Source: Acidimicrobiaceae bacterium (GTDB lineage: Bacteria; Actinomycetota; Acidimicrobiia; Acidimicrobiales; RAAP-2). From it: 45,419 bases of DNA. Location: assembly GCA_013044265.1 (NCBI GenBank), contig JABEUQ010000067.1, positions 1-45,419 of the forward strand. Direction: 5' to 3'. Positions within the stretch are counted from its first letter, which is position 1; every line of letters starts with the position of its first letter. Below, piece after piece: positions 1-45,419 of the stretch. Position numbers and translations under genes: made by a program. The notes under the pieces are model-generated. The model did no database searches. It was not told the origin of the DNA and worked only from the letters and a program-made list of their open reading frames with translations.

Positions 1-107
1 CGCCTCGCTGGCGAACGTGAAGCGTCAGTCCATGAGGACGCGCGCTGCTCGCCAAAGCTTGAGTGTTACGAGGATCTACCTACACTGCTGGGGGTAAAGG
101 AGTCTCA
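1..107. other. Left edge, no gene assigned
   Basis: The first 107 bases before the ABC exporter start could hold the tail of a gene lying to the left: one plus-strand frame stays open to a TGA at 109-111, another to a TAA at 95-97. Neither translation resembles a family I recognise, so no gene is called. The right part holds the candidate promoter and ribosome binding site of the ABC gene. Confidence 0.5.
59..86 (+). promoter_or_regulatory. Candidate promoter of the ABC exporter
   Basis: TTGAGT (59-64) and TACACT (81-86) are separated by 16 bases and match four of six positions of the sigma-70 -35 and -10 boxes. A transcript starting near 93 would have a very short leader, followed by AAAGGAG at 96-102, five bases before the ATG at 108. 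Position and motifs are seen; activity is inferred. Confidence 0.35.
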
Positions 108-2042
108 ATGAGTATGCACTCGAGCGCGATGGGGCGTGGTGGCCGGGCCGGAATGAACTCCATGCGACGCAATCGCGACATTCTTGAGCATCGCATTAAA
201 AAGGGCACACTGCCGCGGATGCTTACTTTCGCCAAGGTCTATCGGACAATGATTATCGTCTTTTTGACGGCGGTAGTCTTAGATTCGATCGTCACTTCAG
301 TTTCGCCTCTGGTCTTGCGCGCCATCATCGACACGATCACCAACACCCACGTCGCCCACAAAAGCCAGAGTCTCGTCATTGGATTGGCTTTCTTGACGGC
401 GGTCTTGGCCCTCATAGACGCAGGGTTGTCGCTCTTTGAACGACGCGCTTCAGCTGTTATCGGCGAAAGCCTGATTTTTGATCTGCGCGCTCGCGTGTAC
501 GCCCACATCCAAGACATGCCGATTGCGTTCTTCTCTCGGACTCAGACTGGTGCACTTATCAGCCGTCTCAATAACGACGTCATCGGTGCCCAGCAAGCTT
601 TCACTGACCTATTTTCAAACGTGGTCGGCAACATCCTCTTACTGACAATCATCTTGGGTGTCATGTTCTTTCTCAGCTGGCAGATCACCCTGGTCGCACT
701 GATCTTGTTGCCATTGTTTTTGCTGCCAGCTCGGCGCGTCGGACGACGACTCGGTACGCTCTTTCAGCGCGGGATGGAACTCAACGCTGAGATGAACATG
801 GTGATGAGCGAACGCTTCAACGTGGCCGGCGCCATGGTGGTCAAACTTTTCGGCCGTCCCCGCGACGAACTCGAATACTTCGAGTCACGGGCTCGACAGG
901 TCCGTGATATTGGGATTCGCCAAGCGACGTACCAACGGTTTTTCTTCGTTGCCCTGTCGCTCACGGCCTCTCTCGCCACTGCCTTCGCGTACGGGTTCGG
1001 TGGAGTGGCTGTTTTGCACGGCACTCTGGCTGTGGGTACCGTCGTCGCCCTGACCGCCTATTTGACCAGGCTCTATGGGCCCCTGACACAACTGTCCAAT
1101 CTGAATGTTGATTACATGTCGGCGATGGTCAGCTTTGAACGACTCTTTGAAATCCTTGATCTTGAGCCGATGATTAAAGACGCCGTCGACGCCCGTGATA
1201 TTCCTGAGGGTCCGGCGACACTTCGCTTCGAGAACGTGAGTTTCGAATATCCGGGTGCAGAGGAAGTGTCGTTGGCCTCCCTCGAAGCAGTAGCGGTCCT
1301 CGAGCGAGTAGAACGCACTTCAGTGCTGCATGACGTGTCCTTCGTCGTCGAACCGGGCACCATGACGGCTCTTGTGGGACCCTCCGGAGGTGGCAAGACG
1401 ACAATATCGATGTTGGTGTCACGCCTCTACGACGTGACTGCGGGTTCGGTCAGCATCAATGGCGTCGACTTGCGTGAGACCACGTCGATCTCGCTGAAAT
1501 CGACCGTGGGCGTGGTAACTCAGGATCCGCACCTGTTCCATGACACCCTGCGTGCCAATCTTCTCTTCGCTCGCCCCGACGCCACTGAACAGGAGATTCA
1601 AGTTGCTCTCGTTTCGGCACAAATTGCATCGCTGGTAGCAAGTTTGCCCCAGGGTTTGGATACGGTGGTGGGGGAGCGAGGCTACCGACTGAGCGGGGGA
1701 GAGAAACAGCGAGTAGCTCTCGCGCGTCTCATGCTCAAGGCCCCGCATTTGGTGGTTCTCGACGAAGCCACCGCTCACCTCGACAACGAGAGTGAAGCTG
1801 CGGTCCAGCGCGCATTGGACGCCACGATGAACGATCGCACGTCATTTGTCATAGCGCATCGACTCTCGACAATCCGAAACGCTGACCAAATCTTGGTGAT
1901 CAATGAAGGTCGTATTGTCCAGCGAGGAACGCACGAGGAATTGCTCAAGATGGGGGGTCTCTACAGAGACCTTTACGAGACTCAATTCGCCTCGCAGGCC
2001 TCAACTCATGGCGTGAAAACCACCATCGACATGAATGATTGA
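108..2042 (+). CDS. ABC exporter, fused membrane and ATPase domains
   Basis: A 644-residue half-transporter of the type-I exporter class. About six hydrophobic helices lie in residues 40-330, followed by an ATPase domain with Walker A (GPSGGGKT, 424-431), signature LSGGEKQ (528-534) and Walker B LVVLDEAT (about 548-555). Such proteins pump lipids, peptides or drugs out of the cell as dimers; the substrate cannot be told from sequence. The ATPase domain carries an insertion of about 24 residues (containing SLASLEAVAVL) between its first strands, which I recall from other actinobacterial exporters. ATG 108 is chosen over GTG 63 because AAAGGAG sits five bases before it. The last 42 bases overlap the convergent enoyl-ACP reductase gene. 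It has no partner half-transporter here, so it probably forms a homodimer. Confidence 0.9.
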   Translation: MSMHSSAMGRGGRAGMNSMRRNRDILEHRIKKGTLPRMLTFAKVYRTMIIVFLTAVVLDSIVTSVSPLVLRAIIDTITNTHVAHKSQSLVIGLAFLTAVLALIDAGLSLFERRASAVIGESLIFDLRARVYAHIQDMPIAFFSRTQTGALISRLNNDVIGAQQAFTDLFSNVVGNILLLTIILGVMFFLSWQITLVALILLPLFLLPARRVGRRLGTLFQRGMELNAEMNMVMSERFNVAGAMVVKLFGRPRDELEYFESRARQVRDIGIRQATYQRFFFVALSLTASLATAFAYGFGGVAVLHGTLAVGTVVALTAYLTRLYGPLTQLSNLNVDYMSAMVSFERLFEILDLEPMIKDAVDARDIPEGPATLRFENVSFEYPGAEEVSLASLEAVAVLERVERTSVLHDVSFVVEPGTMTALVGPSGGGKTTISMLVSRLYDVTAGSVSINGVDLRETTSISLKSTVGVVTQDPHLFHDTLRANLLFARPDATEQEIQVALVSAQIASLVASLPQGLDTVVGERGYRLSGGEKQRVALARLMLKAPHLVVLDEATAHLDNESEAAVQRALDATMNDRTSFVIAHRLSTIRNADQILVINEGRIVQRGTHEELLKMGGLYRDLYETQFASQASTHGVKTTIDMND

Positions 2043-2789
2043 AGCCGTCGTCGCACGCAGCAGTGGCGACAGCAAGGCAACTGCTGCGTCAGAAACAGCC
2101 GAGGAGTCATTGACGTCCCAACCAAGGGGAGCACGTTCAGCCCACGTCTCTTCGAACACCTCGAATCCAGGAATGGATTTAGCGGCGATCGTTCGGATAG
2201 GTCCCGCCGACAACATGTTGACGCGAATCTGATCGGGTCCTACCTCACGCGCTAGGTAACGTCCCAGAGATTCCAATCCGGCTTTCATCACACCCATCCA
2301 GTCGTAGAGTGGATACGCACGGCTGGCATCGAAGTCCAATGCGATGACTGAAGCTCCGCCAAGTACCTCGCTCTTTTGCAGCAGCGGACGAAAAGCCCCA
2401 ACGAGAGCTCCCAGGGAGTATGTCGAAATCTGCATGGCCGTCGAAACGTCCTCGAAGGGCGCGACGAACATTCCCGAACCTAGACAACTTGGAGGGGCGT
2501 AGCCAATAGCGTGCACTAACCCGTCGAGACTGCCGAATCGCTCTTCAACAGATTTGACTGCCGAGACAAACTGCGCGGGGTCGGTGACGTCTAGTTCTAT
2601 GACCTCACCGACGTCACCCCATTCATCGAGCTTGCGCGCCGTACGCTTGGTGAGGGAGAGTCCGCGCCCGGCTCCGGTCAGGGCAATACTTGCTCCTTCT
2701 TCGAGCGCTCGGCGAGCTATACCAAAAGCCAGCGAATCATCAGTAAGAACGCCGGTAATCAGGATACGGTGATTGGTCAGTATTGCCAT
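2001..2789 (-). CDS. fabI: Enoyl-ACP reductase, InhA/FabI type
   Basis: This 262-residue short-chain dehydrogenase-like enzyme reduces the trans-2 double bond of enoyl-ACP with NADH, the last step of each fatty acid elongation cycle. The N-terminal ILITGVLTDDSLAFGIA is the FabI form of the nucleotide-binding loop. Tyr162 and Lys169 in YDWMGVMK match InhA Tyr158 and Lys165, and NMLSAGPIRT and the final HVDGGFHAM are typical of InhA. It stands apart from the fabD-fabG-acpP-fabF operon at the other end of the window. Its 3' end overlaps the ABC exporter by 42 bases. The ATG at 2789 is preceded by TACGCT and six bases, so it is probably translated from a leaderless transcript. It is divergent from the F420 reductase gene across only 40 bases. 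Confidence 0.93.
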   Translation of the reverse strand: MAILTNHRILITGVLTDDSLAFGIARRALEEGASIALTGAGRGLSLTKRTARKLDEWGDVGEVIELDVTDPAQFVSAVKSVEERFGSLDGLVHAIGYAPPSCLGSGMFVAPFEDVSTAMQISTYSLGALVGAFRPLLQKSEVLGGASVIALDFDASRAYPLYDWMGVMKAGLESLGRYLAREVGPDQIRVNMLSAGPIRTIAAKSIPGFEVFEETWAERAPLGWDVNDSSAVSDAAVALLSPLLRATTASIIHVDGGFHAMS

Positions 2790-2795
2790 CTTGTT

Positions 2796-2801
2796 AGCGT
2801 A
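2796..2801 (-). promoter_or_regulatory. Leaderless -10 box of fabI
   Basis: TACGCT on the minus strand, six bases upstream of the ATG, with no Shine-Dalgarno sequence between. The spacing puts the transcription start at or beside the A of the start codon. Confidence 0.5.
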
Positions 2802-2829
2802 CTGAAGTTAATCAATCGAAAGGGTACCC

Positions 2830-3480
2830 ATGAGCAGTGTCGGTATTTTGGGGGGAACCGGTCCGGCTGGACAGGGAGTCGCCATTCGTCTCGCGAGCGC
2901 GGGTTACGACGTAGTTTTGGGTTCGCGAGACGCCAATCGGGCCGTGACAGTGGCTGCGGAATTGGCACCGCGCGGTGCGGGCACCGTGACGGGGGCTGAT
3001 AACGAGGGTGCTGCGCAGTGCGACCTCGTGGTGGTGGCGACACCGTGGGACTCAGCCGTCGCAACGGTCAGCGCACTGAAGAATGTGTTGGACGGCAAGA
3101 TCGTGATCTCCATGGTGAATGCCCTGACTCGTGAGGGTCGTGAACTCGTGCCACTGTATCCACCGAGAGGTTCGATGGCGGCACAAATTGCCCACGCGTT
3201 GCCGAGTGCCACCGTAGTGGGGGCTTTCCATCATCTTCCCGCCTCAGAGATGGTCAACCTCGATAGTGAACTCGATGCCGACGTGGTGATATTCGGCGAC
3301 GATGCAGAGGCGAGAGAGAGCGTCGCTCATCTAGTGGAGGCGATGCCGGGACTGCACGCGGTCGTTGCGGGAACCATGTCGTTGGCCAGCGCGATCGAAG
3401 CTTTCACCGCCGTGTGCATCTCGATCAATATTCGCCACAAGGCACACAGTTACGTAAAGCTCGCGGGACTTTCGCACTGA
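2830..3480 (+). CDS. npdG: F420-dependent NADP reductase
   Basis: A 216-residue protein that moves hydride between coenzyme F420 and NADP. The start GILGGTGPAGQG (5-16) is the Rossmann loop of the Fno/NpdG family. Ser32-Arg33 in LGSRDA are placed to bind the NADP 2'-phosphate. The conserved pieces VVVATPWDSA, VGAFHHLPA and the C-terminal INIRHKAHSY also fit the family. GAAAGGG at 2818-2824 precedes the ATG by five bases. It overlaps mshC by one base (TGATG), so the two are probably co-transcribed. The gene implies that the cell makes F420. The main alternative is a generic NADP-binding oxidoreductase of the same fold. Confidence 0.85.
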   Translation: MSSVGILGGTGPAGQGVAIRLASAGYDVVLGSRDANRAVTVAAELAPRGAGTVTGADNEGAAQCDLVVVATPWDSAVATVSALKNVLDGKIVISMVNALTREGRELVPLYPPRGSMAAQIAHALPSATVVGAFHHLPASEMVNLDSELDADVVIFGDDAEARESVAHLVEAMPGLHAVVAGTMSLASAIEAFTAVCISINIRHKAHSYVKLAGLSH

Positions 3481-4598
3481 TGCAGCTCTACGACACTGCC
3501 CGACGCGGCGTATATCCGATGGACCCGAGCCCGGTGGTCTCGCTCTATACGTGCGGAATCACCCCTTACGATGCGGCGCATCTAGGTCACGCTTTCGTCT
3601 ATCTCACTTTTGACATCCTGCAGCGGCGCCTTCGCGACCAAGGATACGAGACGCGTTGCGTTCGCAATGTCACCGATGTCGATGACGACATCTTGAAGAA
3701 GGCGCGCCACCTCGGGGTGAACTATTTGGATCTAGCCGCGAGAGAGATGGCGAAATTCGAACGTGATATGCAACTGATCAATCTGCGACCAGTGCATTCC
3801 GAGCCGCGCGCAACCGGGGCAATCCCTGAGATTCTCACAATGATTGGCGATTTGTTCGATTCGGGACACGCCTATCAGGTCGAGGGTTGGGTCTATTTCG
3901 AGGTGGCCACCTTCGCGCGATTCGGTCAAGTGAGCCACGAGAGTCGTCTCTCCATGATTGAACTCGCGGCGATCCACGGAGGGAATCCCGATGACGCACG
4001 CAAGCGTGATCCGCTGGACTTCGTCTTGTGGCAACCCTCTCTCGAAGATGAACCCGCTTGGGAGTCACGATGGGGTGCGGGGCGCCCCGGCTGGCATATT
4101 GAATGCTCAGCGTTGGCTCGACGAGAGTTGGGAGACACCCTCGACGTCCACGGTGGAGGACGCGATTTAGCTTTTCCCCACCATGAGTGTGAGGCGGCCC
4201 AGAGTGAGTCCGTCAGTGGCCTGCCCTTTGTGCGGCACTGGGTGCACGTTGGACTCGTCGGACTCGACGGGACCAAGATGTCCAAGTCGTTAGGAAACTT
4301 GGTCTTCGTCTCGGACCTCGCGCTGCGAGCAGAACCTGCGGCGGTGCGTCTGGCGATGCTCGACCAGCACTATCGCGAGGATTGGGAATGGCGTGAGGAG
4401 CTCCTGACTCAAGCACAATCACGACTGGCAACGTGGCGTTCAACCCTGAATGGGCGCGAGAGTTCGGTGCTTCAAGATGTGCGTGACGCGCTCGACGACG
4501 ACCTCAACTGTCCTGGAGCCTTGGGGGCAGTTGACGCCGCCGCACACGCGGGTGCGAACGTGGCCCCGGCCGCCGCGTTGCTCGGCATTACGCTGTAG
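3480..4598 (+). CDS. mshC: Cysteine-glucosaminylinositol ligase (MshC)
   Basis: MshC joins cysteine to GlcN-inositol with ATP in mycothiol synthesis. The protein (372 residues) is a shortened relative of cysteinyl-tRNA synthetase. The zinc ligands are at Cys25, Cys209, His234 and Glu238. HLGHA (34-38) replaces the HIGH box and KMSKS lies at 266-270. The phrases CGITPYDAAHLGHA, NVTDVDDDI and GRPGWHIECSA are the MshC forms. The protein ends soon after the catalytic core, lacking the anticodon-binding C-terminus of a normal CysRS of about 460 residues. The ATG at 3480 shares its A with the stop codon of the F420 reductase. mshD, the last enzyme of the same pathway, is at 39614-40450. A divergent tRNA synthetase is a less likely reading. 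Confidence 0.88.
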   Translation: MQLYDTARRGVYPMDPSPVVSLYTCGITPYDAAHLGHAFVYLTFDILQRRLRDQGYETRCVRNVTDVDDDILKKARHLGVNYLDLAAREMAKFERDMQLINLRPVHSEPRATGAIPEILTMIGDLFDSGHAYQVEGWVYFEVATFARFGQVSHESRLSMIELAAIHGGNPDDARKRDPLDFVLWQPSLEDEPAWESRWGAGRPGWHIECSALARRELGDTLDVHGGGRDLAFPHHECEAAQSESVSGLPFVRHWVHVGLVGLDGTKMSKSLGNLVFVSDLALRAEPAAVRLAMLDQHYREDWEWREELLTQAQSRLATWRSTLNGRESSVLQDVRDALDDDLNCPGALGAVDAAAHAGANVAPAAALLGITL

Positions 4599-4613
4599 TA
4601 GAGGAAAGGCACC

Positions 4614-6602
4614 ATGTCAGTTATCGAAATTGAACTACCAGACGGCAGCATTCGCTCGCTCGACGATGGAGCGAATGCCCGTGATTTGGCGACCGCCATT
4701 GGTTCGCGACTTGCCAAGGACGCCCTGGCGGCGCAGGTGAATGGGGAATTGACTGACCTCAGTCGTCCTCTAAAGAACGGTGATGTGGTGTCCATCATCA
4801 CTCCGGGCAGCGATTTGGGCCGTGAGGTGCTGCGCCACTCCACTGCGCACGTGCTGGCCCAGGCCGTCCTTCGCCTCTGGCCGGGTGCGCACTACGCCAT
4901 CGGGCCAGCGATTCGTGATGGCTTCTACTACGACTTCGAATTGCCTGACGGGGCGCGTTTTAGCGACGACGACCTTGGTCGCATCGAGGACGTGATGCGG
5001 ATCATCGTCGTTGAGGACCAACCTTTTGAGAGGGCAGAGTTTTCCATCGAGGAGGGTTTAGAGCTCTTCAAAGATCAGCCGTTCAAAGTTGAGATCATTA
5101 AGGGCGTCGGCTCGGGCGAGAACCCTGAAGACGTGACTGAGGTCGGTGGCTCGGTCGTGTCGACGTATTCCAACACTCCGGAGTTCAAAGATCTCTGTCG
5201 TGGTCCTCACGTGCCATCGACGAAGCGATTGGGCCATTTCAAGTTGATGAGAGTTGCGGGCGCCTATTGGCGCGGCGATGAAAAACGACCACAGCTCCAA
5301 CGCATCTACGGCACGGCCTGGGAATCCAAAGATGCCCTGGCGGCTCACTTGCTTCAACTCGAAGAGGCTGAGAAGCGTGATCACCGACGCCTCGGCCAGG
5401 AGATGGATCTTTTCTCTTTTCCCTCCGAGCTCGGGCCGGGATTGGCAGTCTTTCACCCCAAGGGGGGCACGATGCGCCGAGTGATGGAGGAGTACTCACG
5501 AAGTCGCCACGTCGCCGGAGGCTACGAATTCGTTAATTCACCGCACATCACTAAAGCCGAGTTGTTCGAGACCTCGGGCCACCTGGAGTGGTTTGCCGAT
5601 GGCATGTACCCTCCGATGGAACTGGACGATGGCCAGAATTATTACCTGAAGCCGATGAACTGCCCATTTCATATTTTGATTTTCAAGGCTCGTCAGCGCT
5701 CCTATCGTGAATTGCCGTTGCGTATGTTCGAATTCGGCACGGTGTACCGCTACGAGAAGTCCGGTGCGGTTCACGGCCTGACGCGTGTGCGCGGGATGAC
5801 TCAGGACGACGCGCACATCTTTTGTACCCGCGAGCAGATGGCTCAGGAGTTGAGCGACCTTTTGACCTTCGTGCTCGGTCTGTTGCGCGATTTCGGCCTC
5901 AATGATTTCTACCTGGAACTATCCACACGTCCCGACGCCAAAGCAGTGGGTACCGATGAGGAGTGGCGAGAGGCCGAATACACTTTGGCCGAAGTTGCGC
6001 GCGGTGCCGGACTCGAACTGGTGCTCGACGTAGGTGGTGGCGCGTTTTACGGTCCCAAGATCTCGGTGCAGGCACGTGACGCAATCGGTCGTACTCACCA
6101 GTTGTCGACTATTCAACTCGACTTCCAGTTGCCTCAACGTTTTGATGCGAGTTATATCGCGCCGGATAACGCCCGTCATCGCCCCATCATGATCCATCGT
6201 GCACTCTTTGGCAGCGTGGAACGTTTCATGGCGATTTTGATCGAGCACTACGCCGGCAATATGCCGACGTGGATGTCGCCTGAACAAGTGGTGGTGTTGG
6301 GGGTGCGTGACGACCACGACGCCTATGCCTTTGAGGTGGCTGAACTTCTACGTCTGGACGGTTTGCGCGTCAGTGTGGAAGTCGCGAACGAGCCACTGGG
6401 TGCGCGTATCCGCCGTGCGAAGATGAGCAAGGTGCCCTACGTTCTAGTGGTGGGCGATGACGACGTCGCCGCAGGCACCGTGGGCATAAATGCACGCGGA
6501 GCGAATGACCCCGAGCGTGGGGTAACGATTGAGGATTTCCGCGAGCGGTTGCGTCGTGAGATTGACAATCACGGTTCTCCGGAGCTCACCCGTGCCACTT
6601 GA
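4614..6602 (+). CDS. thrS: Threonyl-tRNA synthetase
   Basis: This 662-residue class II synthetase charges tRNA-Thr. It has the complete bacterial layout: a TGS domain (about 1-65), an editing domain with HSTAH (His75, His79) and the cysteine in KDLCRGPH, a catalytic core with motif 2 around [11 protein letters not shown] and zinc-ligand context MNCPFH, and a C-terminal anticodon-binding domain with [27 protein letters not shown] at 4601-4609 lies four bases before the ATG. It follows mshC by 15 bases. It overlaps the HIT gene by 11 bases if that gene starts at GTG 6592. thrS leads into the PIM genes here, the same order I recall from mycobacteria. Confidence 0.97.
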
Positions 6603-7098
6603 GCGTTTTGCGGCGTCATGGCGAGAGGCCTACGTCTCAAGTCCAGAAGCCGCGTCGCATTCTCGCGATGAGGGGGAGTGCGTGTTTTGCGCACTCGCGC
6701 CGCTTGAGCCGTCTGAAGACTCAGGGGTGCTTTGGCACGACGACTTAAGTTTCGTGACGCTCAACGCCTTTCCTTACGGATCGGGCCATTTACTGGTACT
6801 ACCACGTCGACACGTTGGTTCCCTGAGCGAACTAGGTGACGAGGAGTATTCGTCTTTTTTCTGGACTCTACGTCGAGCCGTTCGCGCATTAGATGCGGCG
6901 TACAACTGTGACGGGATGAACGTGGGAATGAATTTAGGACAGGCCGCGGGTGCGGGAATACCCAAACATCTGCACGGGCACGCCTTGCCTCGCTGGATTG
7001 GAGATACCAACTTCATGAGCACGATCGCCGAGACACGGGTATTGCCGGAATCACTGGTGTCTACGTGGCGAAAAGTGGCTGTACATTTCGCTCACTAG
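6592..7098 (+). CDS. HIT-family nucleotide phosphorylase or hydrolase
   Basis: A 168-residue histidine-triad protein. The triad [10 protein letters not shown] has His126, His128 and His130, the middle residues of the nucleotide-phosphate active site. CVFC at 30-33 is a cysteine pair common in this subgroup. The closest family I recognise is the mycobacterial enzyme encoded next to pgsA1, described as an Ap4A phosphorylase, so breakdown of dinucleoside polyphosphates is the best guess. The GTG at 6592 is chosen because the residues from there match the family length, and CCGGAG lies a few bases upstream. An ATG at 6529 would add 21 residues read from inside thrS. It overlaps the end of thrS by 11 bases. 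Confidence 0.82.
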
Positions 7099-7145
7099 TC
7101 GACCGAAATACCCTCTGTAGACTTCTAAAAGGACGTGGGAGAACG

Positions 7146-7808
7146 ATGTTCGACGGAAAATTCCGCCAATCAGTAGACGCCGTCACCGCCCCCGTGGGTC
7201 GGGTGTTGGTTCGCGCAGGATTCTCCGCTGATGTCCTGACTGCATCCGGCCTAGTCTTCGCCGGGGCGACCGCATGGTGTATCGGAGAGGGCCAATTCGT
7301 CGTGGCCATTGTCCTGCTCGTCCTAACCGGTGCACATGACCTACTGGATGGTGCCGTCGCCAAAGCCAGTAAGCGCGCTAGTCAGCGTGGAAGTTTTTTC
7401 GATTCTGTGGTCGACCGCGTGGCTGATGCTGCTCTACTGGGTGGAGTCGCGTTCTACCTCGAGCGACGTCACCCTGGGGAATTGGTCCTATTACCCTTCG
7501 CACTCTTGACGACGTTCTTCCTCATCTCCTACCAACGGTCCAAGGCTGAAAGTCTTGGGCTGGCCGCCAAAGGTGGGTTGATGGAACGCGCCGAGCGACT
7601 AGTTCTCCTTGGCGTGGCCCTGCTTTCTACGGCGATCTTTGTGCCGGTGCTCTGGATCATGTTGGTGTTGACAACGGCAACGTCGTTCGGTCGTTTCTGG
7701 CGAGTATGGAAGATAGCCGCTCGACCGGCGCCGCGAACGGTCATTGAACGCGCACCGCGCTCGCACGCACGTCGTCCACGTCGCCTTAGTCGTTCGTCTC
7801 GTCACTAA
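7146..7808 (+). CDS. pgsA: Phosphatidylinositol-phosphate synthase
   Basis: A 220-residue membrane enzyme of the CDP-alcohol phosphotransferase family. It is expected to join CDP-diacylglycerol with inositol 3-phosphate, giving the lipid anchor for PIMs. The family signature is visible as Asp65, Asp68, Gly69, Ala72, Gly82, Asp86 and Asp90. The usual Arg after Ala72 is Lys73. Several hydrophobic helices surround it and the tail is rich in Arg. GGGAG (about 7137-7141) precedes ATG 7146. The gene is followed after three bases by the acyltransferase and then by pimA, which supports PI rather than phosphatidylglycerol synthesis. The exact alcohol substrate is inferred from context. Confidence 0.85.
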   Translation: MFDGKFRQSVDAVTAPVGRVLVRAGFSADVLTASGLVFAGATAWCIGEGQFVVAIVLLVLTGAHDLLDGAVAKASKRASQRGSFFDSVVDRVADAALLGGVAFYLERRHPGELVLLPFALLTTFFLISYQRSKAESLGLAAKGGLMERAERLVLLGVALLSTAIFVPVLWIMLVLTTATSFGRFWRVWKIAARPAPRTVIERAPRSHARRPRRLSRSSRH

Positions 7809-7811
7809 GTC

Positions 7812-8696
7812 GTGAAGGCTCGCAACGCCGCCGCGATGTACATCCTCGCGGGTCGTATTCTCGAGCGCCTTCCGGAGCGCTTCGACGTGGCGCTCGCTCG
7901 ACGTATTGGTGTAGCCGTCGGGATGCGCTCGAAGGCGCGTCAGCCCCTCGAGCACAATCTACAAAATGTGCTGAGCGCACCGGACCGTCTCACCGAGTCG
8001 GCGCTGCTCGAACGATACGTTCGCCGAGGATTTGCCAACTACGCCCAATATTGGGCGGAGGGGGCGAAACTTCCCGGACTGAGTCGCGACACGATCAATT
8101 CTCGCTTTCGCATAGTTGAAGGACTCGAGTATCTCGAAGAGGCATTCGCCCTAGGTAAGGGAGTGGTGATTGCCCTGCCACACGTCGGTTCCTGGGAGTG
8201 GGGCGGGTCATATCTCTCGTCATTGGGCATGCCCATGACGGCGGTTGCCGAAGAACTCGAGCCGCCAAGACTTTTCGAGTGGTTTACCGCCAAGCGTGAG
8301 GCAATCGGTATTCATATCGAGGGACTGAACAAGGATGCCAGCACCAAGTTACTAAACGTGCTCAAGAGCGGGGGAGTAGTAGGGCTACTGTGCGACCGTG
8401 ACATTCAAGGAGGCGGCGTTAACGTCGAATTTTTCGGTTCGACCGTTACCTTGCCCGGCGGACCAGCGACGTTAGCGTTGCGCACCGGTGCGCCACTCGT
8501 CTGCGCCGCGTGTTACACCGGACCTGGTCGCGACCATTTTGCGGTCATCACGCCCCCGATAATCGCGGAGCGGGAAGGTCGGCTGCGCCACGACGTGACT
8601 CGGGTGACCCAGGCCATTGCTGACGAGCTTGAAGGGTTGATTCGGCGAGCCCCAGAGCAGTGGCACGTGCTCGAAGAGCGGTTCGAGCAGCTGTGA
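7812..8696 (+). CDS. PIM acyltransferase, LpxL/PatA family
   Basis: A 294-residue lysophospholipid acyltransferase-type protein. HVGSWE at 124-129 is the HX4E catalytic box, and GLLCDRDIQGGGV and LPGGPATLALRTGAPLV are conserved blocks of this family. In mycobacteria the equivalent gene, patA, adds a fatty acyl chain to the mannose of PIM1 at the inner face of the membrane. Its place between PI-phosphate synthase and pimA makes the same role likely. The start is GTG 7812, three bases after the upstream stop; an ATG at 7836 is the alternative. The stop TGA at 8694-8696 overlaps the GTG of pimA (GTGA). Confidence 0.85.
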   Translation: MKARNAAAMYILAGRILERLPERFDVALARRIGVAVGMRSKARQPLEHNLQNVLSAPDRLTESALLERYVRRGFANYAQYWAEGAKLPGLSRDTINSRFRIVEGLEYLEEAFALGKGVVIALPHVGSWEWGGSYLSSLGMPMTAVAEELEPPRLFEWFTAKREAIGIHIEGLNKDASTKLLNVLKSGGVVGLLCDRDIQGGGVNVEFFGSTVTLPGGPATLALRTGAPLVCAACYTGPGRDHFAVITPPIIAEREGRLRHDVTRVTQAIADELEGLIRRAPEQWHVLEERFEQL

Positions 8697-9811
8697 GTCC
8701 CGGGAGTGATATCAGGCGGGTGAGCTTGGTGTCACCTTACGCATTGAGCGTCTTTGGTGGCGTCCAGGAGCAAGTTCTTGCGATGAGTCGTGAACTGTCA
8801 CGACGAGGGATCCTCGTGCAAGTGATCGCACCGGACTCGCACGACCTCACCACGTACGACACCCCAGCGCGTATTGAACGCTTCGGTCGATTGATCAGTA
8901 TTCCGGCGAACGGCTCACGAGCTCCACTCACGTTGTCCGTGGCGGCGTCACGACGCGCTGCACGCCGAATTCACGAGTTCGATCCTCAAGTCGTGCATTT
9001 TCATGAACCCTTTGCACCGCTGGTGGGGTGGAGCACACTGCGAGAACATAATGCCGCGGCGGTGGGGACTTTTCACCGCAGCGGTGAGGGTCCCGCGGTG
9101 TCGATGGCTGCTCCATTTCTGCGCCGGTGGGCACACCACCTGGACATCAATGCCGCGGTCTCTGAACAGGCCGCGGCGACAGCCCACTCCTCGTGCGGAG
9201 TGCAAACAAAGGTTCTTTTCAACGGTTTTGAAACGACACGTTTTGTAGAGTTCGATCGCGAGCAGCAACCCATTGCCACGGTGGTGGTCCTTGGTCGTCT
9301 CGAATCGCGCAAGGGTGTCATGACCGCCATCGAGGCCGTGCGTGCCCATAACGAGCGCCACGAGAACCCTTGGCGGCTGGTAATAATTGGCGACGGACCT
9401 GAACGCACTTCGCTCGTGGCCGCGGGGGGCACGGACGGTGCGGTTCAGTTCTTAGGCGCCGTGTCTGATATTGAGAAACGACGCTGGTACAGGCGAGCTG
9501 ACGTCCTTGTCGCCCCAGCCACCCATGGTGAATCCTTTGGACTCATATTGCTCGAAGCAATGGCCAGTGAGACGCCCGTCGTGGCGAGTGACATTCCGGG
9601 ATACCGTGATGCTGCAGGTGCTCACGCCCTGCTCTTTGCACCAGGGAATAGCGCATCTCTTGAGCAAGCAATCTCGATGTCGCTGGCCCGAGATCACTGG
9701 AATCCCGGCCCCGCTCTTCTTCACGCAGAACACTGGTCGATGTCGCGCTTGGTTGATGACTACTTCACTCTGTATCAAAGCGCTCGTGAGCGTTTTGGAG
9801 CCCTGAGGTAG
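8693..9811 (+). CDS. pimA: Phosphatidylinositol mannosyltransferase (PimA-like)
   Basis: A 372-residue GT4 glycosyltransferase of GT-B fold. PimA moves mannose from GDP-mannose to phosphatidylinositol on the cytoplasmic side of the membrane, the first committed step of PIM synthesis. The N-terminal SLVSPYALSVFGGVQ matches the PimA opening, VVHFHEPFAP follows, and the C-terminal EX7E motif is Glu280 to Glu288 in ESFGLILLEAM, next to DIPGYRDA. GTG 8693 is preferred because it gives a GTGA junction with the acyltransferase. The stop TAG at 9809-9811 forms the first half of the -10 box of the next gene. Membership of the PI synthase-acyltransferase cluster separates it from other GT4 enzymes. Confidence 0.88.
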   Translation: MSPGSDIRRVSLVSPYALSVFGGVQEQVLAMSRELSRRGILVQVIAPDSHDLTTYDTPARIERFGRLISIPANGSRAPLTLSVAASRRAARRIHEFDPQVVHFHEPFAPLVGWSTLREHNAAAVGTFHRSGEGPAVSMAAPFLRRWAHHLDINAAVSEQAAATAHSSCGVQTKVLFNGFETTRFVEFDREQQPIATVVVLGRLESRKGVMTAIEAVRAHNERHENPWRLVIIGDGPERTSLVAAGGTDGAVQFLGAVSDIEKRRWYRRADVLVAPATHGESFGLILLEAMASETPVVASDIPGYRDAAGAHALLFAPGNSASLEQAISMSLARDHWNPGPALLHAEHWSMSRLVDDYFTLYQSARERFGALR

Positions 9812-9814
9812 CCT
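9809..9814 (+). promoter_or_regulatory. Leaderless -10 box inside the pimA stop codon
   Basis: TAGCCT uses the TAG stop of pimA as its first three bases. Six bases later comes the ATG at 9821. No Shine-Dalgarno sequence is present. The next gene may therefore have its own leaderless transcript as well as read-through from the PIM operon. Confidence 0.45.
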
Positions 9815-9820
9815 CTAACG

Positions 9821-10723
9821 ATGGCCACTCAACAACGATCTCGTTCGCGACGACCTTCGTCATCGCGACAGCGCGGGCCCCGGCACGTCGAAGCAGTGCT
9901 CGATCCCACGTGGCAAAATCCATACGCACCGTCCGCCGACGAGCGTGAGACGCATCAACAGGCCCTTCGTCGTTTCGGACTGAAGCGCAAGCGATTCGAG
10001 ATGGTGGGAGGAGCAGTACTGGTTCTGGCGCTAATTTTCGGAACAATTGCGTCACCGTGGTTGGCACTCGTTGGCGTACTGGTCGCACTCGGCGTGTTTC
10101 TTGATGTCAGAAGATTCTTCACGACAATCGAGCATCGGGGTTCAACCCTAGGGTCACTGGTCGAAGCCACGTTCGAGCCCGGTGGGTCGACTAAGGACCG
10201 CCAGCGACTCATCACAGTGATCGATCGGCTCACCGCGACCTTTGGTGTGGACTCGGTGAGCGCATTCATTATCGACGATGCTGGTTACAACGCGGCCCTG
10301 GTGCCGAACGGCGCGAATTTTGCTTTCTTTGTGACCAATGCCTTGATGCGCGACTTTGAATTGATTGAGCTCGAAGGGGTAGTGGCTCACTGTCTTGCCC
10401 GCCAAAGACTTGGGATCTTGGACCGTGAGAGTTATTCCGCGGTGGTGAATGGCTCCCTCGAGCAACGCCGGGACCTGGCTGGACCTGGTCTGACCTATCG
10501 CGCCGACGAAGTCGCGGCGGCGGCAATTCGCTACCCGCTGGGGCTGGCGGGAGCTCTGCGTCGTTGTGCTCGACAAGTGGTGCCTGCGAGCTCGTTTTTC
10601 GCCTCCTCCAAATACAGCCAGTGGCGCTTCCTTTGGTTCGACGTCTGGAGTGACCGAACCACTGCGGACTTGGGGGACCTGGACGACGTCGAGTTGCGCG
10701 CCCTCGCCCTCGAAGAATGGTAG
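9821..10723 (+). CDS. M48-protease-like membrane protein without active site
   Basis: A 300-residue protein of unknown function. Residues 1-60 are basic and Ser/Arg rich, and two hydrophobic segments follow (about 61-77 and 79-96). The cytoplasmic part resembles HtpX/M48 metalloproteases: NFAFFVTNALMRDFELIELEGVVAHCLARQ follows the usual order, strand then ELEGVIAHE. The zinc-binding HExxH, however, reads HCLAR (190-194), so the catalytic Glu and second His are lost, and the later EAD motif reads RAD (227-229), so the third zinc ligand is gone too. A peptidase activity is not expected. It lies directly after pimA, 10 bases away, and before pdxS. Similarity to M48 is my reading of the motifs and needs a profile search; a scaffold or regulatory role in PIM synthesis is only a guess. 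Confidence 0.75.
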   Translation: MATQQRSRSRRPSSSRQRGPRHVEAVLDPTWQNPYAPSADERETHQQALRRFGLKRKRFEMVGGAVLVLALIFGTIASPWLALVGVLVALGVFLDVRRFFTTIEHRGSTLGSLVEATFEPGGSTKDRQRLITVIDRLTATFGVDSVSAFIIDDAGYNAALVPNGANFAFFVTNALMRDFELIELEGVVAHCLARQRLGILDRESYSAVVNGSLEQRRDLAGPGLTYRADEVAAAAIRYPLGLAGALRRCARQVVPASSFFASSKYSQWRFLWFDVWSDRTTADLGDLDDVELRALALEEW

Positions 10724-10737
10724 TCAGGTCGCTCTAT

Positions 10738-10743
10738 TAGGCT
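10738..10743 (+). promoter_or_regulatory. Leaderless -10 box of pdxS
   Basis: TAGGCT, followed by seven bases and ATG 10751. The same hexamer stands in front of relA. This spacing is the reason for choosing ATG 10751 instead of ATG 10745 as the pdxS start. Confidence 0.5.
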
Positions 10744-10750
10744 GATGCCT

Positions 10751-11647
10751 ATGAATTCTGCACTCACACCTTCCACCGTTGGTTCAGCTCTTGTTAAGCG
10801 TGGACTCGCCGACATGTTGAGAGGCGGCGTCATAATGGACGTCGTCAACCCCGAACAAGCGAAGATCGCCGAAGATTCGGGAGCAGTTGCGGTGATGGCG
10901 CTCGAACGGGTGCCTTCGGATATTCGCCGTGACGGTGGCGTGGCGCGTATGAGTGACCCCCTCATGATTCAAGAGATTCAAGCCGCTGTGACGATTCCGG
11001 TTATGGCCAAGGCGCGCATCGGTCACTTCGCCGAAGCCCAGATCCTTCAGGCACTCGACGTTGACTACATTGACGAGTCCGAAGTGTTGACACCCGCCGA
11101 CGAAGAGAACCATATCGACAAGTGGGACTTCACCGTACCCTTCGTGTGCGGAGCGACCAATCTGGGCGAGGCCCTTCGTCGCATTGGCGAGGGTGCGTGC
11201 TTAATTCGTTCCAAGGGCGAAGCCGGTACAGGAAACGTGGTGGAAGCAGTTCGTCACCTTCGTACTATCAATGCTCAGATGCGTCGGCTAGCGAGCGCGG
11301 ACGGTGCCGAACTCTACGCACTCGCGAAGGACCTCCAGGCGCCCATCGCGCTGGTGCAAGAAGTCGCTGCAACGGGTAAACTTCCCGTGCCTCTGTTTTG
11401 CGCCGGCGGCATTTCCACTCCGGCCGACGCCGCACTCGTGCTGCAACTCGGTGCGCAAGCCGTCTTCGTTGGTTCGGGAATCTTCAAGAGCGAGGACCCA
11501 GTGAGAATGGCTAAGGCCATCGTTGAAGCGACGACGCATTTCCAAGACGCCAGCATTGTGGCGAAGGTTTCAACGGGTCTGGGAGCCGCCATGGCGGGAG
11601 CCGAGACTGCCACACTGGAACAGCGGCTCTCCGAGCGCGGTTGGTAA
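10751..11647 (+). CDS. pdxS: Pyridoxal 5'-phosphate synthase subunit PdxS
   Basis: PdxS builds PLP from ribose 5-phosphate, glyceraldehyde 3-phosphate and ammonia supplied by PdxT. The 298-residue barrel is very well conserved. Asp30 lies in [17 protein letters not shown], Lys87 in MAKARIGHF is the residue that binds the ribose phosphate, and Lys155 lies in [13 protein letters not shown] 10751 is preferred because it lies at the proper distance from TAGGCT for a leaderless start; the in-frame ATG 10745 would add two residues. The stop TAA shares its last A with the ATG of pdxT. Both subunits form the usual 12+12 complex. Confidence 0.96.
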
Positions 11648-12240
11648 TGCGAACCGTAGGGGTCCTCGCCCTGCAAGGTGACGTTCGTGAACACGTGGCG
11701 ACACTGGACAATCTGGGAGTCAGCACCCGCCTAGTGCGTCGAGAGGCTGACCTCAGTGGCATCGATGGGCTTATTATCCCGGGAGGTGAGTCCACGGCGA
11801 TTAGTCATCTCTTGGTGACTTCCGGACTTCGTGAACCGTTGTGCACGTTGATCGGCGGGGGCCTGCCAATTTTCGGTACGTGCGCTGGCCTGATCTTGCT
11901 TTCGAGCGAAGTGCTCGATGGGCGCAGCGATCAGTGGAGTTTTAACGCCCTCGATGTGGTTGTGCGCCGCAATGGGTACGGCCGACAGATTGCCAGTTTC
12001 GAAGTGCCTATTGCGATTTCGGATGGTGCAACGGTGCCGGGAGTATTTATTCGAGCCCCTCGTATCGTGCATTGGGGTCCTGAAGTGACGGTTGTCGCCA
12101 CTCATGATCACGGTGATGGCGAACACCCGGTGTTGGTGCGTCAGGGCTCTGCTTGGGGATGTTCGTTCCATCCAGAACTGACGAGCGACGTGTTAGTTCA
12201 CGGTTTGTTCCTCGACGCCCTGCAAGAAGCGTTACGATAA
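11647..12240 (+). CDS. pdxT: PLP synthase glutaminase subunit PdxT
   Basis: A 197-residue class I glutamine amidotransferase that releases ammonia from glutamine for PdxS. IPGGEST (44-50) is the family signature. The catalytic triad is Cys79 in FGTCAGL with His175 and Glu177 in SFHPEL. The ATG at 11647 overlaps the pdxS stop by one base (TAATG), which should couple the two subunits in translation. A TTG two codons upstream is possible but less likely. Confidence 0.96.
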   Translation: MRTVGVLALQGDVREHVATLDNLGVSTRLVRREADLSGIDGLIIPGGESTAISHLLVTSGLREPLCTLIGGGLPIFGTCAGLILLSSEVLDGRSDQWSFNALDVVVRRNGYGRQIASFEVPIAISDGATVPGVFIRAPRIVHWGPEVTVVATHDHGDGEHPVLVRQGSAWGCSFHPELTSDVLVHGLFLDALQEALR

Positions 12241-12268
12241 CTACGCCCTAAATCGGGCAGGAGGAACG

Positions 12269-13018
12269 ATGTCCGGCCATTCGAAGTGGGCAACCACAAA
12301 ACACCGTAAGGGTGCTAAAGACAGCGCACGCGCCAAAGTGTTCGCGAAACTGATTCGTCAGGTAGAAGTTGCGGCCCGCGAAGGTGGGGGTGACGCCAAC
12401 ACCAACGCCAGCCTTCGCACTATGTTCCAAAAGGCTCGTGAGGCATCAGTTCCTATCGACACTATCGAGCGCGCTATCAAACGTGGCACCGGCGAACTCG
12501 AAGGGGTTCGCTACGAAGCAATCTCCTACGAGGGCTACGCCCCAGGCGGCGTGGCCATTATTATCGAAACTCTCACCGATAACCGCAATCGCACAAGCGC
12601 TGAAATTAAGCACCTTCTTTCCAAGAATGGTGGCAATATTGCCGAGCCGGGGGCCGTCTCGTGGCAATTCGACCGCAAAGGTTTGCTCGAAGTCAAGGGA
12701 CCCCTTGATGAAGACCAGCTTCTCGAATGGGTTCTCGAAGCTGGAGGAGAGAATTTCAGCGCCCAAGGTGAGAACTTCTTGATCACGACTGAGCCCCACG
12801 AAGTGGGAATGGTGCGCGACGCACTCGAATCTTTTGGTTTGACGGTCGTCAGCGCTGACCTGACGCTGGTGGCCCAGAACGTGATTCCAGTCGACGAAGA
12901 GAACGAAGCCAAGAAGGTACTGCGACTCATGGACGCCATTGACGACCACGATGACGTGCAGAACGTCTACGCGAACTTCGATATCTCTGACGAAATATTG
13001 GCGAACTTCGAGGAGTAA
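12269..13018 (+). CDS. yebC: YebC/PmpR family DNA-binding or translation factor
   Basis: A 249-residue protein of full family length. It opens with SGHSKWATTKHRKGAKD and continues with the conserved NASLRTMFQKAREASVPID, YEGYAPGGVA and DNRNRTSAEIKHLLSKNGG blocks. Members have been described both as DNA-binding regulators and, more recently, as ribosome factors that ease translation of proline stretches; I cannot choose from sequence. AGGAGG at 12259-12264 lies four bases before the ATG. A small GCCC/GGGC inverted repeat (12245-12258) sits just before that site. yebC precedes ruvC, the common arrangement, and could share transcription with it. Confidence 0.95.
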   Translation: MSGHSKWATTKHRKGAKDSARAKVFAKLIRQVEVAAREGGGDANTNASLRTMFQKAREASVPIDTIERAIKRGTGELEGVRYEAISYEGYAPGGVAIIIETLTDNRNRTSAEIKHLLSKNGGNIAEPGAVSWQFDRKGLLEVKGPLDEDQLLEWVLEAGGENFSAQGENFLITTEPHEVGMVRDALESFGLTVVSADLTLVAQNVIPVDEENEAKKVLRLMDAIDDHDDVQNVYANFDISDEILANFEE

Positions 13019-13044
13019 TGCTGGTCCGCCTCGCGAGACCGGAT

Positions 13045-13050
13045 TACAAT
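13045..13050 (+). promoter_or_regulatory. Leaderless -10 box of ruvC
   Basis: TACAAT matches five of six bases of TATAAT and stands seven bases before ATG 13058. The 39 bases between yebC and ruvC contain no clear Shine-Dalgarno sequence, so a leaderless ruvCAB transcript is likely. Confidence 0.5.
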
Positions 13051-13057
13051 CGAACGT

Positions 13058-13564
13058 ATGTTCGTACTCGGAATCGACCCCGGCTTGACTCGATGTGGGT
13101 TCGGCCTGGTTGAAGGATCATTCGAGAGTGCCGAGTCATTTCGTGCCCTTCGTGCGGGAGTGCTTGAGACTGAAGCCGGGTTGGAAGTTGAGATGCGGTT
13201 GGCCCAGATTCACGCCGACCTGGACGCTCTCATTATTGATTTGCGACCTCAGGTGGTCGTGGTCGAACGGGTTTTCTTTCAACGCAACGCGCTGACTGCG
13301 ATTCCGGTGGCTCAAGCGAGCGGTATTGCCATTGGACTGGCCGGATCTAGAGGACTGGTCGTGCGCCAGTTCACCGCCCAGCAGGTGAAGCTGGCAGTAA
13401 CCGGCTACGGTGCGGCGCCGAAATCTCAAGTCCAGGCAATGGTGGCGAAGCTCTGCAGCCTGAGCGAAATACCCGAACCAGCCGACGCCGCCGATGCCCT
13501 GGGCCTTGCGATCACGTATTTTATGACTGAGAGAGTTGAGCGTCGGTTCATGGTGAGGGCTTAA
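13058..13564 (+). CDS. ruvC: Holliday junction resolvase RuvC
   Basis: A 168-residue endonuclease that cuts Holliday junctions as a dimer. The four acidic metal ligands are visible as Asp7 (VLGIDPG), Glu70 (VVVVERVFF), Asp143 and Asp146 (PADAADALG). FFQRN is the conserved loop next to the active site. Its stop TAA shares a base with the ATG of ruvA, and ruvA in turn overlaps ruvB, so the resolvase and the branch-migration motor are made together. Confidence 0.96.
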   Translation: MFVLGIDPGLTRCGFGLVEGSFESAESFRALRAGVLETEAGLEVEMRLAQIHADLDALIIDLRPQVVVVERVFFQRNALTAIPVAQASGIAIGLAGSRGLVVRQFTAQQVKLAVTGYGAAPKSQVQAMVAKLCSLSEIPEPADAADALGLAITYFMTERVERRFMVRA

Positions 13565-14133
13565 TGATCGGGTGGCTTCGGGGTCGAGTATTGCGCACTC
13601 AAGTGACCGGGAACATTCTTATTGACGTCAATGGCGTTGGTTACGACGTCAATCTTGCGTCGGTGCAGGAATTCCACCAAGGTGACGATGTCGAATTGTT
13701 CATCCATACCCAGGTGCGTACGGATGCAATTGTCCTCTACGGATTTCGTTGCGATGAGGACAAGGAGTTCTTCACCACTTTGTTGGTGACTCCGGGAGTT
13801 GGCCCTTCAACCGCATTGGCCGCTTTGCGTACGATGCCCACGGAAGAGTTGCGTCGGGCCATTGAGGAGGGTGATGTGAAACGTGTCGCTCAGATTCCCG
13901 GTGTTGGGGCCAAGACCGCGAGTCGCATCGTCTTGGAGCTGAAGGGAAAACTCGTCGACGTCGCTGCGCAACGCTCCAGCACGCCGAACGCGCGACCCAG
14001 CGACATCGAAGAAGCGTTGCGATCACTGGGATACACACCTAGTGAAATTCGAGAATCGTTAGAAGGTGTAGAACTTCCGAGAGATGAATCCAGCGCCTTG
14101 CGCACAGCCTTGCAACTGCTGGGTCGCCGATGA
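13564..14133 (+). CDS. ruvA: Holliday junction helicase subunit RuvA
   Basis: RuvA (189 residues) binds the four-way junction and recruits RuvB. The N-terminal OB-fold begins MIGWLRGRV. The two helix-hairpin-helix motifs are TPGVGPSTALAAL and IPGVGAKTASRIVLEL. A C-terminal three-helix domain for RuvB contact (EEALRSLGYTPSEI) closes the protein. The start overlaps the ruvC stop by one base and the stop overlaps the ruvB start by three (ATGA). Confidence 0.96.
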   Translation: MIGWLRGRVLRTQVTGNILIDVNGVGYDVNLASVQEFHQGDDVELFIHTQVRTDAIVLYGFRCDEDKEFFTTLLVTPGVGPSTALAALRTMPTEELRRAIEEGDVKRVAQIPGVGAKTASRIVLELKGKLVDVAAQRSSTPNARPSDIEEALRSLGYTPSEIRESLEGVELPRDESSALRTALQLLGRR

Positions 14134-15179
14134 CGAGGCGCGATGCCGACGTCACTTCCCTGATCAAAGGCGACGAACACGTCGTGACACCTTTGGCCTC
14201 TGAGGGGGATCGGAGCGCGGACGTAACACTTCGACCAACGTCTCTGCAAGAATTCGTCGGGCAACGTGAGCTGGTTGGCCACCTGGAGATTGTCCTCGGT
14301 TCGGCTCGAGCGAGAGGACAAAGTTCGGACCATCTGCTATTTGCAGGACCTCCGGGCTTAGGTAAGACTTCGCTGGCGAGCATCGTCGCGCACGAGATGG
14401 GTTCAGGATTGCGTATCACCTCTGGACCGGTATTGGCACGTCCCGGCGACCTCGTCGCTCTGCTCACCGATTTGCACGACGGCGAAGTACTTTTCATCGA
14501 CGAGATTCATCGGCTGCCGCGTTTGGTGGAAGAGATTCTCTATCCGGCGATGGAGGATCGTCGCCTCGACGTCATGATCGGACGCGGTCCGTCAGCCCGA
14601 TCGATTCGTCTTGATCTCCCATCTTTTACCCTGGTGGGCGCTACTACTCGCACGGGTTTAGTCGCTGCGCCGCTGCGTGATCGATTCGGTTTCGTGGGGC
14701 AACTCGATCTCTATCAACGCGACGAATTGCGTCAGATTGTTGCGCGTTCTGCTGGTCTTCTTGAAGTATCGCTCCTCGATGACGCGGCGGGGGTCATTGC
14801 GCAACGTTCTCGAGGTACGCCGCGCATCGCCAACCGTCTACTTCGGCGAGTGCGCGACGTCGCTTCGGTTCAGGGGCATGCTTCAGTTGACGACCAACTC
14901 GCGGCTTACGCACTGGATTTGTTCGGGGTTGACGAATACGGCCTCGACAAGATCGACCGGCGTATTCTCGGCCTCTTGTGCGGTCAATTCGCGCATTTGC
15001 CCGTGGGCCTGACCACGTTGGCCCACGCCTGCGGTGAGGAGCCCACCACAATTGAGGAGGCCTACGAACCATACCTATTGCGTGAAGGTTTCTTGATACG
15101 GACTCCCAGGGGTCGTGTGGCGACCGAAAAGGCCTTCCTGCACCTTCATTTAACTCGTCCAGGTGGAGGATTGGTCTAG
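14130..15179 (+). CDS. ruvB: Holliday junction helicase motor RuvB
   Basis: An AAA+ ATPase of 349 residues that drives branch migration with RuvA. Walker A is GPPGLGKT (73-80), Walker B is LFIDEIHRL, and sensor motifs appear in GATTRTGLVAAPLRDRFG. The C-terminal winged helix ends in TPRGRVATEKAFLHL. About 30 residues precede the conserved RPTSLQEFVGQ block, a modest N-terminal extension. It is the last gene of ruvCAB; 54 bases separate it from yajC, which has its own ribosome site and a possible promoter. Confidence 0.97.
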   Translation: MTRRDADVTSLIKGDEHVVTPLASEGDRSADVTLRPTSLQEFVGQRELVGHLEIVLGSARARGQSSDHLLFAGPPGLGKTSLASIVAHEMGSGLRITSGPVLARPGDLVALLTDLHDGEVLFIDEIHRLPRLVEEILYPAMEDRRLDVMIGRGPSARSIRLDLPSFTLVGATTRTGLVAAPLRDRFGFVGQLDLYQRDELRQIVARSAGLLEVSLLDDAAGVIAQRSRGTPRIANRLLRRVRDVASVQGHASVDDQLAAYALDLFGVDEYGLDKIDRRILGLLCGQFAHLPVGLTTLAHACGEEPTTIEEAYEPYLLREGFLIRTPRGRVATEKAFLHLHLTRPGGGLV

Positions 15180-15198
15180 GGCGAGCCCGGCGAGCGAC

Positions 15199-15204
15199 TA
15201 GGGT
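15199..15204 (+). promoter_or_regulatory. Candidate -10 box of yajC-secD-secF
   Basis: TAGGGT lies in the 54-base gap after ruvB. A start about seven bases downstream would leave a short leader with GGAGGA at 15221-15226 before ATG 15234. Unlike several other genes here, yajC would be translated from a normal Shine-Dalgarno site. Confidence 0.35.
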
Positions 15205-15233
15205 TTCTTTGTCTATTGACGGAGGATATTTCA

Positions 15234-15581
15234 ATGTTGTTCGCAGCAACCAAAAGTTCTGGCAGCCCGCTCATCATCATTATTTACGTGATTGTCTTCG
15301 GTGGTCTCTACTTCTTCTACCTCCGTCCTCGCAGTCGCAAACAGAAAGCGGCTCGCCAACAGACCAAGCAAGTCGAGATCGGTGACCAGGCTCGCACTAT
15401 TGGCGGCATGATTGGCACCGTTGTGAAGCGCACCGACGAGGCAGTGACTCTGCGCACCGCGAGTGGTGTTGAACTCGATTTCATTCCATCAGCGATTGCG
15501 GGAAAGCACGTTCCGCCTTCGAGTGACGATGATGTCGAACCAGAGCACGATGAGCAATCGACCGAGGGTGATGAGAAGTAA
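15234..15581 (+). CDS. yajC: Preprotein translocase subunit YajC
   Basis: A 115-residue small accessory subunit of the Sec translocon. It has one N-terminal membrane helix (LIIIIYVIVFGGLYFFYLR), then the conserved RPRSRKQKA and the IGDQARTIGGMIGTVVKR block. The acidic tail is typical of actinobacterial members. GGAGGA at 15221-15226 supports ATG 15234. The stop TAA shares a base with the ATG of secD. Confidence 0.92.
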   Translation: MLFAATKSSGSPLIIIIYVIVFGGLYFFYLRPRSRKQKAARQQTKQVEIGDQARTIGGMIGTVVKRTDEAVTLRTASGVELDFIPSAIAGKHVPPSSDDDVEPEHDEQSTEGDEK

Positions 15582-17107
15582 TGGCGGCTCCAGCAGTATC
15601 GCGTAAATCACTCATCGTCAGTTTGATATTGACCCTGGTGATCGGATTTGGTTCATTGATCACGACCTTGTCGCTCGGTTGGGGGCCCAAGCTCGGTCTT
15701 GACCTCGCCGGTGGTCTCTCGGTGGTCTACAAGCCAACGACACCCGCCACACAGTCTCAGTTAAACGAGGTCGTGACGATTCTCAACTCTCGCATCAACG
15801 GACTCGGCGTTTCAGGTGCTCAGGTGAACGTTCAGGGTAAAAACGTGGTCGTGAGTGCTCCCGGTGTCAAGGACGCGCAAAATATTCTGAAGGAAATTGG
15901 CCAGACTGCGCAGCTGTATTTTCGCACGGTGCTGTGCCAGGTGGCTCCGGCCGCGAAGACCGCTCGAGCCATTGGTACGCACACCATGCCCTCGTGCGGA
16001 TCCGCGTACGCCTTGACCGCCTCGAATCTGGCGGTGACGCCGAATAATTCAGTGAACGGCTATTCCTATAACTCAACTATTGGTGTCGATCCGTCTTTTT
16101 CGAACATCGCTACGACGAGCCCAGCCAATGATCTCGCTTCACAACCCGTGATATTGCCCCAATTGGGAGCCCCGAGTACTGACCGTTGGCTCTTGAGCCC
16201 TGCGGAGCTCACCGGTCAAGCCATTGGTAAGGCCTACGCGACTCAGGACACCATTGGCCAGTGGGTCGTGAGTTACACCCTCACCGGCTCGGGGAGCCCC
16301 GCTTGGGATGCGGTCGCCAAAGCGAATTTCCACCAGGAAGTTGCGATCGAACTTGACGGAGTCATTCAGTCGGCGCCACTGATTTTGCCCGCCTCCTCGT
16401 CCTTCACGAGTTTCGGTGGCCAAGGTCAAATATCCGGGAATTTCACGCAAGCATCTGCTCAGAATCTTGCTATCGCAATGGAGTTTGGTGCGCTGCCTGT
16501 GCGCTTGCAACCCCTGACAACGCAAACGGTCTCGCCGACCCTGGGTCACAGCGCACTGGTCGCGGGACTTGGTGCCGGCTTGGCGGGACTTGCTCTGGTC
16601 TTGATTTACGTGATCTTGTACTACCGAGCACTCGGACTGGTCATCCTTCTAGGATTGGGAGTCACGGCTGCGCTGCTGTGGGCAATAATTTCGGCCCTTG
16701 GCCATACGGCTTTCGCCCCGACGTTCTCATTGGCCGGCGTTACCGGGTTGATTGTGTCCATTGGTATCACGGTGGATAGTTACATCGTGTATTTCGAACG
16801 ATTAAAGGACGAAGCTCGATCGGGGCGCACCGTGCGCTCCTCAGTGGACCGTGGCTTCAAGTCCGCCTGGCGAACTGTGTTGGCCGCTGACACGGTCAGC
16901 CTGCTTGCCGCCGTCCTCTTGTACCTCATCGCAGTGGGCGACGTGCGCGGGTTCGCCTTTTTCCTCGGCCTCTCCACGCTGATGGATGTTTTCATCACTT
17001 GGTACTTCACGCGCCCATTGGTGATCCTCCTAGGACGTCGTAGCAACCAGGGCACTTCGGCACTGTCAATCGCCGCGGGGATGAACGCCGGAGGAAGCCA
17101 TGAGTGA
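15581..17107 (+). CDS. secD: Protein translocase subunit SecD
   Basis: SecD (508 residues) works with SecF to pull exported proteins across the membrane using the ion gradient. A first membrane helix is followed by LGLDLAGGLSVVY, the D1 motif. A periplasmic domain of about 300 residues ends in ISGNFTQASAQNLAIAMEFGALP. Five C-terminal helices include GVTGLIVSIGITVDSYIVYFER, the D4 region. The periplasmic part has a Ser/Thr/Asn-rich stretch around residues 145-190, as in other actinobacterial SecD. It overlaps secF by eight bases. Confidence 0.95.
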   Translation: MAAPAVSRKSLIVSLILTLVIGFGSLITTLSLGWGPKLGLDLAGGLSVVYKPTTPATQSQLNEVVTILNSRINGLGVSGAQVNVQGKNVVVSAPGVKDAQNILKEIGQTAQLYFRTVLCQVAPAAKTARAIGTHTMPSCGSAYALTASNLAVTPNNSVNGYSYNSTIGVDPSFSNIATTSPANDLASQPVILPQLGAPSTDRWLLSPAELTGQAIGKAYATQDTIGQWVVSYTLTGSGSPAWDAVAKANFHQEVAIELDGVIQSAPLILPASSSFTSFGGQGQISGNFTQASAQNLAIAMEFGALPVRLQPLTTQTVSPTLGHSALVAGLGAGLAGLALVLIYVILYYRALGLVILLGLGVTAALLWAIISALGHTAFAPTFSLAGVTGLIVSIGITVDSYIVYFERLKDEARSGRTVRSSVDRGFKSAWRTVLAADTVSLLAAVLLYLIAVGDVRGFAFFLGLSTLMDVFITWYFTRPLVILLGRRSNQGTSALSIAAGMNAGGSHE

Positions 17108-18242
17108 AGTAAAGACTAATGAAGCGACGGACACGCAAAAGAGTCCAGGCCGTTTTGGTCGGCTGTATCAAGGACTCACCACCATTGACTTCGTAGGTCG
17201 TAAGAAGATCTGGTTCATCGCGTCGCTCGTGGTGATTCTGGTCGGCTTAGGTTCGCTGAGCGTGCGCGGATTCAATTTAGGTATCGATTTCAAGGGAGGA
17301 AGTTCGTGGGAGGTTCTCGCCCCGCACTCTTCAATTTCCTCGATGACCTCCGCGGTGACCAAAGCGGGGCTGACGAATCCAACCGTTGAGAAGTTAGGGT
17401 CGCAAACCTATCAAGTGACGGCAGACTTGAACAATGACTCCACCTCGGTCCAGACGCAGATCACCAACGCGGTGATTGCCGCAATGGCGAAGGAAGCCGG
17501 CGCCGCTAGTAACCAAGTTTCTACATCGAACGTCGGACCCACCTGGGGTGGCCAAATCACTAACCGTGCTCTCGAGGCATTGATTATTTTCTTCGTGGCG
17601 GTAGTTCTCTATATCTCGATTCGTTTCGAGCCGAAGATGGCCCTTGCCGCATTCATTGCCATGGTGCACGACCTGCTCGTGACGGTAGGGGTGTACTCAC
17701 TTTTCGGTTTTCAGATCACTCCGGATACGGTGATTGCTCTTTTGACGATCCTGGGATATTCGCTCTATGACACAGTGGTCGTGTTCGACAGAGTTCGTGA
17801 CAACGCGAGTAGTGCCAACGCAATTTTGAAGAGCGGCACCATGACGTACGGCGAAATGGTAAATCTCTCGATGAACCAGACATTGGCTCGATCGATCAAC
17901 ACCTCGCTGGTTGCGATTTTGCCGGTTCTCGCAGTATTAGTGGTCGGTGCCTACATCCTGGGAGCGACCACTCTGCAGAACTACGGTCTCGCACTCTTTG
18001 TTGGTCTGATGAGTGGTGCCTATTCTTCGATCTTCATCGCGAGTCCTCTGCTGGCATGGATGAAGGAACGCGAGCCGCGCTACCGCGAATTGGCCGCCCG
18101 CGTCAATCGCAGTGAGCACACTACATTGTCACCTCGCGCCGCAGCATTGATGGGCTCCGACGCCACCCAGCGCATTGGTGCTGGTTCACGTCGCCCAGTG
18201 TCGAGCGTGACACCCAGGGCGCGCAAACAGAAGCGCCGTTGA
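17100..18242 (+). CDS. secF: Protein translocase subunit SecF
   Basis: A 380-residue partner of SecD. The first helix is followed by FNLGIDFKGGSSWEV. The C-terminal six-helix bundle includes ALLTILGYSLYDTVVVFDRVRDN and the conserved MNQTLARSINTSL. The basic C-terminal extension of about 60 residues (ending RARKQKRR) is longer than in enteric SecF and is common in actinobacteria. ATG 17100 overlaps the secD stop by eight bases. In mycobacteria an apt gene lies between secF and relA; here relA follows after only 16 bases. Confidence 0.95.
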   Translation: MSEVKTNEATDTQKSPGRFGRLYQGLTTIDFVGRKKIWFIASLVVILVGLGSLSVRGFNLGIDFKGGSSWEVLAPHSSISSMTSAVTKAGLTNPTVEKLGSQTYQVTADLNNDSTSVQTQITNAVIAAMAKEAGAASNQVSTSNVGPTWGGQITNRALEALIIFFVAVVLYISIRFEPKMALAAFIAMVHDLLVTVGVYSLFGFQITPDTVIALLTILGYSLYDTVVVFDRVRDNASSANAILKSGTMTYGEMVNLSMNQTLARSINTSLVAILPVLAVLVVGAYILGATTLQNYGLALFVGLMSGAYSSIFIASPLLAWMKEREPRYRELAARVNRSEHTTLSPRAAALMGSDATQRIGAGSRRPVSSVTPRARKQKRR

Positions 18243-18246
18243 CACC

Positions 18247-18252
18247 TAGGCT
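18247..18252 (+). promoter_or_regulatory. Leaderless -10 box of relA
   Basis: TAGGCT followed by six bases and ATG 18259. It is identical to the box in front of pdxS. The secF-relA gap has no Shine-Dalgarno sequence. Confidence 0.5.
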
Positions 18253-18258
18253 GAAGTA

Positions 18259-20469
18259 ATGGTCAGCCTCACGTCGCGTTCGACGGTAGATCCGGCCCTT
18301 GAGGGTTCGGTGGAGAGGTTGGTCGCGCGCTTCCTCGAGCACCACGAGGACGGTGACGTCACGTTGATACGGCGCGCGGGTGTCGTAGCCATCAATGCTC
18401 ACGAGGGTCAGCTTCGGCGCACGGGCGAACCCTACGTCACCCACCCAATTGCCGTCGCCGATATCACTGCTGATCTCGGACTGGATGAAATGACCATCGC
18501 GGCAGCACTCCTGCACGATGCGGTCGAAGATACCGGCGTGACCAATGAATGGTTGATTGGAGAATTCGGCGAGAAGGTAGCGGCTGTCGTGGATGGCGTC
18601 ACCAAGCTCGATCGCCTGGAATTCGATTCCAAGGAGGCCCAGCAGGCCGCCACCATTCGCAAAATGTTCATTGCCATGGCCCAGGACTGGCGAGTGCTCA
18701 TGATCAAACTAGCTGATCGACTGCACAATATGCGCACCATCTCAGTGATGCCGATGCATCGTCAGCGGGCGATCGCCCAAGAAACGCTCGACGTCTACGC
18801 ACCCCTCGCGCACCGACTTGGTGTCCAACAGGTCAAGTGGCAACTCGAAGATCTGAGTTTCGCCACCCTACACCCCAAACGTTACGCCGAGATTGAGCAG
18901 ATGGTGGCCGCACGCCAGCCCGAGCGTGAGGCGTACCTCATCGAAGTCATGGGTGTGCTCAGCGAAAAATTGCGCGCCTTCGCCATTGCGGGAGAGGTGA
19001 CTGGACGTCCGAAACATCTATGGAGCATCTACGAGAAGATGGTCGTTGGCGGCAAGGAGTTCGACGAGATCTACGACCTGGTGGGACTACGTGTCATTGT
19101 TGAAGACGATCGCGATTGCTGGGCCGTTCTTGGCGCGATCCACGCCCTGTGGTCTCCTGTACCCGGTCGATTCAAGGACTACATCAATTCGCCAAAGTTC
19201 AACCTCTATCAGTCTTTGCACACGACGGTCATTGGACCTCGGGGCAAATCGGTCGAAGTGCAAGTCCGCACCAACGAGATGCACCGACGCGCTGAATTCG
19301 GCGTAGCGGCCCACTGGAGCTACAAGGAGGGTGCCACCAATCAAGAAATTCAGTGGATGCAACGTCTGGCTGACGTGCACGAGGAAGAACCCGATCCCAT
19401 TGCTTTCCTTGAGGCGCTCAAACTCGACTTAGGCCAGGATGAAGTGTACGTCTTCACGCCGAAGGGTCGCGTCGTGGCCTTGGTCGAAGGAGCCACCACC
19501 ATCGATTTCGCCTACGCCGTGCACACCGAAGTCGGTCACCACTGCGTGGGAGCCAAGGTGAACGGACGCCTCGTGCCCCTCGAGACAATCTTGCACTCAG
19601 CCGACGTGGTGGAGATCGTCACCAGCAAGAATGAGTCGGCTGGGCCTTCGCGTGATTGGCTGAATTTCGCACAATCATCACGTGCGAAGTCCAAGATTCG
19701 TCAGTGGTTCCAACGCGAGCGTCGTGACGATGCAATCGAAGGTGGCAAGGAAGAGCTCACCAAAGCCCTGCGCCGTGAGGGCCTTCCCATCGCCACTTCA
19801 ATGTCCTCTACCGCGCTCGAGTCGGTGATTGTCTCGCTCAATTTGGAGAACCTCGACGCCCTCTTCATGGCGATCGACTCCCACCAGATCTCCGCTTTGG
19901 CCGTCGTACAACGCCTGGATCGTGAGCTTCACGGGGGAGAGGCCGAGCAGCTTCCCACCACCGTCACCCGAGCCCCACGAAACAACCGCACGACGCGGCG
20001 TAGCGCCGGCGTCTACGTTGAGGGGCTCGACGACGTGATGATTCACTTAGCGCGTTGCTGTTCACCGGTCCCGGGGGACTCCATCATGGGCTTCATCACG
20101 CAAGGCCGCGGTGTTTCAGTACACCGTGATGATTGTTCCAACGCAGTCGCCTTGGCGCACCGTCTCGGCGAGAGAATCATCGACGTCGAATGGGATGGTG
20201 CGACACACGGTCAATACCGCGTGGCCCTCGAAGTGATGGCGTTCGATCGCGCTCGCTTGTTGCTCGACGTGTCCAAGGTTGTCGCGGAGTACCACCTGAA
20301 TATCATTTCGAGTTCCACCGCCACCTCGGGTTCTCGTATCGTTCGTATGCTCTTTGACGTTGAACTCGCTGACCCGAGTCACCTCTCGAGCCTGCTCGCA
20401 TCGCTCAAGGGTGTCGACGGTGTGTTCGACGCCTTTCGTCAAATTCCCGGACACCACAAAGGCTCATGA
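18259..20469 (+). CDS. relA: Bifunctional (p)ppGpp synthetase/hydrolase
   Basis: A 736-residue RSH enzyme that makes and destroys the stringent-response alarmone. The hydrolase site has His86-Asp87 and Glu90-Asp91 in LLHDAVEDT. The synthetase domain contains YDLVGLRVIV, GRFKDYI and YQSLHTTVIGP; the RFKD (RXKD) form marks bifunctional enzymes rather than synthesis-only RelA. TGS (VYVFTPKGRVVAL to about VEIVTSK) and a C-terminal ACT domain follow. The stop overlaps the ATG of hisS (ATGA), tying alarmone control to a tRNA synthetase gene. A leaderless promoter box precedes it. Confidence 0.96.
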   Translation: MVSLTSRSTVDPALEGSVERLVARFLEHHEDGDVTLIRRAGVVAINAHEGQLRRTGEPYVTHPIAVADITADLGLDEMTIAAALLHDAVEDTGVTNEWLIGEFGEKVAAVVDGVTKLDRLEFDSKEAQQAATIRKMFIAMAQDWRVLMIKLADRLHNMRTISVMPMHRQRAIAQETLDVYAPLAHRLGVQQVKWQLEDLSFATLHPKRYAEIEQMVAARQPEREAYLIEVMGVLSEKLRAFAIAGEVTGRPKHLWSIYEKMVVGGKEFDEIYDLVGLRVIVEDDRDCWAVLGAIHALWSPVPGRFKDYINSPKFNLYQSLHTTVIGPRGKSVEVQVRTNEMHRRAEFGVAAHWSYKEGATNQEIQWMQRLADVHEEEPDPIAFLEALKLDLGQDEVYVFTPKGRVVALVEGATTIDFAYAVHTEVGHHCVGAKVNGRLVPLETILHSADVVEIVTSKNESAGPSRDWLNFAQSSRAKSKIRQWFQRERRDDAIEGGKEELTKALRREGLPIATSMSSTALESVIVSLNLENLDALFMAIDSHQISALAVVQRLDRELHGGEAEQLPTTVTRAPRNNRTTRRSAGVYVEGLDDVMIHLARCCSPVPGDSIMGFITQGRGVSVHRDDCSNAVALAHRLGERIIDVEWDGATHGQYRVALEVMAFDRARLLLDVSKVVAEYHLNIISSSTATSGSRIVRMLFDVELADPSHLSSLLASLKGVDGVFDAFRQIPGHHKGS

Positions 20470-21740
20470 ACTCTTCTTTCCAAGCACCCATCGGCACGCA
20501 CGATGTTCTCGCGCCCCAGTCCGCCCTCTGGGAGGGACTGGTCGCAACCTTCGCCCAACTCGCCTTTCAGTACGGCTTCACCCTCGCTTTGACCCCAATG
20601 TTCGAAGAAATTGGTGTCTTTAACCGCGGCATTGGCGAGAACAGCGATGTGGCGACCAAAGAGATGTACGTCTTTCAAGACCGCGGTGATCGTACCTACG
20701 CGTTGCGCCCCGAAGGGACCGCCTCCGTCGTGCGTGCTTTTATCCAACACCAGCCAACCACGCCCTACAAGGCGTGGTACGTGACTCCGGCATTTCGCTA
20801 CGAACGACCCCAAGCCGGCCGATATCGCCAGCACCATCAACTGGGAGTGGAAGCGATTGGCACTGATGATCCCGCCATTGACGTTGAGGTGATTGCGCTG
20901 GCGTGGCGTTTCTATCAAGCGCTCGGCCTCCGGCGTGTGCGTTTGCTCATTAACTCCATGGGGCACGATGAATGTAGAGGTCGTTACGTCAATGTCCTCA
21001 AGGGTCACCTCGAAGAGTGGCGAGAGCAACTTTGTGATGAGCACCAAAAAACATGGATACAGAACCCTCTGCGAGTTCTTGACTGCAAACGTGAATCGTG
21101 CATCAACGTCGTCAATGATGGACCACTATTGCCCGACTTCCTCTGTAGCGAGTGCGCGAATCATTTTGCCTCAGTGCGCAAGGGTCTGGCTGTCTTAGGC
21201 ATTGAGTCGACCTTGGATCCTCGTCTGGTTCGCGGTTTCGACTACTACACCCGCACCACGTTCGAATTCGTCGCGGAGGCTCTGGGTAATGCTCAAAACG
21301 CGATTGGTGGAGGTGGCCGCTACGACGGGCTCAGCGAACAGCTTGGCGGCAAACCTGCTGGCGGTATCGGATTCGGTTCGGGAATCGAACGTCTCTTGCT
21401 CGCTCGCGAGGCGGAGGGGATTACTCAGAACTTGATCAACAGAACTATTGATCTGTTCGTAGTCGACACGTCGGGCTTAGACGTTGCGACCGTGGTGGTG
21501 GATGAATTACGTAATCAGGGTTACGCCGTTGTACGGAGTTTCGACGCACGCTCAATGAAATCCCAGATGAAACTCGCTGATCGCTCCGGTGCGGCACTGG
21601 CTCTTTTGATCGGCCCCCAGGAGGCTGAGTCGGACCAGATTACGATAAGAGACCTGAGGGGTGAAGATTTCGAACGGGATCAGCAACTTGTAGCCCGCGA
21701 AGATTTGATTTTCACCCTGCGCCAGCGACTGAAAAAGTAA
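20466..21740 (+). CDS. hisS: Histidyl-tRNA synthetase
   Basis: A class II synthetase of 424 residues that charges tRNA-His. It begins with FQAPIGTHDVLAPQSALW, a form of the PxGTxD opening. Motif 2 is VTPAFRYERPQAGRYRQHHQ. The histidine-specific blocks LVRGFDYYTRTTFEF and GGGGRYDGL are intact. The C-terminal anticodon domain is of normal size. It overlaps relA by four bases and is followed after seven bases by aspS, an order shared with many other bacteria. Confidence 0.97.
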   Translation: MNSSFQAPIGTHDVLAPQSALWEGLVATFAQLAFQYGFTLALTPMFEEIGVFNRGIGENSDVATKEMYVFQDRGDRTYALRPEGTASVVRAFIQHQPTTPYKAWYVTPAFRYERPQAGRYRQHHQLGVEAIGTDDPAIDVEVIALAWRFYQALGLRRVRLLINSMGHDECRGRYVNVLKGHLEEWREQLCDEHQKTWIQNPLRVLDCKRESCINVVNDGPLLPDFLCSECANHFASVRKGLAVLGIESTLDPRLVRGFDYYTRTTFEFVAEALGNAQNAIGGGGRYDGLSEQLGGKPAGGIGFGSGIERLLLAREAEGITQNLINRTIDLFVVDTSGLDVATVVVDELRNQGYAVVRSFDARSMKSQMKLADRSGAALALLIGPQEAESDQITIRDLRGEDFERDQQLVAREDLIFTLRQRLKK

Positions 21741-21747
21741 AGAGAAT

Positions 21748-23487
21748 ATGACTGACAAATATCAAGCGACCAGCATGCGTGACCTACTTTGTGGATCCGT
21801 AGACCGAACAGTGATTGGCCAGAGGATCAGCGTGTGCGGTTGGGTCGCAAAGCGCCGCGAGCACGGTGAGCACTTGGCATTCCTGGACCTTCGCGATCGT
21901 TCCGGTATCGTCCAGGCAGTGGTGGACGGCTCTGTTGACGTACGGAGCGAATACGTCGTACGTATCACGGGCACCGTATCGCAACGGCCCGAAGGGACCC
22001 TCAATGATCGTCTCGCCACTGGTGAAGTCGAACTGACCGACTGTGTGGTCGAGATCCTCTCTGCTGCCGAACCACCGCCATTTCAAATCGACGAACGGTC
22101 TGACGTCGATGAGCAGGTCCGTCTGAAGTACCGCTACATCGACGTTCGTCGCGAAAAGATGCAGCGCAACCTGCGACTGCGGGCCACGGTCAATGCAACC
22201 CTGCGACACGCCATGGAGCGACAGGGATTCTGCGAAGTCGAGACCCCTCTGCTGTGGGCCCCCACGCCCGAAGGAGCTCGGGAGTTCGTCGTGCCGTCTC
22301 GACTGCACCCTGGTGAGTTCTACGTCTTGCCTCAGAGTCCCCAAATCGCGAAACAACTGTTGATGGTCGGTGGCTTTGACCGCTACTTTCAGATCGCGCG
22401 CTGTCTGCGTGACGAGGATCTGCGAGCCGACCGTCAGTTTGAATTCACTCAACTCGATGTCGAGGCAAGTTTCGTCACTCAAGAGGACATCTTCTCGTTC
22501 GTCTCTGCAGCAGTCCTCGACGCAGCTGAAGTCGCGACCGGCGAACGACCGGGTGAGATTTCAACCATGACGTGGGCCGAGGCTCTTGATCGCTTCGGCA
22601 CAGATAAGCCCGACTTGAGATTCGCTATGGACCTGCACGACCTCTCTGGTGCTTTTGTCACTACCCAGGTCAAGGCCTTCAGCGCACCTACTGTGAAGGC
22701 TTTGCGCGTGCCGGGTGGAGCTGAATTCACGCGTTCACGCCTCGATACCTTGACCGAGCACGCTAAGGGTCTGGGCGCGAAGGGCCTCGCGTGGTTTCGC
22801 ATTACGAGCGACGGCCTCGATTCACCGCTGGCACGTTTCCTTTCCAGTGATGAGTCTGCGGCCATTGCCGGAGTGGATGATGCTCAGCTAGGAGACCTAA
22901 TACTGGTGGTCGCCGACGAGTACGTGACGGCCTGCAAGGTGCTCGGGGCACTTCGTCTGGTCATTGGAGCTCCTCCAGTCAGCCAAGGGCCTCACCATTA
23001 CGTGTGGATCACCGAGTTCCCGCTCTTCGAAGGTGTGGATGAAGATGGACACCTGGTATCGGCACATCACCCCTTCACCATGCCCCATCTCGACGACCTT
23101 GAGTGGATCGAATCCGATCCACTCAAGGTCCGATCCCAGTCCTACGACCTGGTACTTAATGGGTGGGAGTTGGGAAGCGGATCAGTGCGAATCCACCGCG
23201 CTGACATTCAGTCGCGAATCTTTTCCGCGCTCGGCATCAGTGACGAAGAGGCGCAGAATCGCTTTGGCTTCCTGCTGGGAGCATTCAAGTATGGCGCACC
23301 TCCCCACGCAGGATTTGCCGTGGGCATCGATCGTCTGGTTGCTATTTTCGCCGGTGAAGACAATATTCGAGAAGTGATTGCCTTCCCGAAGACACAATCT
23401 GGCACGGATTTGATGAGCGGAGCACCCAAGAACATCACCGAGCGCCAGATTCGTGATCTGCGACTCAAGTTTGCCCCCAAGGTGTAA
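21748..23487 (+). CDS. aspS: Aspartyl-tRNA synthetase, bacterial type
   Basis: A 579-residue class II synthetase. The N-terminal OB-fold binds the anticodon (VCGWVAKRREHGEHLAFLDLRDRSG). Motif 2 is QIARCLRDEDLRADRQFEFTQLD, the bacterial GAD insertion follows, and motif 3 is GFAVGIDRLVAIFAG. The start is ATG 21748, seven bases after hisS, behind a weak AAAGAGA; an in-frame ATG at 21775 is the alternative. Whether it charges only tRNA-Asp or also tRNA-Asn cannot be decided without knowing whether asnS or gatCAB is present. Confidence 0.96.
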   Translation: MTDKYQATSMRDLLCGSVDRTVIGQRISVCGWVAKRREHGEHLAFLDLRDRSGIVQAVVDGSVDVRSEYVVRITGTVSQRPEGTLNDRLATGEVELTDCVVEILSAAEPPPFQIDERSDVDEQVRLKYRYIDVRREKMQRNLRLRATVNATLRHAMERQGFCEVETPLLWAPTPEGAREFVVPSRLHPGEFYVLPQSPQIAKQLLMVGGFDRYFQIARCLRDEDLRADRQFEFTQLDVEASFVTQEDIFSFVSAAVLDAAEVATGERPGEISTMTWAEALDRFGTDKPDLRFAMDLHDLSGAFVTTQVKAFSAPTVKALRVPGGAEFTRSRLDTLTEHAKGLGAKGLAWFRITSDGLDSPLARFLSSDESAAIAGVDDAQLGDLILVVADEYVTACKVLGALRLVIGAPPVSQGPHHYVWITEFPLFEGVDEDGHLVSAHHPFTMPHLDDLEWIESDPLKVRSQSYDLVLNGWELGSGSVRIHRADIQSRIFSALGISDEEAQNRFGFLLGAFKYGAPPHAGFAVGIDRLVAIFAGEDNIREVIAFPKTQSGTDLMSGAPKNITERQIRDLRLKFAPKV

Positions 23488-23510
23488 CGACGTCTCTCTT
23501 TGATGATGCG

Positions 23511-24827
23511 ATGGCGCAGCGCTTGCGCGCGAGTGCTCCCCTGGCGGAGTTGTTACGTCCGCGCAGCCTCGACGACATCGTGGGACAGAACCACCTCGTC
23601 GGGCCAGGAATGCCTCTTCGGCGCATGGTCGAAGCGCAACATCTCACTTCAATGATTTTCTGGGGTCCCGCCGGCACCGGCAAGACCACGCTCGCTCGCA
23701 TTGTGGCGACATCAGCTGGCTACGTCGCCGACAGCGTCTCAGCAGTCTCCAGTGGGGTCAAGGACGTCAGGGAGTCTCTCGAACGTGCCCGTCAGCGTCT
23801 GGGTGAGCACGGTCAGATGACCGTGCTGTTCATTGATGAGGTGCACCGCTTTAACAAGTCACAACAGGACCTGTTGCTGCCAGCGACTGAGAATGGCGAG
23901 ATCGTTCTCATTGGGGCCACCACCGAGAACCCATATTTCGAGGTCAACGCGGCCCTGATGAGTCGAAGCACTCTCTGGCGACTACATCCCCTAGGCGAGT
24001 CAGACCTACGAATTGTGTTAGAGCGTGCTGAAACACTCAAAGAAGTGCGCATTGACGCGGACGCCATCGAGGCACTGGTCATCAGTTGTGAAGGCGACGC
24101 GCGCTCAATGTTGACCACACTTGACACGGCCCTCATCCTGACGAGTCCGGTTGACCTCGAGAGAGGCGAAGCGGTAGCGTCGCGGCGGATCACGAAAGAA
24201 CAGGTGGCCCTGGCGCGCGATGGACGGCTCATGCACCAATCTGGCGACACGCACTACGACCAAGTCTCGGCTCTGATCAAATCAGTGCGTGGATCTGATC
24301 CCGACGCGGCCCTCTACTGGCTCATCGCTTTGCTCGAAGCCGGAGAGAGTGCCCGATTCGTCGCCCGTCGCCTAGTGATTCTGGCGTCAGAGGATATTGG
24401 ATTGGCCGATTCACACGCCCTTCTCGTAGCCGAATCGGCAGCGCGGGCGGTTGAATTCGTTGGCCTACCAGAAGCCCGCCTCACCCTGGCACACGCCACG
24501 GTCTATCTTTCGCTGGCGCCCAAGAGTAATTCGATCACCCGGGCGCTCACGGCCGCGACCACTGCCGTTCGCACACGTGGGGGAGAGGTGCCAATGCATC
24601 TTCGCGACGCCCACTATGGTGGCGCGCGCGAAATGGGCTTCGGCGCTACGTACATCTACCCCCATGATGAGCCCGGGGGATGGGTTGCGCAGCGCTACCT
24701 GCCTGAATCGGTCGGTGACCTGACGTTCTTTGAACCCTCGAGTTATGGCCAGGAATCACACATTGTGCGGGACTGGCGCCGACGCCGGGGCGACGCCGGG
24801 GAGATTGCCCCGTCACCGGTAGAGTAA
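23511..24827 (+). CDS. rarA: Replication-associated recombination ATPase RarA/MgsA
   Basis: A 438-residue AAA+ protein of the clamp-loader group acting at stalled replication forks. APLAELLRPRSLDDIVGQ opens the conserved region. Walker A is GPAGTGKTT, Walker B is VLFIDEVHRFNKSQQD, and the sensor block is GATTENPYFEVNAAL. The C-terminal tetramerisation domain ends with the typical YIYPHDEPGGWVAQRYLP. ATG 23511 is the only canonical start in frame. Upstream codons back to an ACG at 23490 read SLFDDA, which resembles the family's N-terminus, so translation may begin earlier. Its end contains the leaderless promoter box of alaS. Confidence 0.93.
   Translation: MAQRLRASAPLAELLRPRSLDDIVGQNHLVGPGMPLRRMVEAQHLTSMIFWGPAGTGKTTLARIVATSAGYVADSVSAVSSGVKDVRESLERARQRLGEHGQMTVLFIDEVHRFNKSQQDLLLPATENGEIVLIGATTENPYFEVNAALMSRSTLWRLHPLGESDLRIVLERAETLKEVRIDADAIEALVISCEGDARSMLTTLDTALILTSPVDLERGEAVASRRITKEQVALARDGRLMHQSGDTHYDQVSALIKSVRGSDPDAALYWLIALLEAGESARFVARRLVILASEDIGLADSHALLVAESAARAVEFVGLPEARLTLAHATVYLSLAPKSNSITRALTAATTAVRTRGGEVPMHLRDAHYGGAREMGFGATYIYPHDEPGGWVAQRYLPESVGDLTFFEPSSYGQESHIVRDWRRRRGDAGEIAPSPVE
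24820..24825 (+). promoter_or_regulatory. Leaderless -10 box of alaS
   Basis: TAGAGT, inside the last codons of rarA, followed by seven bases and GTG 24833. No Shine-Dalgarno sequence precedes the GTG. Confidence 0.45.
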
Positions 24828-24832
24828 ATCCC

Positions 24833-27382
24833 GTGGAAGCCGCCGAACTACGTTCAATTTTTCTTAACTATTTTGCTGAAAACGGGCACTTGATCGTTCC
24901 CTCGGCCAGCCTCATTCCCCACGACCCGAGCCTCTTGTTCACCGTCGCGGGGATGGTGCCCTTCAAGCCTTACTTCTTGCTGGAGGAGACTCCTCCTTCG
25001 TCGCGTGCGGTCTCCATCCAGAAGTGCTTTCGTGCGCCCGACATCGACATCATCGGAACCACTCAACGACACCTGACGTTCTTTGAAATGATGGGGAATT
25101 TCTCCTTCGGCGACTACTTCAAGGAGGGCGCGATTCGTTACGCCTGGGGTCTTATTACGGAAGGCTTCGGGCTGGACCCCGAGCGCCTGTGGGTAACGGT
25201 GCACCATTCTGACGATCAGGCGGAAGAGCTGTGGCGAGATCTGATTGGAATTCGCCCTGAACGCATCCAGAGACTCGGCGAGGACAATTTCTGGGACATG
25301 GGTGAGACGGGTCCGTGCGGTCCCTGTTCTGAGATCTTCTTCGACAAGGGTTCGTCCTTCGGAGCTGATGGTGGACCAGCACACGGCGGTGAGGATCGCT
25401 TCATCGAGTTCTGGAACCTCGTGTTCATGCAGTTTGAAAAGGGACCCGGCGGTTCGATGATTGATCTGCCGAAGCAGAACATCGATACTGGAGCTGGCTT
25501 TGAGCGGGTCCTGTCAATTCTCAATGGCGTCGAGTCAGTTTTCGCGACCGATCTCTTTACCCCACTACTCGAAACAGCGTCACGGGCTCTGGATGCACCT
25601 TACGGCCGCGACGAGGCCACCGACATCGCCATTCGGCGTATCGCGGAACACGGTCGCGCCATGACGATGCTGGTTTCCGATGGAGTGCTGCCTTCGAACG
25701 AAGGCCGCGGTTACGTATTGCGCAGGATCATCCGTCGGGCCATTCTCGCCGCGCGCCGATCCGGTTCTGATACGACACTGAGTGCGCAGTTGGTTGACGC
25801 CACCATCGAGAAGATGGGTGGCGCCTATCCAGTGCTGGTGAAAGACCGCGATTTGATCGTGTCGATACTGGAACGTGAGGAGGTTGGCTTCGCGCGCACG
25901 CTACGTACTGGTATGTCACTTCTTGATGAGGCGCGTGGCGAAGTCACGCTCTCGGGTGCTCACATCTTTCCAGGTGACGTCGCTTTCCGTCTGCACGATA
26001 CCCACGGCTTTCCTATCGAGTTGACCAGTGAGATCGTGGCGGAGTCGGGTCTCGAAGTGGACCGTCCAGCATTCGACGCCGCCATGAGTGAGCAGCGCGA
26101 ACGAGCGCGCAAGTCGTCCAAGGCGCTTAATCTCGCCGACGATGTCCAGTACCGGGAATTGATCGAACACCACGGCACCACGGAGTTCATTGGTCGCGAC
26201 GCCGCGCACTACAGCCTCGAGACCACCGTGTTGGCGATTCTGGCCGGAGAGGATGGCACCAGCGAGCTATTCCTCGAGACCACACCCTTTTACGCGGAGT
26301 CCGGTGGACAAGTAGGAGACACCGGGACTTTCGTGAGCGAGTCCGGCCGATTTGAGATCCTCGACACTCAAAATGTGGCGGGTGGTCTCTTCGCGCACCG
26401 CGGACGCCTCACCGGTGAGATATTACCTGGTCAAGTCGGTGTGGCGACAATTGATCCGCATCGCCGCGACGCTACACGCCGCAATCACACCGCCACGCAC
26501 CTCCTGCACTCGGGTTTGCGCACCGTCCTAGGTGATCACGTTCGCCAACAGGGCTCGTACGTGGGACCAGATCGTTTGCGATTCGACTTCGCCCACGGGG
26601 CGGGGGTCCGACCAGAGGAGACCGCAGAGATTCTGACCCTGGTCAATACCGACGTCGTCGCCAATGAATCCGTCGACACGATCCAAACTTCAAAGGCAGA
26701 CGCCGAAAAAATGGGGGCGATCGCATTCTTCGGTGACAAGTACGGTGACCAGGTGCGTGTCGTGCGTGCTGGACGCCATAGCTTGGAATTCTGTGGTGGA
26801 ACACACGTCGATCGTCTGGGTGACATTGGTCAGATTCAGATTGTTTCAGAGACCTCCATTGGTTCGAATACGAGACGGATTGAAGCGGTGAGCGCGCTCG
26901 GAGCGTTTCGCCGCAGCACGGAGATGGAGAAGGCGTTGTCGTCAGTGGCTGCGTTACTCAAAGCTTCCTTGGACGATGTGGTTCCCTCTCTCGAAAGGGT
27001 CTTTGAGCGACAACGCGAAATCGAAAAAGAAGTGTCTGCTTTGCGTCAAGCCCAATTATCGGTCTTCGCCGAACAGTTGCACGCCCAGAGCGATGAGTCC
27101 GTCCTCATTGCCCACGTCGACGGTTACCCTGGTGAGCAACTGCGAAATTTGGCCCAAAATTTACAGCAACGAGGCCGTCGCGCCGTAGTGCTGGCTGGAA
27201 TTTTTGAAGATAAGGTCTCCATTGCGGTGGCCAGTGACGAGACGCTTGACGCACAGAGCACCGTGAAGAGTCTCGCGGCGCTCGTTGGCGGGGGCGGAGG
27301 CGGTTCACCGCGCCTGGCCCTCGCCGGGGGTCGTGACGTAAACGGCATCGATCGCGTGCTGCTTGCGGCCGCGGCGCTCTAG
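24833..27382 (+). CDS. alaS: Alanyl-tRNA synthetase
   Basis: An 849-residue class II synthetase. The catalytic core starts at LRSIFLNYFAENGHLIVPSASLIPHDPSLLFTVAGM. The editing domain has HTATHLLHSGL and CGGTHVDRLGDI, carrying the zinc-binding His and Cys residues. The C-terminal domain holds a coiled-coil stretch (about 710-745) and the glycine-rich GGGGGGSPRLALAGG of the DHHA1 region. The start GTG 24833 lies six bases after the rarA stop. ruvX, mltG and aroE follow with tiny gaps or overlaps, the conserved actinobacterial order. Confidence 0.97.
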   Translation: MEAAELRSIFLNYFAENGHLIVPSASLIPHDPSLLFTVAGMVPFKPYFLLEETPPSSRAVSIQKCFRAPDIDIIGTTQRHLTFFEMMGNFSFGDYFKEGAIRYAWGLITEGFGLDPERLWVTVHHSDDQAEELWRDLIGIRPERIQRLGEDNFWDMGETGPCGPCSEIFFDKGSSFGADGGPAHGGEDRFIEFWNLVFMQFEKGPGGSMIDLPKQNIDTGAGFERVLSILNGVESVFATDLFTPLLETASRALDAPYGRDEATDIAIRRIAEHGRAMTMLVSDGVLPSNEGRGYVLRRIIRRAILAARRSGSDTTLSAQLVDATIEKMGGAYPVLVKDRDLIVSILEREEVGFARTLRTGMSLLDEARGEVTLSGAHIFPGDVAFRLHDTHGFPIELTSEIVAESGLEVDRPAFDAAMSEQRERARKSSKALNLADDVQYRELIEHHGTTEFIGRDAAHYSLETTVLAILAGEDGTSELFLETTPFYAESGGQVGDTGTFVSESGRFEILDTQNVAGGLFAHRGRLTGEILPGQVGVATIDPHRRDATRRNHTATHLLHSGLRTVLGDHVRQQGSYVGPDRLRFDFAHGAGVRPEETAEILTLVNTDVVANESVDTIQTSKADAEKMGAIAFFGDKYGDQVRVVRAGRHSLEFCGGTHVDRLGDIGQIQIVSETSIGSNTRRIEAVSALGAFRRSTEMEKALSSVAALLKASLDDVVPSLERVFERQREIEKEVSALRQAQLSVFAEQLHAQSDESVLIAHVDGYPGEQLRNLAQNLQQRGRRAVVLAGIFEDKVSIAVASDETLDAQSTVKSLAALVGGGGGGSPRLALAGGRDVNGIDRVLLAAAAL

Positions 27383-27388
27383 GTAAAA

Positions 27389-27802
27389 GTGGTGCGCATC
27401 CTCGGGATTGATCCCGGAACCAGGCGTTGCGGGATTGCGATAACGAATTCGTCAGAGACCATGGCCTTTCCCCGCGAGGCCATTGCCTACGATGAAAACT
27501 TCGTACGCCGAGTCGTTCTTCTGGTTGCCGAGGAGCAAGTCGAACTCGTGGTGATGGGTCGACCCTTGTCACTGGCTGGTTCGAAAACTTCCAGCACCGA
27601 TTTCGCCGATGAGATGTTCGTGCGATTGAGTGGCGCGTTGGATTTACCCGTAGTGCAACACGATGAGCGACTCACTACCACCGCCGCGCAGCGGTCGTTA
27701 AGTAGCGCCGGCATCAAGGTCAAGGACCACCGAAGCCGAATCGACTCAGCTGCGGCGGTCGTCCTACTTCAACACTTCGCGGATTCTCGCAATGCTCTTT
27801 AG
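27389..27802 (+). CDS. ruvX: RuvX/YqgF Holliday-junction resolvase-like nuclease
   Basis: A 137-residue RNase H-fold protein. GIDPGTRRCGIAI carries the first metal-binding Asp, VVMGRPLSLAGSKT is the second conserved block, and DHRSRIDSAAAVVLLQ holds the last Asp. In other bacteria members act in 16S rRNA 5' maturation or as a resolvase. The start is GTG 27389 or the next codon, GTG 27392. It overlaps mltG by 11 bases. Confidence 0.9.
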   Translation: MVRILGIDPGTRRCGIAITNSSETMAFPREAIAYDENFVRRVVLLVAEEQVELVVMGRPLSLAGSKTSSTDFADEMFVRLSGALDLPVVQHDERLTTTAAQRSLSSAGIKVKDHRSRIDSAAAVVLLQHFADSRNAL

Positions 27803-28790
27803 TCCACTCCGCCGACTGATCGCCGGAGTCGCCAGTGTCGCCGTGATCATCGTGGTCTGGTTCGCTCTGCAATATTTTCCCCTGGGTGGATCGGGAAAAC
27901 TTGTGATGATCACCGTGCGCCACGGTGACTCCATGTCAACGATTGCCAGTGACTTACATCAGGCAGGAATTTTGGCTTCACCCTTCGCTTTTCGCGTGGA
28001 CAGTTTGCTTGAAGGCGCACCACTGGTGGTGCCGGGGGTGTATGAGTTCGCCCAAGGGGCGGATTATTCGAATATCCGATCTATCTTGAGTGGGGGACCC
28101 AATGTGCCTCAGGTCAACGTGACACCCGGTCTCACCATCAAAGAAGTGGCGATCAGTGTGGCTGGTCAAGTCGGTAACTCCTTCGCCTCGACATTTCTTG
28201 CCGACGCCAACCTGGCGGCATCCGCGAGCCCGTATCGCCCCCAAGGAACTCTGGATGGTCTCATCGGACCGAAACTGTACTTGATCACTCCCGGCGAGAC
28301 CCCAGCCCAATTGCTGGCCGCCATGCAGGCTAGTTTCGCCCGTGAGGCCGCCGCTGCAGGGCTTGGGCCATCAACTGTCGTTCTGGGGCTCAATGCGTAT
28401 CAGGTAGTGATCGCCGCCTCGATCGTGGAGAAAGAGGGGTACTACACCTTCAATATGCCCAAGACTGCCCGAGTGATCTATAACCGTTTGGCGAAGAATA
28501 TGCCCTTGCAAATGGACTCGACGGTGCTCTACGCACTTGGGCTGGATGGGGGTAGGGTAACCCCAAGCATGCTTCAAACTCCCACGCCCTATAACACTTA
28601 TCTGCACGCTGGTTTGACGCCGACTCCCATCTGCGTAGTGTCGCTCGAAGCCCTTTCGGCAGTTTTGCACCCGCCACCGGGCTCGTGGCTGTATTTTGTG
28701 TTGGTCAACAAAGATGGTCACATGGCATTTTCTAATACCTACCAGCAGCAACTGGCCCAGGAGGCCATTGCTGCCAAGGCCGGACTATGA
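27792..28790 (+). CDS. mltG: Endolytic murein transglycosylase MltG
   Basis: A 332-residue inner-membrane protein that cuts growing glycan strands and sets their length. One N-terminal helix (about 9-28) anchors it. A LysM-like segment follows (VRHGDSMSTIASDLHQAGI), then the YceG domain. The catalytic Glu213 lies in SIVEKEG, and the downstream blocks ARVIYNRLAKNMPLQMDSTVLYAL and YNTYLHAGLTPTPI are as expected. The usual LEGxLxPDTY block is altered to LDGLIGPKLYL. It overlaps ruvX by 11 bases and aroE by four. Its neighbour RodA polymerises the strands this enzyme cleaves. Confidence 0.92.
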   Translation: MLFSPLRRLIAGVASVAVIIVVWFALQYFPLGGSGKLVMITVRHGDSMSTIASDLHQAGILASPFAFRVDSLLEGAPLVVPGVYEFAQGADYSNIRSILSGGPNVPQVNVTPGLTIKEVAISVAGQVGNSFASTFLADANLAASASPYRPQGTLDGLIGPKLYLITPGETPAQLLAAMQASFAREAAAAGLGPSTVVLGLNAYQVVIAASIVEKEGYYTFNMPKTARVIYNRLAKNMPLQMDSTVLYALGLDGGRVTPSMLQTPTPYNTYLHAGLTPTPICVVSLEALSAVLHPPPGSWLYFVLVNKDGHMAFSNTYQQQLAQEAIAAKAGL

Positions 28791-29584
28791 CATCGTGGCG
28801 TCTCGGGGTCATCGGCTCACCCATCGCTCACTCAGCTTCTCCCGCGTTGCATCTTGCTGGTCTGGCGTACCTGGGATACCAGGGAACTTCCCAGCGTCTC
28901 GACGTGGACCAGGACCACGCCTATCGAATTCGTGACGTCATGGGTGTCGAGTTCGATGCTCTCTCACTGACGATGCCGCTGAAGGAGGTGGCAGCGACTC
29001 TCTGTGACGAACTCGACGAACGAGCAACGACGCTCGGGGTCGTCAATTCCCTCCTGTGGCGTGAGGGTCGTCTCCTGGGCGCCTCCACTGACGGAGCTGG
29101 TTTCGTGGACTCTCTGCGCGGACAGTGCTCCGTGAGTGTGGCCGATATGCACGTGGTGGTCCTCGGATCGGGGGGGGCGGCACGCGCCATCGTTGACGCC
29201 CTGGTGCGCGACGGTGCTGCTTCAGTCTCGGTTCTCGGACGAAATCCCTTGAGTGTGGCCCAACTCGTGAAGAGTGACGCTCGCGTTATGGATCACACCG
29301 CGATGTATCGACCTGTCGATTTGATTGTGAACACCACACCTTCGACGACGAGGGCGGCTGAATCTGCGGTGATGCATGGAGTGACGAGTAGCACTATTGC
29401 TATTGATATCACGTACGAACCTCGAGAATCTCCCTGGTTGGCCATGCACGCCGCTGCTGGTTGCGCGCACCACAATGGTCTGGCGATGTTGGCCTACACA
29501 GTGGCACGTCAGATGAATTGGTGGTGGAATAGCGATATACCCGGCTCTCTCCTGCTACCAGTTCTCGTGGAGGCGTTCAAGTGA
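28787..29584 (+). CDS. aroE: Shikimate dehydrogenase-like protein
   Basis: A 265-residue AroE-family protein, expected to reduce 3-dehydroshikimate with NADPH. SPIAHSASPALH (11-22), Lys66 in TMPLKE, Asn87 and Asp102 in STDGAGF, and the VLGSGGAARAIVDAL dinucleotide loop are present. Two usual shikimate-contact positions differ: Ser100 stands where Asn is normal in NTDxxG, and Thr238 in MLAYT where the family has Gln (MLxxQ). The synteny mltG-aroE favours the genuine pathway enzyme; an AroE-like paralog is possible. The ATG overlaps the mltG stop (ATGA), and its own stop overlaps the GTG of the next gene (GTGA). Confidence 0.85.
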   Translation: MTSWRLGVIGSPIAHSASPALHLAGLAYLGYQGTSQRLDVDQDHAYRIRDVMGVEFDALSLTMPLKEVAATLCDELDERATTLGVVNSLLWREGRLLGASTDGAGFVDSLRGQCSVSVADMHVVVLGSGGAARAIVDALVRDGAASVSVLGRNPLSVAQLVKSDARVMDHTAMYRPVDLIVNTTPSTTRAAESAVMHGVTSSTIAIDITYEPRESPWLAMHAAAGCAHHNGLAMLAYTVARQMNWWWNSDIPGSLLLPVLVEAFK

Positions 29585-30723
29585 CCGATACCCTTAATGC
29601 GCGATCGATGTCGTTGCATCGTCCGAGTACCCACGTTGACTACCCCTTGGCCCTCGGGCTCGTCGTTCTCGGTTTTTTCGGTGCCTTCATGTCGTACAGT
29701 TCCACTCGCGTAGCGCTGGCGAACGCTGGCTACAACCCTCACTACTACCTCGAACGTCAAGGTTTCTTCGTCATTCTCGGCATCGCGGCGATGGCCATCG
29801 TGGCGCACATTGATTACCGACGTTTGGAGATATTGGCTACACCGCTGTACGTCGGCTCTTTTTTCGCTCTCGCTGGAGTATTCGTCATCGGCAAAAGTGC
29901 CCTCGGCGCTCAGCGATGGTACAGCTTCGGTTTCATTCAGATTCAGCCCAGTGAGTTCACCGTCCTCTTCATTATTCTCGCAGTAGCGACTTTCTGTAGT
30001 CGCCGCAGTGACGGTCTACGTATGTACGATGTCGTGCGATTGCTGCTGATGGCTGGAGCCCCCCTGGGTCTCATTGTGCTCCAGCCCGACCTGGGCACTT
30101 CAATCATTATCGTTCTCGTGGTGGCGGGAATGATGGTCGTCGCGGGTATTCCTCCGCGTTTCATGACATTCTTGACCATCGTGGGGACCGCTGGACTGGT
30201 GGCTGCGGTCTATCTCGATCTCCTAAAGAAGTACCAAGTTGAGCGGTTCACCTCATTCGTCAATCAGAATTCCAACAATCCGGCGATCGCCGCATTGCTC
30301 TACGAGGTGCACAATGCCAAGAGTGCCATCGGTGCGGGCGGTTTGTGGGGTGCCGGCGTATTCAACGGTCTCCAGACCGTGCTCGGATTCGTACCCGAAC
30401 AGCGCACGGACTTCATTTTCACCGCCATCGGTGAACAGCTGGGCTTCGTAGGTGCGGCCTCGGTCATCTTGCTACTAGCCTTCATCGCTTGGCGAATGTG
30501 GGTGATTGGGCGTCACGCCAAGGACGCGATGGGTCGTTTGCTCAGTATTGGCATCTTCATCTTCTTCTCCTTCAGTGTCTTTGAAAACATTGGAATGACC
30601 ATGGGCATCATGCCAGTGACTGGTATTCCTCTGCCTCTGCTCAGTTATGGTGGTTCCGCGGCGTTGGTCTTTTACACCGCGGGGGGCCTGGTCCTCTCAG
30701 TGTCGCGCCGACTGGGGAACTAG
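29581..30723 (+). CDS. rodA: SEDS glycosyltransferase, RodA type
   Basis: A 380-residue protein with about ten membrane helices. RodA polymerises lipid II with a class B PBP during cell elongation. GAQRWYSFGFIQIQPSEF (109-126), VLQPDLGTS (167-173 region), PEQRTDFIFTAIGEQLGFVG and GIPLPLLSYGGSA are all standard. The external loop after Arg222, where other SEDS proteins carry the essential Asp (E. coli RodA D262), reads NQNSNNP (228-234) with no Asp. It starts at GTG 29581 overlapping aroE by four bases. No pbp gene adjoins it. Confidence 0.88.
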   Translation: MTDTLNARSMSLHRPSTHVDYPLALGLVVLGFFGAFMSYSSTRVALANAGYNPHYYLERQGFFVILGIAAMAIVAHIDYRRLEILATPLYVGSFFALAGVFVIGKSALGAQRWYSFGFIQIQPSEFTVLFIILAVATFCSRRSDGLRMYDVVRLLLMAGAPLGLIVLQPDLGTSIIIVLVVAGMMVVAGIPPRFMTFLTIVGTAGLVAAVYLDLLKKYQVERFTSFVNQNSNNPAIAALLYEVHNAKSAIGAGGLWGAGVFNGLQTVLGFVPEQRTDFIFTAIGEQLGFVGAASVILLLAFIAWRMWVIGRHAKDAMGRLLSIGIFIFFSFSVFENIGMTMGIMPVTGIPLPLLSYGGSAALVFYTAGGLVLSVSRRLGN

Positions 30724-30725
30724 TC

Positions 30726-31160
30726 GTGGCAACGATGGACCAGCCACGCAACCACGACGGGGTGTTTCGCGTCGTCCAGGTCGATCAAGTGATCTACGAC
30801 TTCTCGCTCGCCACGGCCAGGGTGGTTCTACGCGAGGCAGAAGGGGTGCGCCGCACTCTGACCCTCCCCGTGGCTCTGCACGATGCGACCTCAATTCACC
30901 AGGCCCAACAACACGCCCTTGGGCGTCGGCCAGCGACGAATGAACTGATGATATTCATTCTGCAAGAGCTGCAGGCTGACGTCATCGCCGCGCGAATCGT
31001 GACCGAACGCGACGGGGTGTATTACGGCGAACTCGATCTGATGACAACGAGGGGACGTCGAGTCTTTGACTGTCGACCCAGTGACGCAATCGCACTGGCC
31101 CTGCGTCAGGTCGTCCCCGCTCCGCTCCTAGTGGCCCAGGAACTTCTGGGTCCGGGTTAA
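30726..31160 (+). CDS. Bifunctional nuclease-domain (DUF151) protein
   Basis: A 144-residue protein of the BFN/DUF151 family. The conserved order is visible: TLTLPVALHDATSIHQAQ, then GRRPATNELMIFILQELQADV, the strand pair VYYGELDLMT, and the signature FDCRPSDAIALALRQVVPAPL. Some members have nuclease activity and others act in stress responses; no role can be fixed here. It starts at GTG 30726, two bases after the rodA stop. It ends on TTAA shared with the stop codon of the opposing ftsW gene, so transcripts from the two strands must meet here. Confidence 0.85.
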   Translation: MATMDQPRNHDGVFRVVQVDQVIYDFSLATARVVLREAEGVRRTLTLPVALHDATSIHQAQQHALGRRPATNELMIFILQELQADVIAARIVTERDGVYYGELDLMTTRGRRVFDCRPSDAIALALRQVVPAPLLVAQELLGPG

Positions 31161-32524
31161 TCGAAGGAGACGGCCACCACTTCGCCGCCACGTTTCTCCT
31201 CAGAAATCTCGTGACTAATACGAAGAAGAAGTGCCACAATCAGATAGTTCGCGAAGAGTGAACTGCCACCGTACGCCATGAATGGCAGGGTAATACCGGT
31301 GAAGGGCACGATGCGCAGTATCCCCGCCATGATGAAGAAGGCTTGGAGACCAATGGTTGCGGTGAGACCTGTAGCAGTGAGGCGCACGAAGTCTGAATGG
31401 GACCGTTGGGCGATGCGAAACCCTTCACCGACGAACACTGCGAAAAGACTGAGAATCAAAATAATCCCGACGAAACCCAACTCTTCACCGAGTGAGGCGA
31501 AGATCATGTCTGAGATGGGCATCGAGACGTTCTGACCCGCTTGGCCCAGACCAAGCCCAGTCCCGGCGACGCCACCTCCCGCGAGTGCGAACCAACCGTT
31601 GGCTAGCTGGCTCGAATGGTAATAATTAGAGGCCGACCAGGGGTCGAGCCAATAACTGACCCGCGTTTGTACCTGGTAGAACAACTGGTCCGCTGCTACC
31701 GCTCCGCCAACGAAAAGTATGAGTCCCAGTCCTATGTACGCTTTCAGCCCAGTGGTGACCCACAGCAGCGCGAAGAAGAGCACGAACAGGAGCATCGCAA
31801 AACCGATATCGTTCTCACCACCAAGAATCATGAGGGCGATTCCCCACGCTGCCAGAATTGGCACGAGAACTTTAGGGGACACGAAGAGCCGCCCGGCGAA
31901 CCGTTCGGTAGGAATGGACAGTAGTTCTCGGTTCGCGGCGAAATACGACGCGAAGAAGAACACGAGAAGCACCTTGGCAATTTCAATGGGCTGAAAGGTG
32001 AGTGGACCAACGGCGAGCCAAAGACGTGCGCCATTGATGTTCTCTCCGAAGTGGGGGGTGAACGGCGACAACATCAAGGCAATGGCCACCGTAAGAGTGA
32101 GATAGCGATATCGATCGAGGTCACGGATTGATTTCACGAATTTGAGCGTCAATACAACGATCATCGCACTCACCACGAACCAGAGAGCCTGGTAACCCGC
32201 ACGGGTGGGATCCCAACGTGCGATCTCCACGAAACCGATGCCGTTGAGCAAGGTGGCCACTGGTAGTAACACTTGCGACGCGCGTGGAGCGTAGCGACGG
32301 ATAGCAACATGCATTAGCAGAGACACCGCAATCAACACGAGTAAGAAAAATCCGAGTCGGGACGGCAAGCGCCCATTCGTAGCTAAGGACATCAAAACAT
32401 AGAAGCCGGTGACTATGACCCACGCTACGAACATCAGCCCGAGCTCAGTCGAACGCGAACGCGACGATGTGGTGACAGCACCTGGGGATGCGTTCAACAC
32501 TCCGCCACGTGCATGTCTCGCCAC
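31157..32524 (-). CDS. ftsW: SEDS glycosyltransferase, FtsW-like
   Basis: A 455-residue, roughly ten-helix membrane protein of the SEDS family, the second in the window. It resembles the actinobacterial type found beside pbpA, with about 25 polar residues before the first helix. RLWLAVGPLTFQPIEIAK (167-184), SDMIFASLGEELGFVG and GITLPFMAYGGSS are the family blocks. The external loop reads WLDPWSASNYY, with Asp294, but an Ala at 298 where the usual DPxxDP motif has its second Asp. It could serve division (FtsW) or elongation; assignment is uncertain. GTG 32524 follows TACTGT by six bases, so the transcript is probably leaderless. It shares TTAA at its stop with the nuclease-domain gene. Confidence 0.82.
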   Translation of the reverse strand: MARHARGGVLNASPGAVTTSSRSRSTELGLMFVAWVIVTGFYVLMSLATNGRLPSRLGFFLLVLIAVSLLMHVAIRRYAPRASQVLLPVATLLNGIGFVEIARWDPTRAGYQALWFVVSAMIVVLTLKFVKSIRDLDRYRYLTLTVAIALMLSPFTPHFGENINGARLWLAVGPLTFQPIEIAKVLLVFFFASYFAANRELLSIPTERFAGRLFVSPKVLVPILAAWGIALMILGGENDIGFAMLLFVLFFALLWVTTGLKAYIGLGLILFVGGAVAADQLFYQVQTRVSYWLDPWSASNYYHSSQLANGWFALAGGGVAGTGLGLGQAGQNVSMPISDMIFASLGEELGFVGIILILSLFAVFVGEGFRIAQRSHSDFVRLTATGLTATIGLQAFFIMAGILRIVPFTGITLPFMAYGGSSLFANYLIVALLLRISHEISEEKRGGEVVAVSFD

Positions 32525-32530
32525 GTTGAC

Positions 32531-32536
32531 ACAGTA
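32531..32536 (-). promoter_or_regulatory. Leaderless -10 box of ftsW
   Basis: TACTGT on the minus strand, six bases before GTG 32524. Only four bases separate it from the plus-strand TAGCAT box of the ppk leader, so the two promoters are back to back and may compete for polymerase. Confidence 0.45.
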
Positions 32537-32540
32537 GTCG

Positions 32541-32546
32541 TAGCAT
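32541..32546 (+). promoter_or_regulatory. Leaderless -10 box of the ppk leader ORF
   Basis: TAGCAT followed by five bases and ATG 32552, which opens a 12-codon ORF ending inside the ppk start codon. Confidence 0.4.
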
Positions 32547-32551
32547 TGACG

Positions 32552-32590
32552 ATGTCATCACCAACTCGAAGAAAGACTTGCAACCCGTGA
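32552..32590 (+). CDS. Possible 12-residue leader peptide coupled to ppk
   Basis: ATG 32552 opens MSSPTRRKTCNP and stops at TGA 32588-32590. That stop overlaps a GTG start of ppk at 32587 (GTGA), the same junction type seen between real genes in this window. The ATG is correctly placed after TAGCAT for a leaderless transcript. A ribosome ending here would restart on ppk. The peptide has no recognised relatives; its reality rests on the promoter spacing and the overlap. Confidence 0.4.
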   Translation: MSSPTRRKTCNP

Positions 32591-34659
32591 CATTTGATCT
32601 CTCATCGTTCGGTCCAGAGCGATTCTCAAGCCGTGAACTTTCACGCCTCGAGTTCGGGGCGCGTCTATTGGATCTGGGTGATGATCAGAGTCTCCCAATT
32701 CTGGAGCGGTGCAAATTCATTGCGATATTCGCCGACATGATTGATGAGTTCTTTCAGGTTCGCGTGGTGAGCCTGGAGGACAAGGTTGCCGCCGGGGTAC
32801 AGACCCCTTCCGTGGACGGGGTGCGCCCGCGCCAACAGCTCGCCGATATCAGAGAGCGCGTTCTCTCCCTCGTCGAACGTCAAGACCGTCTCGTGCTTGA
32901 CGTCCTGCTACCCGAGTTGGCACGACACGATATCGACATCGTCAAGTACGCCGACGTCGGAGAGGATGAACGACACGACCTCGTCGCATACTTCGAAAAT
33001 CACGTGTATCCCGTGCTCACACCCCTGGCCGTGGATCCAGGACATCCCTTTCCGATGATCTCTAACCTCTCGTTGAACATCGCCGTGACCGTCAGCGACG
33101 CTGCAACCAACGAAGAACGCAACGCCCGAATCAAAGTCCCGAGTTCCTTGCCACGCTTCTTGCGCGTGGGACGAAGCCGATGGGTACTACTCGAAGACCT
33201 CATCATGTCGAACCTGCAGCATCTGTTCCCCGGGATGAGCGTGGGGCGTGCGGACTTGTTTCGTGTCACACGAAATGCCGACTTGTCACTCGAAGAGGAT
33301 GAAGCTGACGATCTCCTCGTGGCGCTGGAAGTCGAACTACGCCGGCGCCGTTTCGGTGAGGCCTTGCGCGTAGAGATCCAGAGTGGCATGTCTCCAGACT
33401 TCTTGGAGCTGTTGGTGTCTCAGTTGGAGCTCGATCGATCCAATGTCTACATCACGGACGCACCGCTCGGCCTGCACGACTTTTGGAGCTTGTATTCGAT
33501 TGATCGTCCTGAACTTAAGGGCGAAGGTTGGTCGCCACTGACCCCCAAGCGCTTGCTCGACGGCGACCACGTCGGCGACGTATTCGCCGCCGTTCGCGAT
33601 GGCGACATCTTGTTGCATCACCCCTACGAGTCCTTCAGTGACTCGGTGGAGATGTTCGTCGATCAAGCCGCGCGCGACCCCGACGTCGTGGCCATCAAAC
33701 AGACGCTGTATCGCACTTCGGGGGATTCCCCTATCGTCGCATCTCTCATCCACGCTGCCGAGCAGGGCAAACAGGTCGTAGCACTGGTGGAGTTGAAAGC
33801 TCGATTTGACGAAGCGGCCAACATTGAGTGGGCCAAGGCGCTCGAAGACTCCGGCGTGCACGTGGTCTACGGCATCGTCGGGCTCAAGACGCACTGCAAG
33901 ACGGCCCTCGTAGTTCGCAACGAGGGTGAGACTACAACGCGATACGTGCACATAGCCTCGGGTAACTACAACTCGAAGACCGCCCGCAACTACGAAGACT
34001 TCGGCCTACTCACTTGTAATTCAGCCGTGACACGCGACGTAGGAGAACTCTTCAATTTCCTCACTGGGTTCTCCAAGAACGGCCACTACGACAAGATTGT
34101 GGTGAGTCCATTCTTCGTGCGTGAGCGCATGGTCGAACTTATTGAGCGACAGCGCGACCGAGGTCGCCAGGGACGTGTCTTAATGAAGACCAACGGACTG
34201 ACCGATCCCACAATCATCGATGCCCTCTACGATGCGTCGAACGCCGGAGTGGAAATCCGTCTAGAGGTTCGCACACTGTGCTGCTTACGGCCGGGAGTCG
34301 TTGGTCTCTCAGAAAACATCACGGTGCACAGTTTGGTTGGCGAATTCCTCGAGCACTCACGTCTCTTTATTTTTGGACGACCTGATGAAGAGAGTTTTTC
34401 GATCTACATGGGATCCGCGGACCTGATGGAACGAAACCTGGATCGACGAGTCGAAGTGTTAGTGCCAATCGAAACGCCAGCGTTGCAAGAGGAGATCCTT
34501 GAAGCCTTCGAGATCACCTGGCGCGACGATTGCTTCACCTGGGTGCTCGGCACTGACCGTCGTTGGCGGCGTCTGCAATCGGTGAACGACTTCGCCGCGC
34601 AGTCTGAATTCAAGCGTCTGGCGACCCAGCGTTCCCGTTCGCTGTCGATGCGTCCGTAA
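32587..34659 (+). CDS. ppk: Polyphosphate kinase 1
   Basis: A 690-residue enzyme that builds inorganic polyphosphate from ATP. SRELSRLEFGARLLDL and ADMIDEFFQVRV belong to the N-terminal domain. The phosphorylated histidine is His455 in YVHIASGNYNSKTARNYEDFGLLT. The second active-site His is His590 in GEFLEHSRLFIFG. MGSADLMERNLDRRVEVLVPI is the conserved C-terminal block. GTG 32587 is chosen because it overlaps the stop of a 12-codon leader ORF; a TTG at 32578 would add three residues. The last 50 bases overlap the convergent flippase-like gene. PPK1 is usually induced by stress and phosphate shortage, but no Pho box was recognised. Confidence 0.93.
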   Translation: MTFDLSSFGPERFSSRELSRLEFGARLLDLGDDQSLPILERCKFIAIFADMIDEFFQVRVVSLEDKVAAGVQTPSVDGVRPRQQLADIRERVLSLVERQDRLVLDVLLPELARHDIDIVKYADVGEDERHDLVAYFENHVYPVLTPLAVDPGHPFPMISNLSLNIAVTVSDAATNEERNARIKVPSSLPRFLRVGRSRWVLLEDLIMSNLQHLFPGMSVGRADLFRVTRNADLSLEEDEADDLLVALEVELRRRRFGEALRVEIQSGMSPDFLELLVSQLELDRSNVYITDAPLGLHDFWSLYSIDRPELKGEGWSPLTPKRLLDGDHVGDVFAAVRDGDILLHHPYESFSDSVEMFVDQAARDPDVVAIKQTLYRTSGDSPIVASLIHAAEQGKQVVALVELKARFDEAANIEWAKALEDSGVHVVYGIVGLKTHCKTALVVRNEGETTTRYVHIASGNYNSKTARNYEDFGLLTCNSAVTRDVGELFNFLTGFSKNGHYDKIVVSPFFVRERMVELIERQRDRGRQGRVLMKTNGLTDPTIIDALYDASNAGVEIRLEVRTLCCLRPGVVGLSENITVHSLVGEFLEHSRLFIFGRPDEESFSIYMGSADLMERNLDRRVEVLVPIETPALQEEILEAFEITWRDDCFTWVLGTDRRWRRLQSVNDFAAQSEFKRLATQRSRSLSMRP

Positions 34660-35668
34660 GGGGACCGCGTCGAAATTGCAGCGATGCGTAAGCGGCACCG
34701 CCGATAGGAATGGGAATCCAGAAGTTGACGAGCCGATAGGCCAGCACCGCAAGGGTCGCCTGGCTGGGCGGAATGCCAAAACCAACCAGGGTTGAAATGA
34801 GAACGCCCTCGACGACGCCGAGTCCCGCGGGGGTGACGGGGATTGCTGCGAGCACGTTGGCCAATCCGTAGGCCACTAGTAAGTTCACGGGTGAGATGAC
34901 GGTGCCAAAGGCCCAAATGAACACCCACAGGCAGGCGGCGTCAAGTAGCCAATTCAAACTGGCCCAGGTAAAGGCCGTCCACAATGTCCGACGTGAACTG
35001 AGTAAGAGATTGATTCGATCCGCTACCTTGACCAGCAACTGAGAAATTTTGTCAGGATTCATCGCTGGTATGTGACGCGCAGCCACGCGCAGCCAGGCGT
35101 CGGCTCGTTTTTGGCCCCGTGTAATCAAATACACCGTGCCGAAGAACGCCAGCAACAAGAAGACGCCCGCGAGGGCGGCGAAACCATACCCGGGGTTAAT
35201 GCCGTTCAAGGGAATAGAAATAACCAAAGCGATCCAAAAAAGGATGTTGAGCACTACCGCAGAACCCGCGCCCTGAGCCGCGAGGCCGAAGGCACTCGTG
35301 TCCTTGGGCACCTTGAGTTCAGAGAATATCCGGTAGGCCAGCGCACCCGATGGTGCAGCGCCACCGGGGACGACGTGGCCAATCGCCAGCCCCGCGAGAT
35401 TTACTCGCAAAATATTGAAGCGGCTGGGCGCGTGGGGAAAGAGTACCGCTCGGGTCAATTCCACGTACGCGTAAATGGCAGCCATTTCGAGGATGACCGC
35501 GAGACCAACTAGAAATGGATTTAGCAGGGCCAGTAGGTGTAGCGAGTGCCGGGCAGAGGCGAATTGCGGGAGTACAAGGTACTCAAATACAAACACGAGC
35601 GAACCGACGCTGAGAATGATACGAATCTCGCGCGGCATGGCAAATCGCCGCTTAGTGGCTTCGGTCAT
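34610..35668 (-). CDS. Flippase-like (LPG synthase TM domain, UPF0104) membrane protein
   Basis: A 352-residue protein with about eight to nine membrane helices of the family that includes AglD and the membrane half of lysyl-PG synthase. VNLAGLAIGHVVPGGAAPSGALAYRIF and VAYGLANVLAAIPVTPAGLGVVEGVLI are the conserved signatures. Members are thought to move or modify lipid-linked sugars or lipids. It is divergent from the polyprenol-phosphate mannose synthase gene, so handling of mannosyl lipids is a reasonable guess. The 3' end overlaps ppk by 50 bases. ATG 35668 is preceded by a weak GAGAG. Confidence 0.82.
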   Translation of the reverse strand: MTEATKRRFAMPREIRIILSVGSLVFVFEYLVLPQFASARHSLHLLALLNPFLVGLAVILEMAAIYAYVELTRAVLFPHAPSRFNILRVNLAGLAIGHVVPGGAAPSGALAYRIFSELKVPKDTSAFGLAAQGAGSAVVLNILFWIALVISIPLNGINPGYGFAALAGVFLLLAFFGTVYLITRGQKRADAWLRVAARHIPAMNPDKISQLLVKVADRINLLLSSRRTLWTAFTWASLNWLLDAACLWVFIWAFGTVISPVNLLVAYGLANVLAAIPVTPAGLGVVEGVLISTLVGFGIPPSQATLAVLAYRLVNFWIPIPIGGAAYASLQFRRGPLTDASTANGNAGSPDA

Positions 35669-35741
35669 AAGAATCTCTCAACGAGTCGGAAAACGGGGCC
35701 TGTGCACGCGGCACCAACCCTGGCAGTCTACGCGACCTCAG

Positions 35742-35747
35742 TAGAAT
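35742..35747 (+). promoter_or_regulatory. Leaderless -10 box of the mannose synthase gene
   Basis: TAGAAT (five of six to TATAAT), six bases before ATG 35754. The same hexamer precedes the VIT1-type gene. It favours ATG 35754 over the in-frame GTG at 35751. Confidence 0.5.
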
Positions 35748-35753
35748 TCGGTG

Positions 35754-36467
35754 ATGCGTGTTCTCGTAGTGCTTCCCACCTACAACGAAGCGCTCAACGT
35801 GGACAGCATGCTACGCGCCCTGCGCTCAGTGGTCCCAGAGGTCCACATTCTCGTGGTGGACGACTCCAGTCCTGACGGCACGGCGGCGGTCGCTGAGAGG
35901 TGCGCCAGCGAGCTGCAGCAGATTTTTGTCCTGCGACGCGCCGGCAAGGGTGGTCTTGGCGGCGCGTACCGCGCCGGCTTCGCCTGGGGTATCGGCAAAG
36001 ACTTCGATACATTCGTGGAGATTGACTGTGACTTCTCACACGACCCTCGAGCACTTCCCAGTTTGCTCGCTGCGGCTTCGAGCCATGAGGTGGTTATTGG
36101 TTCACGCTACGTACCCGGTGGTCGGATCCCTCAGTGGAAACTTTCGCGCCGTCTCTTGTCGCGAGGTGGGAATCAATACGCCTCCATCATGTTGCGCCTC
36201 GGCGTCTCGGACTCCACCGCGGGATACCGTGTGTATTCTCGCTCGGCCTTGGAGAAGATCCAATACGAAGAAGTACGCGCCGACGGCTACGGCTTCCAAA
36301 TCGAGATGACATACCGGGCCCGACGTGGTGGTGCCAGCATTGTCGAGGTTCCTATTTCCTTCAGTGATCGTGAACTCGGCGAATCAAAGATGAGTTCCCA
36401 CATCGTGTACGAAGCCTTGTGGTTAGTCACCAAATGGGCACTTCAGCGACCCTTCAACAGGCCCTAG
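35754..36467 (+). CDS. Polyprenol-monophosphomannose synthase
   Basis: A 237-residue GT2 enzyme that moves mannose from GDP-mannose to polyprenyl phosphate, giving the donor for extracellular mannosyltransferases. VLPTYNEALNV (6-16), DDSSPDGT (36-43) and the metal-binding Asp91-x-Asp93 in EIDCDFSHDP are the DPM1 forms, with RADGYGFQIEMTYRA and VPISFSDRELGESKM later. No membrane domain is fused, unlike some Ppm1 proteins. Together with the PIM operon it supports a mannosylated envelope. It shares CTAG at its stop codon with the opposing menF gene. Confidence 0.88.
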   Translation: MRVLVVLPTYNEALNVDSMLRALRSVVPEVHILVVDDSSPDGTAAVAERCASELQQIFVLRRAGKGGLGGAYRAGFAWGIGKDFDTFVEIDCDFSHDPRALPSLLAAASSHEVVIGSRYVPGGRIPQWKLSRRLLSRGGNQYASIMLRLGVSDSTAGYRVYSRSALEKIQYEEVRADGYGFQIEMTYRARRGGASIVEVPISFSDRELGESKMSSHIVYEALWLVTKWALQRPFNRP

Positions 36468-37696
36468 ATTCGGTCCTGGAGGACTGAACTTAAGACACTG
36501 GCTAGTTTGTCGCGCGTCTCTTCACGTTCGGCGATTGGGTCTGACTCACTGACGATTCCCGCACCAGCCCACGCTTCGAAGTCGGCCCCGTCGACGAGAA
36601 CGCCACGAATACCAATCCAGAATTCGCCGTCACCGTTCTGGTCGACCCAACCAACCGGGCCCGCGTAATGTCCCCGATCGAAGGGCTCGAGGCGTTGCAG
36701 AAGATCGTAGGCCGGGACCCTGGGTAATCCGCCCACGGCTGCCGTAGGGTGCAAGATATTGAGTAATTCCAGGACATCCGGAGCTTTAGACGCATCATCT
36801 TGGTGCCCTCGAATCCAAGTACCGAGGTGCGCCACGGTCCGTAGTGTGACGATGGAAGGAGCGGCGTCAGCCGAGATGTCGTCGTAGTAACGACCAAGGG
36901 TGTTCACGACGTCGTCGATGAGCACACCGTGTTCGTGGAGGTTCTTTGCGCTACCCAGCAACCATGCGTGATAGTCCACTGGATCGACGTCGGGGGGGAT
37001 AGCGATGGTGCCTGCCAGGGGATGACACGTGACATCGCCACCCAGGCGGCGCACCAGAAGCTCGGGACTCGCACCCACGTAGCGACGACCGTCGGACGTT
37101 GGCTGGCCATAGATGGTGCAGGACGGTTCACGTACGCGCAGGCGTTGAGCGACCGCTCCGCAGTCAATAGGGTGCTCGACGGTTCCGATGATTGCGCGAG
37201 CCAGAACGACCTTGTCAATCTCCTTGTGTCGCAACAATTCCACGGCGGCAGCGACGTTGTGGGCGTACGCCTCGGGCGAGGGTTGATAGGTAACGCTACG
37301 CGCCACTTGGGCTTCTTGGACGGCGAGGGACTCGTCATCGACAAAGTGGCGCCAGTCCTGGTCGTCGGCCGCAGTCAGCCACGTACCCTCGGCATTCTGA
37401 GTGATCAAATATCGCGGAACATCTAAGTGGCTGGGTGCGTCACGGTTGAAGGGCAACGAGCCCATGGCGACGACACCCGACCCCGCCGGTCCCTCGACCC
37501 CCTCCAAATCCAATCCTGCGAGCTGTGCGTGAACAGATTTCACATCGCTGATCCCTCGAGGGAGGTTCAGTGACGCAGCAACGCCACCGAAACCCACTCG
37601 CAAGACCTCGGGGGAGTCGAGGAGCCAGCCAACCCTCGACCCGAGGGTTCGCAACTGAGAGGGGGGTAAGGCGCTGATTTGACGTCGAATGAACAT
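36464..37696 (-). CDS. menF: Isochorismate synthase
   Basis: A 410-residue member of the chorismate-using family, converting chorismate to isochorismate for menaquinone. The general-base Lys162 is in IDKVVLARA. GASPELLVRRLGG, CHPLAGT, LHPTAAVGG and the C-terminal AWAGAGIVSESDP are conserved metal- and substrate-binding blocks. ATG 37696 is chosen because GAGGAG lies six bases before it and it gives a TGATG junction with menG; GTG 37699 is one codon earlier. The next gene is the menaquinone methyltransferase, which favours MenF over a siderophore EntC. No menD or other men gene is present in the window. Confidence 0.88.
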   Translation of the reverse strand: MFIRRQISALPPSQLRTLGSRVGWLLDSPEVLRVGFGGVAASLNLPRGISDVKSVHAQLAGLDLEGVEGPAGSGVVAMGSLPFNRDAPSHLDVPRYLITQNAEGTWLTAADDQDWRHFVDDESLAVQEAQVARSVTYQPSPEAYAHNVAAAVELLRHKEIDKVVLARAIIGTVEHPIDCGAVAQRLRVREPSCTIYGQPTSDGRRYVGASPELLVRRLGGDVTCHPLAGTIAIPPDVDPVDYHAWLLGSAKNLHEHGVLIDDVVNTLGRYYDDISADAAPSIVTLRTVAHLGTWIRGHQDDASKAPDVLELLNILHPTAAVGGLPRVPAYDLLQRLEPFDRGHYAGPVGWVDQNGDGEFWIGIRGVLVDGADFEAWAGAGIVSESDPIAEREETRDKLASVLSSVLQDRI

Positions 37697-38388
37697 CACG
37701 CGCTCCTCGTCGCGATGAATTGCTGCGACAGACCACCCATCACACGTCGATGGTTCACGGCGCTAAAACCCGATGAGTTCAGCATTGTCACAATCTCTTG
37801 GGAAGGTGGAAGATAGGCGGTCGATCGCGGTAGGTAGTGGTACGCGGCACGGTCTGAGACCAATGAGCCAATAAAGGGCACTACATGTCGAAACCATATC
37901 CGAAAGCCAGTACGCAACAATCCCTTCTCGGGTTCGGCAACTTCGAGAAGGGACAATCGTCCCCCTGGCCGTAGAACCCTTGCCATCTCATCGAAGGTGG
38001 CCGCCAGATCGGTGAAATTCCGCAGAGCGTAGCCGCAGGTGAGGCCATCGAAGGAAGCCGAAATAAAGGGCATCGCTGATGCATCTGCCTGAACACGGCG
38101 AGTCATCTGACGTCCTGCGTGCAACATGCCATAACTCAAGTCAGTGGCGATAGCGCGCTGCGACTGTCGTTCGAGTTCTCGAGTGAAGTCACCCGTGCCG
38201 GCCGCAACGTCAAGGACCAAACTCCGCGGAGGCAGTCGTAGGTCGGCAACTGCTCGGCGGCGCCAACGCGCATCGAGACCGAAAGTCATCATCTTGTTGA
38301 CCATCTCATAACGACCAGCGATTGCGTCGAACATCGCGCGCACCTGGCGAGTCTTTTCTTCTCCGGTGGGTAGAACGACTTCACTCAT
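37696..38388 (-). CDS. menG: Demethylmenaquinone methyltransferase (MenG/UbiE)
   Basis: A 230-residue SAM-dependent methyltransferase for the last step of menaquinone synthesis. It begins with the family start EVVLPTGEEKTRQVRAMFDAIAGRYEMVNKMMTFGLDARWRR. The SAM loop VLDVAAGTGDF is at 58-68, with YALRNFTDL and the C-terminal VMGGLSQQFIATR. ATG 38388 is used because it overlaps the stop of the MaoC-like gene (ATGA) and starts the conserved region; an upstream start would read through that gene. It overlaps menF by a base. Confidence 0.92.
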   Translation of the reverse strand: MSEVVLPTGEEKTRQVRAMFDAIAGRYEMVNKMMTFGLDARWRRRAVADLRLPPRSLVLDVAAGTGDFTRELERQSQRAIATDLSYGMLHAGRQMTRRVQADASAMPFISASFDGLTCGYALRNFTDLAATFDEMARVLRPGGRLSLLEVAEPEKGLLRTGFRIWFRHVVPFIGSLVSDRAAYHYLPRSTAYLPPSQEIVTMLNSSGFSAVNHRRVMGGLSQQFIATRSA

Positions 38389-38843
38389 GCGCCGTACCAG
38401 CGATAGACGACTTGTGCCACGCACGCGGGTTTCACCACGTCGCGAATCTCCATCGTGACATCGAGCACAATCTGCCAACTCTCGCCGGCCGCCTCCACGC
38501 TCGAGACACTCGCTCCTAAACGCACGTCACTGCCTTCGAGAACCGGCGTGATGAATCGCACTCGGTTCAGTCCGTAGTTAATTCGTGTACCAGGTTGCTC
38601 GACGATCAACACCTCGTTGAGTAGCGCCGGAATCATCGAGAGAATCAAATAACCGTGAGCAATGGTGTGCCCGAAAGGACCTGATCGAGCTCGTTCTTCA
38701 TCAATGTGAATCCACTGGTGATCTCCCGTGACCTCGGCGAATGTCGAAATCATCGACTGAGTAACGCTGCGGTACGGTGAAAAACCAAGATGCTCTCCCG
38801 TAAACGAACGCACGTCATTGACAGAATGAATTCTTTGTGACAA
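38385..38843 (-). CDS. MaoC-like (R)-specific hydratase
   Basis: A 152-residue hot-dog protein. TGDHQWIHIDEERA carries the catalytic Asp41 and His46 (DxxxxH), followed by GPFGHTIAHGYLILS. Such enzymes hydrate enoyl-CoA or enoyl-ACP to the (R)-3-hydroxy form. The start is TTG 38843, with GGAGG at 38849-38853 on the minus strand five bases upstream; no ATG or GTG fits. It is first in an operon with menG and menF, although no link between a hydratase and menaquinone is known to me, so the pairing may be only transcriptional. Confidence 0.85.
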   Translation of the reverse strand: MSQRIHSVNDVRSFTGEHLGFSPYRSVTQSMISTFAEVTGDHQWIHIDEERARSGPFGHTIAHGYLILSMIPALLNEVLIVEQPGTRINYGLNRVRFITPVLEGSDVRLGASVSSVEAAGESWQIVLDVTMEIRDVVKPACVAQVVYRWYGA

Positions 38844-38902
38844 GGTGACCTCCGAGTCAAACTTACCGGTCCCATCGACCAGTGGGCCTTGATGTCGTTG
38901 CC

Positions 38903-38908
38903 TAGAAT
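38903..38908 (+). promoter_or_regulatory. Leaderless -10 box of the VIT1-type gene
   Basis: TAGAAT followed by seven bases and ATG 38916. It lies in the 72-base divergent region between the MaoC-like gene and the transporter. Confidence 0.5.
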
Positions 38909-38915
38909 CTTACCC

Positions 38916-39617
38916 ATGCCTGACCATTCTCCCAACGAGCGCCACCGTCAAATCTCCGATGGTTGGATTCGCGCCGGAATCTTCGGTGTGAGTGACGGAC
39001 TCGTCACAAACACCTCCTTCATCCTCGGATTTGCCGGTGCCTCACCCGGACACAACGTTGTTCGACTCGCCGGTGTCGCCACACTGATTGCGGGAGGTTT
39101 CTCAATGGGGAGTGGAGAGTGGCTGTCTATGCGCGCCACCAAAGAACTCCTCGAGTACGAGATCGAGGTGGAGCGTCAATCCCTAATCGACGATCCCGAA
39201 CTGGAACAGCACGAGCTGCGCGACATGTTCAAGGCCCGGGGGATTGATGATGATTTAGCCGAGCGCCTCTCGATTGATCTCATGCGGGACCCTGAATTAG
39301 CGTTGCAAACTCACGTGAGAGAGGAAATGGGTGTGGACCCATCGGCGACTGGTTCACCGTGGGCTGCGGCCGGTGCCTCCCTCGCAACTTTCTCAGTCGG
39401 AGCTTTCGTTCCACTGCTGCCCTGGCTGTGGTCCTCATCTGGCAACGAAGTTTGGTGGTCGGTGGGCTTAGCCGCGGCTGGTTCGGCCGGTATCGGCGGA
39501 GCTATTGGCCTCTTCACTCGACGTGGAGTCGCCAAGTGGGCCCTACGTCAGGTGTTCGTGACAGGACTCGCCGCTGTGGTGACGTTCGGTGTCGGGCGAC
39601 TAGTCGGCACTCACTAG
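38916..39617 (+). CDS. VIT1/CCC1 family iron or manganese transporter
   Basis: A 233-residue membrane protein. GIFGVSDGLVTNTSFILGFAGA is the first-helix signature. GGFSMGSGEWLSMRATKELLEYEIEVERQ leads into a cytoplasmic helical hairpin rich in Glu and Asp (about 75-150), which binds metal in VIT1. Three C-terminal helices follow. The family moves Fe2+ or Mn2+ out of the cytosol. ATG 38916 fits the leaderless spacing; an upstream ATG at 38889 would read through the promoter. It shares CTAG at its stop with the opposing mshD. Substrate is inferred from family only. Confidence 0.88.
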   Translation: MPDHSPNERHRQISDGWIRAGIFGVSDGLVTNTSFILGFAGASPGHNVVRLAGVATLIAGGFSMGSGEWLSMRATKELLEYEIEVERQSLIDDPELEQHELRDMFKARGIDDDLAERLSIDLMRDPELALQTHVREEMGVDPSATGSPWAAAGASLATFSVGAFVPLLPWLWSSSGNEVWWSVGLAAAGSAGIGGAIGLFTRRGVAKWALRQVFVTGLAAVVTFGVGRLVGTH

Positions 39618-40450
39618 TCACGCTGATATTGCAGTAGTTGATCCTCGCGTTCGAGGGTGAATCCAAAGTTGCGATAGAGACGTTGCGCGCTCTCGTTGTC
39701 AGCATCCACGAATAGAGTCGCCCGCTGAACTCCACGACGTCGAAGAGAGACGAGACCCTGGGAGAGCATCACGCGACCGAGTCCGTGGCCTTGGAACCGA
39801 GGATCGACCGAGATCACGTAGATCTCGCCGAACCGCTCGGGATGCAGTTCGTGCACCTTGGTCCAACACGATGCGGCGATGTGACCATCCATCTCCACGA
39901 GTAAAAAGCCTGAGGGGTCGAACCACGGTTCGCGAATGCGCTCTTCAAGATCATCAAGTAACCAGGCTCCCTGTTCGGGATGGTCAGCAAAGGCGGCGTT
40001 ATTCTGCTCGAGCCAACCACTTTCGTCATAGCCCGGCACGAAAGTTCGCAGAGTCGCTTGTGGGGGCACGGGCGTCTCGGGAACTGGCAGATTTAAGCTG
40101 AGCAATTGCAATGTGCGCACCACGTTCGACTGCGAGCCATCACAATCACGCGTCCACCAGTCGACTACTTCGTGACGCGCGAGGATCAAGGTCAAGAGCA
40201 GCTCGTCCATTCCTCCACCGCACATCTCGACTGTCGCGTGCGGGTGCCCTTGAACGAGTGCATACTGCACGATTTCATTCTCCTCACGCAGCAACCAATG
40301 CTCACCGGGCCAACCGTGCACCACGGTTCGACGCCGGGTCTCGTCAATAGCTTCTCGAGCCAACCGGCTCTCGGTGCGGTTGATCAAGTTGAGGACTTCG
40401 AGGCGTTCAGCGGAATTGAGCGACAAGGTGCACTGCCACGACGCATTCAT
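39614..40450 (-). CDS. mshD: Mycothiol synthase (MshD)
   Basis: A 278-residue protein with two GNAT domains, the C-terminal one active. MshD acetylates cysteine-GlcN-inositol with acetyl-CoA, the last step of mycothiol synthesis. The C-terminal half has the family block NNAAFADHPEQGAWLLDDL and EPWFDPSGFLLVE, the acetyl-CoA loop DPRFQGHGLGRVM, and LFVDADNESAQRLYRNFGF. The N-terminal GNAT half is degenerate, as usual. ATG 40450 is six bases after TAACCT. It lies 24 bases downstream of a 61-codon ORF in the same direction. Its partner mshC is 35 kb away in this window. Confidence 0.9.
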   Translation of the reverse strand: MNASWQCTLSLNSAERLEVLNLINRTESRLAREAIDETRRRTVVHGWPGEHWLLREENEIVQYALVQGHPHATVEMCGGGMDELLLTLILARHEVVDWWTRDCDGSQSNVVRTLQLLSLNLPVPETPVPPQATLRTFVPGYDESGWLEQNNAAFADHPEQGAWLLDDLEERIREPWFDPSGFLLVEMDGHIAASCWTKVHELHPERFGEIYVISVDPRFQGHGLGRVMLSQGLVSLRRRGVQRATLFVDADNESAQRLYRNFGFTLEREDQLLQYQRD

Positions 40451-40456
40451 GATTGA

Positions 40457-40462
40457 AGGTTA
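40457..40462 (-). promoter_or_regulatory. Leaderless -10 box of mshD
   Basis: TAACCT on the minus strand, six bases before ATG 40450, in the 24-base gap between the small upstream gene and mshD. Confidence 0.4.
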
Positions 40463-40474
40463 GTGTTCGCTCCG

Positions 40475-40660
40475 CTAGACATTACGCGCGGCTCGATTCA
40501 GTCGACGAAGTAGCGCACCGATGGTGCGTTCTGCCGCCACCAACTCACTGTAGACATCACTGTCCATCTGGGGTCCATCGCTCTCCACGAGAGCCGTGAT
40601 GCGTGAAGAGATTTCACTCAGCGAAGAGGTAATCGTGTTGAGTTCAGTTCGCGTGGACAA
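40475..40660 (-). CDS. Small unknown helical protein, 61 residues
   Basis: An open frame from TTG 40660 to TAG at 40475. The translation STRTELNTITSSL, then EISSRITALVE, and the end ELVAAERTIGALLRRLNRAARN has regular hydrophobic spacing, typical of two amphipathic helices. No other gene occupies this 267-base stretch between ygfZ and mshD. I do not recognise the family. The start is uncertain: no ATG or GTG is close, the frame stays open upstream into ygfZ, and only a weak AAGG precedes the TTG. Its place just before mshD may indicate co-transcription. Confidence 0.5.
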   Translation of the reverse strand: MSTRTELNTITSSLSEISSRITALVESDGPQMDSDVYSELVAAERTIGALLRRLNRAARNV

Positions 40661-40703
40661 TTGCCTTACTCTTCCCGAGGGCGCATACTGCCTCGTGCAC
40701 GAA

Positions 40704-40709
40704 TACAGT
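40704..40709 (+). promoter_or_regulatory. Candidate -10 box of ygfZ
   Basis: TACAGT, eight bases before ATG 40718, slightly longer than the spacing at other genes here. An out-of-frame ATG at 40711 lies between. Confidence 0.35.
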
Positions 40710-40717
40710 AATGGTCT

Positions 40718-41446
40718 ATGACTCTGCCCGTTGTCGTCGCCGCCAAAGAAAGTGTCGCGTGGACGTTGGTACGCGCGCGCGGCGTCGACGCGAGAACATT
40801 TCTCCAAGGTCAACTCTCCTGTGACCTAGCGGACTTGAACAGCGAGAAAGTTGTCCAGGGCTTGGTGCTCACCCCCGCAGGAGACGTCGTGACGTCACTA
40901 TGGTGTTACCTGGACCCTGAGGGCGTCGACCTCGTAGTGCGCACTGAAGTGGTCGATCCAACTCTCAGCACGCTGCGGCGATTCCTGCTGAGGACCAAGT
41001 GCTCCTTTGAGTTGGTGACTGAATCGCCCGGACCCTACGAGTCAGTAGGCGAACAAGTCCTGCTGGGCGAGCCTGGACCCGCAGAGTTCATCACCGGTCT
41101 CAGCGCGCACACTTTCGGTCAGCATTTCGTGGCCAGTCACGTCTCTTTTACCAAAGGGTGCTACACCGGCCAGGAACTCGTCGGGCGTCTGGACGCCCGG
41201 GGTGGGAACACGCCCTATCGTCTGGCACGTATGTCCGGAGGCGACGAGGAGCAAATGGACCGGTTAGCGCGCTCAATCGGCCCTCAAGGAGAGAATTCTC
41301 GGCAGGGTGTCACCACTGTCGTGCGAGATCAGGGAATCAGAGCGCTCGCGCTCGTGCACCGCACGCTGATGGGAGATGAGGTTGACGGCGTTCTTGATGG
41401 CGTGAGGGTGGAGATCCTCCACAGTCAGGCCTCGGTCGCCAATTAG
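40718..41446 (+). CDS. ygfZ: YgfZ/GcvT-like folate-binding protein
   Basis: A 242-residue protein of the tetrahydrofolate-binding YgfZ family that helps maintain iron-sulfur enzymes. The signature KGCYTGQE is intact with Cys148, preceded by SHVSFT and followed by LVGRLDARG. The N-terminal FLQGQLSCDL and VLTPAGDVV match the family. It is short compared with E. coli YgfZ (about 326), as in other actinobacteria. The stop TAG at 41444-41446 begins a TAGCCT hexamer in front of the next gene, 22 bases downstream. Confidence 0.9.
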   Translation: MTLPVVVAAKESVAWTLVRARGVDARTFLQGQLSCDLADLNSEKVVQGLVLTPAGDVVTSLWCYLDPEGVDLVVRTEVVDPTLSTLRRFLLRTKCSFELVTESPGPYESVGEQVLLGEPGPAEFITGLSAHTFGQHFVASHVSFTKGCYTGQELVGRLDARGGNTPYRLARMSGGDEEQMDRLARSIGPQGENSRQGVTTVVRDQGIRALALVHRTLMGDEVDGVLDGVRVEILHSQASVAN

Positions 41447-41449
41447 CCT
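41444..41449 (+). promoter_or_regulatory. Possible -10 box on the ygfZ stop codon
   Basis: TAGCCT begins with the TAG stop of ygfZ, as at the end of pimA. The following gene has AGGAGG at 41457-41462, six bases before ATG 41469, so a transcript from here would have a leader of about 13 bases with a good ribosome site. Confidence 0.3.
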
Positions 41450-41468
41450 GACACTCAGGAGGTAGCGA

Positions 41469-42143
41469 ATGCTGCTCGACGCCGAAGGGCTCTTCATAAA
41501 AGTCTCAGGTCTCACGAGCGAAGCCGACACCCTGTTCGCCATCGGGCTGGGAGCGAATGCTGTTGGTTTCGACTTCGGTCCGACATCCCGTCAAATATCC
41601 GTTGCTGTCGCTCACGACATCGTCCGTCGCCTCCCCAGTGGCGTTGCTACCGTGGGCGTCTTTCATAACGAAATGCCTGAACGCATCGTTCAGATCACCA
41701 ACACGCTCGGCTTGAGCGCAACACAAGTTGAAGGAGTGATTTCCAAGTCATCACTGCGCTACATCGCCGAGCGGGTTCACACCGTAATTCGAGTCGTGCC
41801 CGATCGCGACGAGGCCTACGAATACGAAGCGGATCAGGCAATCGATTATCTCCAGTTGCCCGAGTCCGACCTACATGAGGACATGCTCACTTGTCTTGAT
41901 GTCTACAGTGACCCCCTTCTGTTGTGCCCGCTGATTGCGGCGGGTCTTGACGAATCGAGTGTCGTTGGCGTCGTACAGCACTACGACATTTGGGGGGTAG
42001 ACGTATTGAGTGGCATTGAGAGTTCACCTGGTGTGAAGGACCCCGTCAGAATGGGGGAGTTCATCGCTAATGCCCGGTGGGCCTACAACAATGCCGACAT
42101 TGCCCGTCGAACTTGGCCCGCTGAGGACAGCGAGTTGAACTAA
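41469..42143 (+). CDS. TrpF-like barrel protein without catalytic cysteine
   Basis: A 224-residue protein resembling phosphoribosylanthranilate isomerase. FIKVSGLTSEADTLFAIGLGANAVGF (9-34), a GVFHNE strand, and IWGVDVLSGIESSPGVKDPVRM (174-195) follow TrpF in order. The catalytic Cys of KICGLT is Ser13. The QLHG motif is QVEG (87-90). The GG(S/T)GxxFDW loop is missing; the region reads LQLPESDLHEDML. Only the end phosphate-binding loop GVDVxSGIE is good. Isomerase activity is therefore doubtful, and a different reaction or a binding role is possible. It follows ygfZ by 22 bases with a strong AGGAGG. No other trp gene is in the window. Confidence 0.75.
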   Translation: MLLDAEGLFIKVSGLTSEADTLFAIGLGANAVGFDFGPTSRQISVAVAHDIVRRLPSGVATVGVFHNEMPERIVQITNTLGLSATQVEGVISKSSLRYIAERVHTVIRVVPDRDEAYEYEADQAIDYLQLPESDLHEDMLTCLDVYSDPLLLCPLIAAGLDESSVVGVVQHYDIWGVDVLSGIESSPGVKDPVRMGEFIANARWAYNNADIARRTWPAEDSELN

Positions 42144-42145
42144 CA

Positions 42146-42166
42146 GTGTCGGCCCTGGGCGGACAC
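42146..42166. terminator. Imperfect hairpin between convergent genes
   Basis: GTGTC and GACAC flank an inner GCC-CTG-GGC, giving an eight-pair stem with one mismatch. It lies in the 29-base gap between the TrpF-like gene and fabF. No T-tract follows on either strand, so it is at best a weak bidirectional terminator. Confidence 0.2.
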
Positions 42167-42172
42167 GACCTC

Positions 42173-43372
42173 TTAGTTTTGGTATCTGCGAAAGACGACG
42201 CTGCCATTGTGACCTCCGAAGCCGAAGGAATTGGACAACACCACATCCAGGTCACTAGGGCGAGGTTCACCCAGAACGACGTCGAGGCCAATCTCCGGAT
42301 CCACTTGTGTAGTCCCCGCAGTCGGCGGAATCGTCTGATTCAAGAGCGAGAGAACCGAAACAACTCCCTCAAGGGCCCCGGCAGCCGCTAATGAATGGCC
42401 CAAATGACCTTTCACCGAAGTCACAGGTGGCACTCGATTATCGAAGACATGGCGCATCGCCACCGACTCCGCCAAGTCGTTCAGTGGAGTTGAGGTCCCG
42501 TGAGCATTGATATGCGAGACGTCATTCGCGCTGATGTCGGCGTCAGCGAGTGCAGTCGCCATGCAACGAATCGCCCCCGAACCTAGGGGGTCAGGGGCCG
42601 TGATGTGATACGAATCGGCGGTGGACGCCGCACCAATCACTTCGGCCAGGATGGTGGCACCTCGCGCGAGAGCGTGATCCCACTCTTCGAGGATCAAGAC
42701 GCCCGCTCCTTCTCCCATGACAAAGCCATCCCGGTCAACGTCAAAGGGACGTGAGAATTCAGTGTTCGACAGAGCCGTCATATTGCGAAAGCCCGATTCA
42801 GCGATTTGAACTATCACCGCTTCGGCCCCGCCAGCCACAGCGACCGTCGAACGACCGGAGGCCACCATGCGTGCCGCATTACCAATGGCGTGAGTGCCCG
42901 CAGCGCAAGCAGTCGTCACCGTCTCACAGGGGCCGCCCAAGCCGAATCGCATCGACACCGCAGCCGATGCCGCGTTGGGCATCATCATGGGAACCATGAA
43001 TGGCGACACGCGCGCCGGCCCCTTGTCGTTCAGAATTCGCACTTGTTCCAGCACGGTCTGTAGTCCACCGATGCCGGTGGTCACCACGCAAGCCGCATCT
43101 AGAAGAGGACCCTCGAGCCCACTTTGGCGCCAGGCCTCATCAGCGGCCATAAGACCGTAGAGGCTGAACGGATCGAGCCGACGAAGTTCCTTCGGGCCAC
43201 CAAGGTGATCAGCGTTGAACGGAGCGAGCCGCTTCGATTCAGGAGCGGTGTCCTTCTGCAGTGCCTGCCAGAGAGCATCAACCCCAACTCCCGCGCACGA
43301 CAATGCCCCCAGTCCAACGACTGCGACGCGACGACCTTGAAGTGGCCCCGACGAGGTAACCGCGACTTGCAC
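42173..43372 (-). CDS. fabF: 3-oxoacyl-ACP synthase II
   Basis: A 399-residue condensing enzyme that extends acyl-ACP with malonyl-ACP. The Cys-His-His triad is Cys156 in TTACAAGTHAIG, His291 in INAHGTSTPLND and His326 in SVKGHLGHSLAAAG, with Lys321. NSFGFGGHN closes the fold. GTG 43372 shares its G with the TAG stop of acpP. It ends the fabD-fabG-acpP-fabF operon. In mycolate-making relatives the equivalent genes are kasA/kasB; nothing here shows very long chain specificity. Confidence 0.95.
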   Translation of the reverse strand: MQVAVTSSGPLQGRRVAVVGLGALSCAGVGVDALWQALQKDTAPESKRLAPFNADHLGGPKELRRLDPFSLYGLMAADEAWRQSGLEGPLLDAACVVTTGIGGLQTVLEQVRILNDKGPARVSPFMVPMMMPNAASAAVSMRFGLGGPCETVTTACAAGTHAIGNAARMVASGRSTVAVAGGAEAVIVQIAESGFRNMTALSNTEFSRPFDVDRDGFVMGEGAGVLILEEWDHALARGATILAEVIGAASTADSYHITAPDPLGSGAIRCMATALADADISANDVSHINAHGTSTPLNDLAESVAMRHVFDNRVPPVTSVKGHLGHSLAAAGALEGVVSVLSLLNQTIPPTAGTTQVDPEIGLDVVLGEPRPSDLDVVLSNSFGFGGHNGSVVFRRYQN

Positions 43373-43611
43373 TACAGCTTGGCGTAGACGAGTTCGAAGG
43401 CCTCGCCGACAGTCTTGATGTCCTTGAGCTCATCTTCGGCAACTTCAATGTCGAAGGTCTCTTCCAAGGCCATCACCAACTCGACGAGGTCGAGGCTGTC
43501 CGCACCGAGGTCATCCGCGAAGGACGCTTCGAGCGTCACTTTAGAGGGCTCGACAGCCAGCACTTCGACTGCGTTCTCTGTGAATTTGGCGAGCGCTTCG
43601 CTACGGTCCAT
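43372..43611 (-). CDS. acpP: Acyl carrier protein
   Basis: A 79-residue acidic helical protein carrying growing acyl chains on phosphopantetheine. The attachment site is Ser39 in DDLGADSLDLVEL. ATG 43611 is chosen because AAAGGGG lies seven bases upstream on the minus strand and the length fits the family; an earlier start would add 15 residues from the leader. The 59-base gap to fabG is the largest in the operon and could contain a second promoter, which would let acpP be made in excess, as in other bacteria. Confidence 0.95.
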   Translation of the reverse strand: MDRSEALAKFTENAVEVLAVEPSKVTLEASFADDLGADSLDLVELVMALEETFDIEVAEDELKDIKTVGEAFELVYAKL

Positions 43612-43670
43612 GGTCTTACCCCTTTGTATGTCTCGGTCAATGCTACTAAAAACCACGGCGATCTTGATGC

Positions 43671-44375
43671 TTAAAGGCCCATGGCGAGACCGCCGTCGAC
43701 TGCGAGGACCTGTCCCGTGATGTAGGACGCAGGGTTACTGGCAAGGAACCCGACAACTCCAGCGATATCGGCAACGCTGCCCATGTGGCCCATTGGGATT
43801 AAGGCCGTCATCTCGTCGCTGGTTGAACCGAGTTCCGCGGTCATCTCGGTTTCGATGAAACCCGGAGCAACGACGTTGACGGTGATGGATCGCGAAGCTA
43901 CTTCGCGCGCCAGCGAACGCGCGAGACCGACGAGACCAGCCTTGGCGGCCGCATAGTTGGCTTGCCCGGGCACCCCATAGAACGGACTGACCGAGCCCAT
44001 GAAGATGATGCGGCCCGAACGTGCGCGAATCATCGACGGGATAACGGCCCGAGCACAATAGAAAGCGCCGTCGAGATTGGTTCCGAGCACTGCTCGCCAT
44101 TGTTCGTCGCTCATTCGCATGGCTAAGCCGTCACGTGTGATACCCGCATTCGCGATGAGAACATCAACCGGACCGTTCGCGGCAACCGCCGTCTTGACCG
44201 CCTCATTCACCGACTCCGAAGAAGCCACGTCGACGGCGAGTGACATCGCGCACCCCTGGGGCGCGGACCCCGATCGTGAGAGCGCAACCACCGCGTCACC
44301 TTCGCTGATGAAGAACTGCGCTACTGCGGCCCCGATGCCTCGACTCGCTCCAGTGACAATGACGTGACGGCTCAT
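43671..44375 (-). CDS. fabG: 3-oxoacyl-ACP reductase
   Basis: A 234-residue short-chain dehydrogenase, reducing 3-oxoacyl-ACP with NADPH. TGASRGIG (8-15) binds the cofactor, NAGIT follows, and the active-site set is Asn100, Ser128, Tyr141 and Lys145. VAPGFIETEMT and the C-terminal ITGQVLAVDGGLAM are FabG forms. ATG 44375 overlaps the fabD stop (ATGA). Its place between fabD and acpP separates it from the many similar dehydrogenases. Confidence 0.93.
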   Translation of the reverse strand: MSRHVIVTGASRGIGAAVAQFFISEGDAVVALSRSGSAPQGCAMSLAVDVASSESVNEAVKTAVAANGPVDVLIANAGITRDGLAMRMSDEQWRAVLGTNLDGAFYCARAVIPSMIRARSGRIIFMGSVSPFYGVPGQANYAAAKAGLVGLARSLAREVASRSITVNVVAPGFIETEMTAELGSTSDEMTALIPMGHMGSVADIAGVVGFLASNPASYITGQVLAVDGGLAMGL

Positions 44376-45295
44376 AGTGGCATCTCCTGAATGTTGCGTG
44401 GTGCGTCGGGTGAGACTTGGCGATCAAAATCGCGTATGCGCTTGGTCAGTCCAGTGAGAACTCCTGCCGGTGGCATCTCAACACTCCACGTCACGCCTGG
44501 CGGCAGAGCGAGAGTGGCGTCAAGGAATTGCACCGGGGAGGTCAATTGGCGAGACAGAAGATCTAGCCACTCTGCGGCGATGGAGTGTTGCTCTCCGTCG
44601 ACATTGGCGATCACCACGTGATCTGTCTTCCCCCAGACCGTGGCTTGCAGCGCCGCATCAAGAGCTTTCTGTGCACCAGCCATCAAGGGGGAGTGAAAAG
44701 CTCCGCCCACTGCGAGCGGTGTCGCACGTCGCCATCCCAATTCGCGATGATTGGCCAAAACGTAATCGAGCCCTCCACGGGTTCCGCTCAAGACAATCTG
44801 CGCCGCACCGTTGATGTTGGCAACCCATGCATTGTCGAGTCCGTCAAGATTACGTCGCGCGTCGTCGTCGCCGCCCATCAGCGCCACCATCGTGCCCTCA
44901 ATCTCCTCTGCGGCAGTTGCCATCGCGGCACCACGTACAGCGATGAGCCGAGCCCCGTCATCAACACTCAGTAATCCTGAGGCGACGAGGGCAGAAAATT
45001 CCCCGAGTGAGTGACCTAAGAGGTAACGCGGTCGGATTCCACGATCGAGAAGTTCGTGGTATCCAATGAGGGACAGGGCGAATGTCGCAATCTGCGCGCG
45101 ATCAGTTCGCACCACGTCTTCGTCGCTCGCATCCAGAAGCAAATTTTCAACGTCCATCCCCGCAACGTCGGAGATTCGACTCACGAGTTGCCAGTGCGCG
45201 CTCTCTCGCCACGCGAGGCCCGCGCCGCCCGACAGAGACCCCTGACCGGGGAAGAGGGCGACCACGTCGTCACGGAGCGGGAGGGAGTGTGTCAT
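44372..45295 (-). CDS. fabD: Malonyl-CoA:ACP transacylase
   Basis: A 307-residue enzyme loading malonate from CoA onto [11 protein letters not shown] (13-20), the nucleophile Ser96 in GHSLGE, Arg121 and His201 in GGAFHSPLM are in the expected order. The frame continues upstream through the tRNA-Leu gene, but translation there is only an artefact of tRNA sequence. ATG 45295 is the first start after the tRNA and is seven bases from TACTTT, so the operon may be transcribed leaderless. No fabH is present in the window. Confidence 0.94.
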
Positions 45296-45302
45296 GTCGT
45301 CA

Positions 45303-45308
45303 AAAGTA
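45303..45308 (-). promoter_or_regulatory. Leaderless -10 box of the fab operon
   Basis: TACTTT on the minus strand, seven bases before ATG 45295, squeezed into the 19 bases between fabD and the tRNA-Leu 3' end. Read-through from the tRNA promoter is the alternative source of fab transcripts. Confidence 0.4.
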
Positions 45309-45314
45309 ACAGCG

Positions 45315-45397
45315 TGCCCGGGGCGGGACTCGAACCCGCACGCCCTCTCGAGCAAAGGATTTTGAGTCCTCCGCGTCTGCCATTCCGCCACCCGGGC
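45315..45397 (-). tRNA. tRNA-Leu, anticodon CAA
   Basis: An 83-base class II tRNA. The acceptor GCCCGGG pairs with CCCGGGC, with discriminator A at 45315. The D arm has a GCG/CGC stem. The anticodon stem GAGGA/TCCTT holds loop CTCAAAA with CAA at 45362-45364, reading codon UUG. A long variable arm follows, and the T arm GCGGG-TTCGAGT-CCCGC is standard. The 3' CCA is not encoded. Confidence 0.95.
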
Positions 45398-45407
45398 TGC
45401 GGGTGAC

Positions 45408-45413
45408 ACCATA
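45408..45413 (-). promoter_or_regulatory. Extended -10 box of tRNA-Leu
   Basis: TGC followed by TATGGT on the minus strand forms an extended -10 element. It ends 10 bases before the tRNA 5' end, giving a short trailer to be removed by RNase P. The -35 region is outside the window. Confidence 0.4.
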
Positions 45414-45419
45414 GCAGTC

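Follow-up and report, generated by a model that had tools for sequence, protein, structure and literature searches.

What does a gene do that keeps the fold of TrpF, stands where a trp operon probably once stood, and lacks the residues that make TrpF an enzyme? The question is raised by a TrpF-like reading frame between ygfZ and fabF in the draft genome of an Acidimicrobiaceae bacterium. For the evolution of (beta/alpha)8 enzymes, TrpF serves as a textbook model, and annotation at the Pfam level would label this protein a PRA isomerase; its residues argue against the label. An earlier note had read the gene, here called the orphan, as a barrel relieved of isomerase function that may act on a phosphorylated substrate. 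The window analyzed here is a stretch of 45,419 nt, contig C197 of a 2.8 Mb genome assembly that is 90% complete.

An intact TrpF-like gene and a canonical trpF elsewhere in the genome

As the earlier note had it, the orphan has an intact frame and a ribosome-binding site of its own (Table 1), with 22 nt between the end of ygfZ (41446) and its ATG. A start codon occupies this position in 60/60 aligned orthologues (46 GTG, 14 ATG) and is preceded by a Shine-Dalgarno-like match in 51 of them, both of which support the start position. These 60 full-length orphans comprise 57 from surveyed genomes and three from named contigs only. Toward the end of the window, a tRNA-Leu (CAA) at 45314-45397 (-) falls within the longest fabD reading frame, toward its 5′ end, which probably puts the real start of fabD further downstream.

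Table 1. Features of the orphan locus (window coordinates) and alignment rows carrying the C-terminal tail of canonical TrpF
Feature	Position	Strand	Basis
Orphan TrpF-like CDS, 224 aa	41469..42143	+	Intact ORF, Pfam PRAI, ortholog alignment
Shine-Dalgarno AGGAGG	41457..41462	+	Ends 6 nt before ATG
ygfZ-like neighbor, upstream flank of old trp operon site	40718..41446	+	
fabF, convergent, downstream flank of old trp operon site	42173..43372	-	
Codon 13, Ser replacing catalytic Cys	41505..41507	+	Alignment
Codon 35, new acid, end of strand beta2	41571..41573	+	Alignment; strand from AlphaFold model
Codons 131-135, PESDL replacing catalytic Asp and start of Gly-rich mobile loop	41859..41873	+	
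Codons 178-191, retained phosphate-binding segment, DVLSGIESSPGVKD	42000..42041	+	
[FY]DW tail rows	Order level L158-L163, L177-L183, L185-L196, L207; family loci L044-L063, L065-L067		

The Pfam family PRAI matches the orphan protein with 66.2 bits (cut-off 22.7) and recognizes 52 of the 54 scanned members of the 60-strong orphan clade; His_biosynth (PF00977) gave no match in the 54 orphans scanned, PRAI being the only family found at E 0.001. The orphan stays below all NCBIfam equivalog cut-offs (best 92.6 of 215), as do 3/3 canonical TrpF controls from the same family, and the cut-offs were dropped as proof of non-membership in TrpF because the controls also fail. Two PRAI matches are found in the genome: the orphan (63.8 bits) and a canonical trpF (137.4 bits) on contig C104, within trpC-trpF-trpB and with trpA next in line. 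The second, canonical copy for which the earlier note had proposed to look is thus present; the orphan is not the only trpF of its genome, so that the first of the note's refuting conditions did not overturn its reading. In another orphan-bearing genome (G115, 86% complete) a canonical trpF was not found, perhaps owing to missing sequence. Replacement of HisA by the orphan was also considered and rejected, the window genome having two strong HisA/HisF-type matches (C242); among 45 genus genomes searched, G084 and G138 hold the orphan without a strong match of this type.

Structure prediction, likewise proposed in the earlier note, returned a confident TrpF-type barrel (AlphaFold, pLDDT 93.7, from an alignment of 54/60 orphans), for which the best solved folds in Foldseek are TrpF. 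A short helix is predicted at residues 136-141, where the mobile loop of the canonical enzyme would stand. The canonical TrpF of the same genome, modeled as a control on a shallower alignment (32 rows versus 54), shows coil at the loop, at lower confidence. Ribulose-phosphate epimerase-like chemistry, suggested by the acid on beta2, was set aside: epimerases rank below TrpF in Foldseek, and their partner residues are absent.

Both catalytic residues and the mobile loop are lost

Residues were counted in the 60 full-length orphans and in 49 canonical TrpFs. Shortened orphans in G100 (L083), G112 (L175) and L042 and a shortened canonical copy in G004 (L064) were left out, and no ygfZ or fabF lies within the stretch fetched for canonical rows L047, L048 and L067, all of them from other genera. 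We take the catalytic Cys of TrpF to lie at the end of beta1, the catalytic (general-acid) Asp at the end of beta6, the Gly-rich mobile loop after beta6, and the phosphate-binding segments at beta7 and beta8.

The Cys found in 48/49 canonical TrpFs occurs in 0/60 orphans, which have Ser (53), Ala (6) or Gly (1) at residue 13. At residue 131, where all 49 canonical proteins have Asp, Pro stands in the window protein and in 54/60 orphans; the four orphans with an aligned Asp all belong to one much-altered sublineage. The PGSG loop is present in 49/49 canonical TrpFs and in none of the orphans, the window protein having PESDLHEDMLTCL where the canonical enzyme has D..PGSG..FDW. It also reads QVEG for canonical QLHG, and residue 88 is an acid in 44/60 orphans as against His in 48/49 canonical proteins. 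The three changes described in the earlier note (Cys to Ser13, QLHG to QVEG, and the missing GG(S/T)GxxFDW segment) were all borne out in the window protein, and both Ser13 and the altered loop proved to be conserved across the orthologues. Two further changes come on top of these, namely, the lost catalytic Asp (Pro131) and an acid at residue 35, which is Asp or Glu in 60/60 orphans and in 0/49 canonical TrpFs, 47 of which have Ile or Val.

The overall TrpF order and the terminal phosphate loop are kept, as had been claimed; at the phosphate loop the window protein retains DVLSGIESSPGVKD, with Glu184 found in 56, Asp178 in 53 and Lys190 in 52 of the 60 orphans. Lys11, Arg41 and Gln86 are each retained in 49/60, and Arg108 in 56/60, where 46/49 canonical proteins have Lys or Arg. 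Orphans further share Asp134 (53/60), Asp/Glu132 (50/60) and Arg180 (45/60), as well as Tyr98 (56/60 versus 6/49 canonical), Gln170 (51/60 versus 0/49) and Trp204 (53/60 versus 4/49). Because Trp204 and the NARWAY segment are shared by some of the genus's canonical TrpFs from the old site, part of this outer patch is inherited. Judged by the alignment, the changes that set the orphans apart are beyond chance, since they are common to most or all of the 60 orthologues. From the loss of Cys, Asp and PGSG loop together, we infer that the orphan no longer functions as a PRA isomerase, in line with the earlier proposal.

Some sublineages depart from this pattern. Ser13, Arg41, the acid at residue 88, Glu132 and Asp134 are all gone from the sublineage L041/L069-L071, in which dN/dS among L069-L071 is 0.05 to 0.08. 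Two orphans of a second sublineage, L072 (G093, 6505-7179) and L073 (G143, 2610-3284), have lost the phosphate-binding segment and have open frames. Among the canonical copies, the TrpF of an old-site trpC-trpF-trpB cluster in G135 (L074, 3368-4060) carries Asp for the catalytic Cys (IDGVT) and is the only trpF found in that genome.

The orphan stands at the probable old site of the trp operon

The family search covered 150 genomes and gave matches in 147; 77 of the 150 belong to the genus of the window, and for the majority of them the locus was read. Old- and new-site calls followed a 7.5 kb neighborhood rule, as a 1.5 kb rule mislabeled old-site loci as new. States were read from genes and residues because score or identity alone gives no separation, the canonical copy of G028 lying about level with the orphan of G040.

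The order ygfZ-trpC-trpF-trpB is found in 10 genus-mates, with the catalytic Cys in nine of the 10 TrpFs (Asp in G135). It also occurs in other genera of the family. Convergent fabF lies downstream at the old site, and trpA follows trpB there in the two genomes checked (G097 and G028). By comparison, 59 genomes read have a TrpF-like gene without adjacent trpC or trpB at this site (57 full-length, two ended by contig edges), and five more (G089, G091, G128, G132, G137) probably do. Over the 77 genus genomes, the tally is at most 64 with the orphan, 10 with the old operon, two with neither and one (G130) in which no fabF match was found. In G062 (L170, 1635-1655) and G102 (L169, 7289-7292), ygfZ abuts fabF; the orphan is gone and the new-site trpC-trpF-trpB is kept.

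These arrangements bear on the neighborhood of ygfZ, which the earlier note had taken as a hint of function. The adjacency is inherited from the old ygfZ-trpC-trpF-trpB order and so gives no information on what the orphan does, and G134 and G099 keep the orphan with about 1.7 and 4.5 kb separating it from ygfZ. We therefore dropped a functional link between the two genes as evidence.

The orphan profile, run against 198 genomes from across the order, matched 187 of them. Among the matches listed, those outside the genus reach at most 201 bits, compared with 270 to 364 for three orphans, a range into which the canonical copy of G028 also falls (270.6); five genomes outside the genus (G238, G250, G251, G293, G296) have two listed matches each. 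Two orthologue records are labeled Acidobacteria/Acidobacteriota, probably wrongly, as their sequences fall inside the clade. Two orthologue isolate names suggest peat (bog, palsa).

A probable single origin within the lineage

The 60 orphans form a single clade (SH-aLRT 100), the separate grouping of orthologues that had been proposed as a check. In a careful order-rooted tree holding 30 of the 60, this clade has 100/100 support and attaches to canonical TrpFs from the genus's old site; a wider clade (100/99) takes in every TrpF of the genus, those of the new site among them. In the TrpC and TrpB trees, too, the copies of the new site fall with those of the old site in the genus (SH-aLRT 96 and 84, respectively). 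The single TrpF clade and the grouping of TrpC and TrpB favor duplication or relocation over import. An E. coli-rooted TrpF tree had hinted that the new trp operon came in horizontally, a reading set aside after the TrpB, TrpC and order-rooted TrpF trees. Two old-site TrpFs, those of G009 (L091/L152) and G088 (L098/L173), cluster with the new-site TrpFs (99/99), which might reflect gene conversion, replacement or an effect of long branches.

In a tree of eight neighboring proteins from 58 loci, built under a simple model and with long-branch warnings, two state changes suffice, one between old operon and orphan and one leading to deletion. G062 and G102, which lack the gene, nest among the orphan loci next to G093, which has a much-altered copy.

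Going by gene order and by the residues, the orphan is very probably the old-site trpF left behind when the trp operon was duplicated or relocated within the lineage, its PRA-isomerase chemistry having been lost. The new-site trpC-F-B-A cluster would serve tryptophan synthesis. The old site would have shed trpC and trpB (together with trpA) and retained trpF, which would have lost both catalytic residues and the mobile loop and stayed under purifying selection since its single origin. Complete operon, orphan and empty site all survive at one locus, a natural experiment run once. The locus thereby opens two questions to experiment: by which substitutions an essential isomerase becomes something else, and whether an enzyme or a pseudoenzyme comes of it.

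Purifying selection with no privilege for the catalytic face

Selection was assessed on orphan pairs with dS of 0.15 to 1.5 only (n = 1195). The 13 pairs with the lowest dS (0.16 to 0.52) have dN/dS of 0.03 to 0.30, with a median of 0.09; the next three by dS have 0.28, 0.72 and 0.29. Over all 1195 pairs the median is 0.33, compared with 0.35 for old-site canonical TrpF (114 pairs), saturation inflating the values of distant pairs. The window protein differs from five near relatives by dN of 0.17 to 0.22 with dS near saturation; over seven loci, dN is 0.28 to 0.48 for ygfZ and 0.05 to 0.14 for fabF. The claim that the gene is not decaying is well supported by the low dN/dS of close pairs, the shared start and the 60 intact frames.

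Where this constraint falls was examined by dividing the barrel into catalytic face, opposite face and rest by predicted strands, without coordinates, and with canonical rows L091 and L098 excluded. The catalytic face evolves at a relative rate of 0.51 to 0.55 in canonical TrpF (p 5e-6 and 2e-8) and of 0.88 to 0.90 in the orphans (p 0.39 to 0.55), the opposite face at about 1.3 and 1.02 to 1.04, respectively. Likewise, the catalytic face accounts for 25 of the 50 slowest sites in each of the two canonical sets (p 4e-5), as compared with 10 to 11 in the orphans and 13.4 expected. Relative rates and slowest sites thus agree that this face has lost its privilege in the orphans. For a shift of constraint to a particular new surface, the first Fisher test (p 0.004) was withdrawn as biased, since the sites of the catalytic face are slow to begin with in canonical TrpF. 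In the corrected test, the deficit of catalytic-face sites among those variable in canonical TrpF and slow in the orphans (23/87) is not significant (1 versus 12 eligible, p 0.17). The conservation of single residues such as Gln170 and Tyr98 in the orphans is suggestive.

A possible ligand-binding pseudoenzyme or new enzyme

We tentatively favor a reading in which the orphan is a pseudoenzyme that binds a phosphorylated ligand and acts through a putative partner. The protein, still folding as a TrpF barrel, would hold its ligand by means of the phosphate loops it has kept at beta7/beta8 and of a charged pocket of altered shape (Asp/Glu35, Arg41, Arg108, Asp134). Its output would be contact with a candidate partner protein by way of the barrel's bottom and outer helices, where Tyr98, Thr105, Gln170 and Trp204 are conserved in the orphans and much less so in canonical TrpF. 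Such a protein would sense or regulate rather than catalyze. The pocket positions Asp/Glu35, Arg108, Asp134, Ser13 and Asp/Glu132 are not drifting, so that a new active site fits them as well as a binding site does.

The main rival, a new enzyme, is a realistic though less probable prospect. Here, the retooled pocket, formed by Asp/Glu35 (beta2), Ser13 (beta1), Asp/Glu88 (beta4) and Asp/Glu132 with Asp134 (after beta6), would act on a phosphorylated substrate in a reaction other than that of TrpF, Asp/Glu35 probably serving as acid/base. The fixation of the acid at 35 in every orphan and in no canonical copy speaks for it, as do the shared Asp134, Asp/Glu132, Arg180 and Asp/Glu88, the phosphate end kept in most orphans, purifying selection and the nonsignificant outcome of the corrected constraint-shift test. 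However, the catalytic face is no slower than the remainder of the protein, and Pro replaces the former general acid in most orphans. The sublineage L041/L069-L071, moreover, has given up several residues of the proposed pocket and yet keeps a low dN/dS, and L072 and L073 have lost the phosphate segment. A more specific version, namely, a phosphosugar-type enzyme derived from TrpF in one event, with Asp/Glu35 on beta2 replacing the Cys/Asp pair and the states before, after and deleted preserved at one site, is slightly less probable again.

An improbable third reading is subfunctionalization. The TrpF of this order ends in a variable, commonly acidic C-terminal linker that closes with [FY]DW and looks like a short docking motif. 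Under subfunctionalization, the ancestral TrpF of the order would have had a second, noncatalytic role tied to this tail; the new-site copy would have kept catalysis and lost the tail, and the old-site copy would have kept the other role and lost catalysis. The tail is present in 23/23 canonical TrpFs of other family genera (20 at the old site, three without site context) and in 24/26 of other families of the order, compared with 0/16 new-site TrpFs of the window's genus, and a Trp lies within the last 12 residues in 44/60 orphans. Against this, [FY]DW itself occurs in 0/60 orphans, where homology of the tail Trp is only putative, and in just 5/10 old-site TrpFs of the genus. Beyond the order, a strict test found the motif in 0/27 TrpFs elsewhere in the phylum; L214, a member of the same class, carries PYDW at an internal position.

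That the orphan retains PRA-isomerase activity by way of Ser13, if only as a weak backup, is very unlikely. Most orphans keep Arg41 and the phosphate loops, and the Asp for Cys in the sole trpF of G135 suggests that the Cys may be replaceable, but the general-acid Asp and the PGSG loop have gone as well and the trp cluster has its own canonical trpF. A functionless relic in slow decay, to which the outright deletions in G062 and G102 and the much-altered copy of their nearest lineage read (G093) might point, is hardly credible in view of 60 intact full-length frames with a conserved start, low close-pair dN/dS and shared derived residues.

Relation to known systems

The orphan resembles TrpF (PF00697; PDB 1lbm, 1nsj, 4wui) in fold, descent and phosphate-binding end, including Lys11, Arg41 and Gln86. 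It differs in lacking the catalytic Cys, the Asp and the PGSG loop, in the acid at 35, and in standing outside a trp cluster while a canonical copy is kept elsewhere. Among the matches listed for the open-access literature, judged by titles and abstract openings, no description of a TrpF-derived pseudoenzyme or of the orphan gene was found.

The nearest parallels are of two kinds. A pseudoenzyme of eudicot plants, the TSB-like protein, is also a tryptophan-pathway paralogue that was kept after losing two essential residues, according to its report (PMC12727527). It derives, however, from a TrpB-type subunit, and its partner, TSA, and its allosteric activity have been shown there, whereas any partner of the orphan is putative. 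In the same phylum as the orphan, PriA, SubTrpF2 and AdeK of Actinomycetota, as two reports describe them (PMC13055916, PMC4462073), likewise represent lineage-specific change of function in phosphoribosyl-isomerase barrels. These are HisA-family barrels in which HisA or TrpF activity is still seen in complementation (PMC13055916); by contrast, the parent of the orphan is TrpF, and its catalytic residues are lost. The HisA of Acidimicrobium ferrooxidans is reported to have HisA activity and no TrpF activity (PMC4462073), which fits the idea that these bacteria need a true trpF.
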